The notes under the pieces were generated by a model. That model worked only from the letters and a program-made list of their open reading frames with translations, ran no database searches and had not been told where the DNA came from. Below, one piece after another: positions 1-64,000 of a stretch of DNA of 64,000 nucleotides. Location of the stretch: NCBI GenBank assembly GCA_003215055.1, contig QCKW01000003.1, forward strand, positions 1-64,000, read 5' to 3'. The position numbers and the translations under genes are program-made. This stretch comes from Pelagibacteraceae bacterium AG-410-N23. Lineage in GTDB: Bacteria > Pseudomonadota > Alphaproteobacteria > Pelagibacterales > Pelagibacteraceae. Each line of letters opens with the position of its first letter. Within the stretch, counting starts at the first letter, position 1.

Positions 1-112
1 CAAAAATAAGTTTTTTTTTGAAAAAATGTTCTTTATCTTTATTTCGCCTGGCTAAAATGATAAAATTTTCGCTGCTTATATATAGATAAGTTTCAAATTC
101 AGTATTACTCAT
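1..112 (-). CDS. ftsA: Cell division protein FtsA, N-terminal start only (runs off the window)
   Basis: ATG at 110-112 (minus) overlaps the ftsQ stop; reads MSNTEFETYLYISSENFIILARRNKDKEHFF; position directly after ftsQ. Confidence 0.6.
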   Translation of the reverse strand, partial: MSNTEFETYLYISSENFIILARRNKDKEHFFKKKLIF

Positions 113-782
113 TATTTACAATCACCTGATTTTCTATTCTTAAGTCAATTGTAGAAACTTCTAAAAATTTTTTATCTAATATAAATTTTGAAGCTAAATC
201 TAAAGCTTGAACTGTCTTTAAGTTTGGCAATTTTATTAAGACTCCATTTTTCATTTTAATATCCCATCTGTTTGAATTAAAATAAAAAATTTTTTCAATT
301 TGACTATATTTTAATTTTGATATTTCTATTTCTTTTTTAAAAGTTAAAAAATTTTTATTATCAAAATTACCAAAAACAAATGGGATATTTTTGTCAGGTT
401 TGTTACTTTCTATTAATTTACCATTTGAACCTATAAAAAAAAAATTATTATCTTTTACAACATTTGCAATATTTTTTGCTTTTAAAATTTTTATTTCTAA
501 AGTTTGGGGATATCTTTTAAAAACAAAATATTTTTCAACAAAATTATTTGAATTAATAATTTCATCTATAACAATTTTATCCAGAAATAATAAATTATCG
601 AATTTCAAAAAGTCTAATTGATTTGAAATTTTTGAATTCTGAACATTGTTGAGACCATAAACTTTAATTTCATTAATCTTAAATTTATAAATCTTAGAAA
701 ATTTAAAGTTATTAACTGTTCCAAGTAAAATAAATAAAAAAAGATAAAATACAATTTTTTTACTTATTTGTTGATGCATCAT
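105..782 (-). CDS. ftsQ: Cell division protein FtsQ (POTRA/FtsQ family)
   Basis: Single TM then POTRA-like region (INEIKVYGLNNVQNSKI), placed between ddl and ftsA. Confidence 0.85.
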   Translation of the reverse strand: MMHQQISKKIVFYLFLFILLGTVNNFKFSKIYKFKINEIKVYGLNNVQNSKISNQLDFLKFDNLLFLDKIVIDEIINSNNFVEKYFVFKRYPQTLEIKILKAKNIANVVKDNNFFFIGSNGKLIESNKPDKNIPFVFGNFDNKNFLTFKKEIEISKLKYSQIEKIFYFNSNRWDIKMKNGVLIKLPNLKTVQALDLASKFILDKKFLEVSTIDLRIENQVIVNNE

Positions 783-1675
783 CTAAAATCATTTTTAAAA
801 GTTTAATAAATCTGATGCCATAATATGAGGCTATTTCTGGTACCAATGAGAGATTTGTCATACCCGGTTGAGTATTGATTTCTAAAAGATAGAATTTGTC
901 TTTGTAAAATTTGAAATCTGATCTAGAAACACCTCTGCATTTAATTAATCTATGAACTTTTAATGCTAGATCCATCAAATTATTGTATTTTTTTTTACTT
1001 AATTTAACTGGAATAATATGTTTTGTTTTTGCCTTGGGATTATATTTTGCTTCGAAATCATAAAATTTTCTTTTTGGTTCTAATTCAATAGCTCCAAGCT
1101 TTTTATTATTGATAATTGCAGCTTGAATTTCTCTTCCAGGTATAAATTCTTCTATTATAATTCTTTTATAATTTTCTAATTTTTTTAAATTTTTAATAAT
1201 ATTTGATTTAGTACATATAAAAACATTTACACTTGATCCTTCATTAATAGGTTTTATAACCACAGGAAATTTTAATTTTTTTTGAATTTCTTTAATAATT
1301 TTAAAATTTGATTTATTAAAAAAATACTCAATAAATTTAGGAGTTAAAATTTTTTCTTTAATAAAAATTTTTTTAGATAAAACTTTATCCATTGCTAAAA
1401 TTGATGATATTACTCCAGAATGGGTATAAGGTATTTTAACAGCCTCTAAAATCGTTTGAATATAACCATCTTCACCAAACTGTCCATGCAAAGCATTAAA
1501 AATTATATTAGGTTTAAATAATTTTATTTTTTTTATTAGTTCAAAATTTGGTTCTGCGGTCTTTACAATGAAACCATTTTTTTTTTAATTCTTTTGCAAC
1601 TTGCCTCCCTGTATCAAGACTAATTACCCTTTCTTTAGATATTCCACCTGAAATTATTAGTATTTTTTTTCTCAA
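760..1675 (-). CDS. ddl: D-alanine--D-alanine ligase, interrupted by a frameshift in the homopolymer 1577-1586
   Basis: ORF 760-1491 carries the ATP-grasp domain (HGQFGEDGYIQ, GREIQAAI, EINTQPGMT); upstream frame from TTG at 1675 reads MRKKILIISGGISKERVISLDTGRQVAKELKK; removing one base of the T10 run joins the frames. Confidence 0.85.
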
Positions 1676-1676
1676 A

Positions 1677-2585
1677 TTATTCCAATATTTTTATTTCTTT
1701 TTCTAAACTAATTCCTGTCTTCTCTAAAACTTTTTTGGATACAAATTCTATCAAATTTTTCATATCCTTAAATGATGCATTGCCTTTATTAACAAAAAAA
1801 TTACAATGTTTTTCCGAAATATGAGCGTCACCAAAACTTGTATCTAAAGGTACTGATTCTTTGATGAGCTCCCATACTTTTTTGTTTGTTTGAAGAACAG
1901 GGTTTTTAAAAGTACTTCCACTAGTTTTAATCTTTGTTGGTTGATTTTTCTCTTTTTTAAACTTAAGTTTCTGTATTTCATTATTTATTTCTACCTTATT
2001 TCCTATAACACCTTTAAAAGAAGCACTTAAAAATATGAAATTTTCTGATAAATCATTTTTTCTGTAATCAAATTTAATGTCTTTCGCAGGAATAGTTACT
2101 ACATTTCCAATTTTATCAATTGCTTGGACAGAGAGTAAAATATCTTTAAATTCTCTTTCAAAACAACCAGCATTCATTCTTATTCCACCACCTACTGTAC
2201 CTGGAATACAAGATAAAAACTCAAATCCACTTAAACTATTTTTCATTGCAAATTCAGATAAGGTTTTATCTAAAACTGAACTGCCTGCGATCACGACATT
2301 GTCCCCAAGTAATGATATATTATTAAAATTTTTGCCTAATTTAATTACCACTCCATCGTATAAATCATCTGTTATTAATGTATTAGATCCAGCACCAATA
2401 ATAAATAATCTTTCATTATTATCTAATTTTTTTAAAAATTTAATTAAACTATTTAGATTATTAGCTTTGTAAAAAACTTTTGCTTTACCACCTATATTGA
2501 ACCAATTTTTTTTCTTAAGATTTTTCTCAAACTCTAAATTTTCTTCAAATTCAACTAATAACTTTTTCAACTCGTTTATTGTCAT
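1677..2585 (-). CDS. murB: UDP-N-acetylenolpyruvoylglucosamine reductase MurB
   Basis: FAD_binding_4 motifs (GAGSNTLITDDLYDGVVIKL, CIPGTVGGGIRMNAGCFERE, SGSTFKNP). Confidence 0.97.
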   Translation of the reverse strand: MTINELKKLLVEFEENLEFEKNLKKKNWFNIGGKAKVFYKANNLNSLIKFLKKLDNNERLFIIGAGSNTLITDDLYDGVVIKLGKNFNNISLLGDNVVIAGSSVLDKTLSEFAMKNSLSGFEFLSCIPGTVGGGIRMNAGCFEREFKDILLSVQAIDKIGNVVTIPAKDIKFDYRKNDLSENFIFLSASFKGVIGNKVEINNEIQKLKFKKEKNQPTKIKTSGSTFKNPVLQTNKKVWELIKESVPLDTSFGDAHISEKHCNFFVNKGNASFKDMKNLIEFVSKKVLEKTGISLEKEIKILE

Positions 2586-3979
2586 TTAATCAGTTCTGGA
2601 AGCTTTCTCATCCAACTAGAAATCGTTCCTGCCCCCATTCCTATTACTATTTTTTTTCCATACATATTTTTTTTAATAAATTTTGCCAACTGATAATTAT
2701 CATCAATAATAAACAACTTCACTTTAGAATTTTTTATTATTTCTTTAGCAAAATTTACATAACTAAATCCTAACTTTATTTTTTCTCCAGCAGTATATAC
2801 GGGACATAAAATAACTACATCAGCATTCTTAAAAGCAAATGAAAAATCTCTTCTTAAATCTTTTAGTCTTGAAATTCGATGAGGTTGAAATACGCAAACT
2901 TTTTCATAACCTTTGTAAACTTTATTAACTCCTTCAAGAACAACTTTGATTTCTGTTGGATGGTGGGCATAATCGTCATAAAAATCTATACCATTATAAC
3001 TAAAAATTTTATTAAATCTTCTTTGAACTCCTTTGAAACTTTTTAAACCCTCTTTAATATCTGTAAATGATATTCCTATAGTCATTGAAACAGCAGCTGC
3101 AGCAGCAGAATTCTTAACATTGTGAATACCTAATAATGGAATTCTAATCTTTTTAAGGATCATTTTTTTTTTATTTGGAATATTAATTTGAAGATCAAAC
3201 TCAGAATAATTCTTGTTTTGTTTAATATTCTTTATCCAGAAATTAGATTTTATATTGGTTCCATAAGTAATAATATTTTTATTCTTAATAAATTTGATAA
3301 GTTCATTATTAGTTTTATCGTCAATACAAATAAATACTTTTCCGAAAGAAGGTGCTTTTTCAATAAATTGAATAAAATAATTTTTTAAATGACTCATGGA
3401 CTTATAAAAATCCATGTGTTCTCTATCTATATTTGTTATTATTGAATATGCTGGTGGTATATGTACAAAACTTCCATCAGACTCATCAGCCTCCAATATT
3501 GACCAATCACTTTTACCTAATTTGGCAGTATTTTTAATTGAATTAATTACTCCACCATTAATTATTGTTGGATCAAGTTTTGTTTTTTGAAAAATTGAAG
3601 CTATTAAAGAGGTTGTAGTTGTTTTGCCATGAGAACCAACTACAACTATATTTTTCATCAGAGAGACTATGTGTGCTAACATTTTTCCCCTTGTGATAAT
3701 TGGTAAATTTTTCCTTTTAGCCTCTAAAATTTCTGGATTATTTTTTTTGATTGCTGATGAAACTACTATGATTGTAGCATTCTTTAAATTTTGTTTTTTA
3801 TGACCAATAAATATTTTTATTTTTTCTTTTTTAAGCCTCTCAATATTTTTATTAAATGATAAATCACTTCCTTGAACTTTAAAACCTTTGCCTTTCATGA
3901 TCATTGAAAGACCACTCATTCCTATCCCACCTATGCCTACAAAATGTATTATTTCTGTTTTTGCTAATTCAATTTTCAT
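2582..3979 (-). CDS. murC: UDP-N-acetylmuramate--L-alanine ligase MurC
   Basis: HFVGIGGIGMSGLS, GSHGKTTTTSL, YDDYAHHPTEI motifs. Confidence 0.97.
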   Translation of the reverse strand: MKIELAKTEIIHFVGIGGIGMSGLSMIMKGKGFKVQGSDLSFNKNIERLKKEKIKIFIGHKKQNLKNATIIVVSSAIKKNNPEILEAKRKNLPIITRGKMLAHIVSLMKNIVVVGSHGKTTTTSLIASIFQKTKLDPTIINGGVINSIKNTAKLGKSDWSILEADESDGSFVHIPPAYSIITNIDREHMDFYKSMSHLKNYFIQFIEKAPSFGKVFICIDDKTNNELIKFIKNKNIITYGTNIKSNFWIKNIKQNKNYSEFDLQINIPNKKKMILKKIRIPLLGIHNVKNSAAAAAVSMTIGISFTDIKEGLKSFKGVQRRFNKIFSYNGIDFYDDYAHHPTEIKVVLEGVNKVYKGYEKVCVFQPHRISRLKDLRRDFSFAFKNADVVILCPVYTAGEKIKLGFSYVNFAKEIIKNSKVKLFIIDDNYQLAKFIKKNMYGKKIVIGMGAGTISSWMRKLPELIK

Positions 3980-5034
3980 TGATAATTTCTAATATTTTTT
4001 GATTAACATTAATCCATGTATTTTGGTAATTTAATTTTTTTAAATTTTCCTTTTTATTCAGATAATCACCTTTTTTGTCTAAAATACTTTTTAAAATTTC
4101 TTGAATTTGTTCCTCAAAATTTTTTTGGTCAACCATCCAGCAGCAATCTTTATTTTTAAAAAAGTAAGCGTTTTCATATTGATGATTATCTTTAGCTGTT
4201 GGCAATGGAACTGTAATAAATGGAACATTTAAAACTGATAATTCTGCTAATGTTGAGGCGCCTGCTCGTGTAATGCAAAGATCTGACTGAGATATTATCT
4301 TTTCAAAATTTTGTGTAAAACTAAAAATTTTATTCTCAATATTATTTTCTTTATAAAAATTAGCCAAATAAGAAATATTTTTTTTATTTGTTTGTTGAAC
4401 AATTTTTATTGAATTTTTTTTTGATAAATTAACAATTATATTCTTTAATTTATTATCAAAAATTTTTGCTCCTTGACTACCTCCAACCACAAGAATGGTA
4501 AACTTATCTGTAATTTTTTTTTGAGATTTAAGATAATAAATTTTTTCTTTAACTAAGGGATTTATAACTATTTTTTTATCTTGATATTTGTCTGGAAAAT
4601 TTTTAATCTTTTTTGAGTAACAAAAAATTTTAGTGCAAGATTTTAAAAAAAATTTATTTGCACGGCCTAAAACATGATTTGGTTCTAAAAGGTATAATTC
4701 CAACTTTAGTACTCTTGCAGCTAAAATTAATGGGAGTGACATGTATCCACCAGTAGAAAAAATTTTTTTTATTTTTTTCTTTTTTAAGAAAATAAAGAGA
4801 CTTAAAACTTAAAAATAAAATTATAATAAGATTAATAGGTAATAATAAAAAGTTACTTAGTTTAGGAGTATCAATAATCTCGAATTGATAATTATTTTTA
4901 TCCAAATATTTTAAACCTCTTTTATCAATTGAAATTATCACTCTATTTTGTTGAGCAAGATGCTCATAAAGAATTGTGGCTGGTATAACGTGACCGCCTG
5001 AGCCTCCCGTAGAAATTAGCAAAGAATTTTTCAT
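3969..5034 (-). CDS. murG: MurG glycosyltransferase, interrupted by a frameshift at about 4763-4785
   Basis: N-part 4654-5034 (STGGSGGHVIPA) and C-part 3969-4742 (VVGGSQGAKIFD, RAGASTLAELSV) in different frames; dropping one base of the run restores KKIFSTGGYMSLPLILAA. Confidence 0.9.
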
Positions 5035-6159
5035 TTAAATAATTTTTCTTTTTGTTAGATTCAAAATTATACCTGATAATATAGAAATACTTATTATGGA
5101 AGATCCTCCGTAACTTATAAACGGAAGGGTCATTCCTGTTGTCGGAAATAACCTAATATTTACACCTATGTGAATCATTGATTGCATTAAAATAAGACTG
5201 CCACATCCTACTAAAACTAACTTAGTTTTTTCTTCATTAACTAAATAAACTTTTTTAAAAATTGAGTAAATAAATACTAAAAATAATAATAAAATTAAAA
5301 TTATGGCAATTACACCAAATTCCTCTGAAATTACTGAAATTATATAATCTGTGTGAGCCTCAGGAACTCTATTTTTCAAAGTTCCCTCACCAATTCCTTT
5401 ACCAAAAAAACCTCCACTTAATATTGACTCTAAAGCTTTATCCGATTGAAAATTATGAGAACCAGCTTCAGAGTTAAAAAAAGAAATCAATCTATTTTTG
5501 ATGTATTCAAATTTTTCAATAAAAAAAATCAGGTAAAAAAAAACGAAAATTAAAGATAAAAATAAAATTACTAAAAAAATTATACTTATACCTGAGGTAA
5601 AAATTATAACTGACCAACTGAAAAAGACCAACAGTGTTTGCCCAATGTCAGGCTGAATAACTAAAAGTAAAGCAACACTAAGAGTTGTTAAAAAAGAAAT
5701 TAGATATTTTATGTAAATATTACTATATTTTTGACTACATAAAATTGAACTAATAAAGATTATTAAAAATGGTTTTACCAATTCAATAGGTTGAAATCTT
5801 GGTAAAAAAAACAAATTTATCCATCTCCTTGATCCTTTGACTTCAATTCCAATAAAAGGAACCAAGAATAAAAAAATTAAAGATAGAAAAAAAATAATTA
5901 TAGAAAAATTAAATAGTTTTTTTTGATCCATGGATGAAAGGACAAACATAACTGTCAATCCTAAAAAAATAAAAAATAAATGCTTAAAAAAAAATGAGTA
6001 ATCGTTTGTATCTAGTTTATCTGATGCAATTAAAGATGTGGATACTAATGAAAAAAAAAGTCCTATAAAAAACAATAAAATTATTATTGTAAATATGAAT
6101 TTATCAATATTTTTCCACCATTTATAATAATAGCTATATATATTTTTTTTATATTCCAT
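5035..6159 (-). CDS. ftsW: SEDS peptidoglycan polymerase FtsW
   Basis: Multi-TM, GSRRWINL, QPDIGQTLLVF, EAHTDYIISVISEEFG, LPFISYGGSS. Confidence 0.95.
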   Translation of the reverse strand: MEYKKNIYSYYYKWWKNIDKFIFTIIILLFFIGLFFSLVSTSLIASDKLDTNDYSFFFKHLFFIFLGLTVMFVLSSMDQKKLFNFSIIIFFLSLIFLFLVPFIGIEVKGSRRWINLFFLPRFQPIELVKPFLIIFISSILCSQKYSNIYIKYLISFLTTLSVALLLVIQPDIGQTLLVFFSWSVIIFTSGISIIFLVILFLSLIFVFFYLIFFIEKFEYIKNRLISFFNSEAGSHNFQSDKALESILSGGFFGKGIGEGTLKNRVPEAHTDYIISVISEEFGVIAIILILLLFLVFIYSIFKKVYLVNEEKTKLVLVGCGSLILMQSMIHIGVNIRLFPTTGMTLPFISYGGSSIISISILSGIILNLTKRKII

Positions 6160-7501
6160 TTAAAAACTTTTTAATTAATCTATTAAAATAAAGACCTCTA
6201 TCCTCAAAATTCTTAAAACTGTCAAATGAAGCTGCACAAGGACTAAATAGTATCGTATTAGTATTTAATTTTTCATTTTTAATTAAGCTAAAAATATCTT
6301 TTAGAGCATCATTTAAATTATTAAAATTTTTAGTTTTAACTTTTTTTTTTAACTCTTTGTTAAAAAATTTTTTATCTTTTCCGTAAATAAAAGCACTAAC
6401 ATTATTTAAATCTTTTTTTTCAAGTTTAAATTTATCACCCTTTTTAAAAATTCCTCCAACTAACCAAAAAATATTTTGATTTGCTTTGAGAATACTTGTA
6501 CTTGATGAAAAACTTGTTGATTTAGAATCGTTTATTATGATTAAATTTTTTTTTTTAAAGATAATCTGTTGACGATATTTTAACCCTTTAAATTTTTCTA
6601 TTGTTTTAAATAATAAATTTTTTTTAAGTTTTAATTTTTTTGAAATTGCTATAACAAAAGATAAATTTTCCTTATTTGAATTGCTTAAAAAATAATTATT
6701 TTTAATTTTTTTTAAAAATTTGTAGAATTTTTTTGTATCGACTTTTACAATTTTAGATTTAAATTTTTTGGATTTTAGTTTTTTATTAATTAAATCATCA
6801 TCTTTTTTAACATAAGCAAAACATGTCTTTGTTTGAGACTCTAATAATTTAAACTTTGCATTTATATAATTTTTTAAACTTTTGTGTCTTTCAATATGAT
6901 CTGAACTTAAGTTAAGAATCATTGCATATTTAGAGCTGAATATTTTACTGTAATCTAATTGATAAGAAGAGGCCTCTATAACAAAAATTGTTTTTTTTGT
7001 AATTTTTTTTTCTAATAAAATAGGGTTACCAATATTTCCAGTAAGTCTTACATCTTTTTTTTGATCCAAAAGAACATTATGTAAAATTTTCGCTGTTGTT
7101 GATTTCCCGTTTGTACCAGTAATTGTAATACTGTTATTTTTATAAAATGAATAAAATATATCTAAATCTGTATAAATTTTTGAAAAGTTTTTTTTTAAAA
7201 AACTGGTTAATTTACATTTTGAAATATCAATTCCAGGACTAATAATTATCTTATCAAATTTAATTTTTGTTATATCACTGAATGTTATTTGTTTATGATT
7301 AAAGTTTAAGTTTTTTTTTTTATTATCATCAAATATATAAACTTTAGATATATTCTTTAAAAATTTGTAAGATGAAATTCCGCTCTTTCCTAGACCATAA
7401 ATTAATATTTTTTTTCCAAAAAAAATATTTTTGTTTATTCTCATTATCTTAATTTTAAAGTAGCTAAACCTATCATTGCTAAGATTATCGAAATAATCCA
7501 A
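6149..7501 (-). CDS. murD: UDP-N-acetylmuramoylalanine--D-glutamate ligase MurD
   Basis: GLGKSGISS, TGTNGKSTTAKIL; dcw order. Start may be internal (MRINKNIFFG). Confidence 0.93.
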   Translation of the reverse strand: MDYFDNLSNDRFSYFKIKIMRINKNIFFGKKILIYGLGKSGISSYKFLKNISKVYIFDDNKKKNLNFNHKQITFSDITKIKFDKIIISPGIDISKCKLTSFLKKNFSKIYTDLDIFYSFYKNNSITITGTNGKSTTAKILHNVLLDQKKDVRLTGNIGNPILLEKKITKKTIFVIEASSYQLDYSKIFSSKYAMILNLSSDHIERHKSLKNYINAKFKLLESQTKTCFAYVKKDDDLINKKLKSKKFKSKIVKVDTKKFYKFLKKIKNNYFLSNSNKENLSFVIAISKKLKLKKNLLFKTIEKFKGLKYRQQIIFKKKNLIIINDSKSTSFSSSTSILKANQNIFWLVGGIFKKGDKFKLEKKDLNNVSAFIYGKDKKFFNKELKKKVKTKNFNNLNDALKDIFSLIKNEKLNTNTILFSPCAASFDSFKNFEDRGLYFNRLIKKFLNGI

Positions 7502-8529
7502 AATCTAATAACAACAGTGGACTCTGGCCAACCTTTTTTTTCAAAGTGATGATGTATCGGTGCCATCCTAAAAATTCTTTTACCGGTTAGTTTGTATGAA
7601 ATTACCTGAACCATAACCGAAATTGCTTCTAGAACAAATAATCCTCCTGTTATGGCTAATACAATTTCGTGCTTAGTTATAATACCCACAGCACCTAAAG
7701 CTCCTCCTAAAGATAATGAGCCTGTGTCGCCCATAAAAATTTTAGCAGGAGGTGCATTGAACCATAAAAAACCCAAACACGAGCCTATAATAGCTCCACA
7801 AAAAATTGAGATTTCTCCAGTCCCTTCAATATAAGGAATTTGTAAATAATCAGAAAATACAATATTTCCAGTTACATAACTAATGAATGCAAAACAAGCT
7901 GCAACCAATATTACTGGCACGGTAGCCAAACCATCTAGACCATCTGTTAGATTAACAGCATTAGATGAACCCACAATTACAAATATAGCAAACGGAATAA
8001 AAAACCATCCAAGATTTATTATTAAATTTTTAAAAAATGGAAAATATAAATTGGTTATATCTGGGTAATCTATAGAACTAACATAAATAACAATTCCTAT
8101 AATTGCTAATACAATTTGTAGAATTATTTTAAACTTTGATGAAATTCCTGTAGAATTGCTTTGTTTGATTTTTTTGTAATCATCAAGGGCTCCAAGTAAT
8201 CCAAAAGAAATTGCAATATATAAACAGAACAAAATATTAATATTAGATAAATCTCCCCAACACAATACTGAAATTAACAAAGCTAATAAAATAATAACTC
8301 CACCCATTGTTGGTGTTCCAATTTTTTTTATAATATGATCTTTAGGACCATCATCACGGATAGGATTCAAAATTTTTTGGTTTGAAAAAAATTTTATAAA
8401 TGGCCCTCCAATTATTAAAACTATCACCAAAGATGTAAACACCGATAATCCAGTTCTAAATGTCAAATACTTAAAAACATTTAAAAATCCGAAAGCATCA
8501 ACATAATTTAATAAAAATTGATATAACAT
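7444..8529 (-). CDS. mraY: Phospho-N-acetylmuramoyl-pentapeptide transferase MraY
   Basis: GTPTMGG, NLTDGLDGLA, FMGDTGSLSLGG, MAPIHHHFEKKGWPE. Confidence 0.98.
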   Translation of the reverse strand: MLYQFLLNYVDAFGFLNVFKYLTFRTGLSVFTSLVIVLIIGGPFIKFFSNQKILNPIRDDGPKDHIIKKIGTPTMGGVIILLALLISVLCWGDLSNINILFCLYIAISFGLLGALDDYKKIKQSNSTGISSKFKIILQIVLAIIGIVIYVSSIDYPDITNLYFPFFKNLIINLGWFFIPFAIFVIVGSSNAVNLTDGLDGLATVPVILVAACFAFISYVTGNIVFSDYLQIPYIEGTGEISIFCGAIIGSCLGFLWFNAPPAKIFMGDTGSLSLGGALGAVGIITKHEIVLAITGGLFVLEAISVMVQVISYKLTGKRIFRMAPIHHHFEKKGWPESTVVIRFWIISIILAMIGLATLKLR

Positions 8530-11375
8530 TAAATTGTTCCTTTTAAATTTTTTACTACCATATTAAAACCTGTAGCGTTTGAGGCTTTGATCATCAAATA
8601 ATCATTATTATTTAATTCATTTTTAATCAATTCAATAATTTGATTATTATTATGTAAAATTCTTCCCTTTTTTGATTTTGATAGGTTTTTAAATATAGAA
8701 GCGATATTTTTTCCTCTTACAAAAACTTTATCTATTTTTGCTTTATTTATAAACGGAACAACTGAATCGTGAAGTTTTTTTGAATGTTTTCCTAGCTCCA
8801 ACATATCGCCAAGCAAAAGATATTTTTTTGATTTATTTGTTTTAATTTTTTCAAAATTTGAAATTGCAGATTTTAAAGAAAGAGGATTTGAATTATAACT
8901 CTCATCAATAAGGTTGATACGTTTATTTTTAATCTTTATTCTTGAAAAATCTCCCCTTCCTTCAGGAATTTTGAAATTTAAAAAAATTCTGTTATCCAAA
9001 TTAAGTACATTTAAATGAACACTCATCACTGCTATAGCAGCAAGAATATTGTATATGCTGCTTTTAAAGTTATTGGCGATTAAAAAAGATTTTTTTAAGT
9101 TTTTAGATTTTATAGTTATCTTGAAATAGATTTTATCTCTTTTAATATTTAAAAGTTTAATATCTGATTTTTTATTTTTGATTCCAAAAGTTATTATATT
9201 TAATCTTTTTTCATCGGCTATTTTTTTATGTAATTTATAGAAATTGTCATCAGCATTTAAAATGATATAACCTCCTTGATTCGTATTATTCATTATTTCT
9301 GCTTTTGCCAAAGCAATATGTTTTATACTCTTAAAGTTTTTTGCATGTGCATAATTAATATTTGTAATGACACTGATATTTGGTTTTATTATATTACTTA
9401 AATTATCTATCTCCCCTTTTTTATCCATCCCTACTTCTAAAATTCCATAATCATCATTAGGATTTAGGTTTAAAAGGCTCAAAGGGACTCCATATTTGTT
9501 ATTATAAGATTTTGGTGAAATACTTACTTTAAAAATTTTTTTTAAAGTGTTTCCTAATAATTCTTTAAGCGTAGTTTTTCCACAACTCCCAGTTATTGCA
9601 ACAATTTTTGTATCAATGTTTTTTCTAAAGATTGAGGAAGTTTTAGTTAAAAATTTCAATGTGTTTTCAACCTTGATCTGATTTTTTTTAATAAATTTAT
9701 TTTGAATTTTATTTACGATAGCAGCTGATGCTTTTTTTTTAAATGATTGTTCAACAAATTTATTTCCATCATTTTTTTTTCCTTTAATGGCAAAAAAAAT
9801 ATCATTTTTTTTTACTTCTTTTGAATTAATTCTTGCTTTTTTAAAAGGTATTATAGAAGGTAATTTTTTATTAGAAGATAGCTCGTTAATTACATTGACT
9901 TTTAAATTATTTGATAAATTTAAATTTTTAGACTTTATTGACTTTAAGATAATCTTTTTATCTGAAAAAAAAGTTTTGTGTTTACCAAAGTCTTGCATAG
10001 TTTCATGCCCTTTTCCTGCTACAAGTAAAATTTCTCCTGTCTTAAGATTTTTGATTGCTTCAGATATTGCTTTTGCTCTGTTAGGTATTTCCTTAATTCT
10101 TTTTCCTTTTTTTATTCCTTTTTTTATATCTCTTCTTATTTTATGAGAATTTTCAAATCTTGGATTATCATCAGTCAAATAGATTTCATCTGAATATTCA
10201 AAAGCAATTTTACCCATTTTTGATCTTTTATCTTGATCTCTATTACCACCACATCCAAATAGTAAAGAAATTTTTGTATTAGGAAATTGTTCTCTTAAAT
10301 TAAATAAGCATGTTTTTAAAGCATCTGGGGTATGCGCATAATCTAGAATAACCTTTGCTCGATTTTTAATTTTACCAATTTTTTCAAATCTTCCATTAAC
10401 AGGCTTTATTTTTGGTAAAATTTTCCAAATCTTATTAATATCTAAATTACTTCTCTCTGCAGCAATAATAGCCATAAATAAATTTTTTAATTGAATTTTT
10501 CCAATCAAATTCAAAATTAAATCTTTCACTTTATTATTGTGTCTAATTTTTAATAACTGACTTTCTCCCTTAAAAGAATGAGATAAAATTTTAAATTTGC
10601 CATTATTGTTATTTAATGTTTGTAATTTTAAATTTTTATTTATTGCAATCTTTTTAATTTTTTTAAATTCAGGTATTTTTTCATCAGTAATTATATACCC
10701 TCTTTTTTTTATAAGTTTTTCAAATAAATAGAGTTTTGCCTTAAGATAACTTTTTAAATCTTTATGATAATCTAAATGGTCTTGGGACAAGTTTGTAAAT
10801 ATTCCTATATTAAAATTTAAACCATCTAGTCTATTTTGTTTCAGGCCATGACTTGAAGCCTCCATTATTACATTATCTATTTTTTGTCTTTTGAGTTTTC
10901 TTAATATTTTACTTAATTGTATTGGGTCAGCTGTTGTGTTTGCTAAATTAAAATTTTTAGTATTTGACTTAACACCCAATGTACCGATTGAAGCAACTTT
11001 TTTATTATTCAATTTTAATATTTGGTGATAAAAGTCAGCAATTGAAGATTTTCCATTAGTACCTGTTACAGCAACAAGATTTTTTGATTTTTCATTGTGA
11101 ATTCTAAATGATATCTCTGCTAATAATTTTCGAATATTTTTAGTGGTAATATATAAAATTCCATTTTTAAATTCTTTAAATTTTTTTTCAGTAACAATTA
11201 CTTTAGAACCTCTTTTAATCGCATCTTTTACAAAATTATTTCCATCTATTTTATTACCTTTGATTGCAAAGAAAATATTATTTTTTTTTATTTTTTTACT
11301 ATCAAAAGAAATACCTGAAAAAAAATTTCTATTATATTTTTTACTAACCTGAGGAAAATAATCCTTGAGCTGCAT
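8529..11375 (-). CDS. murE-murF: MurE-MurF fusion (UDP-MurNAc-tripeptide synthetase / UDP-MurNAc-pentapeptide ligase)
   Basis: One 948-aa ORF with two Mur ligase modules: TGTNGKSSIADF (MurE half) and ITGSCGKTTLKELLG (MurF half), each preceded by its own (F)DSKKIKKNNIFFAIKG / NSKEVKKNDIFFAIKG N-domain. Confidence 0.92.
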   Translation of the reverse strand: MQLKDYFPQVSKKYNRNFFSGISFDSKKIKKNNIFFAIKGNKIDGNNFVKDAIKRGSKVIVTEKKFKEFKNGILYITTKNIRKLLAEISFRIHNEKSKNLVAVTGTNGKSSIADFYHQILKLNNKKVASIGTLGVKSNTKNFNLANTTADPIQLSKILRKLKRQKIDNVIMEASSHGLKQNRLDGLNFNIGIFTNLSQDHLDYHKDLKSYLKAKLYLFEKLIKKRGYIITDEKIPEFKKIKKIAINKNLKLQTLNNNNGKFKILSHSFKGESQLLKIRHNNKVKDLILNLIGKIQLKNLFMAIIAAERSNLDINKIWKILPKIKPVNGRFEKIGKIKNRAKVILDYAHTPDALKTCLFNLREQFPNTKISLLFGCGGNRDQDKRSKMGKIAFEYSDEIYLTDDNPRFENSHKIRRDIKKGIKKGKRIKEIPNRAKAISEAIKNLKTGEILLVAGKGHETMQDFGKHKTFFSDKKIILKSIKSKNLNLSNNLKVNVINELSSNKKLPSIIPFKKARINSKEVKKNDIFFAIKGKKNDGNKFVEQSFKKKASAAIVNKIQNKFIKKNQIKVENTLKFLTKTSSIFRKNIDTKIVAITGSCGKTTLKELLGNTLKKIFKVSISPKSYNNKYGVPLSLLNLNPNDDYGILEVGMDKKGEIDNLSNIIKPNISVITNINYAHAKNFKSIKHIALAKAEIMNNTNQGGYIILNADDNFYKLHKKIADEKRLNIITFGIKNKKSDIKLLNIKRDKIYFKITIKSKNLKKSFLIANNFKSSIYNILAAIAVMSVHLNVLNLDNRIFLNFKIPEGRGDFSRIKIKNKRINLIDESYNSNPLSLKSAISNFEKIKTNKSKKYLLLGDMLELGKHSKKLHDSVVPFINKAKIDKVFVRGKNIASIFKNLSKSKKGRILHNNNQIIELIKNELNNNDYLMIKASNATGFNMVVKNLKGTI

Positions 11376-11378
11376 ATT

Positions 11379-13070
11379 CTAATTAACCTCACTATATTTT
11401 GTGGCTAAAATAGGCCCAATTTTTTCAATAATGTGTCCTGCTGTTTCTACACTGTTCCATCCTGCAGTATTTCTTGGACTTCCCTTCAATTTAAAATTTG
11501 ATCCATCTCTGTATGTGTAAATATAATCCTCATTAATTTGAGGTTCATCCAACATTACTGCTAATATGAATTTTGGTCTAGTTGTAGGAAAAATTGATAC
11601 AAAAGTATTTATTTTTTTTTTTGTATAATTTCCATCTAAACTTTTATTAGCTGTACCTGTTTTTCCTCCAATTTCATAACCATCAACATTAGCTAAATTA
11701 GCGGTACCCTCTTTGGTTGCTACAATTTTTCTCAATATTGGTAAAATTTTTTTGGAAACTTCTTCATCTAAGATTTTTTGTTTAATAATCTCTTTGTTTT
11801 TTTTAATCAAAAAAGGATTAATTTCGAAACCACCATTGACTATTATAGAGTATGCTTTTACCACTTGAAGTAATGTAGTTGTAATACCATGGCCAAATGA
11901 AGCAGTTGCAAGTGGACATTTTCCCCAATTAAATTTAATCGGTCTTCCAACCTCCTCGATCTCAAAATCAATTTTATCTAAAACACCAATTTTTGAAAGA
12001 AATGATCTAAATTTTTGCTCTCCTACTTTTTGGCCAATTCTTACAGAACCAATGTTTCCAGATCTTATTAAAATTTGTTCAACAGTTAAGTCTGCTGGTA
12101 TTTTATCGTCATATTCTCTTATTCGAAATCCTGCACATGATAATGATTTTGGTAAATCAATTAATTCTGAATTAGGTTCAATAATTTTTTCATTAAAGGC
12201 TGCGGCTAAGGTAAATGTTTTAAAGACAGACCCAAATTCATACACTCCTTTTGTTGCTTTATTTATGAAATTTACATCTGTAATTTTTGCTCTTTTATTG
12301 AGATCAAAATCTGGTAAAGAAATTAAAGAAATAATTTCTCCGTTATTTACGTTCATTAGAATAGCGGCGCTACCCTTAGTCCTAAAGATTTTATCAAATT
12401 TAATAAGCTCTTCTCTTATTAGAAATTGAATATCTTTATCAACAGTTAATTGGATAGGTTCATTGTTATTTTTAAGATTATAATCTTGTGATTTTTCTAA
12501 TCCCGATATACCCAAATTATCATTATCAATTTGTCCAATTATGTGACTAAATAAATTTTTCTGTGGATAAATTCTTAATAAACTTTCCCTAGTTTCTATA
12601 GATTTATCACCAAGTTGCATTAATTTTTCATAATTTTCTTCAGAAATTTTTTTTTCAATATAAAAAAATTTTCCCTTAGCAATTCTTTTTTTAATTTCAG
12701 AATAATCTTTTTTTGGAAAAATAAGTTTTAAATTTAAAATTAATCTTTCTTTATCAATAATCTTAGAGGGACTTATGCCAATATCTATTGAATTAACAGA
12801 TTTACTCAAATAATTTCCTTCTCGATCAAGAATATCTGCTCTGTACAATTTGTTTAGTTGTTTTGTTTTTTTTTTTACTATTTCATCATTTGATTTTCTT
12901 GAACCAAGGTGTGTCAAATGAATAGTAAAAATTAAAGAAATAATAAAAAAAATAAAAAAAATAAAAGATATTCTATTAAATGTAATATTTAACTTAGTCC
13001 TGCTTTTACTTAACGAGAAACTGCTTTCTTGATCTTCTAAAATAATTTTAGAATTTTTATCACTCATCAT
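11379..13070 (-). CDS. ftsI: Peptidoglycan D,D-transpeptidase FtsI (PBP3)
   Basis: Transpeptidase motifs (EFGSVFKTFT, SGNIGSVRIG, GKTGTANKS) after a single TM segment. Confidence 0.95.
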   Translation of the reverse strand: MMSDKNSKIILEDQESSFSLSKSRTKLNITFNRISFIFFIFFIISLIFTIHLTHLGSRKSNDEIVKKKTKQLNKLYRADILDREGNYLSKSVNSIDIGISPSKIIDKERLILNLKLIFPKKDYSEIKKRIAKGKFFYIEKKISEENYEKLMQLGDKSIETRESLLRIYPQKNLFSHIIGQIDNDNLGISGLEKSQDYNLKNNNEPIQLTVDKDIQFLIREELIKFDKIFRTKGSAAILMNVNNGEIISLISLPDFDLNKRAKITDVNFINKATKGVYEFGSVFKTFTLAAAFNEKIIEPNSELIDLPKSLSCAGFRIREYDDKIPADLTVEQILIRSGNIGSVRIGQKVGEQKFRSFLSKIGVLDKIDFEIEEVGRPIKFNWGKCPLATASFGHGITTTLLQVVKAYSIIVNGGFEINPFLIKKNKEIIKQKILDEEVSKKILPILRKIVATKEGTANLANVDGYEIGGKTGTANKSLDGNYTKKKINTFVSIFPTTRPKFILAVMLDEPQINEDYIYTYRDGSNFKLKGSPRNTAGWNSVETAGHIIEKIGPILATKYSEVN

Positions 13071-13356
13071 TTGTGGTAATCTTTTTTATACCTAACTTGT
13101 TTGAAATGTTTTTTATATTTTTTATGTCTTTTTTATCTAACACATCCTCAAAATATTGCTTTTGAAGTTTAATCAATCTTTCAGACGAACTTAAATAATT
13201 ATATTCCAACTTAGTATTTTCTAATTCTTTTTTAAATAATCTTAAATTTTCCTGAGAGACATAAATTTTATCCTCTATTTTTTTAGTTGAATTTTTTATA
13301 TAAGCTGTAAAAGTTATTAATGTAAGAATTAAAATAATTATTGAAAATTTCTTCAT
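13060..13356 (-). CDS. ftsL: FtsL-like division protein
   Basis: 98 aa, N-terminal TM then coiled coil; between rsmH and ftsI. Confidence 0.65.
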
Positions 13357-14363
13357 AACTTATTCCCAATATTTTCAATTTCTATTAATGAATTAAATTT
13401 ATCAAACACATCAGTGTCAAATTCAAATACATCCTTCGTTTTAACTATATATCTTAATTTAGCAGATCTTGATCTTACATTTTCATTGATCTCTTTTTTG
13501 GAGGGAATAATTGGTTTTTTGATTAAATTTTTAAAAATTTTATCTGGCTCATCCATTATTGGTAGATAGCGTGATATACTCTTATTTTCTGTCAGACTTT
13601 TAAAAAAATATTTGACTATTCTATCTTCTATTGAATGAAAAGTTACTACAATTAAAAATCCATCTTTTTTTAAAATTTTTGATGCAAATACTAATCCTTT
13701 AATTAATTCTGTAATTTCTTTATTTACAAACATCCTGAGTGCTTGAAAAACTTTTGTAGCACTATGAATTTTAAAATTTTTTTTTTTTTTAATGCTCTCA
13801 ATTAATTCAACCAAATTTTTAGTATCAATTTTTTTTTGTAATCTTTCTTTGGTTATTTTTTGAGCTATTTTTTTTGCATCTATATCTTCTCCAAAAAATT
13901 TTATTATGTTCTCTAATTCTTTAACATTTAATTGGTTAATTGCATCTTTTGCAGAAAAGTCATTTAGACCAAGTCTCATATTCAGCTCACCGGTTGAATT
14001 AAAAGAAAGTCCTCTTGATAAATCTTTAATTTGTTTGAGTGAATAACCTAAATCAAATATTATTCCTCTAACATTTTCTTTTTTTAATTTAAGATCATTT
14101 AATTGACTAAATTTTTTATTCTTAAATAAAAATCTACTTTGATATTTACTTGAAATTTTGTCTGCTATTTTTTTTGTATTATTGTCTCTATCTAAAGCTA
14201 TAACTCTTGTATTTTCGTAACTTAAAATTTTTTTTGTATACCCACCTTGACCAAAGGTACAATCAATAAATGTGCCACCATGTTGAGGGGAAATAATGCT
14301 AATAATTTCGTTTAGCAGTACCGGATAATGTTTTGAAGTATCCAATACCATGGTGGCGTCCAT
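13353..14363 (-). CDS. rsmH: 16S rRNA (cytosine-N4)-methyltransferase RsmH (MraW)
   Basis: [48 protein letters not shown]. Confidence 0.96.
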
Positions 14364-14381
14364 TTATTTTCTTGAAGACCA

Positions 14382-15848
14382 TTAATTTTTTTGTCTTCTC
14401 AAAAATGCAGGAATTTCCAAATCATCCTCTTCATCTTGAGATGAATTTAAAAAATTTTCAGAATCTGAGTTATGATCAGAACTAAATAGGTCTGGCTCAT
14501 CTACATCGACACCAAATTCCTTAAGATCATTTGATATTTTATCTTTTATTTCTGATCCGTTTATTACTTCCTGAGAAAATGATTTCTCCTCTTCGCTTGA
14601 GGTATTTTCAACAATATTCTCAATTTCTTGGTTTCTTAGTAACTCCTCATGATATTGATTATTCACTTGTTCTACAGTTTGATTTGTTGTCGTATTATTA
14701 ATTTCTTCTGAAACAACCTCACTTTCAAGTTTAAGCGCATTTGCACCGTGAGAGACTGGTGATGTATTGTTGTTTGAGAAATTAAAAGATGATGTTGAAC
14801 CAAGATTAGAAAAATCTGAATAACCTGTGTTTCGATTTTGAATCCTATGAACCATATTTACAACTGATTTCGACTCAGGCTGTTGGTTGTCTAAAGAAGT
14901 TGCAACAATTGAAACCCTGATTTTGCCATCAAGGTTTGTATCTTTTATTGCCCCAATTATAACCTCAGCATCAGCTTCTACTTCGGATCTAATTTTATGA
15001 ACAATTTCGTCTACTTCAAATAATTTTAAATCTTGGCCACCAGTGATGTTTACTAATAAACCTTTTGCACCTTTTAAAGTGTAGTCATCAATCAAAGGAT
15101 TGCTTATAGCCATTTCAGTAGCTTTCATCGCCCTACCTTCTCCTTCAGCTTCCCCAGTTCCCATCATTGCTTTTCCCATTGATGCCATCACAGTTTCAAC
15201 ATCAGCAAAATCAAGATTTACAATTCCTGGTCTTACCATTAAATCTGTTACACTTTGAACTCCATGCATTAAAACATTATTTGAAAGTTTAAAAGACTCT
15301 TCAAAAGTAGTTTGTTCATTCGCAATTTTAAATAAGTTTTGATTTGGAATAACAATTATTGTATCTACATGTTTTCTTAATTCCTCAAGTCCAATTTGAC
15401 CTCTTCTCATTCTAGATGGACCTTCATATAAAAAAGGTAGAGTAACAACTCCAACTGTCAAAATATTCAATTCTTTAGCAGCTCTAGCAATTACATGTGC
15501 AGCTCCAGTGCCTGTACCACCTCCCATTCCAGCAGCAATAAAAACCATGTTAGCTCCTTGAAGAATATTAATAATTTCATTTAAAGACTCATCAGCAGCA
15601 GCTTGGCCAATATCAAGTTTTGCACCAGCTCCTAAACCTTTTGTTAGGTTTAGACCTATTTGAATTTTTGATTTTGCTTTACTATGTTTTAGATCTTGTG
15701 CATCAGTATTTACAGCTATAAATTCAACACCCTCCATTCCATTATCTATCATTTCATTAATAGCATTTCCTCCAGCTCCACCAACTCCCATAACTAGAAG
15801 TCTTGGTTGTAATTCTTTTATTTCTGGTACTTTAAAGTTTATTGTCAT
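14382..15848 (-). CDS. ftsZ: Cell division protein FtsZ
   Basis: [19 protein letters not shown] tubulin signature; C-terminal [12 protein letters not shown]. Start chosen at MTINFKVPE (15848) with strong SD GAGGGGGAT; the ORF-track start at 15902 runs into mraZ. Confidence 0.97.
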
Positions 15849-15864
15849 TTTATTATCCCCCTCA

Positions 15865-16320
15865 TTATTTGTTAAGTTGATGCTCCCATTTAAGGCTCGC
15901 ACGATTTATGTTTGCTTTTTTTCTTGCATTCACCTTAAATTTTTCAAAAGTTGTTGGCTCCCAAATTTGAAATGTTTTACCTTGTCCAACAAACAACATG
16001 CTATTTTTAATTTTTGCATGTTTTAATAATTTTGAAGTAAGTGAAATTCTTCCTTCACTATCAAATTGTAAATTTATACTTTCAGATAAAACTGATGTTG
16101 CAAAATAATCTCTTTTTTCCTCAAAAGGGCTCAAAGTATCAATTGTGTTTGAAATTTTTTCAATCCTATCTTGCGGCCATGCTTCTATTGATTGGTTATT
16201 AAATGATGGATAGCAAATCACTCCATTATAACCTAAGTTGGATAAATAAGATCTATAACTAGCAGGCACTGACACCCTTCCTTTTTTGTCCAATTTGTTT
16301 TCGTAGGTCGATAAAAACAT
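15865..16320 (-). CDS. mraZ: Transcriptional regulator MraZ
   Basis: [26 protein letters not shown] with repeated AbrB/MraZ fold. Confidence 0.96.
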
Positions 16321-16348
16321 AAACCATAAATCTCTATATATCCCTATA

Positions 16349-16373
16349 TGGGAATTTATGGGATATTATGGGT
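16349..16373 (+). promoter_or_regulatory. MraZ-box-like array: TGGGA-ATTTA-TGGGA-TATTA-TGGGT
   Basis: Three TGGGN pentamers at 16349, 16359, 16369 with exact 5-nt spacers, just upstream of mraZ (opposite strand to mraZ). Confidence 0.7.
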
Positions 16374-16391
16374 TTTTACGAAGAGAGTCAA
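16363..16391 (-). promoter_or_regulatory. Putative sigma70 promoter of mraZ-ftsZ: TTGACT-17-TAATAT, GANTC at 16385-16389 overlapping the -35
   Basis: -35 TTGACT (16391-16386), 17-nt spacer, -10 TAATAT (16368-16363). Confidence 0.7.
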
Positions 16392-16473
16392 TACATACAA
16401 TCTATAATTTAATTCATATAAAAAGCTTATAAAAAAAGTGAGTCAAAACGAGAACATTTAATTATGAGGAATA

Positions 16474-16833
16474 TTGCCAGATAAACTATAAGCCGGGTTC
16501 TGTCATTTAAACTTATCATTTGTCTAGGCTTAAGATCACTCTTAAGCTCAAGCAACTAACCCTGATGACTAGCCAAGAATTGCTTTTAGTTTTACAACAA
16601 TGTCATCTCTACTTAGTCTTGCTCCCAGTGGGGTTTTCCAGCGTTCATTGTTACCAATAGAACCGGTGTGCTCTTACCACACCTTTTCACCCTTGCCATG
16701 TTATGGCGGTTTATTTTCTGTGGCACTATCCCTAGGGTTGCCCCCGCCAGGTGTTACCTGGCACTGTATTCTTGCAGAGTCCGGACTTTCCTCTTTAATA
16801 ATTAATCAAAGCGATAAGTCATTTATCTGGCAG
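16474..16833 (-). ncRNA. rnpB: RNase P RNA
   Basis: Minus strand GAGGAAAGTCCGGACTC near the 5' end, ACAGAACCCGGCTTATAG near the 3' end, P1 pairing CTGCCAGATAAA/TTTATCTGGCA. Ends approximate. Confidence 0.96.
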
Positions 16834-16837
16834 TAAC

Positions 16838-16865
16838 ATTCTAGTTAAAAATAATAGAAAAACAA
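16838..16865 (-). promoter_or_regulatory. Putative rnpB promoter TTGTTT-16-TAGAAT
   Basis: -35 at 16865-16860, -10 at 16843-16838, predicted start at about 16831 coincides with the P1 helix. Confidence 0.5.
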
Positions 16866-16891
16866 CATATTTTATAAGATTAAAATATGTT
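16864..16891 (-). terminator. Perfect 11-bp inverted repeat with 6-nt loop, followed on the minus strand by GTTTTTC
   Basis: AACATATTTTA-taagat-TAAAATATGTT; spans the ampD stop codon. Confidence 0.5.
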
Positions 16892-17605
16892 TCTACTGAT
16901 AAATAGACACTCTTTATCTATAATTCCATTTACTAAACTTTGTCTAAATCTTCTCTGAAAGGATATCGTTAATATACGTTTGTTATAATTTGATTTAGAT
17001 GATTTGATTTTGTTATATCCAATTTTGTATAAATTCCTTAAAAATTCCTTCTCCTCTACTGAATTAAGTCTGATCAATCTTTTTTTTTTAAGTTTATTTT
17101 CATTTAAATTGTGCCAATTTGCTAAATGTGATTTTGCCAAAATTTTCCATGGAAATTTTTCTCCAGGATCTTTTTTACGATCAGGTGAAATATCTGAATG
17201 TCCCAAAATGTTTTTAAGATTAATTCTATATTCATTTATTAATTTCTTAATTAATTTTCTCAATGAATGAATTTGTGCTACTTTGTAATTTTCATTAAAA
17301 TGATCATGACCAGAATTTTGTATCTCTATTCCAATTGAATATTTATTTAAAGATTTAAAACTTTTCCAACTTGATATTCCAGCATGCCAAGCCTCATATA
17401 AATCCGGAACCAAATTCAGTATATTGCCATTTTTTTTTATAAAATAATGCGCACTTACATTTGATTTTTCATCACATAATTTTTTTATGGCAGATGATTC
17501 TTTTTTCATCCCTGTGTAATGTAAAATTATAAATTTGATGTTTTGTTTTGATCTTTTGGGTAAGTTGAAATTAGGAGAATAATTATTTGTTATTTTAAGC
17601 CACAT
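16880..17605 (-). CDS. ampD: N-acetylmuramoyl-L-alanine amidase, AmpD/AmiD family (Amidase_2 plus C-terminal PG-binding-like region)
   Basis: IKFIILHYTGMK, SAHYFIKKNG, YSIGIEIQNSGHD, LGHSDISPDRKKDPGEKFPW. Confidence 0.9.
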   Translation of the reverse strand: MWLKITNNYSPNFNLPKRSKQNIKFIILHYTGMKKESSAIKKLCDEKSNVSAHYFIKKNGNILNLVPDLYEAWHAGISSWKSFKSLNKYSIGIEIQNSGHDHFNENYKVAQIHSLRKLIKKLINEYRINLKNILGHSDISPDRKKDPGEKFPWKILAKSHLANWHNLNENKLKKKRLIRLNSVEEKEFLRNLYKIGYNKIKSSKSNYNKRILTISFQRRFRQSLVNGIIDKECLFISRNIF

Positions 17606-17670
17606 TTAAGCTTTATTTTTGATTAATTCTTAATTTACATTGTTGTAATCTATAATATAAAACGAGTTAA

Positions 17671-18459
17671 ATGATTAAAAAATTTGTATTTATTATAATT
17701 ACAACCTGTGCGCTAACACTTGGTGTGAATGCTGCTTCTGATGGAGACTTAATTCTAAAAAAAAATGACCCTAGGGAAATTAAGGACTGTTCTGAAACTT
17801 TTAATAGAGCTTCATTTGCATTAAACCAAGGATTAGATAAAGTTATATTCAAACCAATCGCAAGTGCTTATAGAATTTTACCCTCTCCAGTTAAAACAGG
17901 GGTAAGTAATTCTTTAGAAAATTTATCTAACCTTGTCACTATACCCAACAACATACTTCAAGGAGACTTAGCTTCAGCAGGAGCTAATACAGGAAGATTT
18001 TTAATTAATTCAACAATCGGATTACTTGGATTGATCGATGTTGCAGAAGCTGTTGGATTACCAAAAAATGAAAAAGAAGATTACGGACAATCCTTAGCAG
18101 TAGCTGGAGTTGGTCCAGGTTGTTACATCGTATTACCTGTTTTAGGCCCTAGCACCTCAAGAGATGCTTTAGCATCTACTTTTAATTTTATGGGTGGTGA
18201 CGCTTGGTATAATGTAACTGTACGTAATGATACACAATATTTTAGTGAACCAGACTTTTACGCAAGTAAAGTTGGTAGTGGTGTTGATTTTAGAGCTAAA
18301 AATTATGATGGCATTGAAAATTTAAAAAAAAATTCATTAGATTTTTATGCATCAGTAAAAAGTTTATACTTACAAGATAGACAACAAAAAATTCTTAATT
18401 CTAAAAAAATAATTAACACCCAGAATGATAGTGACTGGGAAGAGATCGAAAGCCAATAG
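17671..18459 (+). CDS. mlaA: MlaA/VacJ family phospholipid-transport protein
   Basis: Signal peptide, DPREIKDCSETFNRASFALNQGLDKVIFKPIASAYR, EDYGQSLAVAGVGPGCYIVLPVLGPSTSRD. Confidence 0.93.
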   Translation: MIKKFVFIIITTCALTLGVNAASDGDLILKKNDPREIKDCSETFNRASFALNQGLDKVIFKPIASAYRILPSPVKTGVSNSLENLSNLVTIPNNILQGDLASAGANTGRFLINSTIGLLGLIDVAEAVGLPKNEKEDYGQSLAVAGVGPGCYIVLPVLGPSTSRDALASTFNFMGGDAWYNVTVRNDTQYFSEPDFYASKVGSGVDFRAKNYDGIENLKKNSLDFYASVKSLYLQDRQQKILNSKKIINTQNDSDWEEIESQ

Positions 18460-18472
18460 ATATTTAAGATAA

Positions 18473-19060
18473 ATGAAAAAAAGTAAATTTTTTTTTATTA
18501 TTTTTGTTTTTTTTTCTAGTTTAGTAAATCTAAATGCGATTGAGCCTGATGTATTTGTTCAATCGACAGTTAATAGAGCATCCAAAATACTCTCTGAGGA
18601 TATTTCTAAAGATTTAAAAATAAATGAATTAAAAAAAATAGCACTTGAAACTGTAGATATTAGAGGAATAGGGCTTTATACTTTAGGACCAATAAGAAAA
18701 AGTCTTAATGATGAGCAAAAAAAAAATTATAGTATTCTTTTCAAAGACTATTTTTTAAAAACATTCTCAAGCCGATTAGCTGAATATACAAATCCTGAAA
18801 TTGATGTTTTCAATAAAGAAGTATTGAATGAAAATTATACGATTGTTAATAGTATTTTGAAAGGAACGACTGAAAGACCAGAAATAAAAATTGATTGGAG
18901 AATTTATACCAAAGATAAAGATAACCCTGTTATTAGGGATTTAATTATTGAGGGTTTAAGTTTAGCAAGAACTCAAAAAGAGGAATTCGCATCAATTTTA
19001 AATTCAAATGATGGTGACATAAATGCCTTGTTTGAGGCATTAAAGCAATTTTCAAATTAA
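18473..19060 (+). CDS. mlaC: MlaC-like (Ttg2D/ABC toluene tolerance) substrate-binding protein
   Basis: Signal peptide plus YSILFKDYFLKTFSSRLAEY; downstream of mlaA. Confidence 0.8.
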   Translation: MKKSKFFFIIFVFFSSLVNLNAIEPDVFVQSTVNRASKILSEDISKDLKINELKKIALETVDIRGIGLYTLGPIRKSLNDEQKKNYSILFKDYFLKTFSSRLAEYTNPEIDVFNKEVLNENYTIVNSILKGTTERPEIKIDWRIYTKDKDNPVIRDLIIEGLSLARTQKEEFASILNSNDGDINALFEALKQFSN

Positions 19061-19077
19061 TGAATTTAAATTATCGT

Positions 19078-19154
19078 TGGTGGGCCCGCCTGGACTCGAA
19101 CCAGGGACCCCGCCATTATGAGTGGTGTGCTCTAACCAACTGAGCTACGGGCCC
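19078..19154 (-). tRNA. tRNA-Met (CAU), elongator type; Ile2 less likely
   Basis: GGGCCCGTAGCTCAGTTGGTTAGAGCACACCACTCATAATGGCGGGGTCCCTGGTTCGAGTCCAGGCGGGCCCACCA; canonical D/T loops, encoded CCA; body resembles elongator tRNA-Met. Confidence 0.85.
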
Positions 19155-19225
19155 TTTAATAAATTTAGTTTTTATACCATTAAAAAAGTTAATCAAGAAA
19201 GAAACTTTTGAAAAGTATGCGTAAA

Positions 19226-20665
19226 TTAATTAATTAAATATCTAGGTTCATTTCCAGTTATGCAAGATAAAATTAACCTAAGTGTATTAACATTATGAAA
19301 ATTAACATCATTTGTTAACTTACAATCATTTATTTTTATAAGATTAAAAATTTTTTTTTTATCTTGTTCATGATTTTTAGACAATTTCCAATTATGATCA
19401 CTTTGAAAAATTACAATTGCATTAGGATCAAACTTTGCAAGATAATTTATCAAGTTTTCTACTCTTTTTAAAACACATAAATATGACGACTCATACCCTT
19501 TTAAATTTTTTTCTCCCTCATAGAATTTATAAGAACAATCTTTATTAGTAACGTATGGCCAGTGAGGAGACATATGATGTATGAAATAAAAAGTAGCTTT
19601 ATCATTAAAATTATCACTCTTTTCTAAATGATTAATCAATCTTCCTATTCCATTATTTAATTTGAAAAAAAAATTTTTGTTATAATCAAAATTAAATATA
19701 TGTCCAAAGTTTATTATTGTTTGAATTAAAGGTGTTTGTCGAAAAAAATTTATATATAAGTAAGTATCTATTATTGGATTTTTTTTTTTATCTAAACAAT
19801 ATTTTAAATTATATTTTGGACAATAAGCAAAAAAATTTCCAATCCACTTAAAATCATATCCAAGATTATCAAGGTTATATATAAGATCTGGTTTAAATTT
19901 ACTCCTCATAACCACTGGAAAAGGAATTTTAGAACTTTTTTCAGATACATTATTTAAATAAAACATAGAGGATAGGCTATAAGTAGTATTGCTATGGAGA
20001 CTTTCGGTCCCTTCGATATACAAAAAACCTTTCTTTTTAACATTTTGCAAATAGTCTTGTAAATTTTTTTTATAAAATTTTTCAAAATCCTCAATGGGTT
20101 GCATTCCATCTAAAATTAAATAATAAATATTATTTTTTTTTAATTTAAGGTTATCTTCAAAAATTATTTCAGGAGTATAAATATCTTTTTCTTTAACTAT
20201 TTTTTCATAATTTATTATTTGGAATATCGTAAATAGAAAAGATAAAGAGAAAAAAAGAAAAAAAAATCTTAATAAAAAAATATTTTTCTTTAAAATGTAA
20301 ATTGAAAAAAAAATTATAAATAAAATAAGAATGGCTAAACTTAATTCTGAAGAAATTTTCACAACAAAATCATCATTATTAAACAAATTATTTATGTATA
20401 ATTTTAAAAAATTGTGATTAAAGAGAAGCCAGAAAATTAATGTACTAACTAATATTTTATCAAGTAAATTTTTTTTTAAATTAAATCGGTTTAATATTAC
20501 CGAAAAAAAAATGACGAAAATTGCTAGAAAAAAAATTAAGTAATAAAAGCTTTTTCCAATAACAACATCTATTTCCTGTATATTATTTAGGATAAACTGT
20601 ATAAAAGGCAAACTAAAAATAATTATTGATAAATATAATGTTTTTAAATTATTTTTGATTTCCAT
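19226..20665 (-). CDS. Membrane-anchored sulfatase / alkaline-phosphatase-superfamily protein
   Basis: About five N-terminal TM helices, then periplasmic domain with YYLILDGMQP, HHMSPHWPY, VIFQSDHNW. Confidence 0.65.
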   Translation of the reverse strand: MEIKNNLKTLYLSIIIFSLPFIQFILNNIQEIDVVIGKSFYYLIFFLAIFVIFFSVILNRFNLKKNLLDKILVSTLIFWLLFNHNFLKLYINNLFNNDDFVVKISSELSLAILILFIIFFSIYILKKNIFLLRFFFLFFSLSFLFTIFQIINYEKIVKEKDIYTPEIIFEDNLKLKKNNIYYLILDGMQPIEDFEKFYKKNLQDYLQNVKKKGFLYIEGTESLHSNTTYSLSSMFYLNNVSEKSSKIPFPVVMRSKFKPDLIYNLDNLGYDFKWIGNFFAYCPKYNLKYCLDKKKNPIIDTYLYINFFRQTPLIQTIINFGHIFNFDYNKNFFFKLNNGIGRLINHLEKSDNFNDKATFYFIHHMSPHWPYVTNKDCSYKFYEGEKNLKGYESSYLCVLKRVENLINYLAKFDPNAIVIFQSDHNWKLSKNHEQDKKKIFNLIKINDCKLTNDVNFHNVNTLRLILSCITGNEPRYLIN

Positions 20666-20740
20666 AAGTAAGAAAATTCTTATTGTGTTAATAGTATAAT
20701 ATATATAGATATTATTTATTAAAATAAATATTTTAAGCTA

Positions 20741-20968
20741 ATGATTAAAATTCTTTGTAAAATTGGTTTTGTATTTTTTTTATTAACTAGTCCAGTTTAT
20801 GCTTATCTAGATCCAGGAACTGGAAACATAATCATACAGGCTATTCTGGCCTTTATAGCGACAACAATAACAACGTTATCTTTTTACTGGACAAAAGTAA
20901 AATTATTCATACTTAAACTTTTCAAAAAAAATAAAAACGATAAAGAAAAAAATTCTGATCTTAATTAA
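20741..20968 (+). CDS. Small secreted/membrane protein with YLDPGTG motif
   Basis: 75 aa; signal peptide, AYLDPGTGNIIIQAILAF, TM, basic tail. Confidence 0.65.
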   Translation: MIKILCKIGFVFFLLTSPVYAYLDPGTGNIIIQAILAFIATTITTLSFYWTKVKLFILKLFKKNKNDKEKNSDLN

Positions 20969-20974
20969 TCACAA

Positions 20975-21049
20975 ATGGTGGGCCTTGTAGGTACTGCCCC
21001 TACTACCTTCGCAATGTCAATGCGACACTCTACTTTTGAGCTAAAGGCC
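20975..21049 (-). tRNA. tRNA-Val (GAC) with non-canonical D- and T-loops
   Basis: GGGCCTT-TA-GCTC-AAAAGTA-GAGT-G-TCGCA-TTGACAT-TGCGA-AGGTA-GTAGG-GGCAGTA-CCTAC-AAGGCCC-A-CCA; stems pair (one G-U), CCA encoded. Confidence 0.75.
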
Positions 21050-21087
21050 CGTTTATTAATTTATAAAATATTTATTAATATACATTA

Positions 21088-22314
21088 TTATTTAAATATA
21101 TTTGTCTCATAATTAGACGCATAATATAGAGAGAAATTTAACCAAAAGAAATTTGAATTAAAGTCAGCAAAAAAAGAACCCCCAGGCAGAAAGGGAATAA
21201 AAACTGTCATTAAATATGAAAAGCATCCAATTTGTATCAAATTTTTTCTTCTCATCATTACCTTAAAATTTTTAAAAATAAGATAAAAAATAATTGTTAA
21301 TATGATTAAAGTTCCAAGAAGGCCATGCTCTGATAAGAATTCAAAATAAATTTGGTGTGGATGTGTATTACAAACATAATTTTTATTTTTATTTTCAATA
21401 TTTCTACAAGCCTCAATTCTATAATTCTTATTACCAACACCTAAAATTGGATATTTTTTGAAAACCTCATAACCTGAGTTATAAAGCTTAAAATAAATAT
21501 ACCTCTCCCGACTTTCTTTATTTTTTAATTTTTGTATAAGATCGTTACTATATCTATGTTTAATTTCTGTAGAATTTAAAATTGTTAAAAAAAATACAAA
21601 AATAACTGAAAATAAAAAGAAAACTTTATAACTTAGTTTGATCTTATCATTAAAGTAGAAAAAAATTGTTAAGCCAAAAAATAATTTAAGAGTATTAGAT
21701 CTTTCACCTGTAAAAATTAAACAGCTAATTATTAAAACTAAAAATGAAAATACAAATATTTTATAAATTAAATTTTTTTTTTCATAATTAGAAAATAAAA
21801 ATCCTAATATAATAAAAATAAAGCCATTTAAAAACGCTCCAACAACAGCTTCATCTTTAAAAAAACTTACTATCCTTTTTTTATTTGGAGACTCAAATCC
21901 TAGTAAATTAGAACCAATAAAAAATTCATAAAAAACGTCAAAAAGGACTATAAAGATTATTAAAAACCAAATCTTGAAGATATTTTCAAAATTATCTAAT
22001 TTTGAAAATATAAAGTTAATAGCTAAAAATAAAAAAATATATCTTATAAAACCAAAATTTCTTGTTGCTCCTATATCGGTGTCTATTGAAATAAAATTAT
22101 TTAAAATTAAATAAATATAGATTGCTAATAAAAGAATTATGACTTTGCTTTTTAAAATGATTAATGAATTTTTATATAAATAAAAAATAATAAAACTTAA
22201 TGCTATTAAGGATATGTTAGTTAAAGAAACAGCTGGACCAACTATTATACTAATTGGTAGTATTGAAAAAAGTATTAAAAAATATACATTATTTATTTTT
22301 TCGAGTTTATTCAT
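21088..22314 (-). CDS. O-antigen ligase / Wzy-like membrane protein
   Basis: Multi-TM, YPILGVGNKNYR...THPHQIYFEFLSEHGLLGTL signature. Confidence 0.8.
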   Translation of the reverse strand: MNKLEKINNVYFLILFSILPISIIVGPAVSLTNISLIALSFIIFYLYKNSLIILKSKVIILLLAIYIYLILNNFISIDTDIGATRNFGFIRYIFLFLAINFIFSKLDNFENIFKIWFLIIFIVLFDVFYEFFIGSNLLGFESPNKKRIVSFFKDEAVVGAFLNGFIFIILGFLFSNYEKKNLIYKIFVFSFLVLIISCLIFTGERSNTLKLFFGLTIFFYFNDKIKLSYKVFFLFSVIFVFFLTILNSTEIKHRYSNDLIQKLKNKESRERYIYFKLYNSGYEVFKKYPILGVGNKNYRIEACRNIENKNKNYVCNTHPHQIYFEFLSEHGLLGTLIILTIIFYLIFKNFKVMMRRKNLIQIGCFSYLMTVFIPFLPGGSFFADFNSNFFWLNFSLYYASNYETNIFK

Positions 22315-22317
22315 CTA

Positions 22318-23013
22318 CTATTTTGCTCCACTACATATAATTCTAGAGGATTTATGAACTGAATTATTGATTGTTTTAATAATCTTAACACTATGAAATA
22401 AACTTTCAAAATATTGTGGTCTGATAGTGTCAAATATTAATGTTGTCTTATTTTTCATAATTTTTTTGAAATAATCAGAATATAATTCATAACTGTAATG
22501 ATAATCTAAAGAAAAAAGAGAAATTATAATGTCAAAATCTTCTAATGGAAATTCATCTTTATCGAAGTCAAAAATATTTATTTTTTCCTTACTTACACCA
22601 TTTTTAGTTAAAAAAATTTGTACCAGTTCAAGATCATTGTATGCTTCAGAATTTTTCAAATCCCACCCATAAACAACTTTTTCAGAAATATAATTTTTAT
22701 CAATTAGAGAGAATCTATTCACATCATTCTTTTTATTAATAATTAGCTCCAGTCCACCTATGCCAGAACCAATTGATAAAATATCTTTATTGTTAAAATC
22801 ATAATAATTAGAGATATTTTTATACTCTTCCTCCATATCATTTATATATTTTTTCCCGATTTGTTCCGGATTAATTAAATATTTTGATACAAATTTGGTA
22901 AAAAACTTTCTTCCGAATAGTTTTCTCATTCTTATAAGAAAAGAACTTGCCAAGTCTATCCTCTGAAGCAGTATTAATTGTGCTATCTTTTTGTTAATAA
23001 AAATCTTATCCAT
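22318..23013 (-). CDS. Putative class I SAM-dependent methyltransferase
   Basis: DILSIGSGIGGLELII motif I, DFDIIISLFSLDYH. Confidence 0.55.
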   Translation of the reverse strand: MDKIFINKKIAQLILLQRIDLASSFLIRMRKLFGRKFFTKFVSKYLINPEQIGKKYINDMEEEYKNISNYYDFNNKDILSIGSGIGGLELIINKKNDVNRFSLIDKNYISEKVVYGWDLKNSEAYNDLELVQIFLTKNGVSKEKINIFDFDKDEFPLEDFDIIISLFSLDYHYSYELYSDYFKKIMKNKTTLIFDTIRPQYFESLFHSVKIIKTINNSVHKSSRIICSGAK

Positions 23014-23066
23014 AAAATTCTTTATTACATTTTATTGGAAAATTAAAAGAGTTTAACTTTAATTTA

Positions 23067-24893
23067 TTAGCTTTCTAAAAAGCTTTTTAATTGTTTAGAT
23101 CTACTAGGGTGTTTTAATTTTCTAAGTGCTTTTGCCTCGATTTGTCTTATACGTTCTCTAGTAACTGAAAATTGTAATCCAACCTCTTCTAAAGTGTGAT
23201 CTGTATTCATGCCAACACCAAATCTCATTCTTAAAACTCGCTCTTCTCTAGGAGTTAATGTTGATAAAATCTTTGTTGTAGCCTCACCCAAATTAGATTT
23301 AATTGCTTGCTCAAGAGGTGCTAATGCTTTTGTGTCTTCTATAAAATCTCCCAAACTACTATCTTCCTCATCGCCAACTGGTTTTTCAAGTGAAACAGGT
23401 TCTTTTGAAATTTTTAGAACTTTTCTTACTTTGTCTAATGGCATTCTTAATTTCTTAGCTAATTCCTCTGGTGTGGCTTCTCTTCCGAATTCACTTAAAA
23501 TTAATCTCTGTGTTCTAACAATTTTATTGATGGTTTCAATCATGTGAACTGGAATTCTAATCGTTCTAGCCTGATCAGCTATTGATCTTGTTATTGCCTG
23601 TCTTATCCACCAAGTTGCATATGTTGAAAATTTGTAACCTCGTCTGTATTCAAATTTATCCACTGCTTTCATTAAACCAATGTTTCCTTCTTGTATCAAA
23701 TCTAAAAACTGTAGACCTCTATTAGTATATTTTTTTGCAATTGAAATTACTAATCTTAGATTGGCTTCCACCATTTCTTTTTTTGCTAATCTTGATTCTT
23801 TTTCACCTTTTTGTATTCTGCTTACTAATTTTTTGAAATCTGTTACTGAAATTCCAAGTTTATGACTAATTTCAATTAATCTTTCTCTTATATTTTTAAA
23901 TTGGTCTTTGTTTTTAGAAAAAAAACTTTTCCAAGTCTGATTGGTATCTAAAAATTTTTTTAAGTTTGGATTTATTTCATTTCCAACATAAAACTTTATA
24001 AACTCATTTCTTGATATATTTTGATTCATTGCGAGTCTTAATAAATTTCCTTCAAGAGAAATAATTTTCTTATTTTCAACATAATGTTTCTGAACTAATT
24101 CTTCTAAAACAGACGGAGATAGTTGTAAAGATTTTATATTTTCTAATATTTCATTAACAATTTTTTCGTAATTTTTTTCTTTGGCTGTTGAAAATATTTC
24201 TGAATTTAAAATGTTTTCAAGTTTTTCTTTTTGATATTTTATTAACTTATTATAGTCTTTAGTAATATTATTTATAGTTTTTAACACTTTAGGTTTAATT
24301 TCAGTCTCCATAGCAGCAAGAGTTGGATTAAAATCATCATCAGCATCATCATTATTTCCATCTTCATTTTCTGCTTCACCAGAATTTTTTTGTTTGGCAC
24401 TTGGTCCTGTTGTCTCATCTTCCATATAATTTGTATCTATATCAATTATCTCTCTTACTAGAATTTCATCTTTTTGAAGTTTTTCATTCCATTCAAAAAA
24501 TTGTTGTGCAGTAATAGGACTTTGAGATAATGCAATTAGCATAACATCTTTTCCTGCTTCAATTCTTTTTGCAATTGCAATTTCACCTTCTCTGGAAAGT
24601 AACTCAACACCTCCCATTTCTCTGAGATACATTCTTATGGGATCATCACTTTTTTCTATTGTCTTACCTTCTTCTTTGCTTGAACCTTCTTTTTTTCTTA
24701 AAACTTTAAAATCAGTTTTTTTTTCAACTAATGTTATTTTTTCATCAAGTATGTGGATAAAAGCTTGAGCTAAGTTTTCATCTGATAGGTTTCTTTTTCC
24801 AAGAGATTTGCTTAATTCTTCATGAGTAATAAAACCCCTATGGACTCCACGTCCCATTAATCTAGCAAATGATTTAGTAATTATTCTTTCCAC
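23067..24893 (-). CDS. rpoD: RNA polymerase sigma factor RpoD (sigma70)
   Basis: [61 protein letters not shown], region 4.2. Confidence 0.98.
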
Positions 24894-24960
24894 AAATATA
24901 AAAATTGAAACTCTTTATATAATCTCAAAATTTAAAAAATCCATTACAAAATTTAATATA

Positions 24961-26736
24961 TTAATTGAGATTCTGCTTTTTTTTTAGCTCTTTTAGCTCA
25001 TTAAATGTTGTTTCACTTAAATCTCTCGAAAACTTCGATTCTAATTCTTGAATTCTAAACTCTAAATCATAATTATTTAAATCTCGTTTTATATCCTCTA
25101 ATAATTCAATTATTGTATTGTCATTAATCGTTTTATTTTTCAAAATATGTTTGATTGGTGCAAACTTTGTAAGTTTTTCTATCAATTGACTATCAATATT
25201 TAAATTATTTTTATCTATTACTTTATTTTCTTTATACTTTGAAAGAATTTCCTCGAAAATTTGTTTATTTATTTTGGTAAATAATTTTATATTCTCAATC
25301 AAATGAAAATGGTTACTTAATAATTCTAAATTATTAATGATTAAATATAATAAAGAGAACTCTTTTAATTCAATTCCTGTCAAGGCCTCGCTTTCTTTAA
25401 AAGATTTTTTTGTAGTCTCTAAAGATTTAGTTTTTTTAATAAAATAGTTTTTATTTTTATTATTTGAATGAGGAGTTAAATCAGAAATTTTTTCTAAGAA
25501 ATATTCTAAAACATATTTTTTTATAAAGTTATCTTTAATAGTATTTGCAATAAATCTCAATTTTTTTTCAAAAATTGCCATCGATGACGGATTATTTAAA
25601 GTCTTTTTTTTGTAATGACTGAATATGAATTGGTGTATAGAGATTTTATTTTGAGTAGAATAATCTAAAAAATAGTTTTTTCCGTTTTTATTTACAAAAC
25701 TATCGGGGTCCTCTTTGTCTGGTAAAAATAAAAATGAAATTTGTTTTTCAGGTTTTAACTCTTTTATTGAATTCTCAGCAGCCCTCACTGCAGCTTTGTA
25801 GCCACTTTCATCTCCGTCAAAGCATATAATTATATCATCAAAGAACTGATTTAATGTTAATATCTGTTTATCTGTTAAAGATGTACCCAAGTTTGCAACT
25901 ACATTTTCAATTCCATTTTTACTAAGACCAACCACATCCATGTATCCTTCGACTAAAAAAATACTTTCCAATTTATTCGATAGTTTTCTGGCAAAATCTA
26001 AATTATATAAATTTGAACCCTTTTTAAAAAAAAATGTCTCTGGAGAGTTAATATATTTTGCAAGAAAATCTTTTTTTTCAATTATTCGTCCACCTAAAGC
26101 AATTGGTTGGCCAGAAATATTGTTTATTGGAAAAATCAAACGACCTCTAAATTTTTCTAAATAAATATTTTTTTTTTCGTCAAAATAAAATAATCCAGTT
26201 TCTAATAAATCATCTATTTTAAATTTATTTTTTAATTTTTCAAAAAAATTTGGATTTTTTTCGATATATCCTATTTTAAATTTTTTTACTTGATCGCTAT
26301 CAAGAGATCTATTTTTTAAATAATCTCGAGCTATTGAATAATCTTTATTTTTCAAAAGTTCTTCATGATAAAAATTTATATATTCATAAAAAATCGAAGA
26401 GTACACTTTCCATTTATTCTCCCTTTCTTCATCTTGTTTTGAAAAAATATATGGTTGCATACCAGCAAGATTTGCTAATTGCTTGACTGCTTCTCCAAAT
26501 CGCAAATTTTGAGTTTTCATGACAAAATCAAAAATGTTTCCATGTTCGGAAGTTGCAAAACAATGATAAAACTCTTTTTCATCATTAACTGTGAAAGATG
26601 GTGTTTTTTCGTTTTTAAATGGTGATAAACCCACATATTCTTTACCTCTTTTTTTCAAACTCACAGTTTTTGAAACGACCGTTGAAACTTTTAACCTTAA
26701 TTTAATTTCCTCAAGATATTCTTTTGGATATTTCAT
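24961..26736 (-). CDS. dnaG: DNA primase DnaG
   Basis: KKRGKEYVGLSPFKNEKTPSFTVNDEKEFYHCFAT, VEGYMDVVGL, CFDGDESGYKAAVRA. Confidence 0.97.
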   Translation of the reverse strand: MKYPKEYLEEIKLRLKVSTVVSKTVSLKKRGKEYVGLSPFKNEKTPSFTVNDEKEFYHCFATSEHGNIFDFVMKTQNLRFGEAVKQLANLAGMQPYIFSKQDEERENKWKVYSSIFYEYINFYHEELLKNKDYSIARDYLKNRSLDSDQVKKFKIGYIEKNPNFFEKLKNKFKIDDLLETGLFYFDEKKNIYLEKFRGRLIFPINNISGQPIALGGRIIEKKDFLAKYINSPETFFFKKGSNLYNLDFARKLSNKLESIFLVEGYMDVVGLSKNGIENVVANLGTSLTDKQILTLNQFFDDIIICFDGDESGYKAAVRAAENSIKELKPEKQISFLFLPDKEDPDSFVNKNGKNYFLDYSTQNKISIHQFIFSHYKKKTLNNPSSMAIFEKKLRFIANTIKDNFIKKYVLEYFLEKISDLTPHSNNKNKNYFIKKTKSLETTKKSFKESEALTGIELKEFSLLYLIINNLELLSNHFHLIENIKLFTKINKQIFEEILSKYKENKVIDKNNLNIDSQLIEKLTKFAPIKHILKNKTINDNTIIELLEDIKRDLNNYDLEFRIQELESKFSRDLSETTFNELKELKKKQNLN

Positions 26737-27203
26737 TAATTGTTTAATAATTGTTTTAGCAAAGCTCCTGCTTTTGAAAAATCTATTTCATCTGCATAAT
26801 TTTTTTTCAATTCACCCATTACTTTTCCCATGTCTTTAATTGAGCTAGCTCCAAGTTTAGAAATAATTTCTTCACAAATTTTTTTTGTATCTTCATCGTT
26901 AAGCTGTTTGGGTAAAAAACTGGATAATATATTAAATTCATTTTGCTCTACTTCCAAAAGATCTAAGCGATTATTTTTTTTATATATGTCTATTGATTCG
27001 GCCCTCTGTTTAACCATTTTCTTAAATAATTTTTTTATATCTTCGTCATCTGTCTCTTTTTTGTTTGGCCCTGACCTATTAGAGATTTCTAGATCCTTAA
27101 TTGAAGATAAAATTAACCTATAAGTTGATATTTTAGTTTTATCTTTTGATTTTAAAGCATTTTTATATTCAATTTCGATTGTTTCTTTTAAAGACATTTC
27201 CAT
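26736..27203 (-). CDS. GatB/YqeY domain protein
   Basis: KTKISTYRLILSSIKDLEI, SFLPKQL, GKVMGELKK. Confidence 0.9.
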   Translation of the reverse strand: MEMSLKETIEIEYKNALKSKDKTKISTYRLILSSIKDLEISNRSGPNKKETDDEDIKKLFKKMVKQRAESIDIYKKNNRLDLLEVEQNEFNILSSFLPKQLNDEDTKKICEEIISKLGASSIKDMGKVMGELKKNYADEIDFSKAGALLKQLLNN

Positions 27204-27323
27204 TTAATCTACTTTAAAGAAAAAATTCTTCAAAAGAAAAATTGTTTTTTTACAATTTTATAATACATCTCTGTTGCGATTATAAACCATATATTGTATT
27301 AACCTTTAACTTATGAGTTGTAA

Positions 27324-28517
27324 TTGATCAAAAAAGCAAAAAAAACAAACTCAAAAAATTCACAATTTAATACAGGCATTCTAGTTCTTGAAAATAAGAG
27401 AATTTTCAAAGGTATCGGAATTGGTTATCAAGGTGAAGCAACTGGTGAGGTTTGCTTCAATACCTCATTAACCGGTTACCAAGAAATTATTTCTGATCCT
27501 TCCTACGCGGGACAAATTATAAATTTTACATTCCCACATATTGGAAATGTTGGAACAAACAAGGAGGATGTTGAGTCTGACAAAATCTGGACAAGAGGCG
27601 TAATATTTAATTCTGAAATAACTTCACCTTCAAATTATAGAGCATTTTTACATTTAGATGCCTGGCTCAAAAAAAACAAAATTGTTGGGATTACAGGGCT
27701 AGATACAAGAAGTTTAACAAACTTTATAAGAGATAAAGGGGCACCAAAGGGAACAATTTCTTTTGCTAAAAATGGAAAATTTAATGTGAGCAAATTAACA
27801 AACTCAACAATTAAATGGAGTGGGTTAAAAAATCTTGATCTTGCACAAACAGTAACAACCTCAAAAAACTATATTTGGAAAGGACTTAAAACTTGGAATA
27901 AAGAAATAGGATATAAAAAAAATACAAAAAATATATTCCATGTAGTTGCGATTGATTATGGAATAAAAAAGAATATTTTAAGGTATTTTTCAGAATTTAA
28001 ATGTAAAGTAACTGTTGTTTCGTGCAAAACTTCTGCAGAAAAAATATTAAATCTTAAACCGCATGGAATATTTTTGTCTAATGGTCCTGGTGATCCTGCT
28101 GCAACAGGAAAATATGCGATTGAAATACTTAATAAATTAATCAAAAAAAATTTACCTATATTTGGGATTTGTTTAGGTCATCAAATTTTAGCATTGGCGT
28201 TGGGTGGAAAAACAAAAAAAATGAAGTTGGGACATAGAGGTGCGAACCATCCTGTCAAAAATTTAGTCCATGATAAAGTTGAAATCACTAGTCAAAATCA
28301 TGGTTTTGTAGTAGTTGAAGAAACTTTACCAAAAAAAATTGAAGTAACTCATAAATCTCTTTTTGATAATACCATAGAAGGAATAAGACTTAAAAACAGA
28401 CCAATATTTTCAGTACAATATCATCCAGAATCAAACCCTGGGCCACAGGATAGTGTTTACTTGTTTCAAGAATTTATTAACAACATGAAAAAAAATGCCA
28501 AAAAGAAAAGATATTAA
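27324..28517 (+). CDS. carA: Carbamoyl-phosphate synthase small subunit (TTG start likely)
   Basis: [43 protein letters not shown]. Confidence 0.97.
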
Positions 28518-31500
28518 AAAGATATTAGTTGTAGGAGCTGGACCCATTATCATCGGTCAAGCATGTGAGTTTGATTATTCAGGTACGCAGGCGTGTAAGG
28601 CATTAAAAGATGAGGGTTACAAAGTAATTTTGATTAACTCAAATCCTGCAACCATTATGACTGATCCAGATGTTGCAGATAAAACTTATATAGAACCAAT
28701 AACATTAGAAGTTTTAGAAAAAATTCTTAAAAAAGAAAAACCAGATGCAATTTTACCTACTATGGGTGGCCAGACTGCACTTAATCTTGCGATGCAGGCT
28801 GAGAACAAAGGAATTTTAAAAAAATATAAAATTGAACTCATAGGGGCAAACTCCAAGGCAATTGCTAATGCAGAGGATAGGAAGAAATTTAGAAAAAATA
28901 TGATTGATATAGGTTTAGATTTACCTAAATCTGAAATTGTAAATAATATCAACCAAGCATCAAAAGTTTTAAAAAAGATTGGTCTTCCTGCAATTATCAG
29001 ACCTGCATTTACACTTGGAGGTCTTGGTGGCGGTATTGCTAAGAATAAAAAAGACTACCTTAAAATAATCAAAAATGGACTTCACGAGTCTCCAGTTAGT
29101 CAAGTGTTAGTTGAAGAATGTTTAGAAGGCTGGAAAGAATTTGAGATGGAGGTTGTAAGAGATAAAAAAGATAACTGTATCATTATCTGCTCAATTGAAA
29201 ATGTTGATCCGATGGGAATACACACTGGTGACTCAGTAACTGTTGCTCCAGCACTTACATTAACTGATAAAGAATACCAAGTAATGAGAAATGCTTCTAT
29301 TGCGTGTTTAAGAAAAATTGGAGTTGAGACAGGTGGATCAAATGTTCAATTTGCAATCAATCCTAAAAATGGTCGAATGGTTGTAATTGAAATGAACCCA
29401 AGAGTATCAAGATCATCGGCACTTGCATCAAAAGCAACTGGATTTCCAATAGCAAAGGTGGCTGCAAAACTTGCAGTTGGTTACACTTTAGATGAATTAA
29501 AAAATGAAATCACAAAAGTAACACCTGCTTCATTTGAGCCAAGTATTGATTATGTGGTGACTAAAATTCCAAGATTTACTTTTGAAAAATTTTCAACTTC
29601 TCCAGCAACGCTAGGTACATCAATGAAATCTGTAGGTGAAGCGATGGCCATAGGAAGAAATTTTAAAGAGTCACTTCAAAAAGCTTTGGTATCTCTTGAA
29701 ACTGGTTTTTCAGGGTTAGATAGAATATTTAATTTAGATAAAAAACAAATTGAAAAAAAGCTTAAAGAGAATATTCCAAATAAACTCTTACTTGTTGCAG
29801 AGGCAATTAGAAAAAAAATTAATTTAAAAAGAGTTTTCATGCTATCAAAAATTGATCCCTGGTTTTTAGAACAAATTAAAGAAATAGTTGAAAGTGAAAT
29901 CAAGATCAAAAATGGTGGATTGCCTAAGAATTTTAGTGAATTTAATAGAATAAAATCAATTGGTTTTTCTGACAAAAAATTAGCAGAATTAACAAGTACA
30001 TCAGAAGATATAATAAGACAAAAAAGATCCGCTCTTAAAATTTTACCAGTATTTAAGAAAGTTGATACCTGTGCAGCTGAATTCAAATCATTTACACCTT
30101 ACATGTACTCAACATATCAAAGAAATTTCTCAATTAATTCAGAATGTGAGTCAGATCCATCAACTAATAAAAAGATTATTATTCTAGGTGGCGGTCCTAA
30201 TAGAATTGGTCAAGGAATAGAATTTGACTATTGCTGCTGCCAGGCGAGTTTTTCATTAAAGGAAGCTGGATTTGAAACGATTATGGTTAATTGTAACCCT
30301 GAAACAGTTTCAACAGATTACGATACAAGCGATCGATTATATTTTGAGCCACTTAAAGAAGAGTATGTTTTTAACATAATTAATAAAGAAAAAGAAAAAG
30401 GTAAGCTTATTGGTGTTATCGCACAGTTTGGTGGTCAAACACCAATTAAACTTGCTAAATTTTTACACAATAATAAGCTACCAATTTTAGGAACACAATA
30501 TACATCAATAGATCTAGCAGAAGACAGAGATAGATTTAGAAATTTACTTAATAAATTAAAACTTAAACAAGCTGAGAGTGGAATTGCTAAAACTTTCAAA
30601 CAAGCAATTCAAATAGCAGATAAAATTGGCTTGCCATTATTGGTTAGACCCTCCTATGTTCTAGGTGGAAGAGCAATGGAAATAGTTCATGAAAAAAGTC
30701 AACTTAAAAATTTTGTAGAGGAGGCATTTAAAGCAGCTGAAGAAAATCCAATTTTAATTGATAAGTTTATTGACCATGCCATGGAAGTAGATGTTGATGC
30801 AATATCTGATGGAAAACAAGTTCACGTAGCTGGTATTATGCAACATATTGAGGAGGCTGGAATTCATTCTGGAGACTCGGCTTGTAGTCTACCTCCAATA
30901 TCAATTAAACCATATTTGATTAAAGAAATTGAAAATCAAACAAAAAAATTAGCTTTAGCTCTTCAGGTAAAAGGATTTATGAACATTCAATTCGCAATAA
31001 AAAAAGATGAAATTTATGTGATCGAAGTAAATCCTAGAGCTAGTAGAACGGTACCATTTGTATCAAAAGCAAAAGGACTTCCTCTCGCGAAAATTGCTTC
31101 ACGTATAATGGCAGGTGAAAAATTGTCTAAATTTAATTTGAGAGATAAATCTAGAGGAATGTATGCTGTAAAAGAAGCAGTTTTTCCATTTAATAAATTT
31201 CCTAATAGTGATCTACTTTTAGGACCAGAAATGAAGTCAACCGGCGAAGTAATGGGATTTGACAAAAATTTTGGTATGGCATTTGCTAAAAGCCAAATTG
31301 CATCTGCTAATTCTTTACCTAAACAAGGTCTAGCATTTATATCTTTGAAAGACTCTCATAAAGACGAGGGAATTGATCTTGCAAGGGAATTAATCAAATT
31401 AAATTTTACATTATGTGCAACAAAAGGTACTGCTGAATACATAAAAAAACATCAAATGAGGTGTAAAATAATTAATAAGGTAAGTAGTGGATCACCTCAT

Positions 31501-31722
31501 ATTGTTGATGTCTTGAATTCAAAAAAAATAGCATTAGTAATTAACACCGGTGGTGGAAATAGTGAGCATAGACTTAACGATGCAATTGCTTTAAGAAGAG
31601 CAACTCTAAAAAATAAAGTTCCGTACTGTACAAATATGTCAACTGCACTTGCTTGCTTAAAAGGTATTAAATCTCTCAAAACAAAAAAACTAGAGGTGAG
31701 ATCGCTACAAGAAATTAATTAA
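28495..31722 (+). CDS. carB: Carbamoyl-phosphate synthase large subunit
   Basis: 1075 aa; tandem ATP-grasp domains, C-terminal MGS domain. Confidence 0.98.
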
Positions 31723-31859
31723 TTTTTTTCAATCTTGAGTTGATAATTTATCTACAATTCAAAGTTGAATATTTTAATAAAATTTATTTTGTTTAACCCA
31801 AAATGATTAGTAACTTAGTTGTTACAATTTTAAATAATTTTTAAAATAAATAAAAATTT

Positions 31860-32105
31860 ATGAGTTCAGAAGTTCACAAGTATATTGAAGAAGCATTAAA
31901 TAAAAATAAAAATTTGTTCAATGCGCAGGTATTAGATTTTCCAAATGATAAAACAATTGATAAAAGTAAAGCTATAAAAACAAAAAATAATATAGTTTGG
32001 AAAATAAGCGATAAATCTAATGATGATCAATTGAAAGCCATTACAGGCTTTTGTTTTACGATTGGGTTTTTATTAGTAATAGGCCTGTACGCAAACTTAT
32101 CTTAA
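31860..32105 (+). CDS. Hypothetical small protein with one C-terminal TM helix
   Basis: 81 aa ORF filling a gap between carB and a convergent gene; C-terminal hydrophobic helix. Confidence 0.5.
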   Translation: MSSEVHKYIEEALNKNKNLFNAQVLDFPNDKTIDKSKAIKTKNNIVWKISDKSNDDQLKAITGFCFTIGFLLVIGLYANLS

Positions 32106-32115
32106 AAAAATTTAA

Positions 32116-32778
32116 TTATTCTACCTTCCAATCAGTTTTAAAAGTAACATAGTTTACTTGAATACATCGTCTTTCTCTTAAAATTTTTTTTTTTTCCATT
32201 CCATGCCATGTATTAGGCCCACTGGTAAATAAATAGCCATAATTATGCTTGTAAGGAACAGTTTTAACCTTTTCTAATTTTTCGTTATAAAAATCAGTAC
32301 CTAAATCCTCTGACTCATTTGTTTGATTTACAAAAATTAATCCTGACATAAGTTTTTCTTTAATATCACAATGTGGTTTTAACCAGAAACCTTCTCGATC
32401 ACAAATTACTTCAAGTCTAACATATGAATTATCTAATTTTCTATTTATCATTTTAGACAATGTTTCAGTTACTTGTTTTGATTGTAGTTCATTTATAAAT
32501 TTTACTAAATTAGGGAACAGAAGTGCATTTTCTTTTGTTACAAAACATCTAAACTTAATTGCTTTACCTCCTGAAGCTATACCTTTCCTAAATTCAGCAG
32601 CACCCCCATCTATCGCTCTAGTGCCATCGTAATTTAAATTATGTTTACTTACATCTGGAATATCAGCTTTTACTATCTCATTAATAGACTCTTTGCTTAA
32701 AGCGTTATTATATTCCCAATGATCAAATGGAAAATCATACTTAGTTGAATTATTCAAAATAGAATTAAGAAAAGTCAT
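32116..32778 (-). CDS. Putative 2-oxoglutarate/Fe(II)-dependent oxygenase
   Basis: LKPHCDIKEKLMSGLIFVNQ (HxD) and distal TWHGMEKKKILRERRCIQVNYV (H...R) spacing as in prolyl-4-hydroxylase-like folds. Confidence 0.6.
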   Translation of the reverse strand: MTFLNSILNNSTKYDFPFDHWEYNNALSKESINEIVKADIPDVSKHNLNYDGTRAIDGGAAEFRKGIASGGKAIKFRCFVTKENALLFPNLVKFINELQSKQVTETLSKMINRKLDNSYVRLEVICDREGFWLKPHCDIKEKLMSGLIFVNQTNESEDLGTDFYNEKLEKVKTVPYKHNYGYLFTSGPNTWHGMEKKKILRERRCIQVNYVTFKTDWKVE

Positions 32779-33721
32779 AATCTTTAAATTTCTCTTTTAT
32801 ATATCTTGATATTCTAACAGATTCATTAAGTTTTTCATAATTCCAAGAAGCTAAGATAAGATCTTTGGGTAAGTCTCTTATTATATTTAAAGATCTAAAT
32901 AATTCAAAAAATTTTCTAAATCTATAATTTTTTTTCATTGCTGGCATTTGTGCTACATGAATTGGTTTCCCAGTCATTGCAGCCTCTGAAATCATTGATG
33001 TTGAGTCACAAGTTACAACAATATGGTCTGCTAATTTTAATGATGATAGATAAGCTTTTTTATCTACATCAGTAATGATTATTTGATTTTTATCAAAAAA
33101 CTCATTGGCTTTGTCAATTACATTTTGTGGTGTTCTCATTGAGGGTATAAAAATTAGTTGAAAATTATTTAAATCAATAATCTTTTTCATTGACAAAAAA
33201 AGTTCATTTATAGAATTGTTATTATAATCATAATACTTATTTGGTCCGCCAACAATTAATGCTAATGTCTTTTCTCTATTTATTCTAGATTTTAAATAAT
33301 TTTCATTTTCTTTTAGTTCATCATTTCTCAAATAATGTATTGCCCCTTTAGATTTTAAGACATTCTTGCCATCTAAACTATCATGTTCTGGAGCTATAAT
33401 TAAATCAAAATTATCCAATGAAACTTTTGGATCTTGGATATGAATGTTCATTATTTGATTTTTATATTTTCGTTTAAGAAAAATAGATGGAATTACACTT
33501 TTTCTTCCACAAGATATGACAATATTGAAGTCTTTGTTTATATTATTTTTAAAAGCATAACTTTGAACTGGTGTAAATCTTGGAGGAATTAATTTCCAAA
33601 AAATATTTAGTTCAATCTTTTCGTGTATAAATTCAAGGTCTAAAGCTTTTGCAAGACCTTCTACTTGGCTAATCATGCCATGCATTCCCTCTGTCAATAA
33701 TATACCTTTTAATTTAGTCAT
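32765..33721 (-). CDS. ELM1/GtrOC1-like (mitochondrial fission ELM1 family, COG3660-type) protein
   Basis: LTEGMHGMISQVEGLAKAL, VISCGRKSV, LIVGGPNKYY, VTCDSTSMISEAAMTGKPI. Confidence 0.7.
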   Translation of the reverse strand: MTKLKGILLTEGMHGMISQVEGLAKALDLEFIHEKIELNIFWKLIPPRFTPVQSYAFKNNINKDFNIVISCGRKSVIPSIFLKRKYKNQIMNIHIQDPKVSLDNFDLIIAPEHDSLDGKNVLKSKGAIHYLRNDELKENENYLKSRINREKTLALIVGGPNKYYDYNNNSINELFLSMKKIIDLNNFQLIFIPSMRTPQNVIDKANEFFDKNQIIITDVDKKAYLSSLKLADHIVVTCDSTSMISEAAMTGKPIHVAQMPAMKKNYRFRKFFELFRSLNIIRDLPKDLILASWNYEKLNESVRISRYIKEKFKDYDFS

Positions 33722-33742
33722 TAATCACTATATAGCTTTCAT

Positions 33743-34687
33743 ATGAGTCAAAATCCAACTAAACACACAAAAGTGTTAATAATTGGGTCCGGTCCGGCTG
33801 GATACACTGCTGCCGTTTATGCAGCAAGAGCTATGCTAAAACCGATATTAGTTCATGGAGCTCAGCCTGGTGGACAATTAACAACTACAACTGATGTAGA
33901 AAACTACCCAGGTTTTTCAGATGTAATTCAAGGGCCTTGGCTAATGGATCAAATGAAAGAACAAGCTAAAGCTGTTGGCACAGAAATGATTGAGGATCAT
34001 ATTGGATCAGTAAACTTAAAATCATCTCCATTTGAAGCTGTTGGAGATAGTGGGCAAAAATATACTGCTGATAGCATTATAATTTCTACGGGCGCTCAGG
34101 CAAGATGGTTAAATATAAAATCAGAACAAGAGTTTAGAGGTTTTGGAGTTTCTGCATGTGCAACATGTGACGGTTTCTTTTTTAAAGATAAAGAAGTTGC
34201 AGTTGTGGGTGGTGGAAATGCTGCTGTTGAAGAAGCTATGTTTCTAACGAAATTTGCTTCTAAAGTAAAATTAATTCACAGAAGAGATAGTTTAAGAGCT
34301 GAAAAATTACTTCAAAAAAAATTGATGGAAAATAAAAAGATTGAAATTATTTGGGACTCAGTTGTTGAGGATGTTATAGGAGATAAAGAACCTAAAAATG
34401 TAAAAGGTATTAAAATAAAAAATGTTAAAACAAACAAAATTAATGAAATGAAACTAGATGGATTATTTATTGCAATAGGTCACGATCCAGCTACACAACT
34501 ATTTAAAGATCAATTAAAAATGGATCAAGAAGGTTATTTAATTACTAAGCCAGATTCTACTGAGACAAATGTTCCTGGAGTTTATGCAGCTGGAGATGTT
34601 AAAGACAAAACTTTTAGACAAGCAGTTACTGCTGCAGGAATGGGTTGTATGGCAGCGTTAGAGGCAGAGAAATTTTTATCTCACTAA
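33743..34687 (+). CDS. trxB: Thioredoxin-disulfide reductase
   Basis: IGSGPAGYTAAVYAARA, SACATCDGFFFK redox motif, YAAGDV. Confidence 0.97.
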   Translation: MSQNPTKHTKVLIIGSGPAGYTAAVYAARAMLKPILVHGAQPGGQLTTTTDVENYPGFSDVIQGPWLMDQMKEQAKAVGTEMIEDHIGSVNLKSSPFEAVGDSGQKYTADSIIISTGAQARWLNIKSEQEFRGFGVSACATCDGFFFKDKEVAVVGGGNAAVEEAMFLTKFASKVKLIHRRDSLRAEKLLQKKLMENKKIEIIWDSVVEDVIGDKEPKNVKGIKIKNVKTNKINEMKLDGLFIAIGHDPATQLFKDQLKMDQEGYLITKPDSTETNVPGVYAAGDVKDKTFRQAVTAAGMGCMAALEAEKFLSH

Positions 34688-34688
34688 T

Positions 34689-38068
<3,380 letters not shown>

Positions 38069-38087
<19 letters not shown>

Positions 38088-38824
38088 TAATCACTGGCGG
38101 AGCTACAAGAATAGGTGCAGCAATTGCTGAGAAATTATCTGGTCCAAATAAAGAAATTATTATTCATTACAATAAATCAAAATCTAAAGCAGAAAGATTA
38201 AAAAATAAATTACAAAAATTTGGAACAATAGTTCATTTGGTAAAAGGCAATTTAAGCAAAGAAAGAGATATTCATAAAATAATTAAATTATCAAAATCAA
38301 AAATGAAATTTTTTGATTGCTTAATAAATAATGCTTCATTATTTGAAAATGATAAATTGGAAAATTTTACTTCTAAGAGTTGGGAAAATCATATTTCTAC
38401 AAATCTTAAGGCCCCTGCTCTTTTGACAAAAGAATTTTCAAAAAATATTAGAGGTAAAAATAACAATATTATAAATATAATTGATCAAAGAGTATTTAAA
38501 CTTACTCCATATTTTTTTTCATATACTTTAAGTAAAACAGGCTTATATACTCTAACCAAAACCTGTGCGATGAGCCTTTCACCAGAGGTCAGAGTTAATG
38601 GTATAGCACCGGGCCCAACCATAAAAAACCTGAGACAATCGGATAAACATTTTAAAAAACAGTATCTTGCAACCCCTTTAAAAAGACAGGTTGATGTAAA
38701 AGAAATTTGTAATGCAGTTGACTTTTTTATTAAAAACCGATCTATTACCGGTCAAGTAATTGCAATTGACAGTGGTCAAAGTTTAAATTGGCAAACACCT
38801 GATATAATAAAAGGTAAAGAATGA
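38069..38824 (+). CDS. SDR family oxidoreductase, candidate pteridine reductase (FolM/PTR1-like)
   Basis: [14 protein letters not shown] Rossmann motif, [20 protein letters not shown]; overlaps folB. Confidence 0.75.
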
Positions 38825-39246
38825 GAAAAAATAATTTTAAAGTTATAAAAATTGATAAAAATAAAAAATTATTTAATTACGAGAAAAAAATTCTAATAAA
38901 TGAGTTAATTCTTAATTTAAAACTTGGATATTATGATTTTGAGAAAGAGAAAACTCAAAAAGTAAAATTTAGTTTAGAAATTGATTATCAAGATAAAAAA
39001 CCTTCAAATGATAAAGATCTTAGATCAATCGTAAACTATGCAACAATTGTAAGATTAATAAAAAAACTTATTAAAAAGAAGCACTATAATTTCCTAGAAA
39101 CTTTAGCTGAAGCTGTTTTTGACGAATTATTCAAAGATAAGAGAATTGGTAAAATAATGTTAAAAATTGAGAAAATGGAAATTTTAAAGGAATGTTCATC
39201 AGTCGGTATTCAAATTACCAAAAAAAGAAGTTATGATAAGTTCTGA
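38821..39246 (+). CDS. folB: Dihydroneopterin aldolase
   Basis: [52 protein letters not shown]. Confidence 0.85.
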
Positions 39247-41068
39247 GATTGGCAAAGAAGTAATTAAAAAAGAACTCACTTTAATTCCTAAACTACCTGG
39301 TGTTTATAGAATGTTAAATGAAAAAGGAGATATTCTTTATGTTGGTAAAGCAAAAAATTTACCTAATAGACTTAAGAGCTACATCGCAGAAAAAAATCAT
39401 ATTATTAGGACAGAACGAATGTTATCTCAAACAAGAAAATTAGAGATAACCACAACTTCAAATGAAAGTGAAGCTTTACTTCTTGAGGCTAACTTAATCA
39501 AAAAATATAAACCAAAATTTAATATTTTATTACGAGATGATAAATCTTTTCCATTCATTTTTATTGGTAATAAAGATAAATGGCCACAAATTAAAAGACA
39601 TAGAGGAAAAAAAACAAAGGAAGGTTTTTATTTTGGTCCGTTTGCTTCTGCTGGATCTGCAAATTGGACAATCAAAATGATACAAAAAATTTTTCATTTA
39701 AGAGTTTGCGATGATACAGTTTTTAAAAATAGAGAGCGTCCATGTATTTTATATCAAATTAAAAGATGTTCTGGTCCATGTGTTAATTATATAGAAAAAG
39801 ATGAATATAAAAAAACTGTTGATGATGCTATTGAATTTGTTTCCGGTAAATCACGAAAAATACAAAAAAGTCTCTCAGATCAAATGGAAAAAGCTAGCAA
39901 TGATTTAGATTTTGAAAAGGCTGTGGTTTTAAGAGATAGAATAAAATCACTAAACATTATTCAATCATCTCAAAGAATTAATGAGGCAAATTTAATAGAA
40001 GCTGATGTGATTGCGGGTTATAAGGAATCTGGCAAAACTTGCATTCAAGTTTTCTTTTATCGTTCAAAACAGAATTGGGGAAATCAAGCTTTTTTTCCAA
40101 AGCATGATCCTGATGAAAAACTCAGTGATATATTGAATTCTTTTGTTTCTCAGTTTTATGAAAATAAAAGTGTTCCTTCATCAATAATATTGTCTGAAGA
40201 AATTAAAGAAAAAATTTTGATTGAAAAAACTCTTTCTCAAAAAGAGGAAAAACAAATAAATATTTCTGTTGCAAAAAAAGGATCAAAATTAAAAGTAATT
40301 AATCAAGCAATCAAAAATGCAAAAGATAGTTTAAATAGAAAGCTTTATGAAAGTCAGAATAATAGGGAATTATTTGATGCGGTTGCAAGTAAATTTAACC
40401 TAGAATCAAATATTAATTTAATAGAAGTTTATGATAATAGTCATATTCAAGGAAGTGACAGCGTTGGAGCATTAATCGCTTACGGCGATGAAGGGTTTGT
40501 AAAGAAAAGATATAGAAAATTTAATATAAAAATACAAAAAAATGAACATGATGACTATGGTATGATGCGGGAAGTGCTTAATAGAAGATTTAAAAGAGCT
40601 ATCCAAGAAAAAGACAATTACCTTACATTTCCTGATTTAATTCTCATTGATGGAGGAAAAGGTCAATATTCTGTAGCTAGAGAGACGCTGAATGAACTGG
40701 GGCTTCATGACTTACCAATAGTAGCTATTGCAAAGGGCAAACTGAGAAACAGTGGAGATGAAACTTTTTTTCATAGTGGTAAGGAGTATAAGTTTTTAAA
40801 AAACGACCCTACTTTATTCTTTCTTCAAAGATTAAGGGATGAGTCTCACAGATTTGCAATTAGCGCACACCGGGCTAAAAGGAAAAAAGGAATTAGTAAA
40901 TCTTTACTTGACCAAATTGAAGGTATCGGATCTATAAGAAAAAGAGCTTTATTAAATCATTTTGGCTCAGCTAGAGCAGTCGAGTCTGCAAGTCTTGATG
41001 AGATAAAAACAGTCGAGGGTGTAGAGGAAAAAGTAGCAAAAAAGATATATAACTTTTTTCATGAATAA
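39233..41068 (+). CDS. uvrC: UvrABC excinuclease subunit C
   Basis: GIY-YIG ([29 protein letters not shown]), [10 protein letters not shown], HhH C-terminus. Confidence 0.98.
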
Positions 41069-41073
41069 AAAAT

Positions 41074-41661
41074 ATGCTTAAAAAAATTCCAAATATATTA
41101 ACTGTTGGTCGGATCTTAATAGTACCTTTTTTTGTGTTAGCTTTTTACTTGCCAGGCTTCTATGGAGATTTGACTGCTTTAATTTTATTTATTGTTGCAT
41201 CTTTTACAGATTTTCTTGATGGGATGTTAGCAAGATTTTTAGGTGAAGAGTCTAAACTTGGTGAATTATTGGACCCCATAGCAGATAAGATCATCGTGGC
41301 AACAGCACTTATACTTTTAGTTATGGATGGAACAATTAAAAACTATGAGGTAATTGCTGCTATAATTATTTTGACAAGAGAAATATTGATTTCTGGATTA
41401 AGAGAATTTTTAGCAAAAGGTAAAATAAAATTACCAGTTTCAAATTTAGCTAAATTAAAAACAGTACTACAAATGGTTTCTATTGCTCTTTTGCTTTCTG
41501 GAGAAACGGGCAATAAGATCATTAACTTTCAAGATTATAATGCTCAAACAATAGGAATAGTATTATTATGGTTATCTGCCGCCTTGACACTTTTCACTGG
41601 TTATGAGTACATGAGAAAAGGAATTGATCATGCTATTTCTGAAGATAGCAGAGGAGATTAA
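41074..41661 (+). CDS. pgsA: CDP-diacylglycerol--glycerol-3-phosphate 3-phosphatidyltransferase
   Basis: IPNILTVGRILIVP, FTDFLDGMLARFLGEESKLGELLDPIADK. Confidence 0.95.
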   Translation: MLKKIPNILTVGRILIVPFFVLAFYLPGFYGDLTALILFIVASFTDFLDGMLARFLGEESKLGELLDPIADKIIVATALILLVMDGTIKNYEVIAAIIILTREILISGLREFLAKGKIKLPVSNLAKLKTVLQMVSIALLLSGETGNKIINFQDYNAQTIGIVLLWLSAALTLFTGYEYMRKGIDHAISEDSRGD

Positions 41662-42539
41662 GCAGCTTTTTTCTTTTTTACCAAAGCTTGATAGCTCTCA
41701 TTTAAATCAATAATCATTTCACAAACTTTAAATTGATTTTCAGCTATACAAGATACTGGTGTAACTTCGGCAGCAGTACCAGTCAAAAAACATCCAACAA
41801 AATTTGAAAGTTCGTTAGGACTTATTTTTCTTTCATGAACTTTTATATTTTTCGATTTTGCAATTTCAATTACTGTCCTACGAGTAATTCCATCTAAAAA
41901 AGAATCTGGTGTTGGGGTGTGTAACTCGCCATTTTTATCTTTAAAAAAAACATTTGCACCAGTTGCTTCAGCAACATTTCCCTCATGGTCAAGCATTAAA
42001 GAATCGGTGTAACCTTGCTTCTCTGCCTCATGTTTTGAAAGAGTACAAATCATATATAACCCAGATGCTTTTGTGTCCCAAGGAATTGTATTTGGGGCTG
42101 GTCTTCTCCAGCTTGAAATATTCAGTTTAATACCTTCTACTTTTAATTTTGGATCAAAGTATGATCCCCATTCCCAGGTTGCTATAGCTACATGAATTTT
42201 AGTTTGTTGAGCAGAAATTGCCATCATCTCGCTTCCTCTCCATGCAACAGGCCTTACATAACCATTTTCAACTTTTTGGGTTAAAATAATTTTTTTGCAT
42301 GCAATATTAATTTCATCTTCACTGTATGGAATTTCAAAACCCATTCTTTTTGCTGAATAAAATAATCTTGAAGTATGCTCTTCTAATTTGAAAATTGACC
42401 CATCATAAACTCTTTCACCCTCAAAAACACAACTTGCATAATGTAATCCATGACTTAATACATGAATCTTTACGTCAGACCAGTCAACCAGGTCACCATT
42501 GTACCATATTTTGCCAGATCTTTTATCGTAGGGTATCAT
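41658..42539 (-). CDS. ilvE: Branched-chain amino acid aminotransferase
   Basis: SHGLHYASCVFEGERVY, AEATGANVFF, DGITRRTVIEIA. Confidence 0.93.
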   Translation of the reverse strand: MIPYDKRSGKIWYNGDLVDWSDVKIHVLSHGLHYASCVFEGERVYDGSIFKLEEHTSRLFYSAKRMGFEIPYSEDEINIACKKIILTQKVENGYVRPVAWRGSEMMAISAQQTKIHVAIATWEWGSYFDPKLKVEGIKLNISSWRRPAPNTIPWDTKASGLYMICTLSKHEAEKQGYTDSLMLDHEGNVAEATGANVFFKDKNGELHTPTPDSFLDGITRRTVIEIAKSKNIKVHERKISPNELSNFVGCFLTGTAAEVTPVSCIAENQFKVCEMIIDLNESYQALVKKKKAA

Positions 42540-42608
42540 TATGAAATATAAAAAATTAATTTAAAAAATATCTTTGTATCTTTAATATGTCAATATAACT
42601 TACCAATA

Positions 42609-43046
42609 ATGAAAGAACTTTTATATCTAAAAGATGATCAATTAAAAGATTTAATAGAAAAACTATTCGTTAGCTATAGGGAAACATTTTCAGATACTAA
42701 AAAAGTTCTTGATAAATATTCAATTGGCGTGGCCCATCAAAAAGTAATTCTTCTAATATCAATGTATGAAGGAATATCAATTACTAGTTTATTAAAAAAG
42801 TTAAAAGTTACAAAACAAAGTTTAAATAGAGTGTTAAAAGATTTAATCAAATTAGAGGTGATTTCTTTTGAAAAAGATGATCAAGATACTAGAGTAAAAC
42901 ATTTATATTTGAATGAAAAAGGAAAAAAAGTATTTAGTGAGATTTTTGAAATACAAAAAAAAAGAATTTACAATGCTCTACTAAGTTCAAGTTCTGAAGA
43001 AGTTATTAATTTTGACAGTGTTCTAAAAAGAATAATAAATGGATAA
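42609..43046 (+). CDS. MarR-family transcriptional regulator
   Basis: wHTH TKQSLNRVLKDLIKLEVISFEKDDQDTRVKHLYL. Confidence 0.85.
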   Translation: MKELLYLKDDQLKDLIEKLFVSYRETFSDTKKVLDKYSIGVAHQKVILLISMYEGISITSLLKKLKVTKQSLNRVLKDLIKLEVISFEKDDQDTRVKHLYLNEKGKKVFSEIFEIQKKRIYNALLSSSSEEVINFDSVLKRIING

Positions 43047-43716
43047 TCCAATTGCACATATTTTAGTTGTTGATGATGATAATGGAATTAGAACTTTAGT
43101 TAAAAGATATCTAGATGAAAATAACTTTCTTGTGACCACTGCTAAAAGTGCAGAAGATGCTATTGAAAAAATAAAGATAATCAAATTTGATTTAATAGTT
43201 TTGGACATCATGATGCCTGGTAAAAATGGTTTAGAATTTATTGAAGAAAATAAAAAAAAACTCGACACACCAATTATTTTACTTACAGCAAAAGGTGGCA
43301 CAGAAGAAAGAGTTGAAGGTTTAGAGATGGGTGCTGATGATTATCTGCCTAAACCCTTTGAGCCAAAAGAATTGATATTAAGAATAAAAAATATAATCAA
43401 TAAGACAAATAAAAGAGATCAAAAAAGGATAGTGGAGTTTGAAAATATAAAAATCGATCTCAATAAACAAATAATTTTTAAGGATAATTTTGAGTTTAAG
43501 ATAAATAATACTGAAAAAAAAATTTTAGAAAAAATGATTAATAATCCTGGTAAAACTTTTTCAAGAGATAGTATTGGGTCTTTAATTGATTTAGGAAAAG
43601 AAAGGTCTATTGATGTTGTAATTACAAGATTAAGAAAAAAAATTGAAATTGATCCAAAAAATCCAAAATTTCTTCAAACTATAAGAGGAGCTGGTTATGT
43701 TTTATGGATTGAATAA
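43039..43716 (+). CDS. OmpR-family response regulator
   Basis: VVDDDNGIR, LDIMMPGKNGLE, LTAKG, wHTH C-terminus. Confidence 0.95.
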   Translation: MDNPIAHILVVDDDNGIRTLVKRYLDENNFLVTTAKSAEDAIEKIKIIKFDLIVLDIMMPGKNGLEFIEENKKKLDTPIILLTAKGGTEERVEGLEMGADDYLPKPFEPKELILRIKNIINKTNKRDQKRIVEFENIKIDLNKQIIFKDNFEFKINNTEKKILEKMINNPGKTFSRDSIGSLIDLGKERSIDVVITRLRKKIEIDPKNPKFLQTIRGAGYVLWIE

Positions 43717-45016
43717 ATTTATAAAAAATTTGTTACCCAAAACTTTATTTTATCGAGCATTATTAATAGTGGCTGTTCCGGTAATTGTAATTCAATTAAT
43801 TATAACTATTGTTTTTTTTGATAGCTTATGGATCAAAACTAATAAAGGTATGACTAATGCTTTAGTAAATGAATTAAATACATTTATTGAAATTTATAAT
43901 GACAATATTTATGACAAAGATGAAATCACAAACCTTTTTTCGGTCTATCAAAATTTAAATATTGAATATGTTGAGGATGAAAAATTTAATTATAGTTATG
44001 ATGACAGATGGTTTAGCCCTATCGATAGAACACTTAGAAGAGAATTAAAATCAAAGTTTAGTAACGTAAAATTTTGGTTTAATACAACAAGTTACAAAGA
44101 GTTGATTGATCTAAGAATTGAGTATGAGTTAGGATATTTCAAATTTTTAATTCCGAAAGACAGAGTTACAAGCTCCTCTGCAAGAATTTTTGCACTTTGG
44201 ATCACAGTGCCAGCATTAATAATGGTTTTTATTTCACTAATTTTTTTAAAAAATCAAACAAGACCGATAACAAGACTTGCAAAAGCAGCTGAAAAATTTG
44301 GAAGAGGAGAGGATGTTGAAGAATATAAACCATCAGGCGCTGCCGAAATTAGACAAGCTGGGTTTGAATTTGATAGAATGAGGAAAAGAATAATTAGACA
44401 TCTAAATCAAAGATCTGAAATGTTATCAGGCATAAGTCACGATTTGAGAACGCCCCTTACAAGAATGAAACTACAACTTGCATTTATTAAAGATAAAGAC
44501 CTTAGTTCAAAGTTGTCTGAAGATATCAACGAGATGGAGAAAATGCTGAATGAATATCTTCAATTCACAAGTTCCTCTTACTTAGAAAAAGATGAAAATT
44601 TTAACTTAAGTGAATTAATTGAAAATATTGTTGAAAAATATAAAAATCATAATATTTCAAAAAATATTTCTTCAGAAATTCGTATTAATGGTAGAAAGAA
44701 TTTAATCATTAGATGTATTAACAATTTACTAGATAATGCAATTAAATATGGTGAAAAAGTAAATATCGAACTATTTAAAAATAAGAATAATCTATTTATC
44801 AAAATTGAAGATGATGGGCCGGGAGTACCTGAGAATGAATATGAGAATGTTTTTAAACCATTTTATAAGATTGATAAGGGAAGAGCTGATACCAAGTCAA
44901 GTGTTGGCCTAGGTCTGTCTATAACATCTGATATTATAAGATCACACGGTGGAAATATAAAATTAGAAAAATCACCCTTAGGTGGTTTAGGGGTTAAGAT
45001 TTTCTTGCCCGCTTAA
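43697..45016 (+). CDS. Sensor histidine kinase (EnvZ-like)
   Basis: TM-periplasmic-TM-HAMP, GISHDLRTPLTRMKLQL, DNAIKYGE, VGLGLSI. Confidence 0.93.
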   Translation: MFYGLNKFIKNLLPKTLFYRALLIVAVPVIVIQLIITIVFFDSLWIKTNKGMTNALVNELNTFIEIYNDNIYDKDEITNLFSVYQNLNIEYVEDEKFNYSYDDRWFSPIDRTLRRELKSKFSNVKFWFNTTSYKELIDLRIEYELGYFKFLIPKDRVTSSSARIFALWITVPALIMVFISLIFLKNQTRPITRLAKAAEKFGRGEDVEEYKPSGAAEIRQAGFEFDRMRKRIIRHLNQRSEMLSGISHDLRTPLTRMKLQLAFIKDKDLSSKLSEDINEMEKMLNEYLQFTSSSYLEKDENFNLSELIENIVEKYKNHNISKNISSEIRINGRKNLIIRCINNLLDNAIKYGEKVNIELFKNKNNLFIKIEDDGPGVPENEYENVFKPFYKIDKGRADTKSSVGLGLSITSDIIRSHGGNIKLEKSPLGGLGVKIFLPA

Positions 45017-45245
45017 TTTTTATTTTTTTTCGATTTTTAATCTGTTCTAGTTTTTTTTCTAGATTTTCAACTCTTTTAGATAAAATTTCGAATTCATCTT
45101 TACTTGTAATTTTCATTCTAAAAATAACTTCGTCTCTTTTTGATTTTAAAATACTCATCAATTCTTCAGTAAGATCTTTTGATGAGATTAACCCTTGCTC
45201 AATTAATTTTGACATCTTTTCAATAATAAATTTTGAATTTTTCAT
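44994..45245 (-). CDS. UbiK/YqiC-like BMFP-domain accessory protein
   Basis: Coiled-coil LKSKRDEVIFRMKITSKDEFEILSKRVENLEKKL. Confidence 0.65.
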   Translation of the reverse strand: MKNSKFIIEKMSKLIEQGLISSKDLTEELMSILKSKRDEVIFRMKITSKDEFEILSKRVENLEKKLEQIKNRKKIKIKRARKS

Positions 45246-45295
45246 ATATTTATTTATTAAGTTATTATAAATTGAATTTATAACTATATCAAAAA

Positions 45296-46070
45296 ATGTT
45301 CATTAATAATTTTGACCCAGTTGCTCTCCAAATTTTCTCTTTTGAAATAAGATGGTATTCTTTAGCTTATGTCATTGGGATATTGTCTGGGTGGATTGTT
45401 GGAAAAAGATTTTTTATTACTAATCCGGTCTTAAAACAAACATTTGATGATTTTATCACTTATTCAATACTAGCTATAATTTTAGGAGGAAGGCTTGGAT
45501 ATGTATTATTATACAATCCAAAATATTATTTTTATAACTTCTTAGATATTTTCAAAATTTGGGAAGGCGGAATGTCTTTTCACGGGGGCTTAATTGGAGT
45601 TATTCTAGCCAGCATAATATTTGCAAAAAAAAATAATCAAAACCCATACAATTACCTTGATGTTGTTTCAATAGTAGCACCAATAGGGATTTTTTTTGGA
45701 AGAATAGCAAATTTTATAAATTCTGAACTTTATGGTCATGAAACTAATTTACCATGGTCAGTAAAATTTATTCAAATAGATAATTTAAATAGACATCCTT
45801 CTCAACTTTATGAGGCAATTTTTTGAAGGATTAATATTATTTTTAATTTTGATATATTTTAGGAAAAAAGGATTTATGAAAATACCAGGATTAATCTCAA
45901 GCCTTTTTTTAATTTTTTACTCATTTTTCAGATTTGTAATTGAATTTTTTAGAGTACCAGATGAGCAACTAGGTTATTTATTTTTTAATCTTTCCATGGG
46001 TCAAATTATGAGTCTGACATTCTTTATTACTGGAATTTATTTGATGAAAAAAAATTATGAAATTAAGTAA
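45296..46070 (+). CDS. lgt: Prolipoprotein diacylglyceryl transferase, frameshifted in T6 run 45819-45824
   Basis: ORF1 ends RHPSQLYEAIF*, ORF2 continues FEGLILFLILIYF...FRVPDEQLG; one extra T. Confidence 0.92.
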
Positions 46071-47104
46071 ACAATTTAATCTCTCGTTAGATAAATTTAT
46101 TAATTTTGCCTTGTATGATAAAAGACATGGCTATTATATGAAAAAAAATCCTTTTGGGAAAAAAGGAGATTTTATAACTGCACCAAATATTTCAAGGCTT
46201 TTTTCTGAAATGATTGCTATTTGGATTATTAGTTTTTGGAAAAGCTTAGGTTCTCCAAAAAAATTTAATGTTGTTGAGATGGGTGCTGGTAATGGAGAAA
46301 TGATGAAAATTTTATTAGAAAGTTTTCAAAATTTTCCATTTTTTTTTAAAATCAAGTAATCTAATTATATATGAAAAAAGTTCATTTCTTGTCAAAATTC
46401 AAAAAGAAAAATTAAATAAAAAAAAAATTATTTGGACCTCAAAAATAGATAAGATTAAAAAAATTCCAACTATATTTATTGCTAATGAATTTTTTGATTC
46501 TCTTGCAATAAAACAATTTAAAAAAAATAAAAATTTATGGTTTGAAAAGTTTATTAAATCTGAAAGTGAAAAAAAGTTTTTTTATTATGAAAAAAAAACT
46601 AACATTAAAAAATTTGAAAAAAAAATAAATTTTAAGATATCTAAAAATCAGGATTTTATTGAATTCTCAGAAATGGGATTAAATTATTTAGCAAAAATAT
46701 CAAAGTTTATTAAGAAAAATTCAGGGGGACTTTTATTGATAGATTATGGATATACAGATAAAAAAATGAAAAATACTCTACAAGCAATCTCAAATCATAA
46801 ATTTGCCAATATTTTAGATGATATTGGAAATATTGATATAACTCACAACATAAGTTTTGAGCTTTTTAGAAAATTTACTAATCAAATGGGTGGTTTAAAA
46901 AATAATATAACAACTCAAAAAAAATTCTTAACAAAAATGGGTATAAAACAAAGAGCTGAGATTATTTCACAAAATCTTAATTTTTCAAACAAAGCAGATA
47001 TTTACTATAGACTTAATAGGCTAATTGATGAAAAACAAATGGGCAATTTGTTTAAAGTTATGTTTATAAAAAATAAAAAAAATAATTTTAAATTAGGATT
47101 TTAA
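46057..47104 (+). CDS. SAM-dependent methyltransferase, MidA/NDUFAF7 (DUF185) family, frameshifted in T9 run 46339-46347
   Basis: ORF1 HGYYMKKNPFGKKGDFITAPNISRLFSEMIAIW...VEMGAGNGEMM; the other frame continues KSSNLIIYEKSSFLVKIQ...PTIFIANEFFDSLAIKQF and GGLLLIDYGY. Confidence 0.85.
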
Positions 47105-47105
47105 A

Positions 47106-47867
47106 TTGATTTTATCAAAAAGATTGCACAATGAAAAAAAAATAAGTCATGGTTTCTTTAACAAAAATGGAGGTAGTTCAAATGGCATCTATAGAAGTTT
47201 GAATTGTGGACCAGGTTCAAATGATAAAAAAAATAAGATTAAAAAAAACTTGAGAATTGTTAAAAATAAGTTTGGAAAAAAAACAAAAAACATTTTCTTA
47301 GTACATCAAATTCACAGTAATAAATTTATTTTTATTAATGAAAAATTTAAATCTTACGAGAAAAAATTTAAAGTTGATGCAATCATAACTAATCAAAAAA
47401 AATTACCTATTGCAGTTTTGACTGCAGATTGTATTCCTCTATTATTATACGATAATCAAAAAAATATAATTGCAGCAATTCATGCTGGTTGGAGAGGAGC
47501 GTTCAAGGGTATTGTTGAAAAAGTCATTAAATTTATGACAAAAAAAGGTTGTAAAAAAAGAAATATCATTGCTGCAATTGGTCCATGTATTAAACAAAAC
47601 AATTATAGCGTCAAAGAAGATTTTCAAAAAAAATTTCTTAAAAAAGATGCAAAGAACAAAATATTTTTTAAAAAGAAAAAAAAAATGATTTATTTCAATC
47701 TTACAAATTTTGTTAAATATCAACTTAAATCAAATAAAATAACAAAAATTGACACTATAAATATTGATACTTTTGATAAAAAAAATAATTTTTTTAGTGC
47801 AAGACAATCTTTACGATTAAAACATGATGATTATGGTAGAAATATTTCAATAATTATGATTAATTAA
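47106..47867 (+). CDS. pgeF: Laccase-domain purine nucleoside phosphorylase PgeF/YfiH family
   Basis: [47 protein letters not shown]. Confidence 0.92.
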
Positions 47868-47875
47868 AGTTTTCA

Positions 47876-48808
47876 ATGAAATTATTAACTGGAAATAGCA
47901 ATAAAGCTCTTAGCAAAAACATTGCTAAATATTTAAAATCAAAACTTGTAAATTCAAGTATAAGAAAATTTGCTGATGGGGAAATTTATATCGAGATAAA
48001 TGAAAATATAAGAGGAAATAGTATTTTTATCATTCAGTCCGTCTCGTCTCCAGCTAATGATAATTTAATGGAATTATTGCTGTGTATAGATGCATTAAAA
48101 AGATCATCTGCAAAAAATATAACTGCTGTTATTCCATATTTTGGTTATGCAAGACAAGATAGAAAAGTTGTTCCTAGAACATCTATATCTGCCAAATTAG
48201 TTTCAAATTTAATTACAAAAGCGGGTGCTGATAGAGTTGTAACTGTTGACTTGCATGCTGGTCAGATCCAAGGTTTTTTTGATATACCTGTAGATAACCT
48301 ATTTGCTACACCAATATTTGCTAGACACATTAAGAAAAAAATTAAAAGTAATAATATGATTGCTGTTGCGCCAGATGTTGGTGGCACAGAAAGAGCTAGA
48401 GCTCTTGGAAAAATCTTAAATCTTGGACTTGCAATTGTAGATAAGAGAAGACCAAAACCTGGTCAATCTCAAGTGATGAATGTTATTGGAGATGTAAAAG
48501 GAAAAACATGTATCATTGTAGATGATATAATTGACTCAGGGGGTACGATTGTTAATGCAGCAAAAGCATTAAAAGAAAGAGGTGCTAAAGAAGTGTATGT
48601 TTATATTACTCATGGGGTTTTAAGTGGTGATGCTGTCAAAAAAATAAAAAAATCAGTAATCAAAAATTTAGTAATTACAGATACAATAGATAATGGCGAA
48701 AAAACAAAAAATGTTAAAAATATAGAAGTTTTACCTATATCTAGTCTTATGGGTGAAGCAATAAAAAGGATATCAAACTCAACATCTGTATCAGATTTAT
48801 TTAAATAA
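47876..48808 (+). CDS. prs: Ribose-phosphate pyrophosphokinase
   Basis: [43 protein letters not shown]. Confidence 0.97.
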
Positions 48809-48851
48809 TTACCTTGATTATTTATCAGCATAAGTTAAAAACCTCACTTTT

Positions 48852-49580
48852 ATGAATTCATTAGAAGCAAACATTAGAAACAACAAGTCTAAGGGACAGC
48901 TTAATGATATAAGAAATAATGGCCTTGTCCCTGCAATAATTTATGGCGGAAAAGAAAAAAATCAGAAGATTTCTATATCTAAAAAATTGCTTAAGACTTT
49001 AATTGAAAATGAAAATTTTTTATCAAGTATTGTTACCTTAAAAATTGATGGCAAAACACAAAACGTTTTACCTAGAGAAGTTAAGTATCACATAATTAAC
49101 GATGAGCCCACTCACGTTGATTTTTTAAGAGTATTGCCTGGAGTTAAAATCAAAATTGAAGTCCCTGTGAACTTTATAAATCATGAAAAATCTCCAGGAC
49201 TAAAACGAGGCGGAGTGTTGAATATAGTAAGAAGAAAAGTAGAATTAAAATGCCCAAGCGAAAAAATACCTGAAAATTTAACAATTGATCTGGATGGTGT
49301 TGATATTGGTGAGAGTTTTAAGATTTCATCAATAAAATTAGACAGTGAAGTAGTTCCAACTATTCAAGGAAGAGACTTTGTTATTGCAACACTTGCAGCG
49401 CCTACAGTTATGAAGGAACCAGAAAAACCAGCTGAAGCAGAGGAAACAGAAGGTGCAGAGGGTGCTGATGGAGTTGAAGCAGCAGCTGATGGTGAAAAGC
49501 CGACTGCAGATGGTGGTGATAAAAAAGAAGGTGAAGAAAAAAAATCGACTGAAAAAAAACCTGCTGAAGAAAAAAAATAA
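48852..49580 (+). CDS. rplY: 50S ribosomal protein L25/CTC form with acidic/Lys-Ala-rich C-terminal tail
   Basis: GLVPAIIYGGKEKNQKISI, HVDFLRV; tail AEETEGAEGADGVEAAADGEKP... Confidence 0.93.
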   Translation: MNSLEANIRNNKSKGQLNDIRNNGLVPAIIYGGKEKNQKISISKKLLKTLIENENFLSSIVTLKIDGKTQNVLPREVKYHIINDEPTHVDFLRVLPGVKIKIEVPVNFINHEKSPGLKRGGVLNIVRRKVELKCPSEKIPENLTIDLDGVDIGESFKISSIKLDSEVVPTIQGRDFVIATLAAPTVMKEPEKPAEAEETEGAEGADGVEAAADGEKPTADGGDKKEGEEKKSTEKKPAEEKK

Positions 49581-49614
49581 TCAATCAATTTTGAGAATAA
49601 GAATCAATTAATTT

Positions 49615-50175
49615 ATGCTTTTATTTGTAGGTCTAGGTAATCCAACAGCTGATAGTGAAAATAATAGACACAATGTCGGTTTTAAAATAATTGACTCTAT
49701 TAATAAAAAATTTAGCCTTTCAAAACAAAAACCAAAATTTAAAGGCTTATTGACTACCGGTAATATTGAAAACCAAAAAATTTACGCTATTAAGCCTCTT
49801 ACTTTTATGAATAACTCAGGAGTTTGCATAAGAGAGTTAATAGAATATTTTAAAATTGATCCTCAAGATGTAATAGTTTTTCACGATGATTTAGACATTG
49901 AATTTGGAAAAATTAAAGCAAAGTTTGGTGGTTCTGACGCTGGTCACAACGGTATAGCATCAATTGATAAATTTATTGGAAAAGATTATGCAAGGGTTAG
50001 AATTGGAATTGGTAAGCCTAACAAAGGTATTGAGATTTCCGATTATGTATTACAAAATTTTGATGAAGAGGAAACATCTGGGATTCAGGAAATTTTGAAT
50101 AATATAAATGATTCAATATCAATTTTGATTCAAAAAAAATTAGATTTATTTTCTAGCACTGTTAATAACAAATAA
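49615..50175 (+). CDS. pth: Peptidyl-tRNA hydrolase
   Basis: VGLGNPTADSENNRHNVGF, PLTFMNNSG, HDDLDIEFGKIKAKFGGSDAGHNGI. Confidence 0.97.
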   Translation: MLLFVGLGNPTADSENNRHNVGFKIIDSINKKFSLSKQKPKFKGLLTTGNIENQKIYAIKPLTFMNNSGVCIRELIEYFKIDPQDVIVFHDDLDIEFGKIKAKFGGSDAGHNGIASIDKFIGKDYARVRIGIGKPNKGIEISDYVLQNFDEEETSGIQEILNNINDSISILIQKKLDLFSSTVNNK

Positions 50176-51248
50176 TGAGCTTGAAATGTGGAATAGTTGG
50201 ATTACCAAATGTAGGTAAATCTACTTTATTCAACGCTTTGACTAATTCTAATAAAGCTCAAGCTGCAAACTTTCCATTTTGTACAATTGATCCTAATGTA
50301 GGAATTGTTGCTGTACCTGATGAAAGACTTAATAATTTAGGAGAAATTTCAAAATCTAAAAAAATTATTAACACAACGATCTCATTCATTGATATTGCTG
50401 GTTTGGTAAAAGGTGCTTCAAAAGGAGAAGGTCTTGGTAATAAATTTCTTTCTCATATCAGAGAAGTGGATGCAATTATTCATATGATTAGATGCTTTGA
50501 CTCTGACGATATTCAAAATGTAAATCCAAATGTTGACCCAATTAGAGATCTTGAAATAATTGAAACAGAAATGATGTTAGCTGATTTAGAGTCTATTCAA
50601 AAAAGATTAGAAAAAAATAATAAAAAAAATATTGATGAAGAGCAGCTAAGAATACTAGAAAATGCACTAAACTGTATAAATGAAAATAAAGATATATCAG
50701 TTTTAAAAAATCAATATAATAAGAAAAGTATTAATCAAAGTGGTTTATTATCAATCAAACCAAAACTTTTTGTATGTAATGTTGATGAACAGAGCGTTCA
50801 AAAAGGTAATGGCTACACTAATTCTTTTACTGAAAAGTATGGAAAAGAAAATACATTAACAATATCTGCTGACATTGAAAATCAGATCAATGGATTAGAT
50901 ATGAAAGAAAAAAAAAATTACATGGAAATGATTGGATTAAAGAAAACAGGCCTAGATATGTTAATACAGAAAGCTTATGGAATCCTAGAATTAGAAACTT
51001 TTTTTACATCAGGACCAGAAGAAACTAGAGCATGGACTATTCAAAAAAATTGTACTGCACCAAAAGCTGCTGGCGAAATTCATACAGATTTTGAGAAAGG
51101 ATTTATTAGAGCTGAGACAATTTCATATGAGGATTTTATTTCTAATGGAGGATGGATAAATTCCAAAACTAACGGTAAAATGAGACTAGAAGGAAAAGAC
51201 TATATAGTCAAAGACGGTGATATATTAAACTTCCGTTTTAATACCTGA
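50175..51248 (+). CDS. ychF: Ribosome-binding GTPase YchF/OLA1
   Basis: GIVGLPNVGKSTLFNALT, FIDIAGLVKGASKGEGLGNKFL, TGS domain. Confidence 0.97.
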   Translation: MSLKCGIVGLPNVGKSTLFNALTNSNKAQAANFPFCTIDPNVGIVAVPDERLNNLGEISKSKKIINTTISFIDIAGLVKGASKGEGLGNKFLSHIREVDAIIHMIRCFDSDDIQNVNPNVDPIRDLEIIETEMMLADLESIQKRLEKNNKKNIDEEQLRILENALNCINENKDISVLKNQYNKKSINQSGLLSIKPKLFVCNVDEQSVQKGNGYTNSFTEKYGKENTLTISADIENQINGLDMKEKKNYMEMIGLKKTGLDMLIQKAYGILELETFFTSGPEETRAWTIQKNCTAPKAAGEIHTDFEKGFIRAETISYEDFISNGGWINSKTNGKMRLEGKDYIVKDGDILNFRFNT

Positions 51249-52004
51249 CCATATTCTTTTCATGCTAAAATAAACTAGAGTTGTTAGAATAATCAAGTAG
51301 ACAATAGCCTTAAATCCCATCTGATGTCTTGCCTCTAAGTGAGGTTCTGCTGACCACATTAAAAAAGTTGTCACATCTTTAGACATCTGTTCAACTGTTG
51401 CATTTGTTCCATCAGAGTACTCGACTAACCCGTCAGACAATTGATTTGCCATTTTAATTTTATTGCCATACATATATTTATTGTAGTAAACACCATCATC
51501 TAAAGTGATTCCAGCAGGTGGCTCCTCATATCCTTGAAGGAGAGAATATATATAGTCTACCCCACCCTTTCTTGCTTTGACCAAAACAGACATATCTGGT
51601 GGATAGGCGCCACCATTGGCAGCTTGAGCAGCTTTAACATTTTCATAAGGCATAACAAATTTATCAGATAATTTTCCTGGTCTTGTAAACATATCGCCAT
51701 CTTCATTTGGTCCATCTTTGACCTCAAATGATGCAGCTATTGCTTTTACTTGGGCCTCACTAAACTCTGGCCCACCTTTTTCTGCTAAATTTCTATAGCT
51801 CAAATATTTCATTGAGTGACAAGATGAACAAACCTCAGTATAAACTTGATATCCTCTTTGAAGTGCAGCTCGATCAAATTTTCCAAAAAGACCCTTAAAA
51901 CTCCAATCTGTTTTAAGATATTCAATTTTTTCTGCTGCATTAGAACTATATTGAAATCCAAATAATGATATAATTAAGAATAATATTCTAAATAAATTTT
52001 TCAC
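51225..52004 (-). CDS. petC: Ubiquinol-cytochrome c reductase, cytochrome c1
   Basis: VCSSCHSMKYLSYRNL heme motif, MFTRPGKLSDKF, C-terminal TM. Confidence 0.96.
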   Translation of the reverse strand: MKNLFRILFLIISLFGFQYSSNAAEKIEYLKTDWSFKGLFGKFDRAALQRGYQVYTEVCSSCHSMKYLSYRNLAEKGGPEFSEAQVKAIAASFEVKDGPNEDGDMFTRPGKLSDKFVMPYENVKAAQAANGGAYPPDMSVLVKARKGGVDYIYSLLQGYEEPPAGITLDDGVYYNKYMYGNKIKMANQLSDGLVEYSDGTNATVEQMSKDVTTFLMWSAEPHLEARHQMGFKAIVYLIILTTLVYFSMKRIWSGIKTEV

Positions 52005-53267
52005 TTAATTTTTTAAACTTTCTCTATTTTTAGCGGTAGATAAGTTTGGAGATCCACCTAAAATAGGCTCAGTAATACTCAAAGGTAACGGTAGAGATTT
52101 TTCTTTCAAACCTAAAACGGGAAGTATTACCAAAAAATGTAAAAAATAATATGCGGTGGCTACCCTTGCTATCAGCAGATACAGTCCTTCTGCAGGCATT
52201 GCACCCACATATCCTAAAATCAAAACGTCTGCTACAAGTATCCAATAAAATTGTTTGTACAAAGGCCTAAATACTGCAGATCTAATTTTAGAAGTATCTA
52301 ACCAAGGAAGAGCGGCTAAAATTAAGATGGCAGATAACATTGCAACAACACCTAAAAGTTTATCTGGAACTGATCTTAAGATTGCATAAAAAGGCAATAA
52401 ATACCATTCCGGAACAATATGTGCTGGCGTTACCAATGGATTAGCCTCAATATAGTTGTCAGCATGGCCTAATATATTCGGTGTATAAAAAACAAAAAAC
52501 GCAAAAACAATCATAAACATCAATAATGCAAAACCATCTTTTATTACAATGTAAGGATGAAATGGAACGGTATCTTTGGATGGTTTTTTTATATCAATAC
52601 CTACTGGATTATTGTTTCCTGGAACATGTAATGCCCAAATATGAAGAACAACTAAACCTAAAATTAAAAAAGGTATGAGATAATGAAGGGTAAAAAATCT
52701 TGTTAATGTTGGATTGTCAACCGAATAACCACCCCACAACCAAGTTACAATCCCCTCACCTACTAAAGGAATTGCGCTAAATAAGTTTGTAATAACTGTT
52801 GCACCCCAAAAACTCATTTGTCCCCATGGAAGAACATACCCCATAAATGCTGCTGCCATCATTAACAAGTAGATTATGATTCCGATTATCCATATTATTT
52901 CTCTTGGAGATTTATAAGACCCATAAAATAAAGATCTGAATATATGAATATAAACTGCTAAAAAAAACATTGATGCCCCATTTGCATGAATGTATCTAAT
53001 TAACCAACCATAATTAACATCTCTCATTATATGTTCTACACTATCAAAGGCCATATCGGCGTGAGCGATATAGTGCATCGCCAACACTAAACCCGTTACA
53101 ATTTGGGTAATCAGACAAAAAGTTAAAATACCACCAAATGTCCACCAATAATTCAAATTTTTTGGAGTTGGGTAATCAGTCAAATGATTAGCGAGTGTAA
53201 GCAATGGAAGTCGATCATTGAACCATTTTCCAACTTTTGATTTTGGTGTATACTCGTGATCACTCAT
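52005..53267 (-). CDS. petB: Cytochrome b of bc1 complex
   Basis: [47 protein letters not shown]. Confidence 0.97.
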
Positions 53268-53272
53268 AATAA

Positions 53273-53782
53273 TTATCCAATTTTAATTGTATTAGCATCG
53301 ACAAATTCGTATTCAGGAATTTCCATATTTGTTGGTGCTGGACCTTTTCTAATTCTTCCTGAAATATCGTAATGTGATCCATGACATGGACAGAACCAAC
53401 CATTATAATCACCTTTTTGATCTAAAGGAACGCAGCCTAGATGAGTGCATACACCCAGCATTACAAGCCACTCTGGATTTTTTGCTCTGTCTTCGTCAGT
53501 TTCTGGATGTTTTAACTCCTCAAGCTTAACTGATCTAGCCTCTGCTATTTCATCCTCTGTTCTTCTTCTTATGAAAACTGGTTTACCTCTCCATAAAACT
53601 GTAATTGTTTTTCCAGGATTTACTGAACTTACATCTACCTCTGTGCTTGCAAGGGCTTTGACAGAAGCATCTGGATTCATTTGATCTATCATTGGCCATA
53701 TTACTGCACCTGCACCAACGGCTCCTACAGCGTACGTTGCTGTGAATAAGAAATCTCTTCTATTGGTTTTTTTTTCTGACAT
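53273..53782 (-). CDS. petA: Rieske iron-sulfur subunit of bc1 complex
   Basis: Tat-like [26 protein letters not shown]. Confidence 0.97.
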
Positions 53783-53875
53783 CTGTTATTCTAATTAAAT
53801 ATACTCAATATAAATTTTTTCTACTTAAATATAAGGTTTCATATAGTATAAAATATTAAATTTACTACTGAAAGA

Positions 53876-54349
53876 ATGACACATAATTTAACAAATCATG
53901 GGCTTAAAATAGCATTATTTGAACCAGATATTCCCCAAAATACTGCTGCAATAATCAGAACCTGCTCGTGTTTGGGTGCAAAATTAGAAATCATAGAACC
54001 TTGTGGTTTTTTTTTGAATGATAAGAGATTCAAGCGAGTCGTGATGGATTATTTTGACGAAAAAGAGATAAAATTTTACCAAAACTCAAAAGATTTCTTT
54101 GAGTCTAAAAAAAATCAGAGAATTATATTGATGACGACCAAAGCATCAATGTCTTACACAACATTTAAATTTGATAAAAATGATACAATTTTATTTGGTA
54201 GAGAAAGCGCTGGTGTACCTGAAAATATACATAAAATTGTAAAATATAGACTAAAAATACCAATGAAAAATGATAAGCGCTCACTTAATATTGCCTCATC
54301 AGTTGCAATCATCTTGGCAGAAAGTTTAAAACAAACTAAATTGTTTTAA
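53876..54349 (+). CDS. trmL: tRNA (cytidine(34)-2'-O)-methyltransferase TrmL
   Basis: ALFEPDIPQNTAAIIRTCSCLG, FGRESAGVPE, RSLNIASSVAIIL. Confidence 0.93.
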   Translation: MTHNLTNHGLKIALFEPDIPQNTAAIIRTCSCLGAKLEIIEPCGFFLNDKRFKRVVMDYFDEKEIKFYQNSKDFFESKKNQRIILMTTKASMSYTTFKFDKNDTILFGRESAGVPENIHKIVKYRLKIPMKNDKRSLNIASSVAIILAESLKQTKLF

Positions 54350-54350
54350 A

Positions 54351-55178
54351 ATGAATTTTGAAATTAAAAGAGATTTAACAAGTAATTGGTTTAAAATGCT
54401 TCAAGATTCAATATGTTACCGCATAAATGAGCTAGAAAAAAATAATATTAAATTTAAATCAACAATTTGGAAAAAAAATTCAAAAAGAGATGAAGGAGGA
54501 GGAGAATATAGAATTTTAAAAAATGGAAAAATTTTTGATAAGGTTGGTGTTAACTTTTCAAAAGTTTTTGGGAAATTTCCAAAAAAATTTCAAAAAAAAA
54601 TTCCAGGCACACAAAAAGATCCAAGATTTTGGGCATCAGGAATATCAGTAGTTATGCATATGAAAAACCCTTTAATACCTGCAATGCATTTTAATACAAG
54701 ATATATTTCAACAACTTATGATTGGTTTGGGGGTGGTATGGACATTACTCCATCAAAAAAAGATGATGGTGAAAAAAAAGAATTCCATAAAATTTTAAAA
54801 AATATGTGTGACCGTCATAATAAAAATTATTATCCAAAATATAAAAAATGGTGTGATGATTATTTTTATTTACCCCATAGAAAAGAGCCAAGAGGCATTG
54901 GTGGAATTTTTTTTGATTACAAAAAGAATAACTTTGAGAAAGACTTTAAATTTGTAAGAGACGTAGGTATCACCTTTGAAATAATTTTTGAAAGTATCAT
55001 AAAGAAAAAAATTAAAAAAAAGTGGTCTTTAAAAGATAAAGAAATACAATTTATTAAAAGAGGAAGATATGCGGAATTTAACTTATTATATGATAGGGGT
55101 ACAAAATTTGGTTTACAAACAGGAGGAAATGTAGAGGGTATATTGATGTCATTACCTCCTATGGCAAAATGGAAATAA
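54351..55178 (+). CDS. hemF: Oxygen-dependent coproporphyrinogen III oxidase
   Basis: HMKNPLIPAMHFNTRY, WFGGGMDITP, GRYAEFNLLYDRGTKFGLQTGGNVEGILMSLPP. Confidence 0.97.
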   Translation: MNFEIKRDLTSNWFKMLQDSICYRINELEKNNIKFKSTIWKKNSKRDEGGGEYRILKNGKIFDKVGVNFSKVFGKFPKKFQKKIPGTQKDPRFWASGISVVMHMKNPLIPAMHFNTRYISTTYDWFGGGMDITPSKKDDGEKKEFHKILKNMCDRHNKNYYPKYKKWCDDYFYLPHRKEPRGIGGIFFDYKKNNFEKDFKFVRDVGITFEIIFESIIKKKIKKKWSLKDKEIQFIKRGRYAEFNLLYDRGTKFGLQTGGNVEGILMSLPPMAKWK

Positions 55179-55179
55179 C

Positions 55180-55656
55180 ATGGATAAAGAACCAATAACA
55201 TCAAATGGTTTAAACAAATTAAAAGAAGAACTAATTTTTTTAAAAGAAAAAAAAAGACCAGAAATTGTTGCTGCAATAGCAGAGGCAAGATCACACGGTG
55301 ATTTAAAGGAAAATGCAGAATACCATGCAGCAAAAGAAGAACAATCACATAACGAAGGTAGAATTACTGAAATAAATGATATTATTGCAAGAGCTAATGT
55401 TATCGATGTTACAAAATTAAATAATGATGGTAAAGTAATATTTGGCTCTACTGTATTTTTAGAAAATTTAGATACTGGAGAAAAAATTGATTATAAAATT
55501 GTTGGCAAAGATGAAGCTGATCTTAAGAATAAATTAATTTACTTTCAGTCACCTATTGGAAAAGGGTTGATAGGCAAATGTGAAAAAGATTTAGTAGAAA
55601 TTAAAACACCAGCAGGAACAAAAAATTTTGAAATAAAGGGCGTTAAATATATTTAG
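55180..55656 (+). CDS. greA: Transcription elongation factor GreA
   Basis: ARSHGDLKENAEYHAAKEEQSHNEGRI. Confidence 0.97.
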   Translation: MDKEPITSNGLNKLKEELIFLKEKKRPEIVAAIAEARSHGDLKENAEYHAAKEEQSHNEGRITEINDIIARANVIDVTKLNNDGKVIFGSTVFLENLDTGEKIDYKIVGKDEADLKNKLIYFQSPIGKGLIGKCEKDLVEIKTPAGTKNFEIKGVKYI

Positions 55657-56928
55657 TTTTTTATTATATTTTCTACTTGTTGATTTGAAATTTTAAAATT
55701 ATTTTTTACCCACTCTTCTTCAATCATTTTTAATTTATCACCTAAATTTTTACCTTCTAAAATTTTATATTTTTTTCATCAAAGTATCTGCTTTAACAGG
55801 CATGGCTGGTACGCTCTTGTTATAATAAGATTTTGACAATTCGATTAAACGATTATCTAATTTTTTTGACTTAAATATTTTAAAATTTATAATATCAATT
55901 ACTGTCTCTTTGCCTTGATAATAAAAAACCTTGTTTAAATTACTTTCACTAAACGTTTTAGAAGTAGTCTTGTCCTTATAAAAATAATAGATATTTTTAA
56001 TTCTTTTTTGATTTTTTTTTGAGATATTAAACTTGTACAAAAAATATTCAGCATTATCTGTTTGATCAATAATTAATAATGACACAATAAATATAAAATC
56101 AATATCTATAAAAACCCTTTCTGCATAAGGATTTAATCTAAAAAAAACATCAAAATATCTTAATTGTGGGAAAGTTAATTGTAAAATTTCTAAACAAAAT
56201 TTGTCTTTTGATAAATTACGTAAAATTTTTTTATCTAAAATTTTTTCTAACTCATCTATTAATCTTTCTTTAGACAACTTAGAAATGCCATTAAAATTCT
56301 TTCTTAAAGACTTTACTATTTCGTGATTGTGACGTTGTTTAGAATAAGTGATAAAAAATCTTACATACCTTAATATTCTTAAATAATCCTCTTGAACTCT
56401 TATCTCGGGATTACCAATAAAATTTATTACTCCTTTTTCTAGGTCATCCTTACCATTGTAAGGATCAAATATATTGCCTTCAATGTCAGAATAAATTGCA
56501 TTTATTGTAAAATCTCTTCTAGAAGCATCTTTTTTCCAATCTTTTGAAAACTTCACTTGGGCATGTCTTCCGTCTGTGGAAATATCTTCTCTTAAACTTG
56601 TTATTTCAAATTTGTAGTCATCAATTAATGCTGTTATTGTTCCATGTTCGAGTCCAGTTGCATAATAATTAATTTGGTTTTTTTTTAATGCCTCACAAAC
56701 TTCTTGTGGCTCTAAATTTGTTGCTAAATCTATATCATCAATTTTTTCACCTTTAATAGCTTTTCTAACACATCCTCCAACGTATCTTACTTCGCTTAAT
56801 GATGAATATGAATTAATTGCAAAAAAAATTTTTGATGCAGGAGTATCCAAAGAAATTTGTTTTAAGTTATTACTTACAATATTGAGGTTATTGCTTCTAA
56901 AAAATAAATTATCTAATAAACTTTTCAT
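55653..56928 (-). CDS. cca: CCA tRNA nucleotidyltransferase, C-terminus frameshifted at T7 run 55770-55776
   Basis: VRYVGGCVRKAIKGEKIDDIDLATN, RRDFTINAIY; past the frameshift: KYKILEGKNLGDKLKMIEEEWVKNNFKISNQQVENIIKN* ending at 55653. Confidence 0.9.
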
Positions 56929-56931
56929 ATT

Positions 56932-57005
56932 TGGCTGGGGCGCTAGGATTCGAACCTAGGATGCAGGTACCAAAAACCCGTGCCTTACCGCTTGGCTACG
57001 CCCCA
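56932..57005 (-). tRNA. tRNA-Gln (UUG)
   Basis: TGGGGCGTAGCCAAGCGGTAAGGCACGGGTTTTTGGTACCTGCATCCTAGGTTCGAATCCTAGCGCCCCAGCCA; canonical loops, encoded CCA. Confidence 0.95.
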
Positions 57006-57036
57006 AAATTATATCGTATATCACAAAAAGTAGATG

Positions 57037-57882
57037 TTATATAGTTTTTGAAACTATACACCAGTAATTTTTATATTTTTTGCTAAACATCTTTTTCGCA
57101 CTTTCGCATCTTTTTTTTGATTTATAATAAGAAACTATAGCTGAGCCAGAGCCTGTCATTCTCACAAAAATTGGATTAAATAATGTCTCCAAATACAATT
57201 TAATATATCTCAAATTTGAGTATTCTAAAAAAGCTGCCAACTCAAGGTCATTATCCATTTTTTTTAAAAAATTTAAATTAAACATTTTTTTATTTGGATT
57301 ACTTAATTTTGGTTTTTTAAATTTTTTTACTTTCGAGTATATAATCTTGGTATCACAACCATAATTTGGTTTTACAATTAAAATATAGAATTTTTCACTG
57401 TTTGGAAAATATTTTATTAAGTTTTGGGAAGTTAAAATACAATTATTAGGATTCAGACCTAAAATAACATCTGAGCCTATCAATTTACAAATATTAAGAA
57501 CTTCACTTTTATTAATTTTGATAATCTTTTTTTTAATAAAATATCTCAAAATATTTGCTGCATTCATTGAGCCACCTCCCAAACCTGCTTTATTGGGGAT
57601 TTGTTTATCTATTTTTATAAAAAATTTTTTTTCATTAAGTAATTTTTTTTTATCCAATATTTCAAGTAATTTAAAAACAGTATTATTTCTATTAATTCCT
57701 TTTGAAAACTTGCCAAAAAATACTATTTTGTGTTTCTTAAATTTTGTTTTCTTTATTAATATACGGTCATATAATGAGGTGAATGCTACTATAGTTTCTA
57801 TTTTGTGAAGTATTGAATTTTTTCCAGTAATGTTGAGTGCTAAATTAATTTTAGCAAATGATTTAACTTCATTAAATTTCAT
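57037..57882 (-). CDS. ispE: 4-diphosphocytidyl-2-C-methyl-D-erythritol kinase
   Basis: KSFAKINLALNI, KAGLGGGSMNAA, GSDVILGL, MTGSGSAIVSYY. Confidence 0.92.
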   Translation of the reverse strand: MKFNEVKSFAKINLALNITGKNSILHKIETIVAFTSLYDRILIKKTKFKKHKIVFFGKFSKGINRNNTVFKLLEILDKKKLLNEKKFFIKIDKQIPNKAGLGGGSMNAANILRYFIKKKIIKINKSEVLNICKLIGSDVILGLNPNNCILTSQNLIKYFPNSEKFYILIVKPNYGCDTKIIYSKVKKFKKPKLSNPNKKMFNLNFLKKMDNDLELAAFLEYSNLRYIKLYLETLFNPIFVRMTGSGSAIVSYYKSKKRCESAKKMFSKKYKNYWCIVSKTI

Positions 57883-57883
57883 T

Positions 57884-59569
57884 TTAGGAATTTTTTAAAC
57901 CCTTAATCAATTTATTTTCAACCTTATCTAACAAGTCTTTTTCAATATCTTTCATATTCGAAACACTTGTCCAAAAATATCTTGCTTGTATTTTTCTATT
58001 AAGTTTCCATAAAATATCACCATAATGATCATTAACAATTGGATCATCTGGCATCAATTCAACTGCTCTTTTCATAAAACTCTCTGCTTTCGTATAATCT
58101 TTTAAAAGATAATAAGCCCACCCTATAGAGTCGATAATATAAGGATCATCACTTTCAGCTTCATATGCGGTTTTAAGCATCTCCATAGCATCATTAATTT
58201 TATAATCTCTTTCAAGCCATGAATATGCAAGATAATTAAGAACATAAGCATCATCTGGATTTATGTTTAATGAATTTTGTAAATCCTCATCTGCTTTTTT
58301 ATATTGACCAAGACGTTCATAGCTGCCACCTCTTCTATAGAGAATATCTGATTTTATCTCAGAATTCGGATTGATTATCTTCAATAAATTTGTGTAGTAT
58401 TTAATTGCTTGCTCATATTCTTTCAAACTTCTAAAGAAATTTGCAATGTCAAAAGTAAACTTTTCATTTGGATTTGAGATTTTATTAAATTCTGTGGCAA
58501 TATAATTTAAAGCCTCTTTTTTATTTTTTTGTTTAGAAATGATTGCTGCTTGTTTTTTTACTCTGTACCAATAATAAAAATTATCTTCTTTTCTAAAATT
58601 TTTAAGTGTTTTTTGGGCTTTATGATATTCCCCATTTAAATATTGATTTTCAACAATCAAAGATAAATTAAATAAAAATTTTGGGTTTAAAAAATTTGAG
58701 AGATTTAAATAAAAATTTGATTTCTTAAATTTATCCTGGGATGAATATAGGTTTGATATTAAAAAAAGGAATTCACTTATAACATCATTGTGATTTTTGC
58801 ATGAAAAAACCTCCATTAATTTTTTATGATTATTATTTTCAATCCAGCTTTTTCCTTGAGATAATAGCAACGTGGAATTTATATATTCAATTTCGTTTAC
58901 TATATTTTCTGCCTCTACTAATCTTTTATTTTCAATAAGATAACTTAAATAAAAGAAAATATATCTTGAATAATCATTTCTTGGATCGTTAAATAAATTT
59001 CTAAAAAATGTGTCTGTTGATTTTTCTCCTAAATAACATCTTTGAAAAGTCTCTGATATAGATGACAATTTACCAAAATTTTCTTTAGTATTTAATATTT
59101 TTTTTTCTTTGAAAACATAAATATATTGTTTAAGAGTTGTGACTAAAGCAATTTCAAATCTATTTTGAAGTGAAGAAGTATTTATTTTTTGTGAATATAA
59201 ATATGCTTGATCAAGATTATCTTTTTTTAAATTGTCAATTATTAAAAGAAGATTTGCCTCAAAAAAATCTGAATTTTTTTTTTTCTCATTTTTTTTTATA
59301 ATGTTTATAGCGGAAGGAATTTTATTATTAAGCACTAATGAGTAAGTGTATCTTTTCAAATACGGATTATGTTTATTAATTAAAATTTTAGAAGAATTGA
59401 AAAATTCTAATGCCTTTGAATTGTTATCATTTTCAGATGCTACAATGCCTGAAAAATATTTTGCTAAATTTTCAGATCTTATTTTTTCAAAACTATTACT
59501 TTTAGAATTAAATGGTATCTGGTAAAGTAAGATAATAATAAGAATAAATTTAATTTTTTTAAAGTGCAT
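57884..59569 (-). CDS. TPR-repeat protein with N-terminal signal/TM
   Basis: Successive TPRs (YERLGQYKKADEDLQNSLNINPDDAYVLNYLAYSWLER...). Confidence 0.8.
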   Translation of the reverse strand: MHFKKIKFILIIILLYQIPFNSKSNSFEKIRSENLAKYFSGIVASENDNNSKALEFFNSSKILINKHNPYLKRYTYSLVLNNKIPSAINIIKKNEKKKNSDFFEANLLLIIDNLKKDNLDQAYLYSQKINTSSLQNRFEIALVTTLKQYIYVFKEKKILNTKENFGKLSSISETFQRCYLGEKSTDTFFRNLFNDPRNDYSRYIFFYLSYLIENKRLVEAENIVNEIEYINSTLLLSQGKSWIENNNHKKLMEVFSCKNHNDVISEFLFLISNLYSSQDKFKKSNFYLNLSNFLNPKFLFNLSLIVENQYLNGEYHKAQKTLKNFRKEDNFYYWYRVKKQAAIISKQKNKKEALNYIATEFNKISNPNEKFTFDIANFFRSLKEYEQAIKYYTNLLKIINPNSEIKSDILYRRGGSYERLGQYKKADEDLQNSLNINPDDAYVLNYLAYSWLERDYKINDAMEMLKTAYEAESDDPYIIDSIGWAYYLLKDYTKAESFMKRAVELMPDDPIVNDHYGDILWKLNRKIQARYFWTSVSNMKDIEKDLLDKVENKLIKGLKNS

Positions 59570-59583
59570 ATATCATTAACTTT

Positions 59584-60303
59584 ATGATCAAAAAGACTAT
59601 AAATCAAAATGACAAATATGTTAAAATTTTAAAAAATTTCGTTGAGCCTGATTTTATATTTAGCAATAATCCGATTAAGAGAATTAAAAAAACTGAAAAA
59701 AATAGAGAAAATGTTAATCAAACCAAAAATAGTTTATTAGACAATTTGAAGAAAAAAATAAATTCAATCGAAAATTGTAATTTAAAAAATAATTCAAAAA
59801 ATCTAATCTTAGGAAATGGTAACGTTGATAGTCCACTTATGTTAGTCGGTGAAGCTCCGGGCAGGATGGAAGATGACACGGGCCTACTGTTCCAAGGTGA
59901 GGTAGGTGATTTATTAAATAAAATGTTACTGGCAATTAATATTAAAAGAGAAGATATTTATCTAACATATTCAGTTAACTTTAGACCACCTGAGGACAGA
60001 AAGCCAACTGCCCAAGAAGTAAAACGATATTCAACATTCTTAAAAGAGCACATATCAATCATAAATCCGGAAATTTTATTTATATTAGGTAGTACTGCAA
60101 TGGAAGCTATAACCGGTACAAATAATAAAGTTACGAATGAAAGAGGACGGTGGAAAGAAATTATTTTAAAAAATAAGACTTTTCCATTTATGATTTCTTT
60201 TAACCCATCTTACTTAATAAGATTTCCAGAAAATAAAAAATTTTCTTGGGACGATTTAAAAAAATTGAAGAAAAAAATTCAAGAGTTAAACATTAAAATT
60301 TAA
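59584..60303 (+). CDS. Uracil-DNA glycosylase, family 4-type
   Basis: LMLVGEAPGRMEDDTGLLFQGEVGDLLNKMLLAI, FNPSYLIRFPENK. Confidence 0.88.
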   Translation: MIKKTINQNDKYVKILKNFVEPDFIFSNNPIKRIKKTEKNRENVNQTKNSLLDNLKKKINSIENCNLKNNSKNLILGNGNVDSPLMLVGEAPGRMEDDTGLLFQGEVGDLLNKMLLAINIKREDIYLTYSVNFRPPEDRKPTAQEVKRYSTFLKEHISIINPEILFILGSTAMEAITGTNNKVTNERGRWKEIILKNKTFPFMISFNPSYLIRFPENKKFSWDDLKKLKKKIQELNIKI

Positions 60304-60863
60304 TGAAAATAATTGCTGGTGTTGATGAGGTTGGAAGAGGAAGTCTTATAGGACCAGTTTATGCTGCAGCTGTAATTCTTAATAAATCAATTAATATTAA
60401 AACTTTAAAAGACTCTAAACAATTATCGAGAAATAAGAGAAAAACGTTATTTAAATATATCAAAAAGAATTCTACATGGGCACTTGGAAAAGCTACAGTT
60501 AAAGAGATAGAAAAAATTAATATTTTAAATGCTAGTCTTTTGGCAATGAAAAGGGCTATAAAAAAACTTAAAAAGAAACCCACTCTTGTAATGGTAGATG
60601 GGAATAAATTGCCAGAATTAAAAAATTATAAATTAAAATCAGTAATCAAAGGTGATCAAAAAATTCCTTGTATCTCTGCAGCCTCAATTCTTGCAAAAGT
60701 TTTTAGGGATAAAATGATAAGTAATTTAGGTAAAAAATTTAAAGGATACGATTGGAATAAAAATAGTGGTTATGGAACTAAAAAACATTTAAAAGCAATT
60801 AAAAATCTAGGTATTACTATTCATCATAGAAAAAACTTTTCCCCAATAAATAAGATGAAATAA
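60303..60863 (+). CDS. rnhB: Ribonuclease HII
   Basis: IAGVDEVGRGSLIGPVYAAAV, KDSKQLSRNKR, SAASILAKVFRD. Confidence 0.96.
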   Translation: MKIIAGVDEVGRGSLIGPVYAAAVILNKSINIKTLKDSKQLSRNKRKTLFKYIKKNSTWALGKATVKEIEKINILNASLLAMKRAIKKLKKKPTLVMVDGNKLPELKNYKLKSVIKGDQKIPCISAASILAKVFRDKMISNLGKKFKGYDWNKNSGYGTKKHLKAIKNLGITIHHRKNFSPINKMK

Positions 60864-60939
60864 GTTCCACGTAGAAACACAATATATAGTTATCTAAAAA
60901 AAACCTTACACAAATCGATCTAATTAATTCAATCGTAGG

Positions 60940-60968
60940 TTGACCTAAGAATTCTAATGGAGTCTAAT
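60940..60968 (+). promoter_or_regulatory. Putative ccrM promoter TTGACC-17-TCTAAT with GANTC (GAGTC, 60960-60964) overlapping the -10
   Basis: Element spacing read directly; ATG at 60982 leaves about 7 nt of leader. Confidence 0.5.
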
Positions 60969-60981
60969 TTGTTTTTATAAA

Positions 60982-62052
60982 ATGATTTTAGATCTAAAAA
61001 ATAAATTAGTTAATGGAGACAGTTTAAAAGAACTAAAAAAAATTCCTGACGAAACATTTGATTTAATTTTTGCTGACCCTCCCTACAACTTACAATTAAA
61101 AAGTGAATTAACCAGACCTGACAGATCCAAGGTTAGTGCAGTAAACGATAAATGGGATCAATTTGAAAATTTTAAAAAATATGATGATTTCACCTACTCA
61201 TGGTTAAGAGAGTGCAAAAGAGTTTTAAAAAAAAACGGTGCTATTTGGGTTATTGGAAGTTATCACAATATTTTCAGAGTTGGTACGACAATTCAGAATT
61301 TGGGTTTTTGGATTTTGAATGATGTCATATGGAATAAAAAAAATCCTATGCCAAATTTCAGGGGGACACGTTTTACCAATGCGCATGAAACTTTGATTTG
61401 GGCTTCAAAATCTGAAAAATCAAAATACACTTTTAACTATCAGTCTTTAAAATGTTTAAATGATGACCTTCAAATGAGATCTAACTGGGAATTACCAATT
61501 TGCAACGGCTCAGAGAGGCTTAAAAAAAATGGCAAAAAAGTTCATTCTACCCAAAAACCAGAGGCTCTACTTCACAGAATTTTATTAGCAACTTCAAATA
61601 AAAATGATTTAGTTTTAGACCCTTTTTTGGGATCTGGGACTACAGCAACAGTTGCAAAAAAATTGGGTAGAAATTATTACGGAATTGAAAAAGAAAAAAC
61701 CTATTTTAAAGCTGCAGAACAAAGAATAAAAAAAACAATACCTATAGAAGATGATTATTTAGATACTTTGCAAAATGGGAGATCTAAGCCAAGAATACCT
61801 TTTGGCTCATTGGTTGAATTAGGAATAATTAAACCAGGCACTACTATTTTTGACAATAAGAGGAAAATCAGTGCAAAAATTATGGCTGATGGCAGTATCA
61901 AACATGCTCAAACTGAAGGCTCAATCCATAAAGTAGCAGCTACAATCTTAGGTGCTGAAAGCTGTAATGGATGGACCTATTGGCATTATAATTTGAATGG
62001 AAACGTAGTTCCTATCGATCATTTAAGGCAAAGGTTGATTTCTAATAGTTAG
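60982..62052 (+). CDS. ccrM: CcrM-type adenine DNA methyltransferase (GANTC specificity inferred)
   Basis: [44 protein letters not shown]-terminal RAMA-like domain. Confidence 0.93.
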
Positions 62053-63194
62053 TTTTTATATATTTTGCCAAGATAACCTTCTAAAAACTTTTTATTTTTT
62101 ACTAATCTTTTCAAAAAAATATTTCTTAATGATGTTGTTAAAGGATTAGATAAATGAAAAGCAAATTGATTAAATCTTGAGCGATTATTAACCATTTTTG
62201 TTTTATCTACTCTATTTCTAAAAAAATTACTTTCAGTATTATTTTCTATATTTTCAAATAATTCATATGCACCTTCTATTGATTGTGATGCACCTTGAGC
62301 AAATGATGGTGAAAAAGTAAAAAAAGCATCTCCTATTAGATGAATATTATCATTATTAACCTCAAAAAAATCATGACTCACAAATACTGGATATATCTTT
62401 AAATCATTAATACTATCGAAAAATTCCTTTTTTAAGTGCGGAACTTTTTCTAAAATCTTTCTTATAAAATTATCATCTTTAAACAATGAGAAGTCTTTTT
62501 GTTCATCCTCTGAAAGTAGATATTTCATTACAGCTATAAAGTTTAAATCACCATAAGGAGATACTGGATAAATAACATAGTGAAAATTTGAAGCTAAAAA
62601 CAATGAGATGTTTTTTTTATCAGCTATGTTTGAAGAGCGTGGTATTATTCCTCTTATAGCTAACGTATCATCAAATTTTGGTTGAATTTGATTTTTTGAT
62701 AACAGATTTTTACTCTTTGAAAAGACACCATCTGAAATAATTAGATAGTCAAATTCATAAGCTTCATTATTTTCAAAAGCGATTTTAACGATTTGATCTT
62801 GTTGTTCTATCTTTGAAATAGTGTGGTTAAATTTTATTTCTTTCTCTAAATCCTTTTTTAAAAAATTGATAAGTGATGATCTTTTAAGAGTAGTATATTT
62901 ACAATTTTCATTATTAAAATCTGATATATTTAACTCACATATCTTATTAGAATTTTTAATTGAGTAAAAATTGATTTTGTCTGGATTAAACTTTTCATTA
63001 TTTTCTAATTTATCAAACTGAATTTTATTTAAAAGTTTGATGCTGTTGACAGATAATTGAATTCCGTATCCTTCTTTCAGATCGATTAAGCTATTTCTCT
63101 CAAAAATAGTTACTTGATACTTTTTATTTCTCTTAAATAAATTCGCAATGAATAGCCCTGAAATACCAGCTCCAATAATGCCAACTTTTTTCAT
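62049..63194 (-). CDS. FAD-dependent monooxygenase (UbiH/salicylate hydroxylase-like)
   Basis: [44 protein letters not shown]. Confidence 0.82.
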
Positions 63195-64000
63195 TAATTT
63201 TTTTCTAAATATTTAACAACTTTTTTCGTAAATGTAGGTAAAATATAACTATCTATTTTTTTTCTATCAAACCAATAAGCTGATGAAAATTTTTGATTAT
63301 CTTTTGAATATTGAATCTTTATATTCATGTTCATATTAGACATCTTAAAATTTAAATTTTCATTAAAATTTTTAGGATTAGATAATTCTTCCATAGGAAA
63401 TATCGATAAATTTTTTAAAAAATTAAATTTAGTATTTTTGATTAATAAATATCTTTGATCTTTTTTATAAACTTTAATGATAAAATATTTGTCTTTATTT
63501 CTTTTTATGTTTTTAGTTAAAGTAAAATCTTTCTTTTTAAAAGATTTACAATTCTTCTTGATCGGACACTGATTGCATATTGGATTAATTGGTTTACATA
63601 TCAAGGCCCCCAATTCCATTAATGCTTGAGCATAATCACTAGATCTTAAAGTGGTTCCAAATATAGTTTTTTTTTTAACAAGATAATCTTTTTGAATTTC
63701 TTTTTTTTTTCTTAAATAAAGATATCTTTTTAAAACTCTTTCAATATTTCCATCTACTGGAATATTTGGTTTATCAAATGCAATAGCCAAAATTGCATTA
63801 GCAGTATAATTTCCTACACCAGGTAAAGTTAATAAATCTTCAAAATTGTTAGGCAGTTTTCCATAAAAATTTTTAATAATAATTTGTGCAGTTTTTTTCA
63901 GATTTCTTGCTCTAGAATAATATCCAAGACCTTCCCAGAGCTTTATCAGTTTTTTTTCATTAATTTTTGAAAGTATTTCTAAGTTGGGTACACTTTTTAT
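63194..64000 (-). CDS. mutY: A/G-specific adenine glycosylase, N-terminus beyond window
   Basis: Continuous frame through 64000: LWEGLGYYSRARNLKK...LLTLPGVGNYTANAILAIAFDKPNIPVDGNIERVLKR; FeS cluster CKPINPICNQCPIKKNC. Confidence 0.93.
   Translation of the reverse strand: MKSVPNLEILSKINEKKLIKLWEGLGYYSRARNLKKTAQIIIKNFYGKLPNNFEDLLTLPGVGNYTANAILAIAFDKPNIPVDGNIERVLKRYLYLRKKKEIQKDYLVKKKTIFGTTLRSSDYAQALMELGALICKPINPICNQCPIKKNCKSFKKKDFTLTKNIKRNKDKYFIIKVYKKDQRYLLIKNTKFNFLKNLSIFPMEELSNPKNFNENLNFKMSNMNMNIKIQYSKDNQKFSSAYWFDRKKIDSYILPTFTKKVVKYLEKN

Follow-up and report, generated by a model that had tools for sequence, protein, structure and literature searches.

Few RNA tertiary motifs are as conserved as the elbow of tRNA, and the Pelagibacter tRNA-Val(GAC) described here shows that such a joint can be rebuilt. 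Altered loops on intact stems are familiar from the non-proteinogenic tRNA-Gly of staphylococci, which are extra copies beside the decoding tRNA-Gly; in contrast, the altered tRNA-Val is the only GAC tRNA. In the canonical elbow, the T-loop sandwiches residue 18, which contacts residue 55; the 54-58 pair closes the loop and 19-56 forms the outer platform (PMC4810234, PMC7912444). Rapid translocation was reported to require the 18-55 pair (Pan et al. 2006, as cited in PMC4810234). Eukaryotic tRNA-Ala(AGC), a decoding tRNA, has R15/A48 and A54/A58 pairs with a purine at 60, pairs that are reported as unobserved in the tRNAs of bacteria or archaea (PMC7566577). The altered tRNA-Val resembles it in uniting a purine-purine 15-48 pair (A15/A48) with purines at 54 and 60, but 18-55 is changed too and position 58 is U or G, not m1A. 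The eukaryotic initiator tRNA likewise has an altered 54-58 pair (A54-A58) in a ribosomal tRNA, although this concerns the initiator only and, going by the review, its 18-55 pair is the usual one (PMC7912444). Finally, tRNA-Pyl and metazoan mitochondrial type II tRNAs also do without the G18-G19/TPsiC motif pair (PMC7609411); in those tRNAs a small or variable D-loop goes with an elbow that is rebuilt or altogether lost, whereas the altered tRNA-Val keeps its loop sizes and G19-C56. With the canonical bacterial tRNA-Val(GAC) it shares the cloverleaf, the GAC anticodon, U8, A14, G19, C56 and the encoded CCA, and it differs by G18 to A, U54 to A or G, U55 to G, A58 to U or G, R15-Y48 to A15.A48 and Y60 to A, with the m5U54 and Psi55 sites absent.

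The gene lies in a 64,000-nucleotide stretch of contig QCKW01000003.1 of Pelagibacteraceae bacterium AG-410-N23, analysed as a whole and called the window below (Table 1). It is 75 nt long and is read from 21050 down to 20976. The initial annotation had placed it at 20975-21049 on the minus strand, which was the right strand and one base off in position; its full cloverleaf, GAC anticodon, encoded CCA and loops are borne out by the sequence and by the covariance scoring that it had proposed. Indeed, the Rfam tRNA model (RF00005) matches 20979-21050 with 52.3 bits (E 2.3e-8), well above the gathering score of 29. From 5' to 3', the gene parses as GGGCCTT, TA, GCTC, AAAAGTA, GAGT, G, TCGCA, TTGACAT, TGCGA, AGGTA, GTAGG, GGCAGTA, CCTAC, AAGGCCC and ACCA, with every stem paired. 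The D-loop is numbered A14 A15 A16 A18 G19 U20 A21 and the T-loop G54 G55 C56 A57 G58 U59 A60, so that G18, U54, U55 and A58 are replaced by A, G, G and G while G19-C56 is retained, as the initial annotation had read it. Only G19 and C56 survive of the canonical elbow (G18 G19 with TTCRANY), which is usual and not strictly defining for elongator tRNAs, and the Levitt pair is likewise unusual (A15.A48). With G55, the T-loop also departs from the TruB substrate motif GUUYRANYC.

Table 1. Features at the tRNA-Val(GAC) locus, in window coordinates.
Feature	Position	Strand	Basis and remarks
rpoD	23067..24893	-	ORF; directly upstream of tRNA-Val in related genomes G012, G102, G134, G053
Two genes, O-antigen-ligase-like and methyltransferase-like (by reading only)	21088..23013	-	ORFs; between rpoD and tRNA-Val in the window species
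tRNA-Val(GAC) gene including encoded CCA, with rewired elbow	20976..21050	-	Rfam RF00005 (52.3 bits), sequence, homologues in genus
D-loop AAAAGTA	21031..21037	-	A18 for G18, A15 for G15, G19 retained; genus consensus AATAGTA, sister family AGTGGTA
Anticodon GAC in loop TTGACAT	21016..21018	-	Sequence
Variable loop AGGTA	21004..21008	-	A48 facing A15; both invariant in 16 distinct altered Val sequences
T-loop GGCAGTA	20992..20998	-	Departs from canonical TTCRANY; genus consensus AGCGTAA, sister family TTCGATC

Because fold energy is not decisive by itself (the minimum-energy fold is the cloverleaf, z = -1.9, computed on the interval shifted by one base), the reality of the tRNA rests on the covariance-model score and on comparative evidence. 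A family-specific pattern had a single match in the window and none in 100 shuffles. ARAGORN made no call for the window gene, yet it calls the genus-type version in other genomes; pipelines built on it could therefore overlook such tRNAs, and gene finders in general can miss tRNAs with altered elbows.

The rewired elbow is not peculiar to one genome. A Val(GAC) pattern blind to the elbow found a match in 98 of 121 Pelagibacter genomes, and 96 of these 98 carry A18/G55, the other two (G053 and G134) having G18/U55. Nearly all of the 96 show the two genus consensus loops of Table 1; the T-loop GGCAGTA was found exactly in one genome only, that of the window species. By BLAST, relatives of the window gene in the genus are ~77-81% identical. 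Altered Val(GAC) genes also occur in the family genera g228, g229, g234 and g236, and the sister family (f2) is canonical in both loops. Among 290 genomes of the class, a looser A18/G55 pattern, which sees GCTC D-stems and no others, matched only the two genus members. A pattern search of a wider set of contigs returned at least 120 loci, and the matches listed were all titled Pelagibacteraceae or Pelagibacterales.

Of the 17 stem pairs, 12 have undergone double, compensatory changes among the 16 distinct altered Val sequences, and none of the 272 pair cells is unpaired, as expected of an elongator tRNA whose stems are under selection. Positions 8, 14, 15, 48, 55, 56 and 60 are invariant in the same set (A15, A48, G55, C56 and A60 among them), and A18 is constant in the D-loops listed. 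Such compensatory changes and invariant elbow positions are the mark of a working tRNA and not of decay. A decaying pseudogene, or an assembly or sequencing error, might have been suspected from a T-loop seen in a single genome and from a score below that of most other tRNAs. However, all stems pair, both sides of several tertiary pairs have changed together, and some 95 further genomes combine this kind of elbow with compensating stems; neither broken stems nor a lack of conservation was found. The genus survey rules this explanation out for the family, and even for the window copy we hold it to be barely credible. The orthologue comparison that the initial annotation had suggested thus went in favour of its own argument from stem integrity: orthologues with canonical loops beside a copy with stem mutations would have told against it, and canonical loops occur in only 2 of 98 genomes, with no stem mutation in the window copy.

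Of the two roles that the initial annotation had left open, a structurally novel decoding tRNA or a non-ribosomal one, the first is supported by the genus-wide elbow, the compensatory stem evolution and the recurrence of the change in other isoacceptors. The suggested tRNA-Val count, made on a complete relative (G012, 32 tRNAs), gave one Val(GAC) and one Val(UAC), and no canonical duplicate accompanied the single GAC gene in any genome searched. GUU and GUC, its cognate codons, make up 406 of 699 Val codons (58%) in the long ORFs of the window. Together, the single gene in G012 and this codon share make decoding the most likely role of the tRNA. A non-ribosomal job akin to that of the staphylococcal tRNA-Gly in cell-wall synthesis would fit the altered T- and D-loops, and Val(UAC) could in principle cover the valine codon box. 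In fact, the Ala and Pro boxes of G012 are apparently served by one UNN tRNA each, so Val(UAC) might read GUU and GUC too, and a need for tRNA-Val(GAC) in decoding is not proven. Nevertheless, no GAC gene stands as an extra copy beside a canonical isoacceptor of the same anticodon, G19-C56 is kept, and the same exchange is found in tRNA-Thr and in tRNA-Phe, -His and -Tyr, the last three of which lack another isoacceptor that could decode in their place. We dismiss the non-ribosomal role on copy number and on this recurrence, and regard it as very improbable. Selection for escape from an enemy, either a mobile-element integrase acting at the T-arm or a phage tRNase, is also improbable, if somewhat less so. 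The DNA 3' of the gene varies between species and contains inserted genes, which makes the locus an insertion place, but the exchange also hits tRNAs at other places, and none of 50,697 phage records matched the tRNA region, a result on which we also set aside a pelagiphage attachment site at tRNA-Val. The reading we hold with high confidence is that this is the sole and normal tRNA-Val(GAC), which translates GUU and GUC with an elbow rebuilt by coupled substitutions; we infer that it is charged, binds EF-Tu and decodes.

How would such an elbow be built? We propose that A18.G55 stands in for G18.Psi55, with a pair geometry that is predicted in its details. GNR-type turns can begin with G55, as UNR turns do with U55, and the purine G55 would accordingly open the T-loop turn as G55-C56-R57 (GNR-like) in place of U55-C56-R57. 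Likewise, the reverse-Hoogsteen pair T54.A58 would give way to A54.U58 in the genus, or to G54.G58 in the window species, and the Levitt pair R15-Y48 to A15.A48. Val retains the outer G19-C56, a stacking platform for the ribosome, RNase P and other partners; the L-shape and its outer face would thereby be preserved, while neither m5U54 nor Psi55 can form. This scheme is derived from the canonical elbow (PMC4810234, PMC7912444). The initial annotation was therefore right that the usual modification sites at 54 and 55 are lost, but the 18-55 and 54-58 contacts that it took to be gone appear replaced, since each pair co-changes.

This coupling extends beyond valine. We gathered 137 distinct tRNA sequences, which share ancestry and are not independent. 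The 28 that carry G55 have A18 without exception, and the other 109, with U55, all have G18. Two sequences flagged by the automatic D-loop test were settled by eye, one being an A18 sequence with GG in its D-stem and the other a Thr tRNA with G18-U19. The pair 54-58 also co-changes in this set, as T.A, A.T or G.G. Besides Val, the exchange of G18.U55 for A18.G55 was found in tRNA-Phe, -Thr(GGU), -His and -Tyr of the family. Some species have a canonical tRNA-Phe (D-loop AGTTGGTA, T-loop TTCGAGT) and others a swapped one (D-loop AGGAGTA or AGTAGTA, T-loop TGCGAAT or TGCGATT). The tRNA-Thr(GGU) is swapped in G012, G009, G016, G017 and G022, has G54/G58 in G000, G014, G015 and G019, and U19/A56 in G004 and G134; tRNA-His is swapped in G001 and G003, and tRNA-Tyr in G463 (L350), of a truB-positive genus. 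An RF00005 search of nine genomes gave at least 150 matches, and weak-scoring tRNAs were not among the matches listed.

At two tRNA-Thr(GGU) loci (L258 and L262), the D-loop TAATGTTA with T-loop TTAGATT reads as U19-A56 replacing G19-C56. As the initial annotation had said, the loops of the window's other two tRNAs are ordinary. Elsewhere in the same genome, tRNA-Thr(GGU) (contig 9, L089) has the altered T-loop GTCAGTA (G54, G58), exchanged at 54-58 just as in the window tRNA-Val, beside an ordinary G18/U55. The tRNA-Phe(GAA) (contig 9, L080) is very different: its loops are canonical, it lacks a complete encoded CCA, and it occupies the place at which relatives carry the A18/G55 version.

On balance we favour the view that G18.U55 and A18.G55 are interchangeable matched states of this universal pair within one bacterial family, an alternative elbow code that switches between them in five or more isoacceptors (Val, Phe, Thr, His and Tyr). 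On this view, 54-58 and 19-56 are exchanged in parallel, the tRNAs decode with full function, and the switching mostly followed loss of the Psi55 synthase. Gene conversion between tRNA genes could possibly have carried a swapped D-arm among isoacceptors; given this and the shared ancestry, at least one independent event per isoacceptor can be counted only if conversion is excluded. We found no earlier description of the G18.U55 to A18.G55 exchange in the open-access literature searched, and one may exist elsewhere. The main text of a SAR11 tRNA-signature study is silent on the T-loop and elbow, and tRNAs with unusual secondary structure were removed there (PMC3937112). Some of Earth's most abundant bacteria supply here a natural series of swapped and unswapped orthologues, with which one can ask which elbow contacts are needed by translation, RNase P and tRNA-modifying enzymes, and whether loss of Psi55 frees the elbow to evolve.

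Regarding this last question, loss of TruB may have freed U55 from constraint, after which elbows drifted via compensatory pairs. TruB (TIGR00431) is absent from all nine Pelagibacter genomes searched, including that of the window, and present in G234 (same family) and G025 (another family), with controls found in 14/14. Consistently, in a comparison that took in 36 genomes, rbfA abuts rpsO without truB in between in Pelagibacter (g1) and in eight further genera of the family. A tree of IF2, RbfA, RpsO and PNP groups the truB-less genera in a single clade (bootstrap 92), with one loss accounting for the missing truB. However, the genus g236 keeps truB and yet has an altered Val(GAC) and an A18/G55 tRNA-Tyr (G463), and the number of altered tRNAs, two in G463 (read over 1.20 of 1.28 Mb) against three in G012, is too small a contrast. 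The truB-positive g236 rules out TruB loss as the sole cause and makes it not required and at most permissive, and we consider an origin of the exchange in this loss doubtful. TruB loss is context for the elbow change and not its proven cause, though it may have eased it. In the window's own genome (G000), the rbfA-truB-rpsO operon without truB lies on contig 6 at 44982-45587.

Since rpoD adjoins tRNA-Val in G012, G102, G134 and G053, the orthologous locus is fixed, and the canonical-loop genomes G053 and G134 have their tRNA-Val at this same place behind rpoD. Neither of the two genes that separate rpoD from tRNA-Val in the window species was found between them in these four genomes. The flanking genes at 19226-23013 of the window (ligase-like, methyltransferase-like and sulfatase-like) vary by species, and the region looks like a cargo-insertion site next to rpoD. 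An RNase P RNA (class A, 285.7 bits) lies 4 kb from tRNA-Val at 16473-16830 on the minus strand, and a match to the bablM sRNA (66.2 bits) at 60916-60985 on the plus strand.
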